Shown piece after piece: positions 1 through 64,000 of a stretch of DNA of 64,000 nt. Numbering within the stretch: position 1 is the stretch's first letter; each line of letters begins with the position of its first letter. Source of the stretch: a bacterium. Its GTDB lineage: Bacteria; Patescibacteriota; Minisyncoccia; Minisyncoccales; JANBVM01. Where the stretch lies: NCBI GenBank assembly GCA_030588745.1, contig JAUUXB010000002.1, positions 22,157 to 86,156 of the forward strand, written 5' to 3'. Position numbers and translations under genes: made by a program. The notes beneath the pieces are model-generated. The model ran no database searches and had not been told where the DNA came from. It saw nothing but the letters and a program-made list of their open reading frames with translations.

Positions 1-4
1 TGGG

Positions 5-715
5 TTATCTCACCTCACAAACATCAAAAAAAGGAGAAATAGCTTTTTGGATTTCTAAGAGATATTCTCTGGGATAAGGTCTTAAGTTTTCAAATTCTGG
101 ATTTATTGTTTTCTCCCCTTTGAAATTCTGTAAATAGTATCTTTTGGCTGGCTTTATCCAATGAACAATTTTCAAGATGTCTTTTTTTCCATGAAGGCCT
201 GGCACCACAGTTGTTCTGAATTCATAATCAATTCTGGATTTTTTTAAAATATCAATGCTTTTTTCAATCTTTTTTAAAATATTAGTTTTTAAAACTCCGG
301 ATATTCCAATAATCTGAAGGTATTTTTCTTTTGGAGCCTTAACATCCATTGCCACATAATCTATTAATTTTTTATCAATCAAATGTTTTAAGATTTTAGG
401 ATTTGAGCCATTGGTATCAAGTTTTATTAAATAACCTAACTTTTTAATCTTTCTAATAAAGCTAGGCAACCGTGCATTTATAGTCGGTTCGCCCCCGCAG
501 ACCACAACTGCCTCTAATAACTCTTTTCTTTGTTTTAAAAAAGAAAAAAAATCTTTATTTGAAATAATTGGCTGAAGCTTAATTTTTTTAGGCAGAACAA
601 GTTCTGATGAATAACAAAAACCACAGCGAAAATTACAGCCAATTAAAAAAACCGTGGCTGCTAAATGGCCAGGATAATCAATAAGAGTAAGTTTTTGAAG
701 ACCGCCAATCTTCAT
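5..715 (-). CDS. nrdG: Anaerobic ribonucleoside-triphosphate reductase activating protein (radical SAM)
   Basis: Radical SAM CxxxCxxC motif (GCNFRCGFCYSSEL), 236 aa, directly downstream of nrdD. Confidence 0.9.
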   Translation of the reverse strand: MKIGGLQKLTLIDYPGHLAATVFLIGCNFRCGFCYSSELVLPKKIKLQPIISNKDFFSFLKQRKELLEAVVVCGGEPTINARLPSFIRKIKKLGYLIKLDTNGSNPKILKHLIDKKLIDYVAMDVKAPKEKYLQIIGISGVLKTNILKKIEKSIDILKKSRIDYEFRTTVVPGLHGKKDILKIVHWIKPAKRYYLQNFKGEKTINPEFENLRPYPREYLLEIQKAISPFFDVCEVR

Positions 716-718
716 AAA

Positions 719-2857
719 TTAAGCGTCGGTTAATGATTGCTTTTTTAATTTAAATTCTTTTCTCTCTTTCCACTCACGCTTTTTGCCGTCATTCCATTGT
801 GACACGGGGCGAATGTAACCGACTATCCTGGAATAAACCTCGCATGGCTGCTTGATAATGCATTTTGGACACTGAAAATGTTCTCCTGATAAATAACCAT
901 GAGAAGGACAAATTGAAAAAGTAGGAGTTAGGGTGATATATGGCAAGTGAAAGTTCTCAAACACTTTTTTAATCAATGTCTTAACAGTAGAAACATCAGA
1001 GATATTTTCACCCAAAAACAGATGTAAAACAGTGCCGCCAGTATACTTGCACTGAATTTCATCCTGAAGCTTTAAAGCTTCAAAAGCGTCAGTAGTATAA
1101 TTAACCGGCAATTGGCTTGAATTAGTATAGTAAGGCGTTTTTTCTGTTCCAGCAGCAATAATATCAGGATATTGCTCTTTATCTTTTAAAGCCAAGCGAT
1201 AGGCAGTGCTCTCAGCTGGTGTGGCCTCAAGATTATAGATATTATTGGTTTCACTTTGGTATTTAACTAGTTTCTTCCTCATAAAATCCATTGTTTCTAA
1301 GGCAAATTTTCTTCCTTTTCGTGAAGTAATATCCGCACCAATGAAATTAAGCAAGGCCTCGTTCATTCCAACCAGTCCAATAGTTGCAAAATGATTAGCA
1401 TAATAAGCATTTCTCATTTTTTTAATACTTTCCAGATAATATTTTGAATAAGGATAAAGGCCTTTTGTAATATAGTTTTCCAAAACTTTTCTTTTAATTT
1501 CCAAACTTTCTTTTGCCAAATTCATTACTCTTTCTAGCCGCTTGAAAAAATCTTTTTTGGTTTTTGATAAATAGCCAATTCTGGAAAGATTGATGGTCAC
1601 CACCCCTATTGATCCTGTAAGCGCTCCTGCGCCAAATAATCCTCCTCCGCCACGATTATGAAGTTCTTTCAAATCTAACCGAAGCCTACAACACATACTT
1701 CTAACATCCTCTGGCTTCATTTCAGAATTAATATAATTAGCAAAATAATTAGTTCCATATTTTCCTGATGCCTTAAAAGCTAAATCATATGCAGGATCAT
1801 CCCAGGGAAAATCTTTTGTAATATTGATTGTTGGAATGGGAAAATGAAATGGTTTTCCGGTTTTATCTCCCTCAAGTATTATTTCATAAAATGCTTTGTT
1901 AAGGATCTTCATTTCTTCTTCAAATTCAGCATAAGTTTCTTTCTGGGGCTTGCCACCAATAATAACAGGCTGATTAGCAAAAGAAGGTGACGGTTTTAAA
2001 TCAAGAGTAATGTTACTAAAAGGACACTGAAATCCTACTCTTGTAGGAACAGCCATGTTGTAAAGAAATTCCTGAAATGATTGCTTAACCTGCTTGTAAT
2101 TTAAATTATCGTAACGGATAAACGGAGCAAGCAAGGTATCAAAATTAGAAATAGCAACAGCTCCTGCTACTTCACCTTGAACTGTGTATAAAAAGTTTAT
2201 TATCTGGCCCAGGGCAACTCTTAAGTGCTTTGCTGGTTTTGATTCTACTTTGCCTATTACTCCACCAAAACCTCTGATCAAAAGGTCATACAAATCCCAG
2301 CCAGAGCAATAAGTACCTAAAGTATCTAGATTATGAATGTGAAAATCCCCAGACCGATGAGCATCTCTCACTTCTTTGGAATAAACTTTATTGAGCCAAT
2401 ATCTTTTAATGATATATGAAACGCCGTAGCGATTCAGCCCCTGCAGAGAAAAAGCCATGTTAGCATTCTCCTGAACTTCCCAGTCAAGTTTCCCTAAATA
2501 TTTATCAATTCTATCCACTGCTTCTTCGCTAACTTTCACTGCCTCTCTTATTCTTCTGCGCTGTTCTCTGTAAAGAATGTAAGCTTTAGCAGTTTCAACC
2601 AAGCCTTCTAAAATTAAAACTTCTTCAACAATATCCTGAATCTGTTCAACATGAGGAATTTCATCTTTTTTAAAGCGTCTGTCTAATATTTTAATTACCT
2701 CTTGAGTTAATTTCTTTGACTTGACGCCATCACCTTGGCCAGTAGCAGTAATAGCTTTAAAAATTGCATTGGAAATTTTTAAACCATCAAAATCAGTTAT
2801 TGTCCCATCTCTTTTTTGAACCTTAGTAGTTTTACTTTTAACAGCTTGTTTAGTCAT
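719..2857 (-). CDS. nrdD: Anaerobic ribonucleoside-triphosphate reductase
   Basis: 712 aa; N-terminal ATP-cone-like region; C-terminal zinc site and glycyl-radical region (CPSHGYLSGEHFQCPKC ... RIVGYIRPVSQWNDGKKREW). Confidence 0.95.
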   Translation of the reverse strand: MTKQAVKSKTTKVQKRDGTITDFDGLKISNAIFKAITATGQGDGVKSKKLTQEVIKILDRRFKKDEIPHVEQIQDIVEEVLILEGLVETAKAYILYREQRRRIREAVKVSEEAVDRIDKYLGKLDWEVQENANMAFSLQGLNRYGVSYIIKRYWLNKVYSKEVRDAHRSGDFHIHNLDTLGTYCSGWDLYDLLIRGFGGVIGKVESKPAKHLRVALGQIINFLYTVQGEVAGAVAISNFDTLLAPFIRYDNLNYKQVKQSFQEFLYNMAVPTRVGFQCPFSNITLDLKPSPSFANQPVIIGGKPQKETYAEFEEEMKILNKAFYEIILEGDKTGKPFHFPIPTINITKDFPWDDPAYDLAFKASGKYGTNYFANYINSEMKPEDVRSMCCRLRLDLKELHNRGGGGLFGAGALTGSIGVVTINLSRIGYLSKTKKDFFKRLERVMNLAKESLEIKRKVLENYITKGLYPYSKYYLESIKKMRNAYYANHFATIGLVGMNEALLNFIGADITSRKGRKFALETMDFMRKKLVKYQSETNNIYNLEATPAESTAYRLALKDKEQYPDIIAAGTEKTPYYTNSSQLPVNYTTDAFEALKLQDEIQCKYTGGTVLHLFLGENISDVSTVKTLIKKVFENFHLPYITLTPTFSICPSHGYLSGEHFQCPKCIIKQPCEVYSRIVGYIRPVSQWNDGKKREWKERKEFKLKKQSLTDA

Positions 2858-2925
2858 AATAATTACATTTTACTTCAACAAAAAAAAACGGTCAAATATC
2901 CAGTCAATTCAGTCAAAATTTTAAC

Positions 2926-2934
2926 TTATCCACA
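2926..2934 (+). promoter_or_regulatory. Perfect DnaA-box-like 9-mer TTATCCACA in the ftsZ-nrdD intergenic gap
   Basis: Exact match to consensus TTATNCACA, about 70 bp upstream of the nrdD start. Confidence 0.4.
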
Positions 2935-2946
2935 GAGTTTAAAAAA

Positions 2947-3891
2947 CTAAAATCCTGTAACAATAACTGTTACTTTTATTTCTCCATTTCTTAGCTGTTC
3001 ATCCTGAACAGCACCAAAAACAACTTTTGCTTTTGGATTGATTTCTTTTGTAATTAGTTTGCCAATTTCCTCAATTTCAAACAAAGATATATCCTCACCA
3101 CCAGAAACATTAAATAAAACTCCTTTTGCACCTTTTGGCCTGATATCTAAAAGTGGAGAGCTTAAAGCAAGAGCTGTTGCCTCTAATGCTCTTTTTTCAC
3201 CTTTGGCTGTTCCCATGCCAAAGAGAACGCTCCCAGAATTTTTAAGAATTGATTTTACATCAGCAAAATCAATATTCACAATCCCTGGCAGCATAATCAA
3301 ATCAGAAATTCCTTTAACCGCTTCTCTTAAAACATCATCACAAAGCCAGAAAGCATTAAGAAGCGAAGTTGTAGGGTCTAAACAATGAAGTAATTTGTCA
3401 TTTTTAATCACTAAAAGCGCATCAACTTTTTGTTGTAATAGCTTTCTGCTATTTTCCGCAATTTTCCTCCTGTAAACTCCCTCAAAGGAAAAAGGTAAAG
3501 TGGTAATTGCTACTGTTAAAGCACCTGTTTTTTTAGCAATTTGAGCAATGATAGGGCTAGCACCACTACCAGTTCCACCTCCCAGTCCTCCTGTAATAAA
3601 AATCATGTCAGCGCCTTTTAATGACTCATAAATTTTATCTTTACTTTCTTTTGCTGCTAATTCACCAACCTGAGGTTTCATGCCTGTTCCTAAGCCCTTG
3701 GTTATTTTTTCTCCTATTCTTAATTTCACATCAGCCTGAATCTTTTTTAAGTCCTGATAATCAGTATTCATTGCAATTAATTCAATTCCTTTAATTCTTG
3801 ATTTTTTCATTCTTGATATGGCATTGCCACCTGAACCGCCAACTCCTACTACTTTAATATTTGTTGTTAATTTTTTAATCCTCTTTTTCAT
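2947..3891 (-). CDS. ftsZ: Cell division protein FtsZ, lacking a C-terminal tail
   Basis: GGTGSG tubulin signature (GGLGGGTGSGASPIIA), 314 aa; ends at the globular-domain boundary. Confidence 0.95.
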   Translation of the reverse strand: MKKRIKKLTTNIKVVGVGGSGGNAISRMKKSRIKGIELIAMNTDYQDLKKIQADVKLRIGEKITKGLGTGMKPQVGELAAKESKDKIYESLKGADMIFITGGLGGGTGSGASPIIAQIAKKTGALTVAITTLPFSFEGVYRRKIAENSRKLLQQKVDALLVIKNDKLLHCLDPTTSLLNAFWLCDDVLREAVKGISDLIMLPGIVNIDFADVKSILKNSGSVLFGMGTAKGEKRALEATALALSSPLLDIRPKGAKGVLFNVSGGEDISLFEIEEIGKLITKEINPKAKVVFGAVQDEQLRNGEIKVTVIVTGF

Positions 3892-5096
3892 GGAATAAAA
3901 ATTCTAAATATTTTTTTAATTTTAGAACCAAGCTTTTTCCCAAATCCAAAACCCTGTTCTTTTTCTTCCAAATCAGCACCTAAAAGAACCAAACCACAAG
4001 CAGTTGCCCAGCTTAAATCTCTTTCAATGCCTGTTATTCCTTGTGGTTTGCCTAAAAAACATGGGAGACAGAATTTCTTTTTTGCCAACTTAACAATTTT
4101 TGGCAATTTTGCTCCGCCTCCAATTAAAATCACTCCAGCTGGAAGCCGTTTTTCTTTTGATATTTTCTTAAGTTCCTCATTAATTTGTTCAAAAATTTCT
4201 GAAACCCTGATTGCAATAATTTTTGTTAAGAATTTTTGTGAAAAAATTAAAGGTTCTTCTTCCTCTATTACAACTTTCTTTTTAATATCTCTTCCGCTGA
4301 AAACACAGGAGCCGTACTTAATTTTAATTCTTTCTGCGCTGTCAATGTCAGTATATAATCCAACAGCAATATCTGAAGTAATATTGTCTGAACCTATGGG
4401 TATCACTGCCAGATGAATCAAACTCCCTTCTTCAAAAACAGCTAGATTGGTAACACCAGCTCCAATATCAACCAAAGCAACACCAAGCTCTTTCTGTTTT
4501 TCAGTTAATGATGACCGGGCTGCTGCCAGAGCAGAAGGCACTAAATCAAGTATTTCCAAATCAGAGTTTAAAATTGCCTGTCTTGTATTTTTAAGATATG
4601 GAGAAAATCCTCCTAAAGCCAAAACTTCTGTCTCTAATCTTACTCCTTCAAGACCAATGGGTTCTCTTATTCCTCTTTCTCCATCAATAATAAATTCTTT
4701 TGGTAAAATATCAAAAATTTCCTTGTTTGAAGGAAGGTTAATTGCCCGAGCTGCCTGCAATACTCTTTGGATGTCTTCTTCAGAAATTTTTCTATCAGCC
4801 CTGGAAACAGAAACTAATCCGTGGGAACAGGAAGAAAAAATATGACTTCCACTTAAGTTGACATAAACCGAATTAATTGGCCTGCCTAAGTCTTGAGAAA
4901 CTTTTGAAAAAACATTTTTTAATACATCTGATATTTTTTCTACGCTGACTACTGTTCCTTTTCTAATACCATCTGACTCTTCTTTAGTTGTTAAAACTGC
5001 CTCTATTACATTTTTCTTTGCGTCCTTTTTAGTAATTAAAACCTTTACGCTTGAAGACCCTATATCCAAACCGGTTATTATTTTTTTTCTTGCCAT
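3888..5096 (-). CDS. ftsA: Cell division protein FtsA
   Basis: GLDIGSSSVKVLI actin-like start, VDIGAGVTNLAVF; C-terminal amphipathic KKLGSKIKKIFRIFIP; overlaps ftsZ. Confidence 0.93.
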   Translation of the reverse strand: MARKKIITGLDIGSSSVKVLITKKDAKKNVIEAVLTTKEESDGIRKGTVVSVEKISDVLKNVFSKVSQDLGRPINSVYVNLSGSHIFSSCSHGLVSVSRADRKISEEDIQRVLQAARAINLPSNKEIFDILPKEFIIDGERGIREPIGLEGVRLETEVLALGGFSPYLKNTRQAILNSDLEILDLVPSALAAARSSLTEKQKELGVALVDIGAGVTNLAVFEEGSLIHLAVIPIGSDNITSDIAVGLYTDIDSAERIKIKYGSCVFSGRDIKKKVVIEEEEPLIFSQKFLTKIIAIRVSEIFEQINEELKKISKEKRLPAGVILIGGGAKLPKIVKLAKKKFCLPCFLGKPQGITGIERDLSWATACGLVLLGADLEEKEQGFGFGKKLGSKIKKIFRIFIP

Positions 5097-5103
5097 TTGA
5101 TTA

Positions 5104-5538
5104 TTAAAAGTATGGGAATAAATAATAATTTTCTTTGCCTTTCATTTCTTTTGCTTTTTGCTCTGACTTCTCGTGGCTATAACCTAAAAGGTGTAAAATC
5201 CCGTGAATAAGTGCTCTGGATAATTCTTTTTTAAATAAAAGGCCTAATTTTTTAGCATTTTTTTTGATAAATTGGGGGCAGATAACCACTTCACCTAAGA
5301 TATTTTCAAATTCTTTTATTTTCCCCATAAAATCTTTGGTTTCAGAAAAAGATAAAACATCAGTTGGTTTGTTTTTGTTTAAATACTTTTTGTTTAAACC
5401 CCTCATTTCTTTTTCTTTTATAAAAGCTACTGAAACAATATGTCTTCCTTTATTTTCACCTCTTAAAACAGCTTGGCTAACTTTTTTTAAAAATTTTTTA
5501 TCAAGAACAAAATCTGTTAGATTGTTAATCTCAATCAT
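5104..5538 (-). CDS. ybeY: Endoribonuclease YbeY (rRNA maturation)
   Basis: HGILHLLGYSHE zinc motif; PTDVLSF. Confidence 0.9.
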   Translation of the reverse strand: MIEINNLTDFVLDKKFLKKVSQAVLRGENKGRHIVSVAFIKEKEMRGLNKKYLNKNKPTDVLSFSETKDFMGKIKEFENILGEVVICPQFIKKNAKKLGLLFKKELSRALIHGILHLLGYSHEKSEQKAKEMKGKENYYLFPYF

Positions 5539-5540
5539 AA

Positions 5541-6035
5541 TCAGGAAAGCAAATCCTTAACAATTTTTGAAATTAAAGCTCCGCTTGCTTTACCTTTAAC
5601 TTTTGGCATGAGTCCTGACATCACTTTTCCCATATCCTTAATGCTTTCTGCTTTTGTTTCTTTGATAACCTCTTTTGCTAATTCTTTAATTTCTTTTTCT
5701 TCGAGTTGTTGAGGCATATATGTTTTTAAAACTTCAAGTTCTTGTTCTTCTTTTTTTACCAAGTCATCTCTTTTACCTTTTCTAAATTCAGCAATCGCTT
5801 CTTCTGATTTTTTTGTTTTTAATATAATAACATCCAAAATTTCCTCGTCAGTTAAAATACTTTTTTCTTCTAGTTCCTTATCGGTGAAATCTGGATTTTC
5901 TTTGCTCAGTTGATATCTTTTTTCCTTTTCTTTATTAAAAATATCAGTTTTCAATAGTCTTAAAACTGAAACTTCAATTTCTTTTTTTTGTTTTAAAGCA
6001 TTTTTGAAATCTGTTTCAAGTTTATCCTTAAGCAT
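5541..6035 (-). CDS. GatB/YqeY domain-containing protein
   Basis: Typical YqeY sequence (VLRLLKTDIFN ... YMPQQL ... DMGKVMSGLMPKVKGKASGALIS). Confidence 0.9.
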   Translation of the reverse strand: MLKDKLETDFKNALKQKKEIEVSVLRLLKTDIFNKEKEKRYQLSKENPDFTDKELEEKSILTDEEILDVIILKTKKSEEAIAEFRKGKRDDLVKKEEQELEVLKTYMPQQLEEKEIKELAKEVIKETKAESIKDMGKVMSGLMPKVKGKASGALISKIVKDLLS

Positions 6036-6068
6036 ACTGATTAAAAAATAAATAATAATTTTTACTAA

Positions 6069-6287
6069 TTATCTTTTTAAACCCAGCTTTTTCATTCTTT
6101 GATACTCCTTCCTCTTTTCTTCTCTCCTTAAAGCTGCTCTATTTTTGAGCTGGCGGGATTTTTTCCTTTGCTTATACTTTTTCTTTCTTGCTCTAATCAA
6201 AAGACCGCTTTGTTTAACTCTTTTGCTAAAGCGTCTTACCAAGCTTTGTGACGTTTCTCTTTCTCTTTTTGTTACTTCTAAAGCCAT
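6069..6287 (-). CDS. rpsU: 30S ribosomal protein S21
   Basis: Short, very basic S21-like protein (LVRRFSKRVKQSGLLIRARKKKY). Confidence 0.85.
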   Translation of the reverse strand: MALEVTKRERETSQSLVRRFSKRVKQSGLLIRARKKKYKQRKKSRQLKNRAALRREEKRKEYQRMKKLGLKR

Positions 6288-6311
6288 AATTTTGATTTAA
6301 TTGTTCAGTAT

Positions 6312-6668
6312 TTATGGTGTTTTTTGTTCATGCATTTTTTCTTCAGTTTGCCATCCACCCAAAACATGAAGGTGAATATGGTCTATCATTTGTCCTGCGC
6401 TTCTTCCAACATTAAATGCTAATTTATATCCTTGATCTTTAATTTTAAGTTTTTCTGCAACCTTTTTGGCAGTTAAAATCAAACCTCCAATTAATTCTTT
6501 GTCAGTTTCTTTTAAATCGTTTACTGAATTAATGTGTTTTTTGGGAATAATTAAAACATGGATTGGAGCTCTAGGATTTATATCCTTAAAAGCAATAAAT
6601 GTTTCATCTTTGTAAATCACTTCTGAATTCATTTCTTTATTTATAATTTTGCAAAATATACAATCCAT
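6312..6668 (-). CDS. HIT family protein
   Basis: IFCKIINKE start; HIHLHVLGGW histidine triad. Confidence 0.93.
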   Translation of the reverse strand: MDCIFCKIINKEMNSEVIYKDETFIAFKDINPRAPIHVLIIPKKHINSVNDLKETDKELIGGLILTAKKVAEKLKIKDQGYKLAFNVGRSAGQMIDHIHLHVLGGWQTEEKMHEQKTP

Positions 6669-6681
6669 AAAAAGTAATAAA

Positions 6682-7971
6682 TTATTTTTTAATCTTTTTC
6701 TTAATCTCGTTCACCACTTTAACTAAATCTACTTCCTGTTGTTTTCCTGTTTTCATTTCTCTTATAATAATTGAATTGGCTAAAGCTTCTTTTTGGCCAA
6801 ATATTAAACTGTATTGAACACCAATCTTATTTGCAATATTAAGTTGAACGCTTAAAGAATCACGCCCCAAAGAAGAGTAAAACGGTATCTTTGCTTTCCT
6901 GAACTCTTCTGCTAATTTTAAGGTCTTCCTTTTTGCTAAATTGCCAAGCTGAGCTAAGAATACTTTTGGCTTTGGTTTTTGAGCAGGTTTTAAGGCTCGC
7001 TCTTTCATTAAAAGTATTATTCTATCAATGCCTCCTGCTATTCCTACAGCTGGCGTTGGTTTACCACCTAAAAGTTTTACTAAATCATCATACCTGCCTC
7101 CGCCAGCCAAGGCAATAGTGGTTAATTCTGAAGAATCTTTCTTTTTTTCTTGAACGAAAAATTCAAAAACTGTGCGAGTATAATAATCTAAACCTCTAAC
7201 CAAATGAGGGTTTAAATTATAGGGCAGTTCAAGCTCGTCTAAAAACTCAAGAAATTCTTTAAAATGTTTTCGGCAATCAGAACAAAGATGATCAATTGTC
7301 TGAGGCGCTTCTGAAGATATTTTCTGACATTTTTCCTGTTTACAATCCAATATTCTTAAAGGGTTTTCTTTAACCTTTCTTTTACAATTAACACACAAAT
7401 TGCCAGCTCTTGACCTAAGATAGCTTACCAAAAGCTTTTTATAATAAGGCCTGCAACAGCTGGCACCAATACTATTTACCTCAATACCTATATTTTTGAT
7501 TTTAAGGTCTTTAAAAATACTATATGCAATCTGTACAATTTCAGCATCAATAGCTGAACTTTCTTCGCCTAAAATCTCCAAACCAAACTGCCAGAACTGA
7601 CGAAATCTTCCAGACTGGGGTTTTTCATGGCGAAAATAAGGTCCAGAATGCCAAAGCTTAACAGGTTTAGGTAGATTTTTCATGCCATGTTCTATATAGG
7701 CCCTAACAATCGGAGCAGTTCCTTCTGGTCTTAAAGCCAGGTAATTCCCGCCTTTTGTTCTTAAAGTGAATATTTCTTTTTTAACTATGTCTGTAGAAAG
7801 ACCTATCCCTTTAGAAAAAAGCTCCCGCTGTTCCAATATAGGAGTTTCTATTCTTTTGAAACTGTAAGAACCTGCAATATTTTCAACAACAGTATTAATT
7901 TTTTCATAATATCCATAATCATCTTCTAGGATATCATGCATTCCTGTTGGTGATTGAAATTTTAATCTCAT
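6682..7971 (-). CDS. hisS: Histidyl-tRNA synthetase
   Basis: Class II aaRS motifs; LVRGLDYYTRTVFEF; AGGGRYDDL. Confidence 0.95.
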   Translation of the reverse strand: MRLKFQSPTGMHDILEDDYGYYEKINTVVENIAGSYSFKRIETPILEQRELFSKGIGLSTDIVKKEIFTLRTKGGNYLALRPEGTAPIVRAYIEHGMKNLPKPVKLWHSGPYFRHEKPQSGRFRQFWQFGLEILGEESSAIDAEIVQIAYSIFKDLKIKNIGIEVNSIGASCCRPYYKKLLVSYLRSRAGNLCVNCKRKVKENPLRILDCKQEKCQKISSEAPQTIDHLCSDCRKHFKEFLEFLDELELPYNLNPHLVRGLDYYTRTVFEFFVQEKKKDSSELTTIALAGGGRYDDLVKLLGGKPTPAVGIAGGIDRIILLMKERALKPAQKPKPKVFLAQLGNLAKRKTLKLAEEFRKAKIPFYSSLGRDSLSVQLNIANKIGVQYSLIFGQKEALANSIIIREMKTGKQQEVDLVKVVNEIKKKIKK

Positions 7972-7985
7972 AAATTAGTTAAATT

Positions 7986-8528
7986 TTAGTAAGCTGGAGC
8001 TTCTATTTTAGCTAAGGCTGTAAATGGCCAGGCTCTTAAATAGACTTTGCCAACAATAAATTCTTTCAAAAGAGATCCCCAGCGTCTTGAATCAGAAGAA
8101 AAAGCCCTATTATCTCCTAATACAAAATATTCATTCTCTGACAATGAAGTTTTTATTTCCCCAGTTGTATAACTATCAGACAAATATTCTGATTCATCTA
8201 AAACAAACTTTTCACTTCCATTAACAATAATTATCTGGCCATTCTCAATAATTACTGTTTCACCTGGAAGTCCGATTATTCTTTTAATATAGCGTTGAGT
8301 AGGACTCTGAGGATATTTAAAAACAACCACCTCTCCTCTTTGAGGATCTCTGAACCTATAAGTAATCTCATCAACAATTAAATAATCACTATTAAAAAAA
8401 TTAGGCTCCATTGATATGCCTTGAACAAAAAAAGGTTGAAAAATAAAATAACGAACAGGAAACACTATAATAATCGCTAAAATCACTATTTTGATGGTTT
8501 CCAATAAAAAAGAGAGAAAGTCTTTCAT
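7986..8528 (-). CDS. lepB: Signal peptidase I
   Basis: GISMEPNF (Ser) and YIKRIIGLPGE (Lys) boxes; GDNRAFSSDSR; N-terminal TM. Confidence 0.93.
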   Translation of the reverse strand: MKDFLSFLLETIKIVILAIIIVFPVRYFIFQPFFVQGISMEPNFFNSDYLIVDEITYRFRDPQRGEVVVFKYPQSPTQRYIKRIIGLPGETVIIENGQIIIVNGSEKFVLDESEYLSDSYTTGEIKTSLSENEYFVLGDNRAFSSDSRRWGSLLKEFIVGKVYLRAWPFTALAKIEAPAY

Positions 8529-8612
8529 AATATGCTTATTTTACCAGTTTTTTCGTGTTTGGCAAGCTTAAACTCTTGAGTATATTTTAAATTTAAGAAA
8601 TAATGGATAAAT

Positions 8613-9167
8613 ATGAAAATTATTATTGGCTTAGGAAATCCAGAAAAAAAACATGAATCAACCAGACACAATCTTGGCAGATTAATAATTAAAAGCTTTC
8701 AAAAAAAAGTTGGTTTTCCTGATTTTGAATTAAAGAAAAAAATGAAAGCTTTAATTTCTAAAAAAGGAAAAACAATTCTAGCTTTACCTGAAACTTTTAT
8801 GAATGCTTCTGGTAAATCTGTAAAGCTGTTAGTTAAAAACTACAAACTAAAAACAAATAATATTGTTGTAGTTCATGATGATTTTGCTCTTGAATTGGGA
8901 AAATTAAGAATTTCTAAAAACAGAAGTTCTGGAGGGCACAAGGGAATTCAATCAATAATCAACGAACTAAAAACAAAAGATTTTATCCGTTTTCGCATCG
9001 GAATAAAACCAAAGCGTCAACCTAAAAACTTAGATAAATTTGTTCTTAAAAAATTTACAAAACAAGAAAAAGAGGTTATAAAAAAAGCTATCAAAGAGTG
9101 TGTTAAAGCGCTTGAACTTGAATTAAAACAAGGATTAGAAAAAGCAATGAACGAATATAATAAATAA
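8613..9167 (+). CDS. pth: Peptidyl-tRNA hydrolase
   Basis: IIGLGNPEKKHESTRHNLG; HDDFALELGKLRISKNRSSGGHKGIQSI. Confidence 0.95.
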   Translation: MKIIIGLGNPEKKHESTRHNLGRLIIKSFQKKVGFPDFELKKKMKALISKKGKTILALPETFMNASGKSVKLLVKNYKLKTNNIVVVHDDFALELGKLRISKNRSSGGHKGIQSIINELKTKDFIRFRIGIKPKRQPKNLDKFVLKKFTKQEKEVIKKAIKECVKALELELKQGLEKAMNEYNK

Positions 9168-9239
9168 AAGCGAGATAAATAGAACGGGATTAGACCTATA
9201 CTAATAAATGTTTTCAGAAAATATAGATAGAATAAAAAA

Positions 9240-9258
9240 AGAAGGTCACAAAGGACCC
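9240..9258 (-). terminator. Rho-independent terminator for the 61-aa ORF
   Basis: Minus strand GGTCctttgtGACC followed by TTCTTTTTTT. Confidence 0.6.
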
Positions 9259-9443
9259 TAATTAGTTTTTAAAATATCCCAAATATCCCGCACGATTCCA
9301 TATGGCATTGTAATAAACAAAAATCGCCCTGTGGAAATTATTTCTTTTATATTATCTATCAAACAATCATGTAGATAATCCCAAAAGTCCTCACAACAGA
9401 CACCATCGACTTGTTTCTCTTCGTCGACTTGTTTCTCTTCCAT
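9258..9443 (-). CDS. Small hypothetical protein (61 aa) with duplicated EEKQVD
   Basis: ATG start with upstream purine-rich SD (AAAGGAGAGG), own terminator; 18-bp tandem repeat in the N-terminus. Confidence 0.6.
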   Translation of the reverse strand: MEEKQVDEEKQVDGVCCEDFWDYLHDCLIDNIKEIISTGRFLFITMPYGIVRDIWDILKTN

Positions 9444-9580
9444 TTTAAAATCCTCTCCTTTTTAAAGATACTATATTTTTCGATATCTAAATATAAAACA
9501 TTTAAACTTAAAAATCAAATGCTTTTAAAAATTTTAAAATTACTGTTATAGTTTAATAATTATAGACAAAATCAAAGTTT

Positions 9581-11638
9581 ATGAAATTAATAGTCGTTGA
9601 AAGTCCAACAAAATGCAAAACTTTAAAAAAGTTTTTAGGCAAAGATTTCAAAATCTCAGCAACAATGGGACATGTCAGAGATTTGCCGCAAAAAAAACTT
9701 GGTATTGATATTGAGCATAATTTTAAACCTGAATACAAAACTATTGAAAAAAGAGAAAATACAATAAAAGATTTACAAAAAGAAACAAAAAAAGCAGAAA
9801 AAGTCTACTTAGCAATGGATCCCGACAGAGAAGGAGAAGCAATTGCCTGGCACTTAAGCCAGGTTCTAAAACTTAAAGACCCAGAGCGTATTATCTTTCA
9901 TGAGATTACAAAATCAGCAATTGAACAAGCCTTAAAGCATCCAAGAAAAACTGATATGAAGCTAGTTGATTCCCAGCAAGCAAGAAGAATTTTAGACAGA
10001 TTAGTTGGCTATAAATTGTCGCCTCTTTTATGGAAAAAAATAGCCAGAAGATTATCTGCTGGAAGAGTTCAGTCAGTGACTGTTAGGTTAGTTGCTGAAA
10101 GGGAAAAAGAGATTAAAGATTTCAAACCCCAGGAATACTGGAGCATTGAAGCTCTTTTTGAAAAAGACAAAAAAGAGTTTAAAGCTTTGCTCATTAAAAA
10201 AGACAATAAAACAATTTCAAAACTAGGGATTGAAAACAAAAAACAGGCAAATAAAATTCTAAAAGATTTAAAGAAAGCTGAGTACAAAGTTGCTGATATA
10301 GAAAGAAAAGAAAAAAAGAGGAATCCCCTTCCTCCTTTTACAACTTCAACTCTTCAGCAAACAGCTTGGAGAAAATTCCGTTATCCAGCAAAACAAACAA
10401 TGTTTTTAGCTCAAAAAATATATGAAAATGGTCTTATCACTTATCACAGAACAGACTCCTTAAACCTTTCCCAGCAATCCTTACTTCAAGCTAAAGAATT
10501 TATTATTGATAATTATGGGAAGAATTACTGGCCAGGATTTTCTAGAAGATATAAAGCAAAAGGAAGGGTTCAAGAGGCTCACGAAGCAATAAGACCAACC
10601 TACCCAGAAAAAAGTCCAGAACAATTACAAAAAAAATTAAATAAGAATGCTTTAAAAATTTATGAATTGATATGGACAAGATTTATTGCCTGTCAGATGA
10701 GCTCAGCTTTATTTAATTCATTGAAAATTGACATTGATGCCAAAAATTATTTATTCAGAGCTAATGGACAAACCTTAAAGTTTGACGGGTTTTTAAAAGT
10801 TTATGCTTTGAAATTTGAAGAAGCTATTCTTCCAGCTCTTGTTGTTAAAGAATTATTAAAATTAAAAAAACTGCTTTCTTTGCAGCACTTTACTCAACCA
10901 CCACCAAGATATACAGAAGCCAGTTTAATTAAAACTTTAGAAAAAAATGGAATTGGAAGACCTTCAACATATGCCCCAATACTCTCTACAATTCAATTAA
11001 GAAACTATATTGAAAAAGATGAGCAAAAACGTTTCAAACCAACTGAAATTGGAATTAGGGTCAATAATCTGCTGGTAAATCATTTTCCAAAGATTGTTGA
11101 TATTGGCTTTACAAAAAAAATGGAAGAAGATTTAGACGAAATAGCAAAAGGTGAAAAAAAATGGGTTCCAGTAATTAAGGAGTTCTATGAAGATTTTGAA
11201 AAAACTTTAAAACAGAAGGAAAAAGAAATTCCTCATAAAAAGCTAACTTATGAAAAAACAAGACAGAAATGCCCTCAATGCAAAAGCCCTATTGTTATAA
11301 AATTAGGAAGATATGGAAAATTCTATGCTTGCAGCAATTTCCCAAAATGCAAATACACAAAAACAATTAAAGAAAATGACTTAAAAATAAAGTGTCCTAA
11401 ATGTAAAAAAGGAGGGGTTGTAGAAAAGAGAACAAAAACAAAAAAAATCTTTTATGGTTGTTCAAACTGGCCTGAATGTGATTTTGCTACCTGGGATAAA
11501 CCCCTTACAAAAAAAAGACTTATCTGGGGCAATAAAACTGTGCAAGAATGCCCTGAATGTAAATCTCCTTTAGTTGAAACTAAAAGAAAGCAGATCAAGT
11601 GTTCAAATAAGGAGTGCGGGTATGTTCAAGAAAAATAG
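9581..11638 (+). CDS. topA: DNA topoisomerase I
   Basis: MKLIVVESPTKCKTLKKFLG; MDPDREGEAIAWHL; C-terminal zinc ribbons. Confidence 0.96.
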   Translation: MKLIVVESPTKCKTLKKFLGKDFKISATMGHVRDLPQKKLGIDIEHNFKPEYKTIEKRENTIKDLQKETKKAEKVYLAMDPDREGEAIAWHLSQVLKLKDPERIIFHEITKSAIEQALKHPRKTDMKLVDSQQARRILDRLVGYKLSPLLWKKIARRLSAGRVQSVTVRLVAEREKEIKDFKPQEYWSIEALFEKDKKEFKALLIKKDNKTISKLGIENKKQANKILKDLKKAEYKVADIERKEKKRNPLPPFTTSTLQQTAWRKFRYPAKQTMFLAQKIYENGLITYHRTDSLNLSQQSLLQAKEFIIDNYGKNYWPGFSRRYKAKGRVQEAHEAIRPTYPEKSPEQLQKKLNKNALKIYELIWTRFIACQMSSALFNSLKIDIDAKNYLFRANGQTLKFDGFLKVYALKFEEAILPALVVKELLKLKKLLSLQHFTQPPPRYTEASLIKTLEKNGIGRPSTYAPILSTIQLRNYIEKDEQKRFKPTEIGIRVNNLLVNHFPKIVDIGFTKKMEEDLDEIAKGEKKWVPVIKEFYEDFEKTLKQKEKEIPHKKLTYEKTRQKCPQCKSPIVIKLGRYGKFYACSNFPKCKYTKTIKENDLKIKCPKCKKGGVVEKRTKTKKIFYGCSNWPECDFATWDKPLTKKRLIWGNKTVQECPECKSPLVETKRKQIKCSNKECGYVQEK

Positions 11639-11680
11639 ATTGACGCTTATGCTAAAAATTGATAATTTAAATTCACCTTG

Positions 11681-11763
11681 GCCGAAGTGGTGAAATGGCA
11701 AACACGGTAGATTCAAAATCTACTGCTCGTAAGGGCTTGTGGGTTCAACTCCCACCTTCGGCA
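11681..11763 (+). tRNA. tRNA-Leu (anticodon CAA)
   Basis: Acceptor GCCGAAG/CTTCGGC; anticodon stem-loop GTAGA-TTCAAAA-TCTAC; variable arm; T-arm GTGGG-TTCAACT-CCCAC; CCA not encoded. Confidence 0.95.
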
Positions 11764-11770
11764 CTCTAAA

Positions 11771-11800
11771 ACAAAAACGCTTTTTAATCAGCGTTTTTTC
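11771..11800 (+). terminator. Terminator downstream of tRNA-Leu
   Basis: AAAACGCtttttaatcaGCGTTTTTT. Confidence 0.75.
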
Positions 11801-11813
11801 TGTTTCGTGTTAA

Positions 11814-13076
11814 TTATCTTTTCTTTTTTATTACTCTTTTAAATTCTGTATAAAACAGCTTATTATCTTCAATGTTTTTAAAAATAACTGAACTTGGCCC
11901 AATCAAACAATCTGAACCAACTAAAACTCCCGGCATAAAAGAGCAATTAATTCCTGTTTTTGTATTGTTACCTATCACGCATCCAAATCCTTTTAAGCCA
12001 GTTTCAATTTTTTTGTTTTTTACAACACTTTTAATTATTCCTTTGTCAATTCTCATATTGGCAGTAACTGCTCCAGCGCCTAATCTACAATTTTCTCCAA
12101 TTATGGAGTCTCCAATATATCCTGAATGCATGTGACTACCTTCACAAAAAACTGCATTTTTAACTTCTGCATTTGCACCAATTACAACTTTATTTTCTAA
12201 ATTAGTGTAATCTCTAATTAGGGCATTATTTCCAATAATACAATTGTCACCGATATAGCAAGGTCCTTTAATTACTGCATTTTCAAAAACTTTTGTATTC
12301 TTGCCAATATATACCTTGCCTTCAATAACTGCCTTTTTAGAAATATGAACTGATTTTTTAATTTTTTGTTCTAAAAATTTATCGAACAAATAATTCTTCA
12401 TTTCAAATAAATGCCAAGGATATTTCAAGGTAGCAATTTCATGCTTTTGTTTTAAAATTACTACTCTAATATCATTTTCTTTAGCATATTCTGACAAAGC
12501 ATCTTCAAAATCATAAATGTGCTTTTTAATTTTTTTGTAGGTTGTAAAAAAACTGGGTTTTAAAATATATGCCCCTACAACTTTAATTCTTGATGGTGCT
12601 TTTCCTTTTTTCGGCTTTTCAACAATGTCCAAAACCTTACTACCTTTAAGCTTCATTGTCCCAAAAAGCTCTGGAGTTTTTGTTTTTTGTCCAAACAATA
12701 TTGAATCATAATCTTGACTTTTAATTTTTCCTTCTTGAACTATTTCATCAATATCTACTTTCTCAGCATTTAAAACTAAAAACCTGTCTTTTAATAAGTC
12801 TTTAGCTTGCCAGAGAGCATTTCCCATTCCTTTTGCTTTTTTTTGAACCAAGAATTTTTTCTTTACTCCTAATTTGTATTTTTTAAGCTCTTTTTCAACA
12901 TCTTTTATGGAACTCTGAATAATAATTACTTTTGAAATTCCTATTTTTTCCAATCCTTTTAAAGTATAAAAAATCAATGGCTTTCCCATGACTTTTATTA
13001 AGCACTTGTTTTTTTTGTTTAAAGGCCAAAAACGACTAGAATCACCTGCTGCTAATACTACAGCTTGTTTTATCAT
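11814..13076 (-). CDS. Sugar-phosphate nucleotidyltransferase with left-handed beta-helix domain (GlmU-like)
   Basis: [17 protein letters not shown]-transferase start; C-terminal hexapeptide repeats. Confidence 0.85.
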
Positions 13077-14038
13077 ATCAAAGACAAGATTATTTTTACT
13101 ACTTTATCTGAATCATGAACAATTTCTCCCGAAGAAGTTATTAAATCTCTTCCAATGAATTTCTTTTTCTTTGCCAGATTTTTGTCGAAATCAATTAAAT
13201 TTAAAAATTCAGGATGTTTTTTCTTGTTTGATTTTAATCTTTGAATAGAAGGTCTTTTTGTATTGTAAATCACGTAATCCAGTCCATCCTTAAGATATTT
13301 TTCTATTTCATTAGTAAAATCCAAAACACTGAAATTATTAGTTTCACCATGCTTTGTCATTAAATTAGCTATATATATTGTTTTAGCCCTGCTTTTTTTA
13401 ATTACCTCAGACATCCCTTTTGTTAATAGAATTTGAAGTAAAGATGAATACAAATCACCTGGTCCAATTACAATTAAATCAGCTTTTTTAATTGCCTCAA
13501 TTGCTTTTGGATAAGCCTTTGCTTTTGGCTTTAAGAAAACTTTTTTAATCTTTAATTTCCTATTATGCTTGGGAATATCAATATTAGTTTCGCCAGATAT
13601 TATCTTGCCGTTTTCCAGTTCTGCATAAAGGGTGGAATTGTCCAGCGTTGCTGGTAAAACTTTGTGTTTAATGTTTAAAATCTTGCACATTTCATCACAG
13701 ATTTTCCCATAATCGTTTTTTGTAGAAAGCTCTAAGGCGGTAATTAAAAGATTAGCAAAATTATGTCCCTTTAAACCACCTGTTTCAAACCTATAATTTA
13801 AAAGGTTTTCTATTACAGGAGAAGTATCAGCTAAAGCAATAAATGCTCTTCTGATATCTCCAGGAGAAACAATTCTATAATCTTTTCTCAAGCGTCCGGC
13901 TGAACCGCCGGAATCAAGCATTGCGCAAACAACAGAAATTTCAACTGGATATTTCTTTAAAACAGCTAATACTGCTTTTGGCATAGCATTGCCGCCTCCA
14001 AGACAAACTATTCTTTTATTTTTATAATTTAACTTCAT
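13073..14038 (-). CDS. YvcK/CofD-like gluconeogenesis factor
   Basis: [41 protein letters not shown]. Confidence 0.87.
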
Positions 14039-14663
14039 GAGTAATTTTTAAAATTTCTTTTTTAGAAATCTGACCTTTTCTTAAAATTTTGAAACTCTCC
14101 ATGTCAATTACAGTAGAAGGCAAAGATTTTTTTAAATTTCCAGCATTTAAAATTAAATCAGGCTGGTTTTTTTTATCTTCAAATTGTTTTATTACTTCTT
14201 TGATTTTTCCTGATGCTTTTTTTCCTGTAATATTAGCTGACGTTGCTACTAAAGGAACGTCTGTTTTTTTTATTATAACATTTAAAACCTTATAATCAGG
14301 AATTCTCAAACCGATTTTTTTATGTTTACTAATCACTCCTCTTGGAAACTTCAAAGGTTTTGCCTTTAAAACTGCTGTTAATTTTCCAGGCCAGATTTTT
14401 TTTAAAAACTTTTCTTGAGACTGACTAATAAAAGCTATAGTTTTTGCGACTTTAATATTTTTTACAAACACAGGGAACGGTTTATTGGATTTTCTTTTTT
14501 TAATTTCAAAAACTTTTTTAACTGCAGAATAATTTTTAGCATCAGCTATTAAACCATAAACTGTATCAGTAGGGCAAATCACAACCCCTCCTTTTTTAAT
14601 AATTAAAACAGCTTGTTTTAAAACTAATTTTTGATTTTTAAGATTTACTTTTAGAGTTTTCAT
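14022..14663 (-). CDS. L-threonylcarbamoyladenylate synthase (Sua5/YciO/YrdC)
   Basis: GGVVICPTDTVYGLIADA; KRKSNKPFPVFV; ATSANITGKKA. Confidence 0.92.
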   Translation of the reverse strand: MKTLKVNLKNQKLVLKQAVLIIKKGGVVICPTDTVYGLIADAKNYSAVKKVFEIKKRKSNKPFPVFVKNIKVAKTIAFISQSQEKFLKKIWPGKLTAVLKAKPLKFPRGVISKHKKIGLRIPDYKVLNVIIKKTDVPLVATSANITGKKASGKIKEVIKQFEDKKNQPDLILNAGNLKKSLPSTVIDMESFKILRKGQISKKEILKITHEVKL

Positions 14664-15366
14664 TTTTAAAAAACTTAGAAACTCTCATAATGTCTGCTGG
14701 GTTACTAAAATCCAGCCAATAGTCACTAATTTGTTTCACTTTTACTTTTTTATCCCTTGCCAAAAGATTGATAGCATCAGTTAATTCGTATTCTCCTCTT
14801 TTTGAAAGCTTAACATCTTTTAGTTTATCGAAAATCTCTGGAGTGAATTTATATAGTCCTATATTTATTAAATTACCAATATGTTTCTTTGGTTTTTCAA
14901 TTATTTTTTTTAAAAATCCATCCTCAATATTTAACACTCCGTATTTTTCTGGATTCTTATGGTTCAAACAAGCCATGTAATTATAATCATCATCAATATT
15001 GAAAGCTTTAAAATCTCTTGGAGAAAAAAGATGGTCTCCATAAACCATTATAAAGTTTTCATCCTTTATAAAATCTTTTACACATTCTAAAGCGCAAGCT
15101 GTTCCATACTTTTCTTTCCCTAAAATCTCAAACTGATCCACAACACGAACACTATACTTCTCTTTGTTTAAAAACTCCTTTATCTTTTCTTTTTTATATC
15201 CTACTACTAAAACCAGTTCTTTGTATCCTGCTTTTAAAAGATTATCTAAAAGATAACTTAAAAAAGGAACATTGCAAGTATTAATCAGCTGTTTTGGCTT
15301 GTTTTTAGTTAAATGAAGCATACGGGTTCCTTTTCCCGCAGCTGCAATGATGACTTTTTTAATCAT
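14638..15366 (-). CDS. NTP-transferase family sugar nucleotidyltransferase
   Basis: IIAAAGKGTRMLHLTKNKPKQLI; 242 aa. Confidence 0.88.
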   Translation of the reverse strand: MIKKVIIAAAGKGTRMLHLTKNKPKQLINTCNVPFLSYLLDNLLKAGYKELVLVVGYKKEKIKEFLNKEKYSVRVVDQFEILGKEKYGTACALECVKDFIKDENFIMVYGDHLFSPRDFKAFNIDDDYNYMACLNHKNPEKYGVLNIEDGFLKKIIEKPKKHIGNLINIGLYKFTPEIFDKLKDVKLSKRGEYELTDAINLLARDKKVKVKQISDYWLDFSNPADIMRVSKFFKNENSKSKS

Positions 15367-15558
15367 ATATTTTAAAAACTCTCATTTTTTATACCATAAA
15401 TCTAAATTGAATCAAGGATAGAATGTTTAAAATTGCATTTCAATATTATAGAAATTTGACAAAAATTAAAAGGGGTGTTATTTTATCATCACGAAGTGAG
15501 GATTAGCTAAAAGCTAACTCAATGATCTTTAAAAAATTAATAAAAAAGGTGAAAAAAA

Positions 15559-16218
15559 ATTAGTAGAGATGAAAAAATTATTGAAAATGCGCAAAATTTA
15601 TATAATCAAGGAGAGTGGTCGAAAGCAATTGAATTACTCGATACGCTCCTTACAACTCATAATGAAGAGGATGTTGCTGAAGCAAACCGAATAAGAGGTT
15701 GGTGCTATTACTACCTTGGGATAAAGGGTGATGAAAGTAAAAAAAATGAAAATCTTGAGAAAGCTGAAGAACATTTCGAATTAAGCTTAGCGGGAGTTAA
15801 AGAAAACGAGGCAAAAGTTTCTGCATTAAACGGGCTGGCATTATCTTTGTGGATTCTAGGGAAGAAAGAAGAAGCAAAACTAGAAAGTTTTAAAGCTACG
15901 GAAAAATTTCCACAGGAACCTTCTGTTTGGAATACAAGAAGTATTCTTTGCCGATGGGCAGGAGATTTTGAGACAAGTGTTAATGTCTGCGAAAGAGTCT
16001 ATCAAACAGCTGTAGCTAAAAAAGATTTTAGAACAGCGGGTCACGGTAAACACAATAGAGGAAATGCATTAGTAAAACTAGGGAAAATTGAAGAAGCAAA
16101 AGAAGAGTATGAAAAAGCAATAAAGATGTACAAGAAATATGAAGGAAAAACCGGAGAAAGCGCGGAATTCCACTTAAAAAGTGTACGACAAAAACTCGCA
16201 ACTTTAATCATTAAATAG
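15559..16218 (+). CDS. TPR-repeat protein, probable non-canonical AUU start
   Basis: The listed ORF (15847..16218) is open upstream to ATT at 15559, preceded 7 nt upstream by AGGTG; an in-frame TGA lies just before. TPR-like helices. Confidence 0.65.
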   Translation: MSRDEKIIENAQNLYNQGEWSKAIELLDTLLTTHNEEDVAEANRIRGWCYYYLGIKGDESKKNENLEKAEEHFELSLAGVKENEAKVSALNGLALSLWILGKKEEAKLESFKATEKFPQEPSVWNTRSILCRWAGDFETSVNVCERVYQTAVAKKDFRTAGHGKHNRGNALVKLGKIEEAKEEYEKAIKMYKKYEGKTGESAEFHLKSVRQKLATLIIK

Positions 16219-16281
16219 CGCAACCAAAGCGCTTATTTTTTTATTTGCCAAAAACCAAGATTAAACGTATAATAAGCAATT

Positions 16282-17550
16282 ATGAAAAGGGCATACATAA
16301 TTAAAGGAAGCAAAAAACCTCTAAAAGGTGAAGTTGAAATTCAAGGCCACAAAAATGCTGCTGGCCCTATTTTAGCAGCAACCATTTTAACAAAAGAACC
16401 ATGCATAATTGATAATATACCAAGAATAAGCGATATTTTAAATTTCATTGAAATGATAGAGCAGATTGGAGCTGAAGTTAAGTGGCTTAATCCTCATAAA
16501 ATCAAAATAAGCACAAAAGATATTGATGCTAAAAAAATACCGGTAGATTTATTCAGAAGAATGAGGATGTCAGTGCTTTTAATTGCTCCTTTGCTTTCAA
16601 GGTTTAAAACATTCAAAGTCCCTCATCCTGGCGGAGATAAAATAGGACTAAGACCAATTTCTTCTCATTTAGACGCCTTAAAAGAATTTGGAGTCCAAAT
16701 CAAAGAACAGCCTGGCTATTATATCTTTAAAGCACCAACTAAAAAATCAGGAAAAAGAGTAGTTTTAAGAGAATTCTCTGTTACAGCCACTGAAAACATG
16801 ATGATGTTGGCTAGTGGAATACAAGGAAAAAGCAGAATTGAAACAGCTGCCTGTGAACCACATGTTCAGGATTTAGGAAGATTCTTACAAAAAATGGGGG
16901 CTAAAATCAAAGGTATTGGCACTCACACTGTAAAAATAGAAGGAAAAGAAAATTTAGCTGGAGCAAAACATTCAATATGTCCTGATTTTACAGAGGCTGG
17001 TACATTTTTCCTGGCTTTTGCTTTAACTGGTGGTGAAGGCAGAATTAAGAATATTGACCCAAGCGCTTTAACGTTTTTCTTGGAAAAAATGAAAGATATT
17101 GGAGTAAATTTTGAAGTTAAAAAAAATGAAATCATAGTGAAAAAATCAAAAGATTTTAAAGCTGTAAAAATTCAATCACTTCCATTCCCAGGATTTCCTA
17201 CTGACCTCCAGCCTCAAGCAACAGTTCTATTAACTCAAGCAAAAGGAAAATCTTTAATCCACGACCCTCTATATGAAAATAGATTTAGCCACTTACAGGA
17301 ACTAAGAGCAATGGGAGCTGATATTGAGATTACTGACCCTCATAGAGCTTTAATATTTGGAAAAACAAAATTTATTGCAAACCATATTACTGCTACTGAT
17401 ATTAGGGCAGGAGCAACACTGATTTTAGCAGCTTTAATTGCTAAGGGAACAAGTAAAATTCATAACGTTCATCAAATTGAAAGAGGTTATGAAAGATTTG
17501 ATGAAAAGTTGAAAAAATTAGGAGCTGACATTAAAATTAAAAATCTTTAA
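16282..17550 (+). CDS. murA: UDP-N-acetylglucosamine 1-carboxyvinyltransferase
   Basis: GHKNAAGPILAATIL; 422 aa; MurA-like C-terminus (HNVHQIERGYERF). Confidence 0.95.
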   Translation: MKRAYIIKGSKKPLKGEVEIQGHKNAAGPILAATILTKEPCIIDNIPRISDILNFIEMIEQIGAEVKWLNPHKIKISTKDIDAKKIPVDLFRRMRMSVLLIAPLLSRFKTFKVPHPGGDKIGLRPISSHLDALKEFGVQIKEQPGYYIFKAPTKKSGKRVVLREFSVTATENMMMLASGIQGKSRIETAACEPHVQDLGRFLQKMGAKIKGIGTHTVKIEGKENLAGAKHSICPDFTEAGTFFLAFALTGGEGRIKNIDPSALTFFLEKMKDIGVNFEVKKNEIIVKKSKDFKAVKIQSLPFPGFPTDLQPQATVLLTQAKGKSLIHDPLYENRFSHLQELRAMGADIEITDPHRALIFGKTKFIANHITATDIRAGATLILAALIAKGTSKIHNVHQIERGYERFDEKLKKLGADIKIKNL

Positions 17551-17568
17551 AAATATTTCTTCAAATAC

Positions 17569-17593
17569 AAAACCCGCTTTTAGCGGGTTTTTG
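17569..17593. terminator. Bidirectional terminator between convergent murA and the oxidoreductase beta gene
   Basis: AAAACCCGCttttaGCGGGTTTTT. Confidence 0.85.
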
Positions 17594-17608
17594 TGCTTGA
17601 GAATTAGT

Positions 17609-18475
17609 TTACTGGAACTGCTTTATCATTTTCTCCCAATCAACTTCTCTTTTAACTTTATACCAAGGGTCTTTTAATGTTTCTCTTTTCTCTTCAAAGC
17701 TTGGTTTGTTTATTTTATAGAACACACCAATGGGGATTTTAGCACTCTCATCTAGAGAATAATTCCATTCATGAGCTTTTTTCAAAGCCTCCTCATAATT
17801 AGAACTGTCATGATTGTCTAACTTATAAATCCTTTCCTCTAAATATTCTTTTGGATTATTGTAAATCAAACAGGGCTGAAGCACATCAACTAAAGCAAAT
17901 CCTTTATGCATTATTGCTTTTTTAAACAATTCTTTTAAATGATCTTTTTCATTGGTATAACCACGAGCCACAAAAGTAGCTCCACTTACCAAAGCCAGTG
18001 CAATTGGATTTATTGGTTCTTCTAATTTTCCAAATGGAGTTGAACCACTAATGAACCCTTTTTCTGAAGTAGGACTTGCCTGGCCAGTAGTTAAAGCAAA
18101 GGTTTTGTTGTTGTGCACAACCATTGTTAAATCATTATTATAACGGCAGGCATGAATGAAATGAGCCATTCCTTCAGCATAAGTATCACCATCTCCCCCA
18201 AAACCAATTACAGTTAATTCTGGATTGCCTACCTTCATTCCAATACAAGGAGGAATAACCCTGCCATGCAAGCTGTAAAATCCATTAATGTTAATGTAAT
18301 CAAAAATCTTAGCATGACATCCAATACCAGATGCCATTACAATGTTTTTTTTCTTAATCTTGTTCTCTTTCACTAAATCTACTAAAGCATTCTGGATAGC
18401 ATTCAAAAGCATGAAATTATAACATCCTAGGCACCAAGTATTAATTTCTTTTGTTTGAAAATCTTGTATTTTCAT
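17609..18475 (-). CDS. 2-oxoacid:ferredoxin oxidoreductase, beta (TPP-binding) subunit
   Basis: WCLGCYNF; GIGCHAKIF; GFGGDGDTYAEGMAHF TPP motif. Confidence 0.92.
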   Translation of the reverse strand: MKIQDFQTKEINTWCLGCYNFMLLNAIQNALVDLVKENKIKKKNIVMASGIGCHAKIFDYININGFYSLHGRVIPPCIGMKVGNPELTVIGFGGDGDTYAEGMAHFIHACRYNNDLTMVVHNNKTFALTTGQASPTSEKGFISGSTPFGKLEEPINPIALALVSGATFVARGYTNEKDHLKELFKKAIMHKGFALVDVLQPCLIYNNPKEYLEERIYKLDNHDSSNYEEALKKAHEWNYSLDESAKIPIGVFYKINKPSFEEKRETLKDPWYKVKREVDWEKMIKQFQ

Positions 18476-18477
18476 AA

Positions 18478-20121
18478 TTAGAATTGTTTAATCGTATTAA
18501 TTATTGTTTCAGGAATAAATGGACGAGCATCATACTGCAATACTTTGTTTTTAATAATATGGCCAGTTTTCTCAGCAATAATATCACCTAGTTGTCCAGT
18601 AGCATTATTCTCAACCAATACCACTTTATCAGAACTCTCAAGCTCTTTTTTAACCATATCAGTTGGAAATGGATTAATGTAAGAAATCTGCATAAACCTA
18701 TAATCATCTAAATCTTTTAAAGCATCGAGAATTGCTCCTTTTGTTGAGCCCCAACCAACTATTAAATTCTTTCCTTGACCATAAACACTTACTGGATTTA
18801 ATTTATTAATCTCATCAGTAATAGTTTTTTCTTTCTTCAATCTTTTATCAGTCATCTTATTCATCCACTCACCTTCTTCAGTAGTATTTCCATATTCATC
18901 ATGCTCATAACTTGTGACTTTAATAATTGGTCCCTGACCAGGAACAGCACGAGGAGAATTGCCATCTTCTGTAATTTTATACCCCCTATAATCATCTGAG
19001 GGGTTTTCAATAATAAACCTATCAGAACTAACAGAAGATTTTTCAAGTTTATCAAAAGTATAATCACTTTCTGCTAAATGCTTGTCAGAAACAAGTATAA
19101 CTAAACTTCTGTACTTATTAGCTAAATAAAATGCCTCTTGAGTTCTGATTATTGCTTCCTGAGGATCTCCTGGAGCAACAACGATTCTTGTGAATTCACC
19201 TTGGCCAATATTAACTGCAAACTTCAAATCAGCCTGAGCAGTGTAAGTTGGAACACCGCTAGCAGGACCAGTTCTCTGAGCTAAGTATACAACTAAAGGA
19301 ATTTCACCCATTCCAGCCAAGCTCATTGCCTCACCCATCAAAGCAAACCCTCCTCCTGAAGTTCCAACCATGGCTTTAGCACCAGCAAAAGAAGCACCAA
19401 GAGCAGCATTAACAACTGCAATTTCACTTTCAAGTTGTATAACTAATAAATTATGATCTTTTTCTTTTGCTGCTAAATGATGCAGGATTGCAGTAGCTGG
19501 TGTCATTGGATAAGCAATATACACATCAATATTAGATACAATTGCTCCTGTGCTGACTGCTTTACTTCCAGAAATAAAGTATTTTTGACCGTCCAGTGGC
19601 TTGAAATCTTCTACTTTTTCTCCAAGACCATAGCCTATTTTTGCTGATTCTTTAATTAAATTAATCTTCTTTCCTCCAAATCTTTCTTCTAATTCTTTCA
19701 TTAAAAAATCTTCAGTCATTCCAAAATACTTGAACAGCCAGCCAATTAAAATATCATTCTCTATTACTGGCTTAGCATTTAAGTTTTTTAAGATAGGTTG
19801 TATATCAATAGGATAAAACTTTTTTTCTGTTTTTAAATCCTTATCACCTACAATAAAACCATTTTCTTTTAAACCTTTAGCATGTTTATCAATTGTAGTC
19901 TGATCAAGTGCAATAATTAGATCATATTTATTGCTGTGGGAATAAACAGGTTTATCAGAGATTTTAATTACATTGAAATTATGACCTCCCCTTATTAATG
20001 AAGGATAGTCCCTGTAATTAAAAACATAATAACCTGAAGAAGAAAAAACCTCTCCTATAAAGTATGAGGTTACATTGGTTCCTTGGCCCGCTTTCCCTCC
20101 AATTAAAATTGTTTTTTCCAT
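18478..20121 (-). CDS. 2-oxoacid:acceptor oxidoreductase, fused gamma-alpha subunit
   Basis: GGKAGQGTNVTSYFIGEVF gamma domain followed by alpha domain YPMTPATAILHHLA; 547 aa. Confidence 0.92.
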   Translation of the reverse strand: MEKTILIGGKAGQGTNVTSYFIGEVFSSSGYYVFNYRDYPSLIRGGHNFNVIKISDKPVYSHSNKYDLIIALDQTTIDKHAKGLKENGFIVGDKDLKTEKKFYPIDIQPILKNLNAKPVIENDILIGWLFKYFGMTEDFLMKELEERFGGKKINLIKESAKIGYGLGEKVEDFKPLDGQKYFISGSKAVSTGAIVSNIDVYIAYPMTPATAILHHLAAKEKDHNLLVIQLESEIAVVNAALGASFAGAKAMVGTSGGGFALMGEAMSLAGMGEIPLVVYLAQRTGPASGVPTYTAQADLKFAVNIGQGEFTRIVVAPGDPQEAIIRTQEAFYLANKYRSLVILVSDKHLAESDYTFDKLEKSSVSSDRFIIENPSDDYRGYKITEDGNSPRAVPGQGPIIKVTSYEHDEYGNTTEEGEWMNKMTDKRLKKEKTITDEINKLNPVSVYGQGKNLIVGWGSTKGAILDALKDLDDYRFMQISYINPFPTDMVKKELESSDKVVLVENNATGQLGDIIAEKTGHIIKNKVLQYDARPFIPETIINTIKQF

Positions 20122-20141
20122 AAATTTTTTTGTTTTCTTAA

Positions 20142-21950
20142 TTACTCAACAGTTACACTTTTCGCCAAATTCCTTGGTTTATCAACGTCACGGTCAAGTG
20201 CTATAGCTATATAATACGCGAAAAGATGAAGTGGGATAACTGACAACATAGGAGTTAACATTTCCAAAGTTTTTGGTATATAAATTACATCATCAACTAT
20301 CTCTTTTATCCTTTCGTTACCCTCAGTAGCAATTGCAAGAACTGGTCCTTTCCTTACTTTTACTTCTTCAACACCTAAAATCATTTTATCGTATACAGAA
20401 TCAGAAGGACAGACTGCTATTGTTGGGAAGTTCTCGTCAACTAAAGCCAAGGGTCCATGTTTTAATTCACCGCTAGCTCCTCCTTCAGCATGAAGATAAG
20501 AAATCTCTTTTAGCTTTAGAGCTCCTTCCAAAGCAATAGGGAAATTATATTTTCTTCCAATAAACCAGAAGTTTTTGAAATCTTTATATTTTTCGGCTAT
20601 AGCTTTGATTTGTTCTTTATTTTCTAAAATTTGTTTGGCAAGTTCAGGCACTCTAGCAAGCTCTGAAACAATTCTTTTACCCATTACTAAAGACATATTG
20701 CGCTGCCTTCCCAGATAAACTGAAAGCATTGCTAAGGTTGCAATTTGACCTAAAAACACTTTTGTAGAAGCAACAGCAATTTCAGGACCTGAACGGGTAT
20801 AAATTCCTGCATCTGTTTCTCTTGCCTGGGTTGAACCAACAACGTTTGTTATTCCCAAAGTTAAAATATCTTTCTTTTTCAACTCGCCTATCCCTGCCAA
20901 AGTATCAGCAGTTTCACCTGACTGGGAAACAAACACAGCAGCAGTGTTTTTATCAATAATTGGTTTTCTGTATCTAAATTCAGAACCAATCTCTGCTTCA
21001 GACAAAATACCAGCGTACTCCTCAAGCATGTATTTGCCAATTTTTGAAGCATAACCAGCAGTACCACAGGCAACTAAAACAATTCTGTTAATTTTATTTA
21101 ATCTATTCCTAACGCTATCCAATCCACCAAGTCTTACTGTTCCTTCATCAGGAATCAACCTACCCCGGATTGCATTTTCAATTGTTTCTGGCCCTTCCAT
21201 TATTTCTTTAAGCATGAAATGCTCATATCCTTTTTTCTGGGCATCTTCTGGAGTCCAATCAATAGAAACCATTGGTTTTTCTTTAAGAATAAAAAAGTCC
21301 TCTGGCTTTAGAACAGCAACTTCATTATCATCTAAAGTAATAACTTGTCTGGTATGGGTTATTATTGCTGATGGATCAGATGCAACTAAAAGCTCATTCT
21401 GACCAACACCTAAAATCATTGGTGAAGATAAACGCGCAGCTACAATTTTCTGAGGCTCTTTTTTAGACATCAAGGCAATACCATATGTTCCTCTTATATC
21501 TTTTAAGATTTTTCTAAGTGCTTCTTCCAAGCTACCATTATAGTTCTCTTCAACCAAGTGGCACAATACTTCTGTATCAGTTTCGCTTGTAAATTTGTGG
21601 CCTTTTGAGATTAATTTTTCTTTAAGCTCTTTATAGTTTTCAATAATACCGTTATGAACTAAGAAAATGTTTTTATCACAGTCAAAATGAGGATGGGCAT
21701 TTTCATTTGTCACAGCCCCAGTGGTGCTCCATCTTGTATGTCCAATACCAGTAGTTCCTTCAACGGTTAAATTTGAAAGCTCTTCTGATCTGGAAATTTT
21801 ACCTATTTTTTTATGAATAAACGGTTCTTTGTCTTTATTAAAAACGCAAAAACCGTAGCTGTCATAGCCGCGGTATTCCATTCTTCTTAGACCAGATATC
21901 AGAATTGGCAGGGCTTGTTTTTTACCTAAATAACCTATAATGCCGCACAT
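20142..21950 (-). CDS. glmS: Glutamine--fructose-6-phosphate aminotransferase
   Basis: MCGIIGYLGKKQALPIL; two SIS domains; C-terminal DKPRNLAKSVTVE. Confidence 0.97.
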   Translation of the reverse strand: MCGIIGYLGKKQALPILISGLRRMEYRGYDSYGFCVFNKDKEPFIHKKIGKISRSEELSNLTVEGTTGIGHTRWSTTGAVTNENAHPHFDCDKNIFLVHNGIIENYKELKEKLISKGHKFTSETDTEVLCHLVEENYNGSLEEALRKILKDIRGTYGIALMSKKEPQKIVAARLSSPMILGVGQNELLVASDPSAIITHTRQVITLDDNEVAVLKPEDFFILKEKPMVSIDWTPEDAQKKGYEHFMLKEIMEGPETIENAIRGRLIPDEGTVRLGGLDSVRNRLNKINRIVLVACGTAGYASKIGKYMLEEYAGILSEAEIGSEFRYRKPIIDKNTAAVFVSQSGETADTLAGIGELKKKDILTLGITNVVGSTQARETDAGIYTRSGPEIAVASTKVFLGQIATLAMLSVYLGRQRNMSLVMGKRIVSELARVPELAKQILENKEQIKAIAEKYKDFKNFWFIGRKYNFPIALEGALKLKEISYLHAEGGASGELKHGPLALVDENFPTIAVCPSDSVYDKMILGVEEVKVRKGPVLAIATEGNERIKEIVDDVIYIPKTLEMLTPMLSVIPLHLFAYYIAIALDRDVDKPRNLAKSVTVE

Positions 21951-21953
21951 TGT

Positions 21954-24350
21954 TTAAATTACAATGTTTATTAATTTGCCTGGAACGAAAATTATCTTTT
22001 TAATACCTTTACCTAATATTCTTTTTTTAACTTTTTCACGATTTAGTGTCAAATCGCGTGCTTCATCTTCAGAGACATTAGCTTCTACCTTAATTTTATC
22101 CCGAACCCTACCATTAATCTGAATTATTAAAGTAATTGTTTTTTCTTTTGCCAATTTCTCATCATATTTTGGCCAGGACTGGTTATGAATTGAATCTTTG
22201 TTGCCAATTTCTTTCCAAAGCTCTTCAGTAATATGAGGTGCAAATGGAGCCAGTAGTAATAGCATTCTTTCCACTACATCTTTCCCAATATCATCCTTAT
22301 TCTTAAAGCCAAAATTAATAAATTCCATAAAAGCAGCTATAGCTGTATTAAATTTCATTTTCTCCATGTCAGTTTCTACTTTCCTGTTAAGTTTGTGAAT
22401 TTCTTTAACAGCCTCTCTGTTACTTTTTTCATTTTTAAAGCACTGCAAAACCAATTTCCAAACTTTATTTAAAAACCTATTAACGCCTTTTACCCCTTTA
22501 CTATTCCAGGAAATTGCCTGCTCAAAAGGACCTATAAACATTTCATAAACTCTTAAAGTATCAGCGCCGTACTCTTTAACAATATCATCTGGATTAATAA
22601 CATTACCAAAAGATTTAGACATTTTTCTGCCATCTTCAGCTAAGACAATGCCATGAGAAGTTCTTTTTTGATATGGTTCTGGTTGGGGAACAACTTTAAT
22701 ATCATAAAGAAATTTATAAATAAATCTGGAGTATAAAAGATGCAAAGTAGTGTGCTCCATTCCACCATTGTACCAATCAACTGGCATCCAATAATCTATT
22801 TTCTTTTTATCGGCAATTTCCTTGTCATTATTTGGATCAACATATCTTAAATAATACCAATTTGAACCTGCCCAGTTAGGCATAGTATCAGTTTCTCTTT
22901 TTGCGCTGCCTTTACATTTTGGACATTTAACATTAACCCAATCATTAATAACAGCTAAAGGAGATTCTCCTGTTTCAGTTGGTTCGTATTTCTCAACATA
23001 AGGAAGCTCAACTGGTAAATCTTTTTCTGACACTGGAACTGCTCCACACTTTTGACAATGAATGATTGGAATTGGCTCTCCCCAATAATGCTGACGTGAA
23101 AATACCCAATCCCTTAATTTATAATGAACTTGTTTTCTGCCAAGTTTTCTTTTTTCAAACCATTCAGTAATTTTCTTAATTGCCTCTTTTGATTTTAAAT
23201 TATTAAACTCTCCTGAATTGACTAAAGTTCCATATTCAACAAAAGCTTGTTTTGAAACATCTCCTCCTTTTATTACTTCTCTTATCTCTAAATTATACTT
23301 CTTGGCAAACTCATAATCACGTTTGTCATGAGCAGGAACAACCATTACAGCTCCACCACCATAAGTTGCAACCACATAATCACCAATCCAAACAGGAATC
23401 TTTTCATTATTAATTGGATTAATACAATATGAACCAGTAAAAACTCCTGTTTTTTCTTTTTCTAATTTTGTTCTTTCAAATTCTGTTTTATTCTTTGATT
23501 GTTTGATGTATTTCTCAACTTCTTTTAATTGTTCTTTTTTAACTATTTTTTCAACCAGCTTATGTTCAGGAGCTAAAACAATTGCAGTGCTTCCGAAAAT
23601 AGTATCAGCCCTAGTAGTAAAAACAGATATGATTTCACTGGAATCTTCTATCTTAAAATCAATTTCAACTCCATAACTTCTGCCAATCCAGTCAATTTGT
23701 TGAACTTTAATTTTTTCTAAAAAATTAACTTTTTCTAAATCTTCAATCAACCTATCAGCATATTTTGTAATCTTAAGCATCCATTGTTTTAATTCTTTTT
23801 TTGTAACCTGGGCTTTACACCTTTCACATTTTCCATCAATAACTTCTTCATTTGCCAAGCCAATTTTGCATGACGGACACCAGTTAATTGGAATTTTTGC
23901 CTGATAAGCTAAATTATTTTCAAAAAGTTTTAAAAATATCCACTGAGTCCATTTATAATACTTAGGGTCAGTTGTATTTACTTCTCTTGACCAGTCAAAA
24001 GAAAGACCTAAGCTTTTAAGCTGTCTTTTAAAATTAGAAATGTTTTGTTCAGTAGCTTTTTCGGGATGAATTCCTGTTTTAATAGCATAGTTTTCTGTTG
24101 GCAAACCAAAAGCGTCCCAGCCAATTGGAAACATTACATTATAACCATGCATTCTATATTTTCGTGAAATTGCATCTAGGGCTGAATAAGACCTGCAATG
24201 ACCAACATGAAGACCAACTCCAGATGGATAGGGAAATTCAATAAGAATGTACTTTTTAGGTTTTTTTGAAAAATCTTCAGCTCTATAAAAAACCTTCTTT
24301 TCCCAAAACTTCTGCCATTTTGGCTCTATTTTTTGAGGTTCGTATTCCAT
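21954..24350 (-). CDS. leuS: Leucyl-tRNA synthetase
   Basis: FPYPSGVGLHVGHCRSY (HIGH-like), KMSKSFGN. Confidence 0.97.
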   Translation of the reverse strand: MEYEPQKIEPKWQKFWEKKVFYRAEDFSKKPKKYILIEFPYPSGVGLHVGHCRSYSALDAISRKYRMHGYNVMFPIGWDAFGLPTENYAIKTGIHPEKATEQNISNFKRQLKSLGLSFDWSREVNTTDPKYYKWTQWIFLKLFENNLAYQAKIPINWCPSCKIGLANEEVIDGKCERCKAQVTKKELKQWMLKITKYADRLIEDLEKVNFLEKIKVQQIDWIGRSYGVEIDFKIEDSSEIISVFTTRADTIFGSTAIVLAPEHKLVEKIVKKEQLKEVEKYIKQSKNKTEFERTKLEKEKTGVFTGSYCINPINNEKIPVWIGDYVVATYGGGAVMVVPAHDKRDYEFAKKYNLEIREVIKGGDVSKQAFVEYGTLVNSGEFNNLKSKEAIKKITEWFEKRKLGRKQVHYKLRDWVFSRQHYWGEPIPIIHCQKCGAVPVSEKDLPVELPYVEKYEPTETGESPLAVINDWVNVKCPKCKGSAKRETDTMPNWAGSNWYYLRYVDPNNDKEIADKKKIDYWMPVDWYNGGMEHTTLHLLYSRFIYKFLYDIKVVPQPEPYQKRTSHGIVLAEDGRKMSKSFGNVINPDDIVKEYGADTLRVYEMFIGPFEQAISWNSKGVKGVNRFLNKVWKLVLQCFKNEKSNREAVKEIHKLNRKVETDMEKMKFNTAIAAFMEFINFGFKNKDDIGKDVVERMLLLLAPFAPHITEELWKEIGNKDSIHNQSWPKYDEKLAKEKTITLIIQINGRVRDKIKVEANVSEDEARDLTLNREKVKKRILGKGIKKIIFVPGKLINIVI

Positions 24351-24408
24351 ATTTTATTTTTCATCTTATCCTCTAATTTTTAATTTGTAAACTTGTTATA
24401 ATGGAATT

Positions 24409-25506
24409 ATGAAAACTGCTTTAATTTACAGCCCGGAATTAAAAAACTATAGTTTTGGCAAAGGACACCCCTTTACAAGTGAAAGGTTTGAGAATTTTAT
24501 TAATTTTGCAAAACAAAAACTTCCTAACTTTAATGAAGTTTTTGAAGAAATTATTCCTGAATCTGCTACAGAAAAGGATTTAAAATTAGTTCATAGTCAA
24601 GAATATATTGAAGCAATATCCAAAGCTTCAAAAGGTATTATCTTGCCTAATATTTTCCAATACACGACAACAGATAATCTTGATCCTTCAACTGGTTATA
24701 TCCCAAAAGGAATACATGAAGCTGGCAAAATAGCAGTAGGTACTTCTTTAAAAGCTAGTGAATTAGTCTTTAAAGGAAAGTTTAAGAAAGCTATATCTTT
24801 GGGTGGCGGACTCCACCATGCAAAAAGAGAAAAAGGGGAGGGTTTTTGTATATATAATGATGTAGCTATTTGTGCTAAAGAATTACTTAAAAAAGGATTA
24901 AAAAGAATCTTAGTTTTAGATACAGATGCTCACGCAGGCAATGGAACTTCTGAAACTTTCTATAATGAAAATAAAGTTTTATTTATTGATATTCATCAAG
25001 ATCCAGCAAGTTTGTATCCTGGAACAGGATTTTTGAATGAAATAGGCGAAGGCAAGGGAAAAGGTTTTACAATTAATATTCCTCTTTCGCTAGGAGCTAG
25101 TGATAAATCCTATGAATATGTATTTGAAGAAATTATTTTTCCGATAGCTAAAGAATTCAAACCAGAAATTATTATAAGAAATGGGGGTTCTGACCCTTAT
25201 TTTGGAGACGGTTTAACTAATCTTGGGTTAACTTTAGATGGGTTTAGAATAATTGGAGAAAAAGTACGGATTTTAGCTAAAGAGGTTTGTGATGGTAAAG
25301 AAATTGACCTTATAGCTTCAGGGTACAACCAAAAGGTTTTACCTATAACATGGCTTTCTTTAATTTCAGGCCTTTTGGATTTAAAAATAAAATTAAAAGA
25401 ACCTCAAAAGTTAATCTTTCCAAAAGATTTCAAGTTAAAAGAAACAAAAGAGATAGTAAAGGAATTAAAATCTCTTCTTAAAAACTATTGGAGGTGTTTT
25501 AATTAA
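24409..25506 (+). CDS. Histone deacetylase/AcuC-family deacetylase
   Basis: GGGLHHAKREKGEGFCIYNDVAI; LDTDAHAGNGT. Confidence 0.92.
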   Translation: MKTALIYSPELKNYSFGKGHPFTSERFENFINFAKQKLPNFNEVFEEIIPESATEKDLKLVHSQEYIEAISKASKGIILPNIFQYTTTDNLDPSTGYIPKGIHEAGKIAVGTSLKASELVFKGKFKKAISLGGGLHHAKREKGEGFCIYNDVAICAKELLKKGLKRILVLDTDAHAGNGTSETFYNENKVLFIDIHQDPASLYPGTGFLNEIGEGKGKGFTINIPLSLGASDKSYEYVFEEIIFPIAKEFKPEIIIRNGGSDPYFGDGLTNLGLTLDGFRIIGEKVRILAKEVCDGKEIDLIASGYNQKVLPITWLSLISGLLDLKIKLKEPQKLIFPKDFKLKETKEIVKELKSLLKNYWRCFN

Positions 25507-26343
25507 CTAAATATTAAAAAGCTCTCTGGCGTTTTGAGTTGTAATTTCAGCTAATTTTTCGAAGCTGATTTTTTTTACTTTGGCAATATGCTCTGCAATA
25601 TATTTTACAAAAATAGGTTCATTACGCTTAGCTTCAACACCTTTTGGAACTAAATAAGGACAATCTGTTTCAATTAAAATCTTGTCTAAAGGGGTTATCT
25701 CAATAACTTTTTTAAAATCAATACCTTCAATGTTTTTAAAAATTATTCCATTAAAACCAATGTAATATCCTAAATCCAAATCTTTTTTAATATCATCAAC
25801 AGTGCCAACAAAACTGTGAGCAACTGCTTTTTTAGGTCTTAAATCAGGATTCTCGGATAAAATTTTAAATAAATCATTGTTGGCCATACGGCAGTGAAAA
25901 ATCACTGGTAAATTCAATTCTTTTGCCAATTTTAATTGTTGTAACAATAATTCTCTCTGTTTATCTTTAAATAATTCTTTTTTCTTTTTAGTTTTTGGCT
26001 TCCAATAATAATCCAGTCCAATTTCACCAATGGCTACTACTTTTTTAGAACTTGCCAAGCTTTTGTATCTCTCATAATCAAATTCTTTTTCATAATTCTC
26101 TCCTTCCAGTTTGTCAGGTTTTAGTTTTATTAATCCTGTATCTAAGTTTATAGGATGAAGACCAATTGAAGCTGATATTCCTTTTTCAGAACTTTCTGCA
26201 ATTTCTACTGCTTTTTTTGAGGTCTTAAAATTACTCCCAACATTTATCATCCAGACATTATTCTCTAAACATTTTTTGATTACCTTTTCTCTGTCTTTTT
26301 CAAAAGCCCTAAAATTTAAGTGAGCATGGGTATCAATTAGCAT
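25507..26343 (-). CDS. TatD family metal-dependent hydrolase
   Basis: MLIDTHAHLNF; AIGEIGLDYYW; ETDCPYLVP. Confidence 0.94.
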   Translation of the reverse strand: MLIDTHAHLNFRAFEKDREKVIKKCLENNVWMINVGSNFKTSKKAVEIAESSEKGISASIGLHPINLDTGLIKLKPDKLEGENYEKEFDYERYKSLASSKKVVAIGEIGLDYYWKPKTKKKKELFKDKQRELLLQQLKLAKELNLPVIFHCRMANNDLFKILSENPDLRPKKAVAHSFVGTVDDIKKDLDLGYYIGFNGIIFKNIEGIDFKKVIEITPLDKILIETDCPYLVPKGVEAKRNEPIFVKYIAEHIAKVKKISFEKLAEITTQNARELFNI

Positions 26344-26390
26344 ATAATAGTTATTTTATCTAAATACAGAATCTTTTCAATTTAAAAAAA

Positions 26391-26412
26391 AAGAAGTCAT
26401 TTAATGACTAAT
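26391..26412 (-). terminator. Terminator for the 130-aa ORF
   Basis: Minus strand AGTCATTaAATGACTTCTTTTTTTTT. Confidence 0.65.
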
Positions 26413-26431
26413 AGAACGGATCTATATTTTT

Positions 26432-26824
26432 TTAAAAATTATTATTCTCTTCTTTGAAATCTACTCTGGGGACTTCCAAAAAGTCTAAGTTATAAGTTAA
26501 ACAAAAGCCTGTTATTAGCTTAAGATCAGCTGTGGTGGGATTGCGTAAAATAAATTCATTCAATTTAGTCCTAGGTATTGCTTGGAAGAAAACAATAGGA
26601 TTTTCTCTACCCCACAAAACCCAGTGTCTCCAGTATTTCATGTTCTCAAGTTCCTCTTTTGCATCCTCGTCCTCGGCTGCTTTTTTTTCTAACTCCTTAG
26701 CCTTTTTTTTCTTTTTTATATAATCAGTAAAGTACATTTTCTTAAAAATTTCTAATAATTTTGAAGCTTCCCCGCTAGAGTATTCAAAGATTTCTAATCT
26801 TTCTTTCTTTTTGTCCAATTTCAA
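26432..26824 (-). CDS. Hypothetical protein (130 aa)
   Basis: ORF with upstream SD (GAGGTAATTG) and own downstream terminator. Confidence 0.65.
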   Translation of the reverse strand: MKLDKKKERLEIFEYSSGEASKLLEIFKKMYFTDYIKKKKKAKELEKKAAEDEDAKEELENMKYWRHWVLWGRENPIVFFQAIPRTKLNEFILRNPTTADLKLITGFCLTYNLDFLEVPRVDFKEENNNF

Positions 26825-26921
26825 TTACCTCCTCTTTGATTTTTAATTATATTATTATGAAATTGCTAAACTCACCCTATCACACAATATCCCTGAAAGT
26901 CAAGAGTTTTAGAGAAAATAA

Positions 26922-26948
26922 AAAAAGAGGGTGTTTACCACCCCTTTA
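26922..26948 (-). terminator. Terminator for the 103-aa ORF
   Basis: Minus strand GGGGTGGtaaaCACCCTCTTTTTTT. Confidence 0.65.
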
Positions 26949-26968
26949 ATAATTTTGAATGTTCTCCT

Positions 26969-27280
26969 TCATATCTTCAACTTCAAATTCCTTTTCAGTG
27001 TTTCTAAATTTTTTTTCTCTTTCTCGATAAGTAAATTTAAATAGTAAGCCTCCGAAAAGCATTTACCATTATTTTTCCTTACTGTCGTAACAATTAGATA
27101 TTTTTCTTCAGACGAGAGACTATAAGTATCTTCTCCTTGATTAGCTGAATTATTCTTTGTGTTAACTGGCTTTATTTTCTTCCATTTCCCTTCCTGACAT
27201 GAAAGTACAATAGTCTGCGCATTGTGTCCTCCTACTCTCCCTCTTCCAAAACTAACTTTTATTATTGGAATCCTATTCAT
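26969..27280 (-). CDS. Hypothetical protein (103 aa)
   Basis: ORF with strong SD AGGAGG upstream and structured leader. Confidence 0.6.
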   Translation of the reverse strand: MNRIPIIKVSFGRGRVGGHNAQTIVLSCQEGKWKKIKPVNTKNNSANQGEDTYSLSSEEKYLIVTTVRKNNGKCFSEAYYLNLLIEKEKKNLETLKRNLKLKI

Positions 27281-27420
27281 TTTTTATTTTAACCTCCTGC
27301 CTTATAGCGGTGAATTAGCCACCAAACATTTATGGTAAGCTTAAATCCTTGATGGACAAATCGTCGCCATAAGACTTTCAAACCAATCTCCTAATTTTGA
27401 AAGAACTACAATATAAATTA

Positions 27421-27449
27421 AAACCTCCCAGTTTGGCTGGGAGGTTTTA
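27421..27449. terminator. Strong bidirectional terminator-like hairpin
   Basis: AAAACCTCCCAGtttggCTGGGAGGTTTT. Confidence 0.85.
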
Positions 27450-27692
27450 ATAGCTTTTTATTTATTTTGAATTATAATTTCTCTTTTACTAAAACTCCCA
27501 ACCAATGAGTTCTCAGGACAATGATAACATTCCAAACACTGTTGGTTAGAAAATCAATATTAATCTTACTTTTTGTTTTTGATAAATTTAACATTTCTCA
27601 AAATTAATCATTTTAGTCCTGTTTTTAAGATAACAAAGGAGATAAATGATGTCAAGAACTTATCTATAAATTAGCGAAATAAAAATAAAAAA

Positions 27693-29180
27693 TTATCTAA
27701 GATTTAATCTAGGGAACAAAGGTTTTCCTTTTTTTATAGTAAAGACGCATTTTTTCTCATCAGATTCTAATCCAATTTGGCATAATATCTTTTCAGAAGT
27801 TTCAGGCATAAAAGGTTCTAATATTTTAGTAATTTCAGAAATAGTATAAAGCAAACATAAAATGCAGATTCTCTGTTCTTTGTTTTCTTCCCAGAGCTTA
27901 TTCTTTTCAATATATTGATCGCAAAAACTAATTAATTCCCAAATTGAGATTAGAGCTTCATTAAATTTATATTCTTTTAAAGCTTTTCTATATTTTTCCT
28001 GAGCTTTATCAATTTTCTTCTGGAAATCTGTATTTTTAACTTCCTCAATTTTCAAAATTTCAGTTTTTATTTCTAATTTCTCTGCCAAACTTAAAACCCT
28101 TGACACTAAATTACCAAGCCCTTTTGCTAAATCAGAATTATACCTTTCTTCAAATCTTTCATAAGTAAAGTCACCGTCTTTAAATGGAGAGATTTCGCGC
28201 AGGAGAAAATATCTAACTGCTTCTGTGCCATATTTTTCAACTAACTGATAAGGATCAATAATATTCCCTAGGGATTTTGAAATCTTTTCACCATCAATAG
28301 TTATATATTCATGAATAAAAATTTTATCGGGCCAAGGTAAATCAGCTGATAAGAGTATTGCTGGCCAGTAAACTGTATGAAATCTCAAAATTCCTTTGCC
28401 AATAACGTGTAGTTTATTCTTGTGATTAACCCACCAGTCATTAAATTTATTCTCATCGCTTCCGTAACCTAGGGCAGTAATATAGTTTGCCAGTGCGTCA
28501 AACCAAACCCAGATAATTTGACCAAGATCACCAGGAACTGGAATTCCCCAACCATGAGCCCTTTCTTTTGAGCGGGAAATACAAATATCTTTTAATCCTG
28601 AATTAATGAAACTTAATGTTTCATTTTTTCTAGTTTCCGGAATAATTTTAATTTTATCTTTTTCAATAAGTTCTTTTAATCGATTTTGATATTTTGAAAG
28701 CTTAAAAAAATAATTTTCTTCTTCAATTAGCTCTGGCTTCTTCTTATGCTCTGGACACAAACCATTAACAAGTTCATCTTCTGTATAAAATTCCTCACAA
28801 CCAACACAATAAAGTCCTTTGTACTTTTTCTTATAAATATCTTTTTTGCAAGCCAGCCATAACTTTTCAGCTCCTTTTATATGGCGCTTCTCAGTTGTCC
28901 TAATAAAATCATCAAAGCTTAAATTAAGTGCTTTTTTAAGGCCCTTAAAGGTTTCTGCATTTTTATCAACAAATTCTTTTACTGGAACATTAGCTTTTTC
29001 TGCCGCTTGAGCATTTTTCAAGCTGTTTTCATCGGTCCCAGTTAAAAACAAAACCTCCTCACCCAATGCTCTATGATGCCGAGCTAAAACATCTGCCTGG
29101 ATTTTCTCCAGAGCATGACCAATGTGAGGTTCTGCATTTACATAATCTATTGCTGTTGTAATAAAAAACTTGTTTTTCAT
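27693..29180 (-). CDS. metG: Methionyl-tRNA synthetase
   Basis: TTAIDYVNAEPHIGHALE; KISKSLGNIIDP. Confidence 0.96.
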   Translation of the reverse strand: MKNKFFITTAIDYVNAEPHIGHALEKIQADVLARHHRALGEEVLFLTGTDENSLKNAQAAEKANVPVKEFVDKNAETFKGLKKALNLSFDDFIRTTEKRHIKGAEKLWLACKKDIYKKKYKGLYCVGCEEFYTEDELVNGLCPEHKKKPELIEEENYFFKLSKYQNRLKELIEKDKIKIIPETRKNETLSFINSGLKDICISRSKERAHGWGIPVPGDLGQIIWVWFDALANYITALGYGSDENKFNDWWVNHKNKLHVIGKGILRFHTVYWPAILLSADLPWPDKIFIHEYITIDGEKISKSLGNIIDPYQLVEKYGTEAVRYFLLREISPFKDGDFTYERFEERYNSDLAKGLGNLVSRVLSLAEKLEIKTEILKIEEVKNTDFQKKIDKAQEKYRKALKEYKFNEALISIWELISFCDQYIEKNKLWEENKEQRICILCLLYTISEITKILEPFMPETSEKILCQIGLESDEKKCVFTIKKGKPLFPRLNLR

Positions 29181-29257
29181 GTTAGTTCACTACTTTTTAA
29201 TCCTTATATAAAAATCAGCCCATTTCAAGGCCTACTTCTTACTGATGAAGAATAATT

Positions 29258-30283
29258 TCAGCTAACCAAACCATCTTTTTTCCTTTCCTGCATAAAATCT
29301 CTTAAAAATTCGTAAATTATACTTGTTAAGGGAATTGATAAAATTGCTCCCAAAAATCCTGCTAATCTTCCACCAACAAGCACAGCTATTAAAACTAAAA
29401 TGGCAGGTAGTCCAACCAATCTTCTAGTTAAAATTGGAGTTATAATATTTCCCTCTATCTGCTGAATTAAAACAAAGGCCAGTAAAACAAACAGGGCTTT
29501 AAACCAGGAATCCAAAGCTGCTAAAATAGTAATTATTGTGCCAGCAAAAATAGGACCTAAAACAGGAATAATATCCATTATTCCTGCAAACAAGCTTAGC
29601 ATTGATGCATAGTTCACATTAAGAACATTTAAAGTAATATATGAAACCAATCCAACAAATAAACTGCTTAAGATCCTTGTTCCAAACCAGGCAGCCGTTT
29701 TATTCTGACATCTTTGCAATAAATCCTGAAAATATTCTTCGCTTCTTTTTGGAGACAGAGCTTTAATTGCTTTTTTAACCTCTCTATCTTCCATTGAAAA
29801 GAATATGGCAATAGCAAAAATAGTAACTGTTGAAAAGATTCCTCCAAAAATAGAAATTAAAACTCCAAAAATACTTGAAGATGCTTTTATTAACCAATCC
29901 TGCAATGCTAATGTAAAGGTTTCAAAATTCTCAAAGGCTTCCAGTCCTAATCCTCTTAAAGGAGGGGATAGTTTCCCAAAATATTGAGGAAAGAGCTGGG
30001 CAAACTGCTGTATTTCAAACACAAAAACAGGCACTGTCCAGTACAGAATAAAACTCAGCAGTGCAAACACACTAACATAAACAAAAAGCGTAGCTATAAC
30101 CCGGGGGATTCTTCTTCTTTCTAAAAAGTCGATTACTGGATTAAACAATATGGAAATAACTAAAGCAAAAATAACTGAAACTAAAATATCCCTTATTGAA
30201 TAAAGGGTGTAAAAAACCAAAATAGCAATGCTGATTTTTAGAATTGTCCCCCAGGATATATCTAAAACTCTCTCATCTTCCAT
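29258..30283 (-). CDS. AI-2E family (PerM-like) transporter
   Basis: Multi-TM; LFAGIMDIIPVLGPIFAG; QQIEGNIITPIL. Confidence 0.92.
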   Translation of the reverse strand: MEDERVLDISWGTILKISIAILVFYTLYSIRDILVSVIFALVISILFNPVIDFLERRRIPRVIATLFVYVSVFALLSFILYWTVPVFVFEIQQFAQLFPQYFGKLSPPLRGLGLEAFENFETFTLALQDWLIKASSSIFGVLISIFGGIFSTVTIFAIAIFFSMEDREVKKAIKALSPKRSEEYFQDLLQRCQNKTAAWFGTRILSSLFVGLVSYITLNVLNVNYASMLSLFAGIMDIIPVLGPIFAGTIITILAALDSWFKALFVLLAFVLIQQIEGNIITPILTRRLVGLPAILVLIAVLVGGRLAGFLGAILSIPLTSIIYEFLRDFMQERKKDGLVS

Positions 30284-30291
30284 AATTTAAA

Positions 30292-31554
30292 TTAAAGTTT
30301 TAAAATCTTTTTAAATTTCTCTTTATTATTAAATGGACCAATTAAAGCTAAGTTTAATTTCTGCGGCTGAAAAATATCTTTAGCAACCTTTAAAATATCG
30401 TTTGAGCTAACTTTATCAACTTTCTTAAAAATTTCTTTTAAGGTTAAAATCTTTCCCTCTAAAAGCTCTTGATTGGCAAAAAATGAAGCCAAAGCATCAG
30501 AGGGTTCCAACAGAAGCGCTGTTTTTCCTTTAACATAGTTCTTTGCTTTTTTTAATTCTGAAGCAGGAACTTTTTGTTTTGAAATTTTCTTGTATTCTTC
30601 AAGAACTGCTGAAATTACTGTTTCTACTTTTTTATTATCCACTCCAATCTGGGTAAGTAAATAACCAGAATCAGGATTTGCTTCAGAAATAGTGCTGATG
30701 TAATAAGCTATACCCAGCTTCTCTCTTATTTTAACAAATAAACGGGAACTCATCATTCCTCCCAAAATAACAGCTAATAGTTTTTGAGCATATTTTTGAG
30801 CATGGAATAAATTATATGCCCTTGTCCCTAAACATAAATGGGTCTGGTCAGTTTTTCTTGTTTGAATGATTATTTCTGGCTCTGATTGTCTTTCAACAAC
30901 TGATTGTTTTTTTAATGGCTCATCTTCTTTTATTCTTGAAAAGTATTTTTTAACCTTTTTAACTGCCAAATTACTGTTTATATTCCCGGCAACACAAACT
31001 ATTGTATTTGACGCCACATATTGCTTATCCATGTAATCAACTAGTTTTTTCCTTGTCATATTGGAAATATTCTCTTTTGTTCCAATAATATCCCAACCAG
31101 CAGGCTGGTCGCCATATAAAAGCTTAGACCATAATACATGAACATAAGTCATTGGGTGATCCAAACGCATATTAATTTCTTCAGTAATTACTCCTTTTTC
31201 TTTCTTTATTTCTTTAGAAGGCAAAGTAGAATTTAAAAAGATATCAGAAACCCAGTCCAGAGCAGTATCAAATTGGGTTGAAACTGTCTTGGCATAATAT
31301 CCTGTGCACTCTTCTGAAGTAAAAGCATTGTAAATTCCACCAATCTTATCCATAGTCTCGGCAATTGCTAATGTAGTTGGTCTTTTTTTTGTTCCTTCAA
31401 AATACATGTGTTCTAAAAAATGAGAAATCCCATTAATATCTTTTTTCTCATACTTAGAGCCGGTTTTAACTAATACCAATACTGTCACAGCTTCTGTGTT
31501 TTTTTGAGGAACAATGATAATCCTTAAACCATTCTTAAGAGTTGTTTTAAACAT
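30292..31554 (-). CDS. M16 family zinc peptidase
   Basis: HFLEHMYFEGT (HxxEH); 420 aa. Confidence 0.95.
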   Translation of the reverse strand: MFKTTLKNGLRIIIVPQKNTEAVTVLVLVKTGSKYEKKDINGISHFLEHMYFEGTKKRPTTLAIAETMDKIGGIYNAFTSEECTGYYAKTVSTQFDTALDWVSDIFLNSTLPSKEIKKEKGVITEEINMRLDHPMTYVHVLWSKLLYGDQPAGWDIIGTKENISNMTRKKLVDYMDKQYVASNTIVCVAGNINSNLAVKKVKKYFSRIKEDEPLKKQSVVERQSEPEIIIQTRKTDQTHLCLGTRAYNLFHAQKYAQKLLAVILGGMMSSRLFVKIREKLGIAYYISTISEANPDSGYLLTQIGVDNKKVETVISAVLEEYKKISKQKVPASELKKAKNYVKGKTALLLEPSDALASFFANQELLEGKILTLKEIFKKVDKVSSNDILKVAKDIFQPQKLNLALIGPFNNKEKFKKILKL

Positions 31555-31606
31555 AGTTAATATTTATATTTTAGCAAAAAACCGCTCGATTGGCGATTTT
31601 TTACTA

Positions 31607-31626
31607 GCTCCAGTGACAGAACTCTT
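31607..31626 (-). other. tRNA-3'-end-like patch A (weak)
   Basis: Minus strand GAGTTCTGTCACTGGAGC followed by a hairpin and T6. Confidence 0.25.
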
Positions 31627-31691
31627 CATTTGTTAAAACTATGAATGGGCACAATAAATAGGTGATTGCCACACCATCAAAGCAATCAAAA

Positions 31692-31722
31692 AGAAAAACA
31701 CCCATTCTGGGTGATTTCTTTT
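31692..31722 (-). terminator. Terminator of the cold-shock gene
   Basis: Minus strand CACCCagaatGGGTGTTTTTCTTT. Confidence 0.75.
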
Positions 31723-31744
31723 ATTTGATTTACTGAATTAATTC

Positions 31745-31942
31745 TTAAAGGCGGGTTACGTTTGTTGCGTTAGGACCCTTTGGAGAATCAACTTTTTCGA
31801 AAGATACTCTATCACCTACTTTTAACTCTTCGTAGGTTACGCCCTTAAGTTCGTTGCTATGAAAGAATAAATCTTTCTCTTCACCATCAACGGTAATAAA
31901 TCCAAATCCTTTATCTGTAAGATTTTTAATTGTTCCTTCCAT
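31745..31942 (-). CDS. Cold shock protein (CSD)
   Basis: GTIKNLTDKGFGFITVDGEEKDLFFHSNEL. Confidence 0.95.
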   Translation of the reverse strand: MEGTIKNLTDKGFGFITVDGEEKDLFFHSNELKGVTYEELKVGDRVSFEKVDSPKGPNATNVTRL

Positions 31943-32110
31943 GATTGTGATATAAATTAATTAATGTTTTAAGATTTTATCTCAAAGCTTAGTTCCTTGA
32001 ATAAGTTCGACTAAATTTTTATCAGGCAACTATCTTATATGAACAATATTAACATCTAAAAAATAATTGGTCAACCAAAAAACCGCCCAAGAGGCGATTC
32101 TTTGAATTTG

Positions 32111-32140
32111 GCTCCGGGGATGGTACAATATTAGAACTTG
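32111..32140 (-). other. tRNA-3'-end-like patch B
   Basis: Minus strand CAAGTTCTAATATTGTACCATCCCCGGAGC then hairpin AATCGCCtcttGGGCGGTTTTTT. Confidence 0.35.
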
Positions 32141-32204
32141 GTTTATGGAAGGATTTTCTACAGTCAAATCAATTCAATTATCATTTTAAAGTCTAAAAGA
32201 ATAA

Positions 32205-32238
32205 AAAAGAGAGAGTTTCCTAAAAGGTACTCTCTTTT
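32205..32238 (-). terminator. Terminator of the 204-aa ORF
   Basis: GAGAGT...ACTCTC inverted repeat, T-run on the minus strand. Confidence 0.6.
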
Positions 32239-32851
32239 ATCGGATTTCAGAAAATTCAACTCGTTCGATAGAACTCTCCAGGAAAATAACGCAGGAGATA
32301 TAATCACTGAGGGCTAAAATAGCTCCGAAGTTATTTTCTTCAAAAAACCTCTTATGTGATGGAAATCCAAAGTGTTTCATTTTTTCCTCTAGAAACTCTC
32401 CTCTACTATTTTTCAACTCTCGCCATGTATTTTCTTTGCCTCTTTCATTCCACGAGTTCAATATATCTCTGTGGAATGGATTGTTTGGATCAAAAAGGAA
32501 ATATCCTCTTCGGAAGTAAAATCGTACAATGAAAATCGGCAAATGAGCAAAACTAAAAGTGTTACAGGGGGCAAATAATGCCGTCCAAATACCTGGGTAA
32601 TTTCCCTTAGTAATCCATTCTTGAGGAACTCTTCCAAATTGTTTCCACTCTTCTTGCATTTTTTCAAAATGTTCTCGTTCATGAACTCTATGAAAATAAC
32701 CAACTTGGTTATATTGAGATAACTCAATTCTATTTGAAGTGGTTAATAGTTTATAAGTTTCCTTCCACAGCTTACTTCTCCATCTTGTATAATCTTGCTT
32801 TAAACCCAACCAATCAATAACCTTTGATTCCATGAGTGATAACCTCCTCAT
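32237..32851 (-). CDS. Hypothetical protein (204 aa)
   Basis: Long ORF, SD GGAGG upstream, own terminator. Confidence 0.7.
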   Translation of the reverse strand: MRRLSLMESKVIDWLGLKQDYTRWRSKLWKETYKLLTTSNRIELSQYNQVGYFHRVHEREHFEKMQEEWKQFGRVPQEWITKGNYPGIWTALFAPCNTFSFAHLPIFIVRFYFRRGYFLFDPNNPFHRDILNSWNERGKENTWRELKNSRGEFLEEKMKHFGFPSHKRFFEENNFGAILALSDYISCVIFLESSIERVEFSEIR

Positions 32852-33024
32852 CTAATATAAAGTTGTTAATTTTCTACCCGTTTATCTTACAAGAATTTAA
32901 CAAAAAATCAACCCCAAACAAAAAAAATTGCTAATTTAGCGAAAAGTTCTAGTCCTACTCTGGGTTAAGGAAAAAACCTGCCAAAATAGCAGATTTTTAA
33001 ATTCAAGTTCTAGCAAAAAGTGGG

Positions 33025-33055
33025 GCTCCCCTTATTGGACGCGTTCAGAACCATT
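33025..33055 (-). other. tRNA-3'-end-like patch C
   Basis: Minus strand AATGGTTCTGAACGCGTCCAATAAGGGGAGC. Confidence 0.35.
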
Positions 33056-33154
33056 GATTGGAGAGAAATTCGGGAAAATCTTAGAGAAATAGAATCTTTA
33101 TTAGTAAGGAATTAAAATAAAAAATGGTGCTTTTTTGCACCAATTGACTTTAAT

Positions 33155-33475
33155 TTAATCATACATTTTTTCTAACTCCTTCATATCTTTTTCTGCATAG
33201 TCCTTGCCAAGCAGTGTTAGTTTATAACCTCTTCCTGTTTCTTCCACTAAACAGTGTCGTATCATATCCACGATCACTTCTTGAACTTCGTCACTGTAAT
33301 CAGACTGGTATCCAAAATCAATTAACTCAAATCTCTCTTTATCTTCCTTTTTCATTTTCTTAACCTCTCTGTGAATATAAAGGGAGTCAAGTTCTCTATT
33401 TCTTTCTATAAGTTTCAAAATTATACCAGTGAGGAGATTTCTAATTTCCTTAAAAACTGGGGTATAAATTGTCAT
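33155..33475 (-). CDS. Hypothetical protein (106 aa)
   Basis: ORF with SD GGAGG upstream; downstream terminator GGTGC/GCACC at about 33124-33141. Confidence 0.65.
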   Translation of the reverse strand: MTIYTPVFKEIRNLLTGIILKLIERNRELDSLYIHREVKKMKKEDKERFELIDFGYQSDYSDEVQEVIVDMIRHCLVEETGRGYKLTLLGKDYAEKDMKELEKMYD

Positions 33476-33554
33476 TTCTATCCCTCCGATTGATATTATT
33501 TTTAAATTTAATTTTCTACCTTGCTTCTACTCAATCTTTTGAGTTTTGTCAAAC

Positions 33555-33584
33555 TAAAAACCCGAGAAACAATCTCGGGCTGAA
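33555..33584 (-). terminator. Second terminator-like hairpin after the 92-aa ORF
   Basis: CCCGAGAaacaaTCTCGGG, T-run on the minus strand. Confidence 0.75.
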
Positions 33585-33588
33585 CAGA

Positions 33589-33618
33589 GCTCCGGGTCTT
33601 GGACGATGTTAGAACCTG
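33589..33618 (-). other. tRNA-3'-end-like patch D
   Basis: Minus strand CAGGTTCTAACATCGTCCAAGACCCGGAGC then a terminator. Confidence 0.4.
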
Positions 33619-33662
33619 TTTTGAAATAAAAAAAATGGCCGATAGATAAATCATACGGCTTT

Positions 33663-33941
33663 TTAACTTATTATTTTTCCTTCGTTAAGAGCTTTTATCT
33701 TCTCGTCCATCTCTTTATTTTGTATTGCTGTTTGAAATGGAAACAAAGCTTTTTCCATAAACTTCTTTGCTACCATTGCGGTAAGATAGTCGGTTTCTTC
33801 TTTGCTGCCGTCAGAACTATCCAAAATAATGCTATCTGCAGCACTAACTGCACCTTCAACTATTTTATTTCGTCTATATTCTATTTCTTGCCATTTTTCC
33901 ATTTTAAGGTTCAACCTCCTTTTATTTAGTAACCTTAGCAT
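33663..33941 (-). CDS. Hypothetical protein (92 aa)
   Basis: ORF, downstream terminator GCCG/CGGC; the true start is probably the internal MEKWQEIEYRRNK (after AGGAGGTTGAACCTTAAA). Confidence 0.6.
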   Translation of the reverse strand: MLRLLNKRRLNLKMEKWQEIEYRRNKIVEGAVSAADSIILDSSDGSKEETDYLTAMVAKKFMEKALFPFQTAIQNKEMDEKIKALNEGKIIS

Positions 33942-33962
33942 GCCAAATTAAATCAAAAAAGT

Positions 33963-33989
33963 CAAAACCCGAGAACCAATCTCGGGCTG
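33963..33989 (-). terminator. Terminator-like hairpin, near-copy of the one at 33555
   Basis: CCCGAGAaccaaTCTCGGG with minus-strand T-run. Confidence 0.75.
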
Positions 33990-33993
33990 AATT

Positions 33994-34020
33994 TGCTCCC
34001 CTAGTCGGTCTCGAACCTGT
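33994..34020 (-). other. tRNA-3'-end-like patch E
   Basis: Minus strand ACAGGTTCGAGACCGACTAGGGGAGCA then a terminator; GGTTCGA T-loop core intact. Confidence 0.45.
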
Positions 34021-34136
34021 GGTTTAAAGGAAAATTAAGGGGTTTTCCAGGGTATCCCGCAATGCCTCTCGGTCGGGGCTCTTTTAAGCTAAAATGAGAC
34101 AAATGAGACAGTGCTAAGGGGTATGGAAATTGTGTC

Positions 34137-34673
34137 TTATTTCTCAATTTCCTTAGCTAACTTTTCAAGCCCGAATCCATTTATTAATTCTATCTCTATG
34201 AGACTATCTTTAGCAAAAACTTTTCCATCTTCTGTAAATTCACCAGTGGTGACAAAAAATCCTTTTTCGCCTTTTTCTTTGTTAAGATCTTGAATGGAAC
34301 CAGCAAACTCTCTTACCTCTTTTGGTAGAACTTGATTTTTTCTTTTGCATTGAATAAAAAATCTTTTTCCATCCTTAAAGGCAATAACATCGATACCCTT
34401 ATCTCCTGACCCACCAACCACTTTTGTTTTATATCCTAAACCCTCAAAGATAATGGCGACAATTCTCTCAAATTTTTTATGATTCATTGTTTTCCATTCA
34501 ATCAATCTTTTGTGTTTCTTAAGCCATTTTTCATCAAGCCATTTACTAATATATGACTTGGCTATGGAAATGACTACGGGGGTACTAAGTGCGATAACCC
34601 AAAACCACCAAAATGGTTTTATGAAAGTTATCCAAGGTGTTCTTATTGGTTCCGTATAATCAATGTGGATCAT
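34137..34673 (-). CDS. Mrr-like restriction endonuclease domain, membrane-anchored
   Basis: FERIVAIIFEGLGYKTKVVGGSGDKGIDVIAFKDGKRFFIQCKRKNQ (PD-(D/E)xK, QCK) plus N-terminal TM. Confidence 0.88.
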   Translation of the reverse strand: MIHIDYTEPIRTPWITFIKPFWWFWVIALSTPVVISIAKSYISKWLDEKWLKKHKRLIEWKTMNHKKFERIVAIIFEGLGYKTKVVGGSGDKGIDVIAFKDGKRFFIQCKRKNQVLPKEVREFAGSIQDLNKEKGEKGFFVTTGEFTEDGKVFAKDSLIEIELINGFGLEKLAKEIEK

Positions 34674-34701
34674 TTTTTATTTTCTTAATTTTTTCTTTCA
34701 T
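34660..34701 (-). other. Short leader ORF MKEKIKKIKNDPH overlapping the Mrr-like gene start
   Basis: ATGAAAGAAAAAATTAAG identical to starts of neighbouring genes but out of frame with the downstream ORF. Confidence 0.4.
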
Positions 34702-34708
34702 GGATTTT

Positions 34709-35611
34709 TCATTTTCCTATTTCAATTTGAGAAGGGTTTTTTAGAATGATTTCCGGCCTGTCTTCATATTCCTTAATTTCACCCTTAATTCTAACTGTTT
34801 TTTGAGAATAATAGTCCTCTGGACTCTGAACAAACTTATATTGGTCTGAACTAAAAATTACACTAACAAAACATTGGTTAGGATATGATTTTTCGAAATT
34901 TAAAAAGACTGTATTAGTTTTTGATCTATAAGTATCAACAATCTTCCCCTCAATAATTATTTCTTTTCCTAAATAATTTCCTGCCTGACAAGCGCCAACA
35001 ATTTTTAATCCTGTTAATTCAGAAGTTAATTTTTCCCATCGAAACCCAATCTTTTCATCTTCTTCTATTATTCTCTCGCCCCATTTACAGCCAACTTTAT
35101 TTTCTATGGCTTCTCTTTCTGCTTGAGCGATTTCTTCTTTATACTTCACATCTTCTGGAGAGAAACGAGCCACCGCTAATCCTTCTTTAACCAATTCCAG
35201 ACTAATATTCTGATCGCTAAGAAAAACATATCTCAAATATCGACACCATTGATCTTGATCTTCTTTTCCTTTTTCTAATTTTACCTCTTTGTTTAAAATC
35301 AACTCTTCTAACGCCTGTTTGGCTTCTTCATAACAAGGATGTCCTCTTTCATCGGCATCAATTCCTAAAATTCTAACTGAATAACCCCCTTCTATCATAA
35401 AAGTATCGCCATCAATAACCTTAGTTGTTAATTTTAAGGCCATATCGGAAAGCTCAGGAATACTTACACAATTCCCATCTTCACCATTATGGTTTTTCTC
35501 TCGATTAGAAATTATTATCGCTCCTCCAATAATTAAGGCTCCGACAATAATTGCCAAGAATATTCTGTTTTGTTTAAAAAATTCTTTCATTTTTAACCTT
35601 ATTGATCCCAA
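34709..35611 (-). CDS. Thermonuclease (SNase)-like, membrane-anchored; start may be ATG at 35590
   Basis: KVIDGDTFMIEGGYSVRILGIDADERGHPCYEEAKQAL; N-terminal TM; C-terminal OB-like extension. Confidence 0.9.
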   Translation of the reverse strand: MGSIRLKMKEFFKQNRIFLAIIVGALIIGGAIIISNREKNHNGEDGNCVSIPELSDMALKLTTKVIDGDTFMIEGGYSVRILGIDADERGHPCYEEAKQALEELILNKEVKLEKGKEDQDQWCRYLRYVFLSDQNISLELVKEGLAVARFSPEDVKYKEEIAQAEREAIENKVGCKWGERIIEEDEKIGFRWEKLTSELTGLKIVGACQAGNYLGKEIIIEGKIVDTYRSKTNTVFLNFEKSYPNQCFVSVIFSSDQYKFVQSPEDYYSQKTVRIKGEIKEYEDRPEIILKNPSQIEIGK

Positions 35612-36387
35612 ATATCTTCTGTGAAATTTAAAACTTTTACAATGGGCTTAATCCCTGCTTCCCTTATTATTTCTTTCAATATGGGTTGTTTAGAGATAAA
35701 GTTAGCCACTGGAGGACTACTTTTATAATAAAATTTCACAAATTTCTTTCCTAAATTAGTTTTTAAAAGAAACGCATCTCTAAAATCTCTTAAAATATCA
35801 ATTTCTGGAGCTAGCGGAGTTCCATATGCGGCAGTGGCAATAAAACAACCTTCTTCGTCTCTGGATTCTGTTTTATATCGAGTATTAGCTTCCGAAGTAG
35901 ATTCTCTCCAAAAACCCATTCCGAAGATTTTTCCAGTATCTGTATCTTTCATAACCAAGAAATAAATTCTATTCCCGTCCTTCATTTTATAATACATAAG
36001 TATAGTTCCTAACCTTTCTTCAAGATAAGGAGTTCTGCCCTCCACCCCTTCTTTTAATACATTCAACCCCCATATTTCATCTATTAAACTCAATGCAAAT
36101 TGTGTCGTATTTTGTTCTGTCGGCTCCAAAAGAGGTTCAAAAGTTGCGCCATATTGACCTGTTTCCTCATTTTTACCTAGATACACATCAGCTAAACCAT
36201 ACCATTTTCCAAGGAATTGAATTTCTTCACTAACAGAAGAAGCGAAAACAGTCTCTTGTGACTTTATAGTGAATCCAGTTTGAGTTTTCAATCTGAAATC
36301 ATTTAAGATGAGAATTATTAACAAAACTAGCACAAAAATAATGCTTCCAAAAATTATTTTCCTATTTTTCTTAATTTTCTCTTTCAT
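35599..36387 (-). CDS. CFI-box-CTERM domain protein, N-terminal TM
   Basis: GCFIATAAYGTPLAPEIDILRDFRDAFLL motif; MKEKIKK start. Confidence 0.85.
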   Translation of the reverse strand: MKEKIKKNRKIIFGSIIFVLVLLIILILNDFRLKTQTGFTIKSQETVFASSVSEEIQFLGKWYGLADVYLGKNEETGQYGATFEPLLEPTEQNTTQFALSLIDEIWGLNVLKEGVEGRTPYLEERLGTILMYYKMKDGNRIYFLVMKDTDTGKIFGMGFWRESTSEANTRYKTESRDEEGCFIATAAYGTPLAPEIDILRDFRDAFLLKTNLGKKFVKFYYKSSPPVANFISKQPILKEIIREAGIKPIVKVLNFTEDIWDQ

Positions 36388-36391
36388 AGAT

Positions 36392-37264
36392 TTATCCCGC
36401 TTTCTCTCTTAGCCCCTCGATCATATACTTTAAGATAAGACCAGAAAACGGCTCTTCATATTTTCTATCATCTATAGTAACAGTTAACTTTGCTAATTTT
36501 TCAGACCATATAAAATATTGCGTCTTTTGTTTTCTTTCTCTTCTTAACGCTATCCCATCACTGTATGAGTCTATAGAAATAATCTTGTCCAAATTCACGC
36601 TTAATGTCCTTTTTTGCCCAGTAAAAACAATTCTTTTGTTCGTAAGGGTAAACATACCTTTGTCTATAACTCTTATTTCTTCGCGGGATTCACTTTTTGA
36701 ACCAAAAGCCCCAACTCTAAAATAGACTCCTTTTGCCACCCTAAAACTTGGACCACCATAACCACCACTACTTACTCTTACCGAACGTGGTTCTTTTAAT
36801 GAAATATTTGGAAGTACACATCTAAGTTCTTCGTCCTTTTTTAAAAGGATAGGTGATGGTATCCCTATAAACTTTATAGGCGCTTTTCCTTCTCTTATTG
36901 CATTCATCCATTCTTCCATATCTGCTTCCTTTTGTTTAACATCTGACATTCCGCCATTGGCTATATTTTTCCATTCTCTCGCGGTTAAAGTCTGGTTTCT
37001 GTATTCCTGCCAAATTAGACTAGATGCGTCTTGAACTTTAGAAAGCTTATGCTTTTCTCCACGTCTAGCAAAGATTGCATCACATTTATTACACTCAAAA
37101 CTCTTAATGGTTAGTAAGCCAAATATCTTCTTCCTGATGGTTTCTATTAGTTGTCCAGACTTGCATACGGGGCACTTTGTAAGCCAAGAGGTTCCAATAG
37201 GATTACCATGGTCATTTAATGTTTTCTTAATTTTTTCTTCCATAGATTTATTCATTAACACCAT
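36392..37264 (-). CDS. Zinc-ribbon plus PH-like domain protein; start more likely ATG at 37243
   Basis: CPVCKSGQL...CNKC zinc ribbon; GMFTLTNKRIVFTGQKRTLSVNLDKI. Confidence 0.75.
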   Translation of the reverse strand: MVLMNKSMEEKIKKTLNDHGNPIGTSWLTKCPVCKSGQLIETIRKKIFGLLTIKSFECNKCDAIFARRGEKHKLSKVQDASSLIWQEYRNQTLTAREWKNIANGGMSDVKQKEADMEEWMNAIREGKAPIKFIGIPSPILLKKDEELRCVLPNISLKEPRSVRVSSGGYGGPSFRVAKGVYFRVGAFGSKSESREEIRVIDKGMFTLTNKRIVFTGQKRTLSVNLDKIISIDSYSDGIALRRERKQKTQYFIWSEKLAKLTVTIDDRKYEEPFSGLILKYMIEGLREKAG

Positions 37265-37478
37265 TTTTTCTTAGACACATTTTATAATAAACCTCGTAAT
37301 CATCGAGCTTAAATTTACCTTCGGCACAAGTAGTACATTTTTCAATAGCTTTTTCTACTGCTATATTATGACAATTAGAATAAATTTGTGATGGTCTTAT
37401 CTAACACCAATAAAAAGCACCACCAACGATTAAGATAATAATTGCTATCCACCAATATTCCTTAATTTTTTCTTTCAT
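37248..37478 (-). pseudogene. Small membrane/cysteine-motif protein interrupted by in-frame TAG (37401-37403)
   Basis: MKEKIKEYWWIAIIILIVGGAFYWC[TAG]IRPSQIYSNCHNIAVEKAIEKCTTCAEGKFKLDDYEVYYKMCLRKNGVNE stop; frame open on both sides of the TAG. Confidence 0.55.
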
Positions 37479-37498
37479 AGAGCTTTATGAAGTGCTTC

Positions 37499-37714
37499 TC
37501 AGTCAGAAGCCCCCTCTCTTATTTGTATGACACAGGTTTGAATACAAGCACTTTTGTCGCTACTGCAATACTCATCACAACCGCACCTTCTTTTACATCT
37601 TTCGATAGGATCACCTGTGTATTTATACCAAATCAAATAACCAACAGTGATTGTTAGTGATAATAAAGATAAGGTAATAAGAATAAGGCAAATTATTTTG
37701 ATTTTTTCTTTCAT
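37499..37714 (-). CDS. Small membrane-anchored cysteine-rich protein (71 aa)
   Basis: MKEKIK start, TM helix, RCKRRCGCDEYCSSDKSACIQTC. Confidence 0.65.
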   Translation of the reverse strand: MKEKIKIICLILITLSLLSLTITVGYLIWYKYTGDPIERCKRRCGCDEYCSSDKSACIQTCVIQIREGASD

Positions 37715-37770
37715 AGTGTTTCTTTATCTTCAAAATAACCTTATTTAAAACAAAATTCAAGCCAAAATTA

Positions 37771-37792
37771 AAAACCCGATAAAGTCGGGTTG
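37771..37792 (-). terminator. Terminator downstream of glyS and the tRNA-like patches
   Basis: CCCGAtaaagTCGGG with minus-strand T-run. Confidence 0.75.
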
Positions 37793-37797
37793 ATAAT

Positions 37798-37851
37798 GCT
37801 TCTCGGTCGCTCGAACCGAGCACTAGCCTGCTCCGGCGATAGGACTCGAAC
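37798..37851 (-). other. Two stacked tRNA-3'-end-like patches (F1, F2) abutting the glyS stop
   Basis: Minus strand AGTTCGAGTCCTATCGCCGGAGCA and GTGCTCGGTTCGAGCGACCGAGAAGCA then a terminator. Confidence 0.45.
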
Positions 37852-37852
37852 T

Positions 37853-39253
37853 TTAACGCTCAATTTTCTCTTTTAAAAATTCAACTAGCTCTTTGATTTT
37901 TATCCTAACTTGTTTTGTTGTATCCCTATCTCTAATAGTAACATCATTTTGCTTTAAAGAATCGTAATCAATGGTAATACAGTATGGAGTTCCTATTTCA
38001 TCTTGAGAATAATAACGTTTACCAATATTACCTCTGTCATCCCAGGCAGTAGAAAATTCAGGCTTTAATATCTCATAAACTTGTTTGGCTTTCTTAACTA
38101 ATTCTGGTTTGTTAGCCAACAAAGGAAATACTGCTGCTTTATAAGGCGCTAAATAAGGTTTTAATTTTAAAACGATGCGTTCTTCTTTTTTTCCTTTCTC
38201 TTCAGAATAAGCATCCAACAAGACTGTTAAAAAAGACCTGTCCATTCCAAATGTTGGCTCTACAACGTGAGGAATGAATTTTTCTCCTGTTTCTTTGTCT
38301 GTGTAACGTAAATCAACTCCTGATTTTTCCATATGGTTTTTTAAATCAAAATCAGTTCTATAAGCCAGCCCATAAAGTTCTTTAAAGCTTCCGAAAGGAA
38401 AACTATATTCTAAATCTTCTGTTTTTTTGGAATAATGAGACCTTTCTTCATCTGTGTGCTCCCGCCATCTTAGATTGTTTTTATTTACACCCAATATTTC
38501 AGTAGTCCATGTCCACATTTCTTTTTTCCAGTAATCAAATAATTTTTCCCATTTCTGTTTTTTAGGATTAAAGAAATATTCAAACTCAGAAAGATTAAAC
38601 TGAAGAGTGCGGAAAATAAAATTACCTAGACTAATTTCATTTCTAAAAGCAGGGCCTGATTGAGCCAAGCCAAAAGGAAGGCCGGGCGATAAAGAATCTA
38701 GAACATTTTTAAAATTAACAAACATGCCTTGAGCAATTTCTCCTCTTAAATAAGCTAAAGACTTATTCTCAGGAACAATACCAATATGGGTTTCAAACAA
38801 AAGATTGAATTTTCTTGGTTTGGTCCAATCAAAAGCCCCGCAAGACGAACAAACAAGTTTTTCTTTATCAATAATGTTTTTAATTTCTTCAACATCGAAA
38901 CCTTCAACTTTTATCTCATTTCCTTTTTTCTCAAAATGGTCTTCAATTAAGTGATCAGCTCTAATTCTGCTTTTGCATTTCTTACAATCAACTAAAATAT
39001 CTGTAAAACTATTAGTATGACCTGAGGCCTCCCATACTCTAGGACTCATAATAACTCCTGAATCAAGTCCATAAATATCTTCTCTATTATTAACAAAATG
39101 TTTCCACCAAAGATTTTTAATGTTATGTAAGAGTTCAACACCCAAAGGCCCATAATCATAAGTATTTGCTAAACCACCATATATCTCAGAGCCTGGAAAA
39201 ACAAAACCTCGTCTTTTCGCTAATGATGTAATTTTTGCCATTTTATCAGCCAT
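37853..39253 (-). CDS. glyS: Glycyl-tRNA synthetase (class II, single-subunit)
   Basis: KRRGFVFPGSEIYGGLANTYDYGPLGVEL; VEPTFGMDRSFL. Confidence 0.96.
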   Translation of the reverse strand: MADKMAKITSLAKRRGFVFPGSEIYGGLANTYDYGPLGVELLHNIKNLWWKHFVNNREDIYGLDSGVIMSPRVWEASGHTNSFTDILVDCKKCKSRIRADHLIEDHFEKKGNEIKVEGFDVEEIKNIIDKEKLVCSSCGAFDWTKPRKFNLLFETHIGIVPENKSLAYLRGEIAQGMFVNFKNVLDSLSPGLPFGLAQSGPAFRNEISLGNFIFRTLQFNLSEFEYFFNPKKQKWEKLFDYWKKEMWTWTTEILGVNKNNLRWREHTDEERSHYSKKTEDLEYSFPFGSFKELYGLAYRTDFDLKNHMEKSGVDLRYTDKETGEKFIPHVVEPTFGMDRSFLTVLLDAYSEEKGKKEERIVLKLKPYLAPYKAAVFPLLANKPELVKKAKQVYEILKPEFSTAWDDRGNIGKRYYSQDEIGTPYCITIDYDSLKQNDVTIRDRDTTKQVRIKIKELVEFLKEKIER

Positions 39254-39255
39254 AT

Positions 39256-40923
39256 TTATTGAATTGTTCCATTAGTTATTGTTGGGTCATTTGGCAAGGA
39301 AGTATTAACAGCTGGAGCTGAGCTTTTAATTATGGTTTGGGTCCAGCTATCTTCAGCTGTAATCTGTACTTCATTAATTATATTAGGAATTTGACCTCTT
39401 TGATACACAGCAGGGGTAAATGAAATCTGAAAAGCAATTGTTAAAGGTGGTTCTGTAACTCCAACCCCTCTTGCCAAATCGCCTGCTAACCAGACAATTT
39501 CTCTTGATTGAGAATCAAAGGTAAATTTCTCAAATTCTGGTTCAGGAAACACTCTGCCAGTTAATTCTATGTTTTGAGGCAAAATTGCCTTTACTTTTGC
39601 ATTTTTAATATCTGAATAATGATTCCTTATATGCCACATAATTGTATAAGTGGTAGCTTCACCTACCTGCAACGGAACAGGACCAGAATTGCCAAAAACT
39701 TCATCCTGAAAATATGCTTTTTGGTCTATTCCAAGTTTTGAACCAATTTTTGTAACAAATTCTTCTTTAACCTGCCCAATAAATATTTTATTTCTTAAAA
39801 CAGGATTTTTAACACTGCCTAAATCATCTTTTAATTTTATGAAGAAATCAACCTTTCCTTCTTCTGTTGGAATTAAATATTGAAGGTCTGGAACTCTTCT
39901 CCAGTCAAAAACAATAGAGTTGTCGCCTGCTTGAAAACTTCCATAATCAGATTTTATTGTTTGAAAATCAAAAGCTTCTCCTTCTAACTGATTAATCATA
40001 AATAAATTACTTACACTATCTTCTCCCACATTTTTAAAGTAAATCTCATAATGGAGCCAATCACCAGGCACAGCAACATATTGAGGGTTTCCATTAATTT
40101 CCTGCCTGATGTAAAGAGAATGTCTAACCACTTCCACTCCTTTTGTAGCTTCTTTTAAAACAATGAACTCACCGTTCTTCCAAACACCCAACTTAGCTTT
40201 AAAAACTTTTGCTTCTCCTAAATCTCCAGAAAGCCTGCCTGAGATTTCAATTCTTCCTCCTTCTGATTTATTTAAAACAGGGATTTCCCATTCTGTCTGC
40301 TCAATTGATTTAGGAGTGGAGCTTATAAATTCAAAACCAAATGGATATTCAATCTGGCATCTCAAATTAGTTAAAAGATGTTCAATATTAGAGAAATAAT
40401 TAATCCGAAAAACAAAATCTTTGCCCGATGCAATCTTAGAAGGCAAATCAAAATCAAATACTAAAGGAGCTGACTTAATCTGGCTGGTAAAGTCAGAAGA
40501 TAGCTGGTATCTTGCTTTTAAATCTTTTGGCCTATAACTCAAAGATGCTTTAGTAATTTTAATATCTCCCTCTTTTCCCAAAATACTTATTTTAAATGAA
40601 AATGTCTTTTCTTCGCCCGGATAAATTGCTTCGCCCAATTCTTCTGGACCTAAAATCTGTCTTTCAAAAAACTCTCCGTCTTTTAAAGAATATTCAGGCG
40701 CCTCGAAAACAAGTTCTGGATTATCTAAACGAAACTCTCCTTTGTTTCTATACCTTACAACATACTCTACTTCCTCACCTAAAGTGATTTCAGATGGTCC
40801 AAAAATATCCAATCTTAAAAGTTCTTTTGAATAAACGTTTTTTTGCCAATTCCAAATAAACCAGGTTGTTCCTGCTAAAATAACTATAATAATGAAATAA
40901 TTTAAAATCTTTTTCATATTCAT
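39256..40923 (-). CDS. Surface protein with repeated DUF11-like beta domains, N-terminal TM
   Basis: 555 aa, TM anchor, repeated beta-sandwich-like segments (VVRYRNKGEFRLDNPELVFEAP; YEIYFKNVGEDSVSNLFMINQL). Confidence 0.7.
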   Translation of the reverse strand: MNMKKILNYFIIIVILAGTTWFIWNWQKNVYSKELLRLDIFGPSEITLGEEVEYVVRYRNKGEFRLDNPELVFEAPEYSLKDGEFFERQILGPEELGEAIYPGEEKTFSFKISILGKEGDIKITKASLSYRPKDLKARYQLSSDFTSQIKSAPLVFDFDLPSKIASGKDFVFRINYFSNIEHLLTNLRCQIEYPFGFEFISSTPKSIEQTEWEIPVLNKSEGGRIEISGRLSGDLGEAKVFKAKLGVWKNGEFIVLKEATKGVEVVRHSLYIRQEINGNPQYVAVPGDWLHYEIYFKNVGEDSVSNLFMINQLEGEAFDFQTIKSDYGSFQAGDNSIVFDWRRVPDLQYLIPTEEGKVDFFIKLKDDLGSVKNPVLRNKIFIGQVKEEFVTKIGSKLGIDQKAYFQDEVFGNSGPVPLQVGEATTYTIMWHIRNHYSDIKNAKVKAILPQNIELTGRVFPEPEFEKFTFDSQSREIVWLAGDLARGVGVTEPPLTIAFQISFTPAVYQRGQIPNIINEVQITAEDSWTQTIIKSSAPAVNTSLPNDPTITNGTIQ

Positions 40924-41669
40924 TAAATTTGTCCACTTATTTCTAGGATAAAAGATAAATAATGTTTTGAAAACTCCTCTAAATCTTTTAAGTCTTTATC
41001 ATTTATTTTTAATCTAGAAATTACCTCTAGTTTTTTCTCACTGATAAAACGTATTATTTTAATTGTTTCTGGACTCACTAATATATCTGATTTATCTTTT
41101 GAAAGGCAATTTTTACAAATTATACCTTGTTTTTTAGGGCTAAAATAAATACTCTCAGGTTTTAGTTTTTCTTCACAAGCCAAACAATTATATAAATCAG
41201 GCCTATAACCTAAAACAGATAAAAATTTCCAGAGAAAATAATAATAAATTATTCTTGTGTTTTTAAAACTTCTGTCATCTAATTTTCTAAAAACCTCTAA
41301 CAATAAATTCCAAATATTTTCATCTGACTCTTGCCCTTTAATTAAATCATCTAAAACCTGTCTAATGCTGTGGGTTATATCAAGTCTTTTTAAATCTTCC
41401 CTTAAATTTTTAAATTTTTCAATTGCGATTGCATCTGTTAATGTCTTGTAATTCTTTCCTTGGATAAATTCAATTTCTGATAAATAAAAAATCTCAATCC
41501 CTGATTTTAATTTTGAAGTCATCTTACGTATTGCTTTTGCTAAAATCTCTAATCTTCCAAAATCCTTTGTATAAACACTAAATAGCTGATCAGCTTCTTT
41601 TCTATCCACCTTTCTGAAAATAATACCTTGGGTCCTATAATGAACGAACATTCTATTTTTGAAGTCCAA
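40923..41669 (-). CDS. recO: DNA repair protein RecO
   Basis: YRTQGIIFRKVDRKEADQLFSVYTKDFGRLEILAKAIRK; CxxC zinc motif. Confidence 0.88.
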   Translation of the reverse strand: MDFKNRMFVHYRTQGIIFRKVDRKEADQLFSVYTKDFGRLEILAKAIRKMTSKLKSGIEIFYLSEIEFIQGKNYKTLTDAIAIEKFKNLREDLKRLDITHSIRQVLDDLIKGQESDENIWNLLLEVFRKLDDRSFKNTRIIYYYFLWKFLSVLGYRPDLYNCLACEEKLKPESIYFSPKKQGIICKNCLSKDKSDILVSPETIKIIRFISEKKLEVISRLKINDKDLKDLEEFSKHYLSFILEISGQI

Positions 41670-42093
41670 AAAGTTTTTTTAGTGCTTCACGCTCTTTTTT
41701 TATCACAGACTCTTCTGGTGTACCCCTAAACGAAGATTGTTCCTTGCCTAATTTTTTATATATAGCCCTAATATCACCTGGGTTGAAAGTAGTTTTGTTT
41801 GGTGGCAGTAAATTTTTAAGTTTTTCTGCAAATTTCTTTCTTTGCGCTTCACCCATTTGAATATTAGTGTCTTTATAAAAATCTTCTCTACCTTTTAATA
41901 TCCCCATCAAAGATTTTTTCTCAAAAAATTCTTGCTTTTTAAGAACACTTGAACCAGTAGTTCCTTTTGGAACTTCTGTCTTTTTAACTTCCGGTTTTTT
42001 TGCCTTTGGTGGTAAGCTATATTCTCTTGGTGGCCCTTGTGGCTCACCCCACATTTTTCGTCCAAATTGTCCGCTTTTATTTTCTAAAACCAT
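41653..42093 (-). CDS. Hypothetical protein (146 aa), low complexity N-terminus
   Basis: ORF between ileS and recO, overlaps recO. Confidence 0.6.
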   Translation of the reverse strand: MVLENKSGQFGRKMWGEPQGPPREYSLPPKAKKPEVKKTEVPKGTTGSSVLKKQEFFEKKSLMGILKGREDFYKDTNIQMGEAQRKKFAEKLKNLLPPNKTTFNPGDIRAIYKKLGKEQSSFRGTPEESVIKKEREALKKLFGLQK

Positions 42094-42108
42094 AATTATA
42101 TATATAAA

Positions 42109-45100
42109 TTAGTTCCCGACCTTTTTAATAAATAATTGTATTTTTTGACCATTAATACTTAATTCTTTCCCTTTTTTTAATCCCTTAACCAAATCCAAAT
42201 CTTTTGCTTTTGTTTCTTTAATAATTATTTTTTCTTTTCTTAATAAAAGCTCGCTCATATCATGTTCTGCTTTAAACTGAATTATAATAATATCTTTTGG
42301 AGTCAGTTTTTGTTTTTTTCTTGCTTCTTGAATATTTCTAATCACCTCTCTTACTATTCCTTGTTCTTGTAACTGCTTGGTAATTTTTGTGTTAAGCTTT
42401 ATTTCTTTTCCAAAACCAACATTTAAAACATTAACTTCTTGCTTAATTAAATCCAAAAGCTCATTTTCATTTTTTAATTCTTTATCCTTAATAATTAACT
42501 CCTGTAATGCCTGTCTTACTTTAATTCCATGCTTTGCTCTTTCAGCTAAAGCTTGGGTAACAATTTCCCGAGTTTTTTCCATTTTCTTATTCAATTTTTC
42601 ATCAACAGATTTTTCAGTTGTTTTGGGCCAATCTTCTAAATGAACTGAATCTTTAATTTTAAACCCTGCTTTTTTAAAATCCTGATATATGTATTCAGTA
42701 AAAAAGGGAATAAAAGGAGCTGATAGCTTTATTGTCTGAAAAATCACAAAGCTCAAAGTTCCAGCAGCATCTTTTAATTCCATATCAGTTTTTGGCTGTT
42801 GGAATCTTTTTCTAGATCTTCTAATATACCATAAAGAAAGTTCATTCATAACAAATTTTTCAATGCTTCTAGCTGCACCAGTTATATCATAATTTTCTAG
42901 CAATTTAGTGGTTTTTACAATCAGTTCATTAAGTTTAGAAATAATCCATCTGTCTAAAATATGCTTGGAAGGTGGATTTTTAAAACTTAAGGATTCACCA
43001 TCAGTGTAAGTTTTTAAAAAAACATAGGAATTCCATAAAGGAAGAATGAATTTCCTTAGACTATTTTCTGGTTCTTTTTCTGAAAACAGCTTTGAATCAC
43101 CGGGCTGATTAACAGTGTAAAATGACCACCTTAAAGCATCAGTTGAATATTTTTCAATAATATGCCATGGATCAATTATATTTCCTTTTGATTTTGACAT
43201 TTTTTCACCTTTTTCATCCAAAATATGACCCAAAGAAACAACGTTTTTATAGGATGGTCCTTTTCCAAGCAAAGTAGAGACAGCAAGTAAAGTATAAAAC
43301 CAGCCTCTTGTTTGGTCTATTGCTTCACAGATATAATGAGCAGGAAATTGCTTGTTTTCATCAATAAGCTTTTTATTTTCAAAAGGATAATGATATTGAG
43401 CAAAAGGCATTGCTCCTGAATCAAACCAGCAATCTATTACTTCAGGAACTCTTTCCATTAAAGCCCCGCAACCAGAGCACTGAAATTTCACATTATCAAT
43501 ATAAGGTCTGTGTAAATCCATCTCTAGGTTTTTATTAAAAGGCAATACTCTAAATTCTATCTCTTCCAGTTTGCCTGTTTTCATTTTGTTTCCTTTTTTA
43601 CGCCAGTTTAAAATTTTTTCAAGAGACCAACCCTCTAAAGTTTTTTTAAAAACACCTAAAGGAAGTTCATGAGAAACAATTAAAATATTTTTTCCTTTAT
43701 ACTTTTTATCAATCTCTTTTAAAAAGTTGTACATTCTTTTTTTCAAATCTTTCACGCTTTCACCTCTGGGAGCTTTTGTTTCAGTCAAATTTCCTTTTTT
43801 TTCAAAATACTCCCAAACCAGCCCAGGTGCTTTACCATTAAAAGTACCAATATCAAATTCCCTTAATCTTTTGCTGAATTTAAGTGAAGCTTTAGTTGTT
43901 TCAGCTATAATTTCAGCAGTTTGTTTTGTTCGCAGTAAGTCTGACGAAAAAATTAAATCCAAATCCATTTTTGCCAATTTATCTCCTGCTTTTTTAGCTT
44001 CTTTTTTTCCTTTATCAGTTAAAGGGCAGTGAATTTTCTCAGGCCAGCATGAAGTAACTCCTTTTGCCTGTTTTATACTCTCACCATGACGAATTATAAA
44101 ATAATTGTTGTTGCTAAACTTCTGTTTTAACAAATCACTAATACCGCCAATTACCACCTGATTTTTACAATGAGCGCACTGCCAAACAGGAAGAGGAGTC
44201 CCCCAATACCTTTCTCTTGAAATTGCCCAGTCCTTAACCTCTCTTAACCATTCGCCAAATCTTCCTTTTTTAAGATAAGACGGATACCAATTTATTTTTG
44301 CATTATTAGCAATCAAATCCTTTTTAACTTTTGTCATTTCTATAAACCAGCTTTTTTTTGCGTAATAAAGAAGCGGTGTTTTGCATCTCCAGCAAAATGG
44401 ATAATCATGTTCATACAATTCTTGCTTGAACAACAACCCTCTTTCTTTTAAATCCTCAATTATTAAAGGGTCAGCTTCTTTAAAATACATTCTTGCCCAT
44501 TTTTCAACATTTAATCTAAACCTCCCTTCATCATCAATGTTTAATAAAATTGGCAGTTTATTCTTTCTTCCAACCTCCATATCATCTATTCCATAAGCAG
44601 GGGCAATGTGAACAAGACCTGTTCCTTCGTCCAGAGAAACAAAATCTCCTCCAATAACTTTGTAGGCATTTCTTGAAACCTCATCTTCTGCTGGATATAG
44701 GGCTTCGTATCTTAAATTAAACAAATCTTTTCCTTTGAATTCACCAACAATTTCACCCTTAAGGTCCAAATTCTTAATTCTTTCTTTTGCTAATATTAAA
44801 TACTCATCATTAACTTTAACTTTTGCATAAACCAATTTAGGATTTACTGCTACAGCTACATTACCAGGCAATGTCCAGGGAGTAGTTGTCCATACCAAAA
44901 AAGAAGTATTTTTAAAATTAGGGCTAATAATCTTGAATTTAATAAAAACTGATGGTTCTTTTATTTTTTTATACCCCTGAGCCACCTCATGGCTTGAAAG
45001 AGGAGTTCCACACCTAGGACAATATGGAACAACTTTAAAATCTTGAATCAAAAGTTTCTTTTGCCAGATTTGCTTTAATATCCACCACAATGATTCAACA

Positions 45101-45546
45101 TACTCAGAATTATAGGTGATATAAGGATTATCTATATCCACCCAATAACCAATTTTTTCTGTTAAATCTACCCAGGCCTTTGTAAAATTCCAGACAGATA
45201 TTTTGCATTTTTTATTAAATTTAGAAATACCATATTTTTCAATATCTTTTTTTGATTTTAAGCCAAGCTTTTTTTCAATCTGAAGCTCAACTGGCAAACC
45301 ATGTGTATCCCAACCACCTTTTCTTAAAACCCTAAAACCCTTCATTGTTTTATATCTACAAATTATATCTTTAAAAACCCTGGCTAAAACATGATGAAGT
45401 CCTGGAGGAGCATTAGCAGTAGGAGGACCTTCATAAAACACAAAATCACGAGCTTTAGCTCGTTGTTGTATGCTTTTTTCAAATATCTTTTTATCTTTCC
45501 AGAACTTTAAAACTTTTACTTGCTTTTTAGGTAAGTCTAGTTTCAT
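42109..45546 (-). CDS. ileS: Isoleucyl-tRNA synthetase with inserted histidine-phosphatase domain
   Basis: YEGPPTANAPPGLHHVLAR (HIGH-like), GEKMSKSKGN; insert IIRHGESIKQAKG...SSDLLRTKQTAEII...NILIVSHELPLG at about 43540-44115. Confidence 0.96.
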   Translation of the reverse strand: MKLDLPKKQVKVLKFWKDKKIFEKSIQQRAKARDFVFYEGPPTANAPPGLHHVLARVFKDIICRYKTMKGFRVLRKGGWDTHGLPVELQIEKKLGLKSKKDIEKYGISKFNKKCKISVWNFTKAWVDLTEKIGYWVDIDNPYITYNSEYVESLWWILKQIWQKKLLIQDFKVVPYCPRCGTPLSSHEVAQGYKKIKEPSVFIKFKIISPNFKNTSFLVWTTTPWTLPGNVAVAVNPKLVYAKVKVNDEYLILAKERIKNLDLKGEIVGEFKGKDLFNLRYEALYPAEDEVSRNAYKVIGGDFVSLDEGTGLVHIAPAYGIDDMEVGRKNKLPILLNIDDEGRFRLNVEKWARMYFKEADPLIIEDLKERGLLFKQELYEHDYPFCWRCKTPLLYYAKKSWFIEMTKVKKDLIANNAKINWYPSYLKKGRFGEWLREVKDWAISRERYWGTPLPVWQCAHCKNQVVIGGISDLLKQKFSNNNYFIIRHGESIKQAKGVTSCWPEKIHCPLTDKGKKEAKKAGDKLAKMDLDLIFSSDLLRTKQTAEIIAETTKASLKFSKRLREFDIGTFNGKAPGLVWEYFEKKGNLTETKAPRGESVKDLKKRMYNFLKEIDKKYKGKNILIVSHELPLGVFKKTLEGWSLEKILNWRKKGNKMKTGKLEEIEFRVLPFNKNLEMDLHRPYIDNVKFQCSGCGALMERVPEVIDCWFDSGAMPFAQYHYPFENKKLIDENKQFPAHYICEAIDQTRGWFYTLLAVSTLLGKGPSYKNVVSLGHILDEKGEKMSKSKGNIIDPWHIIEKYSTDALRWSFYTVNQPGDSKLFSEKEPENSLRKFILPLWNSYVFLKTYTDGESLSFKNPPSKHILDRWIISKLNELIVKTTKLLENYDITGAARSIEKFVMNELSLWYIRRSRKRFQQPKTDMELKDAAGTLSFVIFQTIKLSAPFIPFFTEYIYQDFKKAGFKIKDSVHLEDWPKTTEKSVDEKLNKKMEKTREIVTQALAERAKHGIKVRQALQELIIKDKELKNENELLDLIKQEVNVLNVGFGKEIKLNTKITKQLQEQGIVREVIRNIQEARKKQKLTPKDIIIIQFKAEHDMSELLLRKEKIIIKETKAKDLDLVKGLKKGKELSINGQKIQLFIKKVGN

Positions 45547-45636
45547 GTGTATATATCTAAAATATCACTTTAGATTGTTTTTTTCAAATAAAAAAACCTG
45601 TACAAAGCACAAATTCAATTACAAAAAACTAAGAAA

Positions 45637-47220
45637 TTACATTTTTTCAGGAGCCAAAATTGCCATTAAGTCAAAGGTTTCTTTAAGCACAGTTTTAGTT
45701 GCCAAAATTAAAGCTATTCTAGCCTGCTGTAACTTTTCATCCTCAGCCAAAACCCTGCAGTCTTTATAGAATTTATGGAAAACAGTAGCTAAATCAATCA
45801 TGTATTGAGGCAGTCTTTGAACTTGATAATCATTGGCTGTGTCTTCAATTATTTCTGGAAATTTAACAAGTTCTTTTATTAATTTAATTTCAGAAGAATG
45901 TTTTAGCAAAGAAAAATCAGGTCTTGTTTTTTTTGCTTTTGTTTTTCTTAAAATACTGCAGATTCTTGCATAAGCATATTGAACATAATAAACCGGATTT
46001 TTCTCTGATTGCTCTTTGGCTAAATCTAAATCGAAATTTAAATGAGTATCTGCTGATCTTGTTAAAAAAAAGAATCTAACAACGTCTTTGCCCACCATAT
46101 CAATTAAATCATCCATTGTTACATAACGGCCTGCTCTTTTTGACATTTTTAATTTCTTTTGTTTCTCAAAAAGGGTGACGAATTGCAGAAGAACAATATC
46201 AAGTTTCCCCTTATAACCAAGAGCCTCAACAACTGCCTGAAGACCAGCTACATCTCCATAATGGTCGGCTCCCCAAATATTAATCACTTTGTCAAACTTT
46301 TTGTCTTTAAATTTATACTCATGAAGAGCCGTATCTCCTGCCAAATATGTTTTCCATTTATTTGATTTTACTATTACTCTATCTCTATCATCACCATATT
46401 GTTTTGATTTAAACCATAAAGCTCCTTCTTTTTCGTATAAAAAGCCTTTTTTCTTTAATTTATCTATTACCTTATCAACTAATCCAGACTTATGAAAATT
46501 TGTTTCTGAAATCCATTCATCATATTTAATACTCATCTTATCAGTGGTTTTTTTAATCATTTCTTTAATAATAATCTTCGCTGCCTCTTCCCCTGCCTTA
46601 TATACATCTTTGCTTTTAATTCTTTTGTTTAAATCATCAATATATGCTCCTTTGTATTTTGCTTCTTTGTCTTTTAAAACAGAGTGTCCTAAAGTCATAA
46701 TCTGCATTCCATAATCATTTATATAATAAGCTTTTTCTGTCTTGTAACCGGCTTTTTTTAAAACATTTGCCAAAACATCACCAAATGGCCCACCTCTGGC
46801 GTTACCAACTGTTAAAGGACCTGTTGGGTTTGCAGAAATAAACTCAACCTGAACTTTTTTATTTTTCCCAATATTTAATTGACCAAATTTATCTTTTTGT
46901 TTAAGAATTTTATCAACTTGTTCTTGGAGATATTTTTCTGAAATGAAAAAATTGATAAAGCCCGGTTTTACTATCTTAATTCTTTCAAATAAACTTGATA
47001 TTTTAGCCTTGAAATTCTCAGTTAACAATTCTGCTATTTCCATTGGATCTTTCTTTGTTTTTCTTGCAATTATCATTGCAATATTAGTTGAATAATCTCC
47101 ATGAATCTTTTTTTCAGGATATTCAACTTTAATTTCAGCAATATCAAAATCAATAAGCCCCTTTTTCTGAAGCTTATTTATTGATTCTTGTATCAGGTTT
47201 TTTATTTCTTGTTTAATCAT
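45637..47220 (-). CDS. argS: Arginyl-tRNA synthetase
   Basis: VEFISANPTGPLTVGNARGG; class Ia aaRS. Confidence 0.96.
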   Translation of the reverse strand: MIKQEIKNLIQESINKLQKKGLIDFDIAEIKVEYPEKKIHGDYSTNIAMIIARKTKKDPMEIAELLTENFKAKISSLFERIKIVKPGFINFFISEKYLQEQVDKILKQKDKFGQLNIGKNKKVQVEFISANPTGPLTVGNARGGPFGDVLANVLKKAGYKTEKAYYINDYGMQIMTLGHSVLKDKEAKYKGAYIDDLNKRIKSKDVYKAGEEAAKIIIKEMIKKTTDKMSIKYDEWISETNFHKSGLVDKVIDKLKKKGFLYEKEGALWFKSKQYGDDRDRVIVKSNKWKTYLAGDTALHEYKFKDKKFDKVINIWGADHYGDVAGLQAVVEALGYKGKLDIVLLQFVTLFEKQKKLKMSKRAGRYVTMDDLIDMVGKDVVRFFFLTRSADTHLNFDLDLAKEQSEKNPVYYVQYAYARICSILRKTKAKKTRPDFSLLKHSSEIKLIKELVKFPEIIEDTANDYQVQRLPQYMIDLATVFHKFYKDCRVLAEDEKLQQARIALILATKTVLKETFDLMAILAPEKM

Positions 47221-48406
47221 TTTTTAATAGTTTTTCTATTCTATTATGAAGCCTCATATGACCCTTTTGAATTCCCTCTGAAACTAAAGCTCTTAAAGCT
47301 GCTAAATTCTGGGCTAAACCAACACCAGCCATGACACAAGCTAGTTCCTGGGCTGATTTTACATTTAATATCTTTAAAGAAACTCTGGCTACTGGATAAG
47401 CTGATATTGTTCCTCCAGTCACTCCAACTGCTATTGGGAGCGTCATTTCTCCAATCAAATCACCACTATTAGTCTTTGTCCATTTAGTCAAGGGCAGGTA
47501 TCTTCCTGATTTTGCTGCATATCCATGCGCTCCTGCTTCAAGCGCTCTCCAGTCATTTGAAACGGCCAAAGCAACTGCTCCCATTCCATTTAAAATGCCT
47601 TTGTTATTGGTAACTGCCCTGTAAATATCAGTTTCAGCTATGGCCTGAGCTTTAATAATATTTTCAACTACTTCTTCACCTTTAAATCCTTTTGTTGTTA
47701 AAGATTCTTTTAAAACTTTTCCTTTAACTTTCACTAATCTTTTGTCAGCTAAATTGGAAATAATTTTAAAAACTGCTTTTTTATTTACAATCTTTTCAAT
47801 TAAAGAAGAAATGCCCTCAATCATTGTATCTACTGTATTGGCCCCCATAGCGTCTTTAGTATCTACCAATAAATGAATTCTTAAAATCGTCCCTATGTTT
47901 TTATTATTTAAAACAGTTAGTTCTAGGTCTTTTGCACCGGCCCCCATCCTAATCAAATCAGGCTTTTTGGAATTAGCAAGCTTAATAATTTCTTTTTTTT
48001 TCTCTAAAATTTTTTCTTTAGCTTTTTTGACATTTTCTAAGCCTGTTAAATAAATCTGTCCTATCATCTGATTGCCCAAATTCTCAGCTTTAATTCCTCC
48101 ATTTGTTCTTAGCAACTTTGCTCCATAACAAGCTGCAGCAACCACAGAAGGCTCTTCAGTTACCATTGGCACAAGGTAATCTTTTTTATTTATTAAAAAG
48201 TTTACAGCAATACTATAAGGAAGAGAAAAAGTACCAATCACATTTTCAGCCATCCTATCTCTTAATTCTGGTTTTAATGCGCCTTTTTCAATGATTTCAA
48301 GCTCTTTATCAGTTAAATCAGCAAACTCTTTTACTTTTTTAAGTTTTTGTTTTCTGTTTAATTTAAAAAATCCAGGGATTCTGCTATTTTTCTTCTCATT
48401 CATCAA
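47213..48406 (-). CDS. Hydroxymethylglutaryl-CoA reductase (class II-like)
   Basis: MAENVIGTFSLPYSIAVNFLINKKDYLVPMVTEEPSVVAAACYGAKL; 397 aa. Confidence 0.93.
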   Translation of the reverse strand: MMNEKKNSRIPGFFKLNRKQKLKKVKEFADLTDKELEIIEKGALKPELRDRMAENVIGTFSLPYSIAVNFLINKKDYLVPMVTEEPSVVAAACYGAKLLRTNGGIKAENLGNQMIGQIYLTGLENVKKAKEKILEKKKEIIKLANSKKPDLIRMGAGAKDLELTVLNNKNIGTILRIHLLVDTKDAMGANTVDTMIEGISSLIEKIVNKKAVFKIISNLADKRLVKVKGKVLKESLTTKGFKGEEVVENIIKAQAIAETDIYRAVTNNKGILNGMGAVALAVSNDWRALEAGAHGYAAKSGRYLPLTKWTKTNSGDLIGEMTLPIAVGVTGGTISAYPVARVSLKILNVKSAQELACVMAGVGLAQNLAALRALVSEGIQKGHMRLHNRIEKLLKND

Positions 48407-48477
48407 TTTAAGATTATCTCATTTTTCTGTTAAAATCAAAATTGACAGCAATAAAATTTATACTTATTATACAAATA

Positions 48478-48660
48478 ATGACTCAAAAAACTCTACAAAA
48501 AACAAAAACAGATAAAATACTTAAGGAATTGAAGTTAATTAGAAATCAGCTTCAAAAACTCTTGATTATAATCCCAGAAGAAACATTGGGTGATTATAAA
48601 AATAAAGCTGAGGTTAAAAAGGCCTACTTAAAGGCAGTACGAGAATACCCTCCAAAATAA
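48478..48660 (+). CDS. Putative antitoxin (60 aa)
   Basis: Short helical protein overlapping (TAATG) the RelE-like toxin start. Confidence 0.65.
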   Translation: MTQKTLQKTKTDKILKELKLIRNQLQKLLIIIPEETLGDYKNKAEVKKAYLKAVREYPPK

Positions 48661-48917
48661 TGAATATTCGGCACACAGAAAGCTTTATAAAAAATATTGA
48701 AAAGCTGCCTAAAAGTATAAAAAGAATTTTCAAAAAACAAAAGGGTGTTTTTATCAAAAACTGGCTTGACCCAAGACTGCACATAAAAAGAATGAAAGAG
48801 TTGCCTGGATGTTTTTCTTTCAGAATCACTCGAAGATATAGGGTGCTTTTTTATTTCAGAAACAAAGATGCAATATTTTTCAGCATAGGTCACAGAAAAG
48901 ACATTTATAAATCATGA
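48660..48917 (+). CDS. RelE/ParE-superfamily toxin
   Basis: FIKNIEKLPKSIKRIFKKQ ... LKELPGCFSFRITRRYRVLFYF..IGHRKDIY-like fold signature. Confidence 0.85.
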   Translation: MNIRHTESFIKNIEKLPKSIKRIFKKQKGVFIKNWLDPRLHIKRMKELPGCFSFRITRRYRVLFYFRNKDAIFFSIGHRKDIYKS

Positions 48918-49366
48918 AAATCATTACCAAAAATAAAAAAGCATATTTTAACTATGAAATCCTGGAAAAGTTTGAAGCAGGCATTTCTTTAATTGGACAA
49001 GAGGTAAAATCAATAAAACTAGGAAGAATTAACTTAGCCGGGTCTTATGTTGTTTTAAGGGGTGGAGAGGTTTATTTAGTTGGAGCTAATGTTCCTCCTT
49101 ATCAGCCAAAAAATGCGCCTAAGGATTATAATTCTAAAAGATCAAGAAAATTGCTTTTAACAAAAAAAGAAATCAAATATTTAATAGGAAAATCAAAACA
49201 AAAAGGTTTGACAATGATACCATTAATAATTTATACTAGGAAAGGTAAAATAAAGCTGCAATTCGGTTTAGCTAAAGGGAAAAGAAAAATTGATAAAAGA
49301 GAAATAATAAGAAAGAGGGAGATTGAAAGAGAAATAAGAAAGAACATTGGAAAAGAGTTCCGTTAA
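48914..49366 (+). CDS. smpB: SsrA-binding protein
   Basis: NYEILEKFEAGISLIGQEVKSIKLGRINLAGSYV; ATGA overlap with the toxin gene. Confidence 0.96.
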   Translation: MKIITKNKKAYFNYEILEKFEAGISLIGQEVKSIKLGRINLAGSYVVLRGGEVYLVGANVPPYQPKNAPKDYNSKRSRKLLLTKKEIKYLIGKSKQKGLTMIPLIIYTRKGKIKLQFGLAKGKRKIDKREIIRKREIEREIRKNIGKEFR

Positions 49367-49373
49367 ACAAAAT

Positions 49374-49711
49374 GGGGACGTAAGATTCGACAGGAATTTG
49401 AATAAAAAATGCAAGTCGAGCTTCGAATCTCGTAAATCTTCGAAAAAACATTAAGTGCCAATAATTTATTTGCACCTGCATTAGCTACTGCTTAATGCCG
49501 TTTACCTTACTGATTCTCGATAGGTAAAAGTAGGCGTGATATTATCGAGATAGATAGTTTTTTGGGAACTGGGAAAATTATCAAAAATCAACAGAACAAA
49601 AATCAGAAAAATTTTGCCCAGTTTAAATTTTCTGAGTTCAACCAATTGGGCTAAGCTTGTAGAGTTATTTTAGAATAATTTCTGGACAAGGGTTCGCCCC
49701 CTTCGTCTCCA
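49374..49711 (+). ncRNA. ssrA: tmRNA
   Basis: 5' GGGGACGTAAGATTCGACAGG and 3' GGACAAGGGTTCGCCCCCTTCGTCTCCA; tag ORF ends ...SANNLFAPALATA-TAA; next to smpB; CCA not encoded. Confidence 0.97.
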
Positions 49712-49745
49712 CAAGATTAATTAATAAAAATAGGTTAAGAATAAA

Positions 49746-50321
49746 TTGAGAAATAAAAAAAGATATAATCAAAGACACAGAGGTCCTAAAGTAAGGGCTA
49801 ATGAATATATAAGAGCTAAAGAAGTAAGATTGATTGATGAAACTGGAAAACAAATTGGAGTTGTTCCTTTAGAAGAGGCAATTCAAACAGCCAAAGAGCG
49901 TAATTTAGATTTAGTTCAGGTTACTGATAAAGTTGATCCTCCTGTTTGTAAAATTGTTGAATACGGAAAATATCTTTATCAATTGCAAAAAAAAGAAAAA
50001 GAGAAGAAAACAACAAAAAGTACTGAGATAAAAGGATTAAGATTGAGGTTTAATATTTCCCCTCATGATTTGGAAACAAGAGCCAATCAAGCAGAAAAAT
50101 TCTTAAAAAAAGGAAATCTGGTAAAAATAGAAATGCTTTTAAGAGGAAGAGAAAAGGGACTTGGTCAATTTGCTAGAGAAAAAATAAACAACTTTGTACA
50201 GACTTTAAATGAAAAGATTCCAATAAAAATTGAGAGTAGCTTAAAAAGAACTCCCAATAAGTTCATAATGATTGTTTCAAGAGATCAAAAACAAGAAGGA
50301 AAAAGCAAGGAAAATACATAA
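49746..50321 (+). CDS. infC: Translation initiation factor IF-3 (TTG start)
   Basis: RANEYIRAKEVRLIDETGKQIGVVPLEEAI; followed by rpmI-rplT. Confidence 0.95.
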   Translation: MRNKKRYNQRHRGPKVRANEYIRAKEVRLIDETGKQIGVVPLEEAIQTAKERNLDLVQVTDKVDPPVCKIVEYGKYLYQLQKKEKEKKTTKSTEIKGLRLRFNISPHDLETRANQAEKFLKKGNLVKIEMLLRGREKGLGQFAREKINNFVQTLNEKIPIKIESSLKRTPNKFIMIVSRDQKQEGKSKENT

Positions 50322-50326
50322 ATAAT

Positions 50327-50518
50327 ATGAAAACAAGAAAATCAGTAGCAAAGCGTTTTAAAATCACAAAAACTGGTAAGGTTTTAAGAAGGGCAGTTGG
50401 TCTTTGCCATTACAGAGCAAAAAAATCAGGGAAGCAAATCAGAAAAAGAAGGAAGTTGGTCCCTTTAGCGCCTGCTGAAGCAAAAAAAATTAAAAAGATT
50501 CTTAAATACCAAAGGTAA
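50327..50518 (+). CDS. rpmI: 50S ribosomal protein L35
   Basis: MKTRKSVAKRFKITKTGKVLRR; operon context. Confidence 0.95.
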   Translation: MKTRKSVAKRFKITKTGKVLRRAVGLCHYRAKKSGKQIRKRRKLVPLAPAEAKKIKKILKYQR

Positions 50519-50520
50519 CT

Positions 50521-50892
50521 ATGACAAGAGTAAAAAGAGGCACAACTGCACATAAAAGAAGAAAGCGTGTTTTAAAACTTGTTAAAGGTTATCGTTGGGG
50601 AAGAAAATCAAAATATAGGTTAGCAAAAGATGCCTTGTTTCATGCCTGGACTCATGCATACAAACATAGAAGAACTAAAAAAAGAGACTTCAGAGGTCTC
50701 TGGCAAATCCAGATTAATGCTGCAGTTCGTGAAAAAGGAATTTCATACAGTAAATTCATAAATCTTTTGAAAAAGAACAAAATTGAGATTGATAGAAAAA
50801 TCCTATCTCAATTAGCGCAAAAACATCCTAAAATATTTGAAAAGATTCTTGAAAAAGTAATTGTTAAAAAAGAAGCAAGAAAAACCGCCTAA
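50521..50892 (+). CDS. rplT: 50S ribosomal protein L20
   Basis: TRVKRGTTAHKRRKRVLKLVKGYRWGRKSKYRLAKDAL; operon context. Confidence 0.96.
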   Translation: MTRVKRGTTAHKRRKRVLKLVKGYRWGRKSKYRLAKDALFHAWTHAYKHRRTKKRDFRGLWQIQINAAVREKGISYSKFINLLKKNKIEIDRKILSQLAQKHPKIFEKILEKVIVKKEARKTA

Positions 50893-50904
50893 AAGGCGGT
50901 TTTA
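50881..50904 (+). terminator. rplT operon terminator
   Basis: AAAACCGCCtaaaaGGCGGTTTT. Confidence 0.8.
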
Positions 50905-50910
50905 AAATAC

Positions 50911-51333
50911 CTACAGTTTATTACTAACAGTAAAATCATTAGCTTCTTTTAAGACTCTTTTGGCATTTTCAAATGTTAACTGCTCTATGGCTTTATCATA
51001 AGAAAGCCATTTAAAATCAACATGCTCATAAGAAAGTTTAATTTCTTTTGTCTTGGTTTCAGCTAGGAAAAATATTACTGTTTTAAAAATTGTTTTATCT
51101 TGTTTTTTAAAAAAATACTCTATTTTTTCTTTAAACTCTCCAATAAATTTTAAATCATCAATCCCAGTTTCTTCTTTAGCCTCTCTTGTGACTGTTTGTC
51201 TTAACTCTTCATTTTTTTCAATCTTGCCTTTAACAAAATCCCAGTGCCCTAATTCATAATGTAAAACAAGGTAATAAATATTACCTTTGTCTTTTCTAAA
51301 GATTACTACCCCAGCTGATTTTTCTGTTGGCAC
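50911..51333 (-). CDS. NUDIX hydrolase
   Basis: GKIEKNEELRQTVTREAKEETGI Nudix box. Confidence 0.93.
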   Translation of the reverse strand: MPTEKSAGVVIFRKDKGNIYYLVLHYELGHWDFVKGKIEKNEELRQTVTREAKEETGIDDLKFIGEFKEKIEYFFKKQDKTIFKTVIFFLAETKTKEIKLSYEHVDFKWLSYDKAIEQLTFENAKRVLKEANDFTVSNKL

Positions 51334-51334
51334 G

Positions 51335-53053
51335 CTATTTAAAATGTTTTAGTAATTTATTTAAGGGTTGAGTGTTTATAATATCTTTTTTTTCTGCCCA
51401 ACCACGACGGGCCTGAGCTACTCCTAAGTTCAGAAATTTCATTTGTTCTTTGTGATGCGCATCTGTATTAATAATCATTTTTACCCCCGCTTCTTTGCAC
51501 CTTCTAATGTTTAAATCATTTAAGTCCAATCTTATAGGGTAAGCATTTATTTCTAAGATTGTTCCAAATTCCTTTGCAGCTTTTAGAATTTTATCGAAAT
51601 CAATCTCATACTCTTCTCTTTGTTTAAGTAGTCTTCCTGTTGGATGAGAGATAATATCAACGTGCTTGTTTCTCATTGCCTTAATTAATCTATTTGTCAT
51701 TTCAGATTTTTCCATTTTAAAACTTGAATGAATTCCAGCAATAACATAATCCAGTTTCTTCAAAGCCTCATCTTTAATATCAATTGAGCCATCTTTTAAA
51801 ATATTTGTTTCAGCACCTTGAAGTATTCTGAATTTTTTCCTGCCAAGCTTTTTATTCAACCTATCAATTTCTTTTCTTTGCTCTAATAATTGTTTTTCAT
51901 TTAATCCGTATTCAATTCTTAAAAACTTTGTATGATCTGAAATGCCAATATAGTCACAACCTAATTCCATTGCTTTTTTAGCCATTTCTAAAATGGAATT
52001 TTCACCTCCATTCCAGCTTGAATGGCAGTGTAAATGTCCTTTAATATCTTTTAACTGCACTAATTTAGGAAGCTTGCCTTTTAAAGCTGCCTCAATTTCT
52101 CCTTGGTCCTCTCTTATTTCAGGTGGAACCCAATCCATGCCCAATAACTTATAAATTTCTTTTTCATTCTTCCCTGCAATTTTTCTTTTTCCTTTAAATA
52201 AACCATATTCGTTTAATTTTAATCCTTTGCTTATCGCAACTTTTCTTGTAGCAATATTGTGCTCTTTTGAACCAATAAAATACTGAAGAGCTGCTCCATA
52301 ACTTTCTTTTGGAACAACTCTTATATCAACATCAAAACCAGTCCTCATTCTTACTGATGCCCTGGTAGTTCCTTTGCTCCAAACTTTTTCAATACCATCA
52401 AGAGATACAAAAAAATCCATTACTTTCTTTGGCTTTCTAGAAGCTATTAAGATATCAATATCTTTAACAGTTTCTTTCATTCTTTTTAAAGAACCAACAA
52501 TATCAATTTTCTCAACCTCTTTTAATCTCTTTAGTTTTTCATAAATATCTCTGGCAATTGGTAAAATCTCTCCTAGTAAAAATCTGCCCTTGCTTTTCTT
52601 TAAAAACTCAATTCCTTGTAAAATGTTTTGTTCTGTTTTTTCTCCAAAACCAAAAAGTGGCGCAATTTTATGCGCCTTAGCAGCTTTTTCCAACTGTTTA
52701 ACGTTTTTGATTCCTAGTTTTTGGTATAAAGTTTTAATCTTTTTTGGACCTAATCCCTCAACAGCAGTAAGTGTACTTACATCAACAGGGGATTTCTTTT
52801 TCAGTTTTTGAAAATACTTAATCTTTCCTGTTTTTAAATATTCTTCAATTTTTAAAGCAAGGTGTTTTCCTATTCCAGGAATTTTCTTAAGCCCTTTTAA
52901 GCCTTCTTTTATATAAATATCACTCACGTCCTGCTCTAAGTTTTCCAAGGTTAAAGCTGCTTTTTTATAGGCATAAGGCCTAAAAGCAACTTCATCCATT
53001 TCTAAATATTCTGAAATTTCATAAAATATTTTAGCAATTTCCTGATTTCTCAT
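51335..53053 (-). CDS. polX: DNA polymerase/3'-5' exonuclease PolX (Pol beta plus PHP)
   Basis: HhH motifs, IVGSLKRMKETVKDIDILIA, GHLHCHSSWNGGENSI PHP domain. Confidence 0.95.
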   Translation of the reverse strand: MRNQEIAKIFYEISEYLEMDEVAFRPYAYKKAALTLENLEQDVSDIYIKEGLKGLKKIPGIGKHLALKIEEYLKTGKIKYFQKLKKKSPVDVSTLTAVEGLGPKKIKTLYQKLGIKNVKQLEKAAKAHKIAPLFGFGEKTEQNILQGIEFLKKSKGRFLLGEILPIARDIYEKLKRLKEVEKIDIVGSLKRMKETVKDIDILIASRKPKKVMDFFVSLDGIEKVWSKGTTRASVRMRTGFDVDIRVVPKESYGAALQYFIGSKEHNIATRKVAISKGLKLNEYGLFKGKRKIAGKNEKEIYKLLGMDWVPPEIREDQGEIEAALKGKLPKLVQLKDIKGHLHCHSSWNGGENSILEMAKKAMELGCDYIGISDHTKFLRIEYGLNEKQLLEQRKEIDRLNKKLGRKKFRILQGAETNILKDGSIDIKDEALKKLDYVIAGIHSSFKMEKSEMTNRLIKAMRNKHVDIISHPTGRLLKQREEYEIDFDKILKAAKEFGTILEINAYPIRLDLNDLNIRRCKEAGVKMIINTDAHHKEQMKFLNLGVAQARRGWAEKKDIINTQPLNKLLKHFK

Positions 53054-53058
53054 ATTGT

Positions 53059-53697
53059 TTAGAATGGTAAACGAGAACGAGGAACTCTTGGAAGAACCTT
53101 ATCATGAGGAGCTATATCATTCCTAATCACTAAAAGCAAAAATGCTGAAATAAACGTTAGTCCACCAACTAAAATAAAAACTATTTTAAAACCAAACAAA
53201 GCAACCATAATTCCACCAGTAGCACCAGCTATTCCTGCTGCAAAGCCCAAGGAAGTGCTTCTAACGCCCCATTCATAGGCTTCATCTCCTTTGTCAATAT
53301 GTCTTGTAAAAATAGCTGCCCAGGAAGGTACAGCCATTGCCATAGCAATGGCATGCAAAACTTGGAAAGCATAAATGTGCCAAGGTTCAGATGAAATCAT
53401 ATAACCAAAAGGAACAAATGCATTTAAAAAAGTCCCAGTAAACATAAACCAAAAATCATCCTGCTCACCATGGTTCTTGTCTAAATACTTGCCAATTGGA
53501 ATCTGTAAACAAGATTTTACAACCCAGTAAGTTAAAGAGGCAAAGCCAGCCACTTCAGCAGCCTGAGCAATGCCGCTAACTGCAACATTTTTAACAATAA
53601 AGATAGCAAAAACAGGACCAAGCAAACCCCAGCCACCACTTAGAGCAATATCGCTAACTATTAAAGTCTTAATGACCTTGTTAATAGATTTTGACAT
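53059..53697 (-). CDS. Half-length MFS-like membrane protein (212 aa)
   Basis: About 6 TM segments; VVKSCLQIPIGKYLDKNHGEQDDF loop similar to the MFS TM2-3 motif. Confidence 0.7.
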   Translation of the reverse strand: MSKSINKVIKTLIVSDIALSGGWGLLGPVFAIFIVKNVAVSGIAQAAEVAGFASLTYWVVKSCLQIPIGKYLDKNHGEQDDFWFMFTGTFLNAFVPFGYMISSEPWHIYAFQVLHAIAMAMAVPSWAAIFTRHIDKGDEAYEWGVRSTSLGFAAGIAGATGGIMVALFGFKIVFILVGGLTFISAFLLLVIRNDIAPHDKVLPRVPRSRLPF

Positions 53698-53754
53698 ATT
53701 GTTTATTATACTGGTCTATTTCATTAAGCTCAAATAAAAAAAATGAAGGACATA

Positions 53755-54783
53755 TCACAAATCATTTTCATTAATCATTTTTCCTAATTTCTCAACTTTC
53801 TTAAAAAACATGTCTTTTACAAAAAATACTCCTACTTTAAAAATAATCGTGAGTCCTGCTAATGCAAATAACAATTCTGCTGCCCTAATAATCATTGTGA
53901 AGGCAGCAGCAATAGAAATGTTTAAACCTAAGGAATTAAAAGCGAAAGTTTGAATTGCTTCATGAGAACCTAAAGCAGCTGGAATTGGAATCATTGCTGC
54001 TAAATATGTAAAACCCAAAACAGATAAACTCGATAACAATCCAATATTTTTTCCTAAAAAAATAATTAAAATATAGGCTCTTAAAAGCATTGCTCCGGCT
54101 CTTAAAAAAGACAAGCTAAAAGTTTTTTGTAATTTTTTGTTTTCCCATCTAAAAAAATTAAAAATTTGCTTTTCAGCCTCCAAAAGAAAGTTTCTTTGGT
54201 CAAAATTTTTAAAACCACTGATCTTAAAAATAAACCTGATTATGCTTTCTCTTTTTAAAACTTTGAAATAAAAATATGAAATTACAAAAAAGAAAAATAA
54301 AAACACACCGCCAAAAATTATTAATAAGTTTTTGGAAGGTAGCCCTATTTTATAAAGAAAGTATAAACTTCCTAAAACAATTACTATTAGATTAACAGTC
54401 CACTCCAAAATCCTGTCAATAAAAACTGAAGTCATTACTTGAGTCCAAGAAACTTTATTTTTTCTTCTCAGCACATAGCCTCGCAAAACCTCTCCTGCCC
54501 ATAAAAGAACGGGTGCTAAAAAGATAACACTAAAACCTGCAAGAAAAGCTTTAAAAAGTTCAAAAAAAGAAATTTCAACATTCTGAGCTTTTAAAGTTTC
54601 CTGCCATCTCCAAGCACCAAACAGCATTATTAAAAAAGTTAGGATAAAAATTACTATGCCGTTCCAACCAGTAAAAATTAAAAAGGCATTCTTTATTTCC
54701 TGCCAGCCTACAGTTTTGCCAATCCAAACAAAAAGAACTATTCCAATGATAAGAGAAATTAAAAAAAGAAAAAACTTTTTCAT
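53755..54783 (-). CDS. Lysylphosphatidylglycerol synthase TM region/UPF0104-like flippase
   Basis: Multi-TM, 342 aa; LGFTYLAAMIPIPAALGSHEAIQTFAF. Confidence 0.85.
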   Translation of the reverse strand: MKKFFLFLISLIIGIVLFVWIGKTVGWQEIKNAFLIFTGWNGIVIFILTFLIMLFGAWRWQETLKAQNVEISFFELFKAFLAGFSVIFLAPVLLWAGEVLRGYVLRRKNKVSWTQVMTSVFIDRILEWTVNLIVIVLGSLYFLYKIGLPSKNLLIIFGGVFLFFFFVISYFYFKVLKRESIIRFIFKISGFKNFDQRNFLLEAEKQIFNFFRWENKKLQKTFSLSFLRAGAMLLRAYILIIFLGKNIGLLSSLSVLGFTYLAAMIPIPAALGSHEAIQTFAFNSLGLNISIAAAFTMIIRAAELLFALAGLTIIFKVGVFFVKDMFFKKVEKLGKMINENDL

Positions 54784-54864
54784 TATTCTAAATTATATCA
54801 ACAATAAAAAGTAAAACAAAACTCCTTAAAGTCAAGGAGTTCTGTCTTCTTTAGGCCTTAATAA

Positions 54865-55698
54865 TTAAAGTCCACCGTATAGTTTCTGAATACCAGTAAT
54901 GTCTCCAGTATTTAAATCTCTTTTCTTTATATCACCATAATTAGAGTAACCGTACATTGTTTCGTCTAAACAAACCGTATTATATAAATCAGCTAAACCA
55001 ACTCCATGTCCTAATTCATGAACAGCAATGTTCTGAAGATCCATTACTAAAGGATTATTAACTGCATCTCCCCAAGTAAAGTCAGTATCAAACAAAATAT
55101 CAAATTCAACAATCCTTCTTAGCCCAGGAGGTCCGGTGTAGTATCCCCAAACTATTGCTACTGCTATTACACCATCCTGCGGATAATCTCCGAACACTAA
55201 CTCATTTCTACCATCGGGAGCATCACTGTCCCAACTTGCAGTGTAATCAACGGAATAATCTCCAAAGAGTTCTGCGTTTGTATGTGTATCCCATTCTTCT
55301 GCTCCTGTTGAAATTGCACTAACCACAAAGCTTTCTGCTAAATTATCAGAATTATCAGGATCTATAACATAATTTACAGGCCCTTCTTGCCATTTCACCC
55401 CTCTTCCCAAAAAGGCATAGCAAGAGCTTGTATCCGGGTCTTCTCCACCGCCCCCACAATCTTCCGGACACTTATTGATATTCTCACTCGGCTCACAGAT
55501 GCCATTGCCACATTCTGTCCCTGGCTTTACAAAACCCTTTTTATAATGAATGAATACAGCCTTTTCCAGTCCGGGTGGGGTTATTTTGGCTCTGCCTTCT
55601 GCTTTTTCATTTGCTGGAATCAGCCTTCCTGCCCCAGCCACACCAGAAACAGATAAGACAATTAAAACAATTAAAATTCCTAAACCTATTTTTTTCAT
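54865..55698 (-). CDS. Secreted matrixin-like metalloprotease
   Basis: Signal peptide; HELGHGVGLADLYN; CGNGICEPSENINKCPEDCGG. Confidence 0.85.
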   Translation of the reverse strand: MKKIGLGILIVLIVLSVSGVAGAGRLIPANEKAEGRAKITPPGLEKAVFIHYKKGFVKPGTECGNGICEPSENINKCPEDCGGGGEDPDTSSCYAFLGRGVKWQEGPVNYVIDPDNSDNLAESFVVSAISTGAEEWDTHTNAELFGDYSVDYTASWDSDAPDGRNELVFGDYPQDGVIAVAIVWGYYTGPPGLRRIVEFDILFDTDFTWGDAVNNPLVMDLQNIAVHELGHGVGLADLYNTVCLDETMYGYSNYGDIKKRDLNTGDITGIQKLYGGL

Positions 55699-55826
55699 AT
55701 TTCTCTTTTTACTTCATTAATTCTAATTTTCCGACCTTTGATGAATTCAACTTCATTTTATCTTCACTAAATAGTCTCGTCAAGAAAAAACATTTTGCTT
55801 TTTTTATTCCCTCTTTCTAGAAAGAT

Positions 55827-56780
55827 TCACTCTATCCTAACCCCTTCAGTTGGAATCTTTGCATTAATAATAGAGCCTCCAGCTTTTTCTATTGCTTTTT
55901 TAATATTATCTAAATTATCTTTTTTAGATATAGCGAGCATACAATCCCCGCCACCAGCTCCAGAAAGCTTAACTCCATAAGCCCCTGCATTTAAAGCTGC
56001 TTTTATTAAATTCTCCAGCTTTTTAGAGCTTATGTCAAGATTCCTTAATAAATCCTGATTCAAATTCATTAATCTTCCAACTTCTTTCCAGTTTTTATTT
56101 TCTATTTCAGTTTTTGCTAAATTAACTATTTTTTCAATTTCATTAAATATGTGGTTTATTTTCTTGGGCTCTTTTGTTCTTTTTTCACGAACCACTTTAA
56201 CTAAAGTCGGCGTATCTGCCTTAATGCCTGTATAACCAATAACTAAAGGAATATTCTGGACATTGATTGCTTTAATAACTTTTCCAGCTGTTTTAAAAAA
56301 TAAGATTCCTCCATAAACTGCAGCTGCTACATCAAATCCTGAACCCAGGCCTTGAACATCTAAAACTGTTTGATACGAAAGATCAAAAACATCTTTTTCA
56401 TTCATCTTTATCTTAAATAATTCTGATAAGCCTTTAATAGCTGAAACAACAACAGCAGAAGAGCTTCCTAAACCGACCTTATCTGAAAATTCGCTTTGAG
56501 TTTTAATATCTAAACCAGATTTTACATCATATTTTTTAAAAAAATTCCTGATTGCTGTTAAAAGAAAACTCACTTTTTTAAAGTGAGATTTTTCTAAATC
56601 AGAAATATTTTCATTTTCAATGTTTAACTCCGGAGCAGTCAGAATAATATTGTTGTCATTTCTCTTTTTCAAAGAAACGCTGATTCTATGGTCAACAGAA
56701 GCCACAATGCATGGTTTGTCATAAATTACAGCGTGCTCTCCAAATAACATCAGTTTTCCTGGCGCAGAAGCCTTGATCAT
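55827..56780 (-). CDS. Mevalonate kinase (GHMP)
   Basis: APGKLMLFGEHAVIYDKPCIVASVD; VGLGSSSAVVVSAI; KLSGAGGGDCML. Confidence 0.9.
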   Translation of the reverse strand: MIKASAPGKLMLFGEHAVIYDKPCIVASVDHRISVSLKKRNDNNIILTAPELNIENENISDLEKSHFKKVSFLLTAIRNFFKKYDVKSGLDIKTQSEFSDKVGLGSSSAVVVSAIKGLSELFKIKMNEKDVFDLSYQTVLDVQGLGSGFDVAAAVYGGILFFKTAGKVIKAINVQNIPLVIGYTGIKADTPTLVKVVREKRTKEPKKINHIFNEIEKIVNLAKTEIENKNWKEVGRLMNLNQDLLRNLDISSKKLENLIKAALNAGAYGVKLSGAGGGDCMLAISKKDNLDNIKKAIEKAGGSIINAKIPTEGVRIE

Positions 56781-56781
56781 A

Positions 56782-57774
56782 CTAAAAAAGATGTTCTTTA
56801 ATTAGTTTTGGTCCCTGACCTGGCTTACAAACAATAACTTTTTTAACTCCACCAAGATTCTCTAGTTTTTGAGTGAGTTCTGAAACTTTATCTTCTAAAC
56901 AGATAATTTTCACTTGAGCACCAGCATCTATAGTAAAATAACATTCTAAACCTTTCTCTCTCCACTCTAAAACTGAATGTATTATTTCCAAAGTTGCTGG
57001 CATCCAATAAATTATTGACGGAACAGTTGTAATCATTGTGGCATGCATCTTTAAACAATTCGCTTCAGCTGTTTTTCCAACCAAACCAATATCTTTATTT
57101 AAAATACCTTGCCGTACATTCTCTAGGTCTTGTTCTATTGTGTCAAGCCAAGCAGAATACATTGGAGAAGTTTCAATTGTTTGAGCCATACCAACACGAC
57201 TAGAGACTTTTTTAGCTTTAGTTGAAACAATGGTAGCAAGCATCCTAAAGTTTGGCCAGTGTTCTGGTAAAGCAATTTGTTCTGCATAACTATCAGTACC
57301 ATCTTGTTTTTTTCCTTTGGTCCATTCTACAAATCCACCTAAACAGCTTCTTGTTGCTGAGCCACTGCCCTGACGAGAGATTATAGATAATTCTTTTGAA
57401 TCCAGGCTCATCCCAAGCGCTTCTGTTGCAGCAAAAGTGAAGGCAGCAAATCCTGAAGCAGAGCTCGCCAATCCTGCTGCCCTTGGAAAATTATTTCTAC
57501 TGATAATTTTTGCTTTTTCAGAAACTCTTGCTATTTTTCTAATCAAATTTAGGTGTCGGACCAATTTTTCCAACTCTTTTCCTTCTTTAATACCCTGACC
57601 ATCTAAAATAAAAATGTCTTGATCATATCCACCAAACTCAACAGTTGTAGTAGTGTTCAACCCATTTAAAGTCAGGGAAATAGAACTGTTATAGGGTAAA
57701 AACAGTTCTGGATCTCTTTTGCCCCAATATTTTATTAGGGCAATATTTGCATTAGCAATTGCAGTTGCTTTCAT
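56782..57774 (-). CDS. mvaD: Diphosphomevalonate decarboxylase
   Basis: ANANIALIKYWGKRDPELFLPYNSSISLTL; AAGLASSASGFAA. Confidence 0.93.
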   Translation of the reverse strand: MKATAIANANIALIKYWGKRDPELFLPYNSSISLTLNGLNTTTTVEFGGYDQDIFILDGQGIKEGKELEKLVRHLNLIRKIARVSEKAKIISRNNFPRAAGLASSASGFAAFTFAATEALGMSLDSKELSIISRQGSGSATRSCLGGFVEWTKGKKQDGTDSYAEQIALPEHWPNFRMLATIVSTKAKKVSSRVGMAQTIETSPMYSAWLDTIEQDLENVRQGILNKDIGLVGKTAEANCLKMHATMITTVPSIIYWMPATLEIIHSVLEWREKGLECYFTIDAGAQVKIICLEDKVSELTQKLENLGGVKKVIVCKPGQGPKLIKEHLF

Positions 57775-58784
57775 ATGATTTTAACTCCTTTAACTCCGAT
57801 CTTTGCTTGAAAAGATTTGAACCCATTTTGCTCAAAAGAATTTTTCAAGTCAAGCATATCTTTTTCATCTTTTGTTAAAACTAAACAACACCCTCCACCC
57901 CAAGCTCCGGTTGGCTTAGCCCCTAAAGCATTGTTTTTGATGGCAATTTCGACTATTTTATCTAACTCAGAAGTTGAAATATTTAATTTTTTTAACTCTT
58001 TATAATACTCTGTCATTAATATTCCCAAATCATTGAGGTTTTTTGAAATTAAAACCTCTAAAGCTTTTTTTGAAATATTGTCCAGAGAATTTAAAACAGA
58101 ATTTACGAATTGGGGTTTTTTTTCTTTTTGTTCTCTAACATAAGAAACCATTTCAGATGTTTTCACTTTTTTATCACTATCAACTATCAATAAGGGAATT
58201 TCAAAATCAATTGTTAAAGCTTTTACGCCTTCTGATTTTTTATATTTAACATAACCACCATAAGTAACAGCATTATTATCAATACCAGAAGGAGTTCCTC
58301 CATGAGCTATTACATCACCCAAGTAGGTAAAATCAGAAACGTCTTTTTTAGAAAAATCTTTTGTTAAATATTTTAATGCTCCTAAACTAATGGCTGAAAA
58401 AACAGATGAGCTTGAGCCTAAATTCTTGGGCACTTGGGAATCAATCTCAATTTCTAAACCTTTGAAACCATATTTTTTAAAAATATTGGCAAGAACAAAA
58501 AAACTCGGAATCAATTCATTGTTTTTATAAATTTCTTTAATTTTATCAAAACTCTTTTTCTTTATAAAAACATCTATTTCTTCATATAAATCAAAAAGCT
58601 CTTTTTCTTTTAAAGAGCGAGTTAACTTCAAGTTCTTGGAAGTTATTAAAATAGCTTTCTTATCAGAAGAAAAAAGCTTGACATTGCACTTTTTATCAAT
58701 GCTGCAGGCAATGCCTAATTTATCATAAACAACTGCATGCTCCCCAAACAGAATAATTTTACCTGGAGAAGATGTAGTTATCAT
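57771..58784 (-). CDS. Second mevalonate-kinase-like GHMP kinase (possible phosphomevalonate kinase)
   Basis: SSPGKIILFGEHAVVYDKLGIACSID; KNLGSSSSVFSAISLG; KPTGAWGGGCCLVL; ATGA overlap with mvaD. Confidence 0.85.
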   Translation of the reverse strand: MITTSSPGKIILFGEHAVVYDKLGIACSIDKKCNVKLFSSDKKAILITSKNLKLTRSLKEKELFDLYEEIDVFIKKKSFDKIKEIYKNNELIPSFFVLANIFKKYGFKGLEIEIDSQVPKNLGSSSSVFSAISLGALKYLTKDFSKKDVSDFTYLGDVIAHGGTPSGIDNNAVTYGGYVKYKKSEGVKALTIDFEIPLLIVDSDKKVKTSEMVSYVREQKEKKPQFVNSVLNSLDNISKKALEVLISKNLNDLGILMTEYYKELKKLNISTSELDKIVEIAIKNNALGAKPTGAWGGGCCLVLTKDEKDMLDLKNSFEQNGFKSFQAKIGVKGVKII

Positions 58785-58804
58785 TATTAAACATTATCAA
58801 TAAT

Positions 58805-59554
58805 TTAGAATAATGCAAATTTGCTTTCAAGAAAGAATTTTACTTCTGGAGAAACACTATCCCAACTGTAATAATGACCTGGCAAATAAAGGGCCTGTGA
58901 AAAAGAAAGTTCTTTTCTTGAAACCTGTGCTAAAAGCCACTTGTAAGGAGCTTTCAAGAGTGCCCAGATAAGTGTCTTCAAATCCATTTCAAAAAGAGCG
59001 TCTTTTCCTTTATTGTCCAATAAAAGAACATTGTCGGATTTTAAAACATTTTCCCAAAAAGGAATGCCTACTTCAATAGCAAAAACATTGTTTCTTTTAT
59101 CCTTTAAAACCTTCCCCATTGTTCTGTTGACAAAGATTGCTCCATTTGACAATCCAGCCATAATTATCTTATTTTCAGGGTGATTTTTAATAAAATATTC
59201 AATCTCGCTGGCTAGTTTCTGGGACTGTTTGGGAAATAAGCTTAAAGTTTCTTTAAATCCTTCAACTCTGCCCAAAAAGCTCTCTTTGGTTCTTGTATAA
59301 GGAACAACTATTGAGTTGTAACCTAAATCACTCAAAGTCATTTCAATGCCTTTAATAATTGGAGCAAAATCAGTTGCTTCTTTTACTGGAGTATCTCCCC
59401 AGCCACCAGAATTAAAGATAATAACTATATTATTTTCTGGAACTGAACTTAAAACACTTTTAAAGTTTGAATTATCAGGAGTCTCTCCCAAAAGAAAAAA
59501 CAATCCTGTTAAAAGGATTATGACAGTAATTAATTTTTTATTTTTTCTGTTCAT
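58805..59554 (-). CDS. Membrane-anchored protein with possible alpha/beta-hydrolase fold
   Basis: N-terminal TM; IIMAGLSNGAIFVNR (GxSxG-like). Confidence 0.55.
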   Translation of the reverse strand: MNRKNKKLITVIILLTGLFFLLGETPDNSNFKSVLSSVPENNIVIIFNSGGWGDTPVKEATDFAPIIKGIEMTLSDLGYNSIVVPYTRTKESFLGRVEGFKETLSLFPKQSQKLASEIEYFIKNHPENKIIMAGLSNGAIFVNRTMGKVLKDKRNNVFAIEVGIPFWENVLKSDNVLLLDNKGKDALFEMDLKTLIWALLKAPYKWLLAQVSRKELSFSQALYLPGHYYSWDSVSPEVKFFLESKFALF

Positions 59555-59557
59555 CAG

Positions 59558-60868
59558 TTATTTATAGAACTTTTTTTTCATTTCGTCCATAAGCTCGAAG
59601 TTTATCTCATTATCAGATATCTCGAAAGCCCACTCCCAGATTGGAGCAGCAGAAAGTTTCTTTTTCTCTTTTTCATACAAAAGCGCTTGAAGTAAGACTG
59701 CCATAACATTTAATTGCGAAAGAAAACGTCCTTCAGCGCTACTTTTAGTCCGGTATTCATGCCAAAGATCAAATATCTCTTTTCTGGAAGGACCCTTTAA
59801 TCTCGAACTAAGCCTTTTAAAAGCTTTTTTTTCTTTTTTAAAGTCCTCAATATATTTTTTCATCTTTTCTTTCCTTGAAAGCCGTGGCCATTTTTTCAGA
59901 ATCTTTTTTTCTTTTCCTTTTGATTTACTCAAAATTCTATCGTAAGGAGTTGAGTCACCAGTGTAAACAGCAGAAATCTCATGGACTAAAGCCATTTTAA
60001 GAAGTTTCTCTGTATTATAGGTTCTTTTTTTAGGGCTTCCAAAAAGCCAAGCCATTAAACTCAAAGTAAAAATATGACCAGCAACTGTTTCAGGCTTTTT
60101 TACATCTCTAATAGTCCAATATAAACGAGGCATATGTTTTAATTTTCCTATCTCTAAAAGGAATTCTAAAATATTTGTCAGTTCTTTTTCTCTTTTTTTA
60201 AAAGATTTTGAAACTTTAATTTTTTCCCCAAATATCCTTTTGTAACGACGATAAAGTCTTCTTTTAATAACAGCCAAGAAATCCAGAAGCAAAGGGTCTT
60301 CTACCACCTCTTCAGTTCCTTCCCACCAGCTTGTTCCTCCAGTAGCATTATCACTGCCAAAATACTCAATTGACTGAAGTAACATTTCAATTCTGTCTAA
60401 TTGCCTAACAAATTTTGCTTCTTTGCTTATTCTTTTTTCATTATCATACCAATGAGAATAAATTTCATTCTTTAACTTTGTTTCAAGGGAACCAGTTAAT
60501 TTTAAAAAGGCTTTTTTTTCTCTCCTGAATTTTATCTTGGCTCTTTTTTCTTTTTCATTTCTTGAAAGACGCACCCATTTCATTAATAGCTTTTCATCTT
60601 TTTTCTTTTTCCTGGAAAGTCCTTGATAATAACCAAAAGGAGTTACGTCACCAGTATAAACCTCGCCAAGATCATGAAAAAGAGCAATTTTAATTGCTCT
60701 TTCTACGTTTAGCCCAGCCTTTTCGCTCATTAACCAAGCAGTAACTGCAACCCTAAAAGTATGACCAGCAATTGATTCTGGATTTTTAACTTGCATCAGA
60801 ACCCAACCTGTTCGAGGCATTTCTTTTAATTTATTTGCCTCAATTAAGAAATTAAGAGCATTTTTCAT
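59558..60868 (-). CDS. Tandem HD-domain protein (YfbR-like), second copy degenerate
   Basis: Copy 1: GHTFRVAVTAW...ALFHDLGEVYTGDVTPF; copy 2: GHIFTLSLMAW...ALVHEISAVYTGDSTPY. Confidence 0.88.
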   Translation of the reverse strand: MKNALNFLIEANKLKEMPRTGWVLMQVKNPESIAGHTFRVAVTAWLMSEKAGLNVERAIKIALFHDLGEVYTGDVTPFGYYQGLSRKKKKDEKLLMKWVRLSRNEKEKRAKIKFRREKKAFLKLTGSLETKLKNEIYSHWYDNEKRISKEAKFVRQLDRIEMLLQSIEYFGSDNATGGTSWWEGTEEVVEDPLLLDFLAVIKRRLYRRYKRIFGEKIKVSKSFKKREKELTNILEFLLEIGKLKHMPRLYWTIRDVKKPETVAGHIFTLSLMAWLFGSPKKRTYNTEKLLKMALVHEISAVYTGDSTPYDRILSKSKGKEKKILKKWPRLSRKEKMKKYIEDFKKEKKAFKRLSSRLKGPSRKEIFDLWHEYRTKSSAEGRFLSQLNVMAVLLQALLYEKEKKKLSAAPIWEWAFEISDNEINFELMDEMKKKFYK

Positions 60869-60871
60869 GAG

Positions 60872-61345
60872 CTAAAACAAAGAATATTTAATTCTTTTAA
60901 GTTTATAGATCACTTTTATAGGAGAAGCGACCTCCACTGTATCATTAAGCTTGTGGCCTAATAGGATTTTTCCTATTGGAGAATCTGATGAGATTTTACC
61001 CTCACCAGGATTAGCTTCCAGGGTTCCAACAATTGTGAATTCATTAATCTCGCCATCAGTTTCTTCCAAGGTAACTGTTGCGCCTAAATGAACAATATTG
61101 CGCTTGTTTTTTGGAGGCAGCTTAATTAGTTCAATATTTTTTAAAATATGCTCTAACTCAACAAGCCTGCTTTCTAAGAAACTTAAATCTTCTCGAAAAA
61201 CAATGTATTCAGGATTTAAATCGTCGGATTGCAAAAGCTGAGGAGATTCTCCTTTTGTTTTTGCCATTCTGATTCTTTTCAAATCTTCGTATTCTTTCTT
61301 TACTTTATTTACTCCTTTTTTTGTTAGATAATATTTTTCTGGCAT
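60872..61345 (-). CDS. greA: Transcription elongation factor GreA/GreB family
   Basis: YYLTKKGVNKVKKEYEDLKRIR; ISSDSPIGKILLGHKLNDTVEV. Confidence 0.92.
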   Translation of the reverse strand: MPEKYYLTKKGVNKVKKEYEDLKRIRMAKTKGESPQLLQSDDLNPEYIVFREDLSFLESRLVELEHILKNIELIKLPPKNKRNIVHLGATVTLEETDGEINEFTIVGTLEANPGEGKISSDSPIGKILLGHKLNDTVEVASPIKVIYKLKRIKYSLF

Positions 61346-61356
61346 ATAAACATAAA

Positions 61357-61383
61357 AGGGCCTCTTGTTTTAGAGGTCCAGTA
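61357..61383 (-). terminator. Terminator-like hairpin
   Basis: Minus strand GGACCTCtaaaacaaGAGGCCCTTTTATG. Confidence 0.5.
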
Positions 61384-61412
61384 GATTTCTTTTATTTAAA
61401 TTCAGACACTCG

Positions 61413-61529
61413 TCATCCTACTGAACCCGCCATTGTCCTTGTTTTGTAAATTGCAGTTGAAAAACAAATTACAAAATCAACGGAAAGAAATGTAACGATA
61501 AAAGGATTCAGTTTTTTTCTTTTAGCCAT
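61413..61529 (-). CDS. Possible 38-aa TM peptide
   Basis: MAKRKKLNPFIVTFLSVDFVICFSTAIYKTRTMAGSVG; not in the supplied ORF track. Confidence 0.3.
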   Translation of the reverse strand: MAKRKKLNPFIVTFLSVDFVICFSTAIYKTRTMAGSVG

Positions 61530-61623
61530 AGTAATTTAACATATTCATTATAGCCACGCATAAAACTATGTCAAGCTTTACTTTAATAATTGTAAAATAA
61601 TAATTATAATTCATCAATCATAC

Positions 61624-62592
61624 TTAAACATCAACTGCTAAATTGCTCCATTTACCGCATCTGTCATTCCAACGAGCAATAACTTTTCCATCTATTCTTG
61701 CTTCAATAACCTCGCATTGATTTGGACAGCCTTTACAGTCAAAAGAGGTACATTTGATATCCTTGTCTGAAACTTCAAATCCTGAAAATTTTGTTTGGGA
61801 AGGTGGATTATCTTTTATTAAAAGAGCTACTCCAAAAGCACCCATTACAGTATTGTATTCTGGAACAAGAATTTTTTGCCCTAAAGCTTTTTCAAAAGCC
61901 TTTCTCATTCCTATATTTTCAGAAACACCTCCTAAAAATACAATGGGCTCTTTTATATTCTTACCCTTGGCTACATTAGCCAAGAAGTTTCTGGCTAGAC
62001 CCTGACAAAGACCAGCTACAATGTCTTCTACCCTATGACCAATTTGTTGTTTATGAATCATATCTGATTCGCAAAATACTGTACATCTGGAACCAATGGT
62101 AGTTGGACTTTTTGAGCTTAAAGCTAATCTTCCAAATTCTTCGATCGGAATTTTTAATCTAAATGCTTGTGCATCAAGAAAGGATCCTGTTCCTGCAGCG
62201 CAAACCAAATTCATGGCAAAATCAACTGCTACTTTGTTTTCTAAAATAATAATTTTTGAATCCTGCCCACCGATTTCAATAATAGTTCCTGCATCAGGAA
62301 CTAAAAAAGAAGTTCCTTTAGCGTGAGCAGTAATTTCATTTTTTATTAGGTCAGCCCCAGTAATAACTCCAGCCAGATAACGAGCAGAGCCAGTGGTTGC
62401 CACTCCTGAGATTTGAACACTCAAATTGTCTTTTTCAATTTGATTTTTTAATTTTTTAAGTCCTTCCTGAATAGCTTTAATTGGATTTCCTCCAGTCCGG
62501 AAATAAAAGTGGGCTAAAATCTGACCTTGTTCATTAATTAAAACCAATTTAGTAGAAATAGAACCAACATCAATGCCTAAATAAGTTTTCAT
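61624..62592 (-). CDS. BcrAD/BadFG-family CoA-dehydratase activase
   Basis: YLGIDVGSISTKLVLI; EIGGQDSKII; VCAAGTGSFLDAQA; SRCTVFCESDMIH. Confidence 0.93.
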   Translation of the reverse strand: MKTYLGIDVGSISTKLVLINEQGQILAHFYFRTGGNPIKAIQEGLKKLKNQIEKDNLSVQISGVATTGSARYLAGVITGADLIKNEITAHAKGTSFLVPDAGTIIEIGGQDSKIIILENKVAVDFAMNLVCAAGTGSFLDAQAFRLKIPIEEFGRLALSSKSPTTIGSRCTVFCESDMIHKQQIGHRVEDIVAGLCQGLARNFLANVAKGKNIKEPIVFLGGVSENIGMRKAFEKALGQKILVPEYNTVMGAFGVALLIKDNPPSQTKFSGFEVSDKDIKCTSFDCKGCPNQCEVIEARIDGKVIARWNDRCGKWSNLAVDV

Positions 62593-63665
62593 AATCTTTT
62601 CTTTTTATATTTATAATAGTTTTTAACTACATCAACAAAGGCTTCGAGACGAGTATTAATTCCAGCTTCAGCCACTTGTTCATCTAAGGATAATGATAAA
62701 AAGGGAATTTTTCTTTCTTGGTGAATTTTTTCCAAAATTGGCCGTATTGTTACCTCTGGCATGCAAAAAGCTGGCAACAAATGAATTATTCCGTCAAAGC
62801 CCTTTTTTACATAATCTAACATTTCATAGATTGCGTCTCTGCCGTGGCCGCCAACAGTTGATTTTAAATAAGGTTTTATTTTTTTTTGGATTACCCAATC
62901 TTTCCAAAAGAAGATTTTCTTTTTTAGATGATAGGTCAAGTCCATCTCCCGATGAACTTCTATTCCTTCTTGTCCTAATTTTTTTTCAACCTCAAAATTG
63001 ATTATTGGATCAGAAACAGTATAAATTTCTCCAATTAAACCAATTTTAGGCATATTTTTGTTTTTTTCAATTTTAATCTTTGCGAACTTTTTTAAGATTT
63101 CTTTCTTAAATTTTGGAAAATCTTTTTCTTTTTCTGTTCTATCAAGACCTACCAGGGCCTCAATTAACAATTTATCAGTCATTGTTCCTTCAACTTGCCT
63201 TGGTCTATAATATTGAGCTATCTTTTCCAGTTTTTCAATAAGTCTTAATTTTTTGAAAGAAAATCTAACTGCTTTAAAAATCTGCCAAGGAGAAGCTGCA
63301 GAAATTTCTTTTATTTTAGAAAAAATATCTTTGGGGCTCTGGTCAAAAGTAATGAAGTTAACGTTATGGCCTGCTTCTTGTAAAACCTTGTCTTGAACCG
63401 CACTATAATATCTCAAACGACAAGAACCGCCAAGAGCAGTAACCATAAAAATTGTGTTTGCTCCTTTTTTTATTGTTTCTAAATAATTCCCGATGTTCAC
63501 TTTTAAAGGAAAGCAATACATTTCAGGGGCTAATTTTGCTCCTTCAATAATTGTCTGGGAAGTTGTCTTCTCAGGAGAAATAACTTCCAAACCTAACTCT
63601 TTAAAAAGAGTTTTGAAAGCAATAGTATAATTACCCCATCTAGGAAAAGTTATTTTTAGTTTCAT
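62589..63665 (-). CDS. 2-hydroxyacyl-CoA dehydratase-like protein (activase-associated)
   Basis: TFPRWGNYTIAFKTLFKELGLEVISP; ALGGSCRLRYYS; ATGA overlap with the activase. Confidence 0.85.
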   Translation of the reverse strand: MKLKITFPRWGNYTIAFKTLFKELGLEVISPEKTTSQTIIEGAKLAPEMYCFPLKVNIGNYLETIKKGANTIFMVTALGGSCRLRYYSAVQDKVLQEAGHNVNFITFDQSPKDIFSKIKEISAASPWQIFKAVRFSFKKLRLIEKLEKIAQYYRPRQVEGTMTDKLLIEALVGLDRTEKEKDFPKFKKEILKKFAKIKIEKNKNMPKIGLIGEIYTVSDPIINFEVEKKLGQEGIEVHREMDLTYHLKKKIFFWKDWVIQKKIKPYLKSTVGGHGRDAIYEMLDYVKKGFDGIIHLLPAFCMPEVTIRPILEKIHQERKIPFLSLSLDEQVAEAGINTRLEAFVDVVKNYYKYKKKRL

Positions 63666-63670
63666 ATAAA

Positions 63671-64000
63671 TTATTGAAGTGTGTCAACAAAAGCCTCTAG
63701 TCGTGTTTGAAAACCTGCTTCCCCTGTATGTTCATCAATTATTAGATATAAAAAGGGGATCTTCTGGTTTTTAAATTCTTTTTCAATAAATTCTTTTAAA
63801 ACAGCATCACAACCACAAGCAAAAGAAGAAATTTCAATGACTCCTGTAATATTATACTTCAATATTTCTTCAATCTTTTCAAATATTTCTTTCCCAAACT
63901 CCCAGTGGAATTCAATCGCAAGTATAGATTCTTGTAAAGAGCCAGTCAGAGCTGTGTTGTTCGGAACTTCGTCAAGAAAAATTGGTTCAACTCCTAATTT
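63671..64000 (-). CDS. Activase-associated protein, 5' end outside the window
   Basis: Frame open to the window edge (KLGVEPIFLDEVPNNTALTGSLQESILAIEFHWEFGKEIFEKIEEILKYNITGVIEISSFACGCDAVL); listed ORF start is only an internal TTG. Confidence 0.8.
   Translation of the reverse strand, partial: KLGVEPIFLDEVPNNTALTGSLQESILAIEFHWEFGKEIFEKIEEILKYNITGVIEISSFACGCDAVLKEFIEKEFKNQKIPFLYLIIDEHTGEAGFQTRLEAFVDTLQ

Follow-up and report, generated by a model that had tools for sequence, protein, structure and literature searches.

Recurrence of a 30-nt stop/start module where unrelated accessory genes meet, within a single order of Patescibacteria

In the analyzed DNA (hereafter, the window: 64,000 nt, G000:C2:22157-86156, from a draft genome of 625,872 bp), unrelated genes of the minus-strand array at positions 34660-37714 open with nearly the same nucleotides. 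The question raised by this locus is whether such starts reflect the A-rich gene starts usual in these genomes, the N-terminus of one protein or protein family, or a nucleotide repeat that can pass between genes.

Module copies and genes of the window array

The first-pass annotation had described six consecutive genes as sharing, or nearly sharing, this leader. The 18-mer ATGAAAGAAAAAATTAAG was found on the minus strand at five of these starts with no more than two mismatches, whereas the SNase start at 35590 (ATGAAAGAATTTTTTAAA) differed from the leader at 5 of 18 positions and is not a module copy. The features of the array, all on the minus strand, are as follows:

37694-37723, minus: module copy 1, ATG at 37714, 18-nt core with two mismatches
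37499-37714, minus: 71-aa membrane peptide rich in Cys, read in frame from the module, without a Pfam match
37458-37487, minus: module copy 2, ATG at 37478, core exact
37249-37478, minus: small FYW..RP..I..C-family membrane protein, interrupted by a TAG at 37403-37401
37223-37252, minus: module copy 3, ATG at 37243, one mismatch, upstream TAA stop inside the copy
36392-37243, minus: 283-aa protein with Cys pairs (zinc-ribbon-like), read in frame from the module, without a Pfam match
36367-36396, minus: module copy 4, ATG at 36387, one mismatch, stop of the preceding gene inside the copy
35599-36387, minus: 262-aa protein with a membrane anchor and the motif CFIATAAYG, read in frame from the module, without a Pfam match
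34709-35590, minus: SNase-family nuclease (Pfam PF00565, 5.3e-15), start not a module copy
34681-34710, minus: module copy 5, ATG at 34701, core exact, opening a mini-ORF
34660-34701, minus: 13-codon mini-ORF (MKEKIKKIKNDPH followed by a stop), started by the module, in overlap with the start of Mrr and out of frame with it
34137-34673, minus: Mrr-like restriction endonuclease (Pfam PF04471, Mrr_cat, 5e-27), own ATG

The copies at 37243 and 36387 were identical at 28 of 30 positions, the upstream TAA included, in agreement with the direct repeats annotated on both sides of the zinc-ribbon gene; the in-frame TAG likewise agrees with the reported amber-split ORF. The claim that all of these proteins begin with MKEKIKK has to be narrowed, since the Mrr-like nuclease starts from its own ATG in another frame and 35590 lies outside the copies.

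The four core matches with at most one mismatch in the window compare with none in 60 order-4 Markov sequences of equal length, the annotation having proposed a shuffle-type check, and matches with three mismatches were near chance level. A search of the whole genome, also proposed there, returned few further matches with at most one mismatch, namely, three clustered matches on contig C23 and one at a single gene, C2:8309. In the C23 array, an HNH gene was supported by Pfam, and the GIY-YIG match at C23:7886 was weak and below the curated cut-off; the remaining scanned genes of the window array had no Pfam match. Module genes of other genomes include those for a trypsin-like peptidase, SNase, an NYN domain and a DnaA-like ATPase, and no ribosomal or tRNA-synthetase gene was present among the 20 proteins covered by this partial scan. 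The L044 protein appears ComF-like by eye, and its start has no upstream AATCT.

Conservation and distribution of the module

The unit is a nucleotide module of about 30 nt with the consensus AATAAATCT-ATGAAAGAAAAAATTAAG-AAA. In an alignment of 59 copies, positions -9 to +20, counted relative to the A of the ATG, had high information content, with a drop to background beyond them, and positions -9 to -6 and +18 to +20 had played no part in the selection of copies. The conserved unit is a nucleotide sequence and not an N-terminal peptide. Protein-level convergence on MKEKIKK was rejected as a full account because the spelling and the upstream AATCT are common to the copies, and because mini-ORFs, too, carry the module.

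Within the order to which the genome belongs, the 23-mer AATCTATGAAAGAAAAAATTAAG (two mismatches allowed) was present in 33 of 247 genomes, with 58 matches against 2 for the reversed control; in the rest of the phylum, 372 sampled genomes gave 4 matches against 3 for the control, which is chance level. In a species-level genome collection, most of the exact 21-mer matches came from records bearing the label Nealsonbacteria, Parcubacteria or Patescibacteria. A search for exact 21-mers in IMG/VR returned none, and viral carriage was set aside.

The module is also clustered. Among the 119 ATG-AAR-GAR-AAR-ATH-AAR sites of the order, 65 had the module spelling, and these formed 19 pairs closer than 4 kb against 0.47 expected, whereas the 54 sites with other MKEKIK spellings formed one such pair against 0.14 expected; the module-spelled starts are therefore a distinct and clustered population. 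Some of these 65 starts have no AATCT upstream and may be ordinary starts. The variant at +17 was common to both copies in 11 of 19 array pairs (hand count), no more than expected; thus, recent conversion within arrays is not evident, and concerted evolution within arrays at this position was not seen.

Chance or an A-rich start bias, which the annotation had named as what would refute its reading, might be suspected, given that A and K are very common at gene starts in these genomes and that three-mismatch matches approach chance. This explanation is nevertheless extremely improbable because of the contrast between order and phylum with their controls, and it is contradicted as well by the clustering, by the Markov sequences and by start frequencies: about 15 exact 23-mers were seen at gene starts of the order, against some 0.006 expected with independent sites (our own arithmetic, as the product of the position frequencies of ordinary starts).

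Flanking genes and junctions

The flanks of 61 non-redundant copies were analyzed. With TAA or TGA in AATAAATCTATGA, or a TAA further on in AAAAATTAA, the module provides stops for two of the three frames in which an upstream gene can enter it, and upstream genes do end inside it in two frames. The TAA of TAAATCT ends the upstream gene, for example, at 36387, L154:7707, L059, L075 and L087, and in seven copies (L071, L096, L153, L154, L155, L156 and L157) the upstream gene runs through the module in the other frame and ends in YERKN or HERKN. At L161, the module is followed by ILDKALKGELLIN and a stop, which we tentatively read as the C-terminal end of a type I specificity subunit.

Both sides of the module are joined to a variety of genes: downstream, it either reads in frame into accessory proteins unrelated to one another or gives rise to a mini-ORF ahead of a further gene. 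In 36 of the 61 copies it was in frame with at least 40 aa; the other 25 open mini-ORFs of 7-32 codons, and in 18 of these the next ORF starts 28-86 nt downstream (the window Mrr gene at 34673, the C23 HNH gene at C23:8498, L160 and others). Mini-ORF copies had on average 0.64 mismatches in 21 nt versus 1.25 in in-frame copies; being no more diverged, they are not decayed starts. The mini-ORF may be coupled to the following gene. In this respect the copies resemble bicistronic or reinitiation leaders, with the difference that one sequence here precedes many unrelated genes and that coupling is putative. Known leaders of this kind, in which a short leader ORF overlaps the main start, are gene-specific or engineered.

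The ATG of the module sits in an A-rich context, and ordinary starts in these genomes are likewise A-rich, with SD-like sites at 6%. Island-start modules come after a terminator U-run and a TATAAT or TAGAAT box, which lies 6 nt before the ATG at L055, L161, L110 and C23:7684; such a -10-like box is found in four or five promoter-proximal copies and is absent from most gene-internal ones. Its placement would put the ATG at or near the transcript 5' end, which suggests leaderless transcripts at island starts. The scarcity of SD sites and, in some copies, a -10-like box whose last base lies 6 nt upstream of the ATG are points of likeness to leaderless bacterial genes (for example, PMC3160421); the difference is that many module copies come after a preceding stop with no visible promoter, and therefore those copies would not be leaderless.

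Comparison of homologous genes revealed that they gain, lose or swap the module and that homology breaks at its edges. G085 and G088 have the upstream gene and the module in common and diverge right after the module, and a gene homologous between G170 and G178 is followed by the module in G170 only. A gene of G170 and G088 has the module at its start and reads its last residues through a second copy, with different neighbours in each genome; a gene bounded by modules on both sides was found in two families. The N-terminus of the window Mrr protein had 74% amino acid identity to that of G005, whose locus is without the module, with DNA homology resuming just 3' of the module position; the module was absent from all other Mrr loci examined in the order. 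For a large protein of G005, G178 and G076, it was joined to different N-terminal lengths in two genomes and absent in the third. In the few pairs whose homology ends at module edges, the A-rich edges preclude base-exact junctions.

Two alternative explanations were weighed. In the first, the leader would be the 5' end of the FYW..RP..I..C membrane-peptide family, spread by tandem duplication, with deletions joining it to neighbouring genes. The module does occur in four members (two in G000, one each in G072 and G076), but most relatives start otherwise, so the leader is not a fixed N-terminus of the family; deletion endpoints would, moreover, scatter along the gene, yet conservation ends at about +20, and further conserved family bases are largely absent downstream of mini-ORF modules. 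We consider this origin quite improbable. In the second, the module would be the best translation or leaderless-promoter start of the lineage, kept or re-evolved by selection at highly expressed accessory genes without special recombination. The prevalence of A-rich, SD-poor starts, the boxes 6 nt before the ATG and the good conservation of mini-ORF copies would fit such selection. The excess of exact 23-mers over start frequencies, the similar genomes elsewhere in the phylum that have no module, the clustering of copies and the existence of homologous genes with and without the module speak against it, and selection alone appears unlikely.

The idea of a mobile or shared initiation module at unrelated accessory gene boundaries, as put forward in the annotation, is supported by an order-restricted nucleotide repeat that is clustered and has gene-block boundaries at its edges in several genome pairs. 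Cassette-wise accretion at the leader, also proposed there, is putative: neither an excision product nor a strain series nor a dedicated recombinase was seen.

Island edges, proposed recombination and comparison with known systems

The array is part of an island between glyS and an M16 peptidase gene. In G002, G003 and G005, which represent three other genera of the same family, 35-60 bp separate glyS from the peptidase gene, and in the congener G001 there are 1.7 kb of unrelated DNA between them. The island and its edges are as follows:

31555-37852, strand not assigned: island between glyS and the M16 peptidase gene, 6.3 kb in G000
37798-37851, minus: left edge, 3'-end fragment of tRNA-Asn and a hairpin element, with near-identity to the C23 locus at which an intact tRNA-Asn lies upstream of the array
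33992-34110, minus: right array edge, repeat ending in GGTTCGAGACCGACTAGGGGAGC, also at the C23 array end, in G001 and in G088
33589-33615, minus: tRNA-3'-end-like element GTTCTAACATCGTCCAAGACCCGGAGC
33025-33051, minus: tRNA-3'-end-like element GTTCTGAACGCGTCCAATAAGGGGAGC
32111-32137, minus: tRNA-3'-end-like element GTTCTAATATTGTACCATCCCCGGAGC

The near-identity to the tRNA-Asn end extends over 54 nt at 37851, the tRNA-Asn before the C23 array being intact. Both arrays end with a repeat of about 90 nt ending in AGGTTCGAGACCGACTAGGGGAGC, which also occurs in G001 and in G088, a member of another family, and the serial GTTCTRA..GGAGC elements lie beyond this right-edge repeat. Apart from tRNA-Asn, no known RNA family exceeded the gathering score near the arrays.

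Conserved flanks with different content were found at the glyS/peptidase and rpoD/tRNA-Asn sites. The comparison of G000 with G001 therefore shows whole-island replacement at tRNA-like edges. The annotation had proposed to compare sister strains for genes gained or lost exactly between leaders; the nearest relative differs by the whole island, bounded by tRNA-like elements, and not by single leaders, and one-gene junctions, with homology breaking at module edges, were found in a few distant pairs. Leader-level exchange is thus seen only between more distant genomes, and no two strains were seen to differ, at the same locus, by one gene whose gain or loss falls exactly between a pair of modules. 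The islands are like replacement flexible genomic islands exchanged via homologous recombination in having differing gene content at the same site and homologous ends (PMC4033161); the difference is that a 30-nt start module repeats inside the island, beside tRNA-like edges. They are also like islands integrated at tRNA 3' ends, in that the edges resemble the T-arm and acceptor end of tRNA-Asn (GTTCGAGTCCTAYCGCCGGAGC), and differ from them in that no island integrase was seen and several diverged edge families lie in series.

A dedicated site-specific cassette system, with the module as an integrase attachment site like integron attC, might also be expected to show sharp edges, arrays in which each gene has its own module and, as in two families, a gene enclosed by modules. 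Against this, no integrase was found in the mapped arrays, and the PF00589 search revealed no dedicated recombinase there: the domain had no match in the window or on C23, and its only match in G000, a tyrosine recombinase, was on C26, which is not one of the array contigs (C2 and C23). Such a recombinase, Xer-like by size, had a single match in four of six family genomes, two matches in G003 and none in G002. The module is without inverted arms by inspection, no reported inverted repeat pairs two arms of one copy, and junction positions vary by a few bases. We hold such a system to be very doubtful. The arrays share with integron arrays (attI/attC/IntI) the unrelated small accessory genes, the short shared boundary sequence and the differences between relatives; unlike integrons, they have no IntI that was found and no palindromic attC, and the repeat holds the start codon and stands at each gene's 5' end. 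No description of such a repeat in CPR was found in the open PMC articles searched.

The explanation that we prefer, and to which we give an even chance, is that the module is a portable stop/start joint and that recombination over its own sequence copies it from locus to locus and from genome to genome inside one order. It reaches from the last bases of a gene into the first bases of the gene that follows; since it has stops for two frames and an ATG amid A-rich sequence, as would suit a lineage mostly without Shine-Dalgarno sites, DNA joined to it from either side would still be terminated and re-initiated. A length of 30 nt is about the minimal homology for RecA exchange. This length and the A-richness, which fits microhomology joining, favour recombination over the module, so that copies might spread by RecA-type exchange or by joining in A-runs. 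This spread would build arrays of unrelated small accessory genes and swap genes, and translation initiation would be the reason the module is kept.

We also put forward, as a distinctly less probable and tentative extension, that Patescibacteria have a cassette-capture system in which the recombination site itself is the stop/start signal and the array holds no dedicated integrase gene. If this is true, any captured DNA would at once be terminated upstream and expressed downstream.

In annotation, MKEKIKK N-termini and ...ERKN C-termini shared by proteins of these genomes can be joint sequence instead of a sign of homology, and a large number of leaders form out-of-frame mini-ORFs. The module also offers a tag by which accessory islands can be searched for in uncultured genomes. 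The genomes of Patescibacteria are very small, and little is known of how they acquire accessory genes, those for nucleases among them; a 30-nt joint doubling as a translation start would allow new genes to be plugged in and expressed in a simple way.

Interrupted and truncated genes

The small membrane-protein ORF of the window was interrupted by an in-frame TAG (37401-37403, minus strand); its relatives in genomes G072 and G076 and on contig C23, which carries the second module array of the window's genome, had no such interruption. The Mrr-like gene of genome G005 (locus L111, 383-703, minus strand) was truncated after 45 codons and then fused to GGGGAGCTAAGCTGTGAGACTTTCGAGAGACCGAG, a sequence similar to the tRNA-like edge element over that element's right half. 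At locus L161 (7432, reverse complement), a short tail lay directly 3' of the module. This tail looked like the terminal part of a type I restriction specificity subunit, the arrangement that deletion of a gene up to the module would leave.

Second boundary repeat

A second boundary repeat, TGTCTCATTTGTCTCATTTT, was located at gene edges in several genera.

Occurrences of TGTCTCATTTGTCTCATTTT
Window 34110-34060, minus strand
Locus L170, upstream of the Mrr-like gene
Locus L138, 11106

tRNA-3'-end-like elements

In the window island and in loci L031 and L138, accessory genes were set apart by serial tRNA-3'-end-like elements (GTTCTRA...GGAGC) of at least four diverged types, often with a terminator and a -10-like box on their 3' side. 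A small cold-shock-like gene occurred repeatedly within islands, at different sites adjoining tRNA-like elements.

Element series and cold-shock-like genes
Window 31555-37852, minus strand, element series
L031 7541-9470, element series
L138 9150-13600, element series
Window 31745-31942, minus strand, cold-shock-like gene
L138 13693-13941, cold-shock-like gene
L160 8153, reverse complement, cold-shock-like gene

The tRNA-3'-end-like elements resemble sites at which small islands attach, and they may represent a bigger finding than the leader.

Follow-up and report, generated by a model that had tools for sequence, protein, structure and literature searches.

A histidine-phosphatase domain within the isoleucyl-tRNA synthetase of a patescibacterium and across most of its class

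What is a phosphatase doing inside an isoleucyl-tRNA synthetase (IleRS)? The question is raised by the ileS gene of a Minisyncoccales bacterium (assembly GCA_030588745.1), which occupies positions 42109–45546 of the window, i.e., the 64,000-nucleotide stretch of contig JAUUXB010000002.1 that was analysed, on the minus strand (as do all features given below by their window positions). Its open reading frame together with Pfam and NCBIfam models identify the product as a composite isoleucyl-tRNA synthetase / histidine phosphatase of 1145 amino acids. A preliminary description of this DNA had proposed that a complete histidine-phosphatase domain lies within the synthetase, and profile searches, conservation over dozens of genomes, and fold prediction all bear this out. 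The frame also runs on continuously over the junctions as described there, forming one 1145-aa ORF that is open throughout with no stop at either end of the insert. Misassembly or a sequencing artefact has a practically negligible probability and was rejected because dozens of independent genomes share these junctions and most of the class has the insert at this very site.

Pfam resolves the protein into tRNA-synt_1 in two pieces flanking His_Phos_1, followed by Anticodon_1, and the whole protein passes the equivalog cut-off of the NCBIfam ileS model TIGR00392 (909.3 versus 621.4 bits). It is the sole IleRS of the genome (0.63 Mb in 30 contigs), whose other IleRS-type matches are weaker paralogous synthetases, and isoleucylation of tRNA-Ile is a putative function of the fused protein in a genome that holds no second IleRS. 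One of the weaker matches, on contig C28, reads as the valyl-tRNA synthetase (ValRS) of this organism; this protein (L016) carries no phosphatase and has apparently lost the zinc-knuckle hairpin (RQIWWGHKVPIKSSDDVLDTWFSS). Regarding the class I signature motifs, KMSKS is present as previously claimed (residues 782–786, 43189–43203, placed by alignment to Thermus IleRS 1ile), while the motif that had been called HIGH-like is more precisely GLHH (residues 49–52, 45391–45402), a swapped form of the signature that replaces HIGH. Swapped GXHH signatures are present in some type-2 IleRSs, in which they are an active variant and confer mupirocin hyper-resistance (PMC10485003). GXHH is present in about 40 of the fused IleRSs that we examined, and the fusion is found both in IleRSs with this signature and in those with HXGH. 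Two cysteine pairs of the Zn knuckle can be recognized in the sequence, C457-x-x-C460 (44167–44178) and C690-x-x-C693 (43468–43479).

The loop that joins these two pairs belongs to the catalytic half of IleRS, following the editing domain and preceding KMSKS, and is where the histidine-phosphatase module resides (residues 478–664, 43555–44115), flanked by VIGGISDLLKQKF and an MDLHRPYID segment of the LDLHRPYID type; profile, homologue ends, and predicted fold support this placement. The Pfam search that the preliminary description had suggested as a check returned His_Phos_1 (PF00300, branch 1) at residues 483–649 between the two tRNA-synt_1 pieces, with an E-value of 1.3e-34 and a score of 120 against a cut-off of 21.7 bits. 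Sequence matches to PDB chains stop at residue 473 and restart at residue 676, equivalent to residues 477 and 488 of Thermus IleRS 1ile, and there are thus about 200 residues in the fused IleRS where 1ile has about 10. Of the range originally given for the insert (43540–44115, residues 478–669), the start holds, while the end of the module is nearer to residue 664. This end is judged from the termini of stand-alone homologues, which begin approximately where the insert begins and finish at the motif GELRKL, and the module is therefore taken to span residues 478 to ca. 664.

The catalytic residues expected of a histidine phosphatase are in place. The arginine and histidine of the RHG motif (residues 486–488, 44083–44091), with His487 as the expected nucleophile, are found in 70 of 70 fused copies, and so are Arg539, the second phosphate-binding arginine (43930–43932), and His626, the second catalytic histidine (43669–43671), in line with the earlier statement that both catalytic histidines are kept. 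The expected general acid, Glu563 (43858–43860), is E or D in 68 of the 70 (97%), and the stand-alone homologues likewise retain the catalytic residues R-H, R, E/D, and H. Comparison with the copy from another genome of the same genus gave 61% identity and a dN/dS of about 0.25 for the insert versus 82% and 77% identity and dN/dS values of 0.14 and 0.12 for the two IleRS halves; the insert is under purifying selection. When predicted alone, it forms a histidine-phosphatase alpha/beta fold (pLDDT 78, pTM 0.79), as would be expected of a domain that folds autonomously, and the top PDB matches of this model include PspA (TM 0.68), PhoE (1h2e, TM 0.73), and phosphoglycerate mutases. A full-length prediction yielded a good synthetase body and a score below 50 for the insert because the underlying alignment contained just two other phosphatase sequences.

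Profile comparison places PhoE/YhfR nearest among solved chains, and the closest solved relatives of the insert are mostly small-molecule phosphatases. The insert shares its fold, the R-H-R-E-H set, and a module size of ca. 170–190 aa with PF00300 phosphatases of the PhoE/YhfR, PspA, and CobC types, but it differs from them in being embedded in a synthetase and in passing no NCBIfam equivalog cut-off for a characterised phosphatase subfamily. Scores remained below those required for the alpha-ribazole phosphatase CobC (TIGR03162; 88.5 versus 162.9 bits) and the phosphoserine phosphatase PspA (NF045917; 71.3 versus 350 bits), and a substrate can therefore not be transferred from a relative. The subfamily has marks of its own, i.e., W-P-E before a PLT/LT motif, HGDPLW around the last histidine, and GELRKL at the end.

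A survey of related genomes for the same junctions, another of the proposed checks, revealed that the insertion recurs at one site in most of the class. The same fusion is encoded by 34 of 60 genomes of the order, ca. 123 of 191 genomes of the class (read from a table), and at least 56 of 381 genomes across the phylum, and none of 149 genomes in a Bacteroidota control sample has the fused form. Its insertion site is identical in all lineages with locatable flanking motifs, and the Zn loop differs between lineages in length and composition. Four of the 60 genomes of the order encode no PF00300 protein at all, which implies that the function can be lost and is not essential everywhere. Histidine phosphatases also turned up in other contexts: as a separate second gene 330 nt upstream of a phosphatase-fused ileS (G130, L117 10624–11211, minus strand), end to end with a family-2 glycosyltransferase in a 577-aa protein (G026, L183 2784–4517, plus strand), and, following an ART-PolyVal ADP-ribosyltransferase, in a phage polyvalent protein of more than 2800 aa on an IMG/VR contig (L135, frame 2–8440).

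Genomes of the order without the fusion show how closely this phosphatase is associated with ileS. A stand-alone phosphatase of the insert's kind is encoded by 18 of these 26 genomes, and in 14 of the 18 its gene immediately precedes ileS in the same orientation, with a spacing of -11 to +49 nt; the probability of such adjacency by chance is ca. 6e-32 if 600 genes are assumed. Gene-order comparison identified argS (45637–47220) as the conserved upstream neighbour, with the phosphatase gene of unfused relatives located between argS and ileS, and recO (40923–41669) as the conserved downstream neighbour. Fused and unfused genomes have in common a block composed of argS, the phosphatase gene where it is separate, ileS, a small ORF, recO, a protein of ca. 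555 aa, and a class II synthetase. The conserved block around argS–ileS in this order also includes a Nudix protein (50911–51333) whose closest solved structures are asymmetrical Ap4A hydrolases. In quick trees, eight of the unfused IleRSs fall into a separate deep clade, yet most of their phosphatases are placed among the fused ones; for one pair of genomes (G017 and G018), the phosphatase distance is 0.52 versus an IleRS distance of 1.89. The simplest account of these sequence comparisons would be that ileS was replaced in place with the phosphatase being retained. These trees have many weak forks and require ca. 14 changes for IleRS and ca. 10 for the phosphatase, a result that fits repeated gain as well as gain followed by losses.

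Four genomes of the class (G279, G628, G711, and G720) encode a phosphatase in ValRS, inserted between the corresponding cysteine pairs (loci L154/L156 in G279, L158 in G628, L157 in G711, and L159 in G720), and two of them, G279 and G628, have one in IleRS as well. The ValRS phosphatases cluster with the second phosphatase of double-insert IleRSs and not with the main IleRS insert, i.e., they belong to a different subfamily, so the joining of phosphatase and synthetase probably happened at least twice. All long-ORF phosphatase matches that we examined in the class were IleRS or ValRS. The double-insert IleRSs themselves are ca. 1430–1550 aa long and bear two tandem phosphatases of two subfamilies in the same loop (L110, L111, L136–L142, and L144; family f124), and another IleRS (G425, L109) has a second phosphatase copy elsewhere, at residues 888–1056. 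A 1538-aa IleRS encoded by G337 (L112 6659–11275, plus strand) contains a serine hydrolase (residues 259–393) and a Nudix domain (residues 462–589) in two loops of the editing region besides a phosphatase in the zinc-knuckle loop. Histidine-phosphatase-like domains were furthermore observed in DPANN archaea, in the N-terminal part of FtsY-like SRP receptors (L176, L177, L178, L179, L180, and L181), one of which (L179) has an additional serine-hydrolase domain. Their motif is mostly FVHG, with the arginine of RHG lost, and the long-frame phosphatase matches examined in the sampled DPANN phylum were FtsY-like, not IleRS.

What might a synthetase gain from an insert with a shared site, invariant catalytic residues, recurrent linkage to ileS, and a parallel in ValRS? 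We favour, with a probability of roughly 45%, a two-enzyme IleRS in which the phosphatase removes a small phosphoester with a link to the ileS locus. The IleRS body is the cell's only isoleucyl-tRNA synthetase, and the insert would be an autonomously folding, complete histidine phosphatase of a PhoE/CobC-like type, with His487 as nucleophile, a phosphate pocket formed by Arg486, Arg539, and His626, and Glu563 as the acid. This phosphatase would hydrolyse a small phosphoester, most likely a phosphorylated small molecule, perhaps of the nucleotide type, whose turnover is of use alongside IleRS. It would itself take no part in aminoacylation or editing. We infer catalytic activity, the kind of substrate, and functional coupling: catalytic residues that are strictly conserved whether the phosphatase is fused or stands alone argue for catalysis, and the survival of the linkage through a replacement of IleRS points to a benefit of having phosphatase and IleRS together. 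That the substrate is of the nucleotide type is a guess, with only the Ap4A-hydrolase-like Nudix protein in the gene block and the Nudix domain inside one IleRS as pointers. The preliminary description had offered, as speculation, an adenylate, a ppGpp-like molecule, or a sugar phosphate as the target, or else control of charging. The IleRS of G337 with its three hydrolase domains counts against the two-enzyme reading in that it fits loops that simply tolerate insertions. So does a related domain of mycobacterial MutT1, in which RHG is retained but an H-to-A exchange cost no measured activity (PMC11784022). A bolder version, which we regard as rather unlikely, would have the phosphatase physically coupled to the aminoacylation centre and removing a phosphorylated molecule that either is a by-product of branched-chain aminoacylation or inhibits it, an arrangement that would have arisen more than once and led to class-wide composite synthetases.

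Nearly as likely as the two-enzyme reading with an ileS-linked phosphoester is that the insert is an active housekeeping phosphatase with no tie to translation, a passenger that entered an insertion-tolerant loop of its neighbour gene and, the genome being compact and this gene essential, is steadily co-expressed. Stand-alone copies occupy just this locus between argS and ileS, and a Zn loop of variable length and composition, three different hydrolase domains in three loops of the G337 IleRS, and the histidine-phosphatase-like domain in DPANN FtsY all speak for such a passenger. Nevertheless, it would not by itself lead one to expect that the linkage outlasts a change of IleRS lineage, that ValRS, a close paralogue, acquired a phosphatase of a separate subfamily at this site, or that the long phosphatase-containing ORFs examined in the class encode these two synthetases. 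The location between editing domain and KMSKS would suit a regulatory phosphatase that acts on a phosphoprotein or phosphohistidine, or one that senses a phosphometabolite and tunes charging, and phosphohistidine proteins can indeed be substrates of histidine phosphatases, e.g., Ndk for SixA (PMC12934123). This role is improbable given that many relatives have the stand-alone form without physical fusion, that no kinase or partner was identified, and that the solved relatives closest to the insert act mostly on small molecules.

Two further possibilities have clearly lower probabilities. A purely structural or binding role of the insert would have precedents in the C-terminal RHG domain of MutT1, which supports the domain it is joined to but showed no measured catalysis itself (PMC11784022), and in the DPANN FtsY inserts that lack the arginine of RHG, but it is hard to reconcile with R-H-R-H being invariant and the acid 97% conserved among 70 fused copies, with stand-alone homologues alike, and we consider it very improbable. 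Even less credible is that the insert serves as the cell's phosphoglycerate mutase, though the 2,3-BPG-dependent enzyme (dPGM) belongs to the same superfamily and the insert is the only PF00300 protein of this genome. A PF01676 protein of ca. 400 aa, the size of an archaeal-type phosphoglycerate mutase, is encoded in the genome, relatives without PF01676 mostly carry an additional separate split match of 222–253 aa that is typical of dPGM, and dPGM models score far below their cut-offs (80.6 versus 225 and 42.9 versus 81.7 bits). The idea of a missing phosphoglycerate mutase was hence rejected, with PF01676 or separate dPGM-like genes covering most relatives.

Aminoacyl-tRNA synthetases with an added enzyme domain were already known, and what is new here is a lineage-wide, recurrent insertion of a phosphatase in IleRS. 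The fused protein shares the synthetase body, editing domain, and KMSKS with type-2 IleRSs (Priestia megaterium 8c8v/8c8w; Thermus 1ile) and GXHH with some of them, but its Zn-knuckle loop holds a phosphatase where 1ile has a short linker. IleRSs with an N-acetyltransferase domain (NCBIfam NF040702) similarly combine the synthetase with an extra enzyme domain, though a different one; our protein falls far short of the cut-off of this model (326.6 versus 1999 bits) and no GNAT domain was found in it. Mycobacterial MutT1 (Nudix and RHG) and bifunctional RNase H/acid phosphatase proteins (PRK07238) resemble the fused IleRS in joining a histidine-phosphatase-type domain to an enzyme of nucleotides or nucleic acids, but their domains are arranged end to end and the partner is no synthetase, whereas the domain is inserted in the fused IleRS. 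Our search of the open literature for the fusion itself and for unusual aminoacyl-tRNA synthetase domains in this group found no description of an IleRS–phosphatase fusion, and no account of any bacterial class in which most members have a metabolic phosphatase embedded in the catalytic half of an essential synthetase.

With fused and unfused forms at one locus, a phosphatase kept when the synthetase lineage changed, and a second subfamily in ValRS, these ultra-small bacteria provide a strong natural experiment. It offers direct access to a patescibacterial function overlooked by annotation, in which the gene is called simply ileS. If the phosphatase were indeed coupled to the aminoacylation centre, it would represent a new, repeatedly selected step around tRNA charging that involves two phosphatase subfamilies as well as both IleRS and ValRS. 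More generally, the locus allows one to test whether coupling, or co-expression alone, is the reason for placing enzymes inside essential proteins in tiny genomes.
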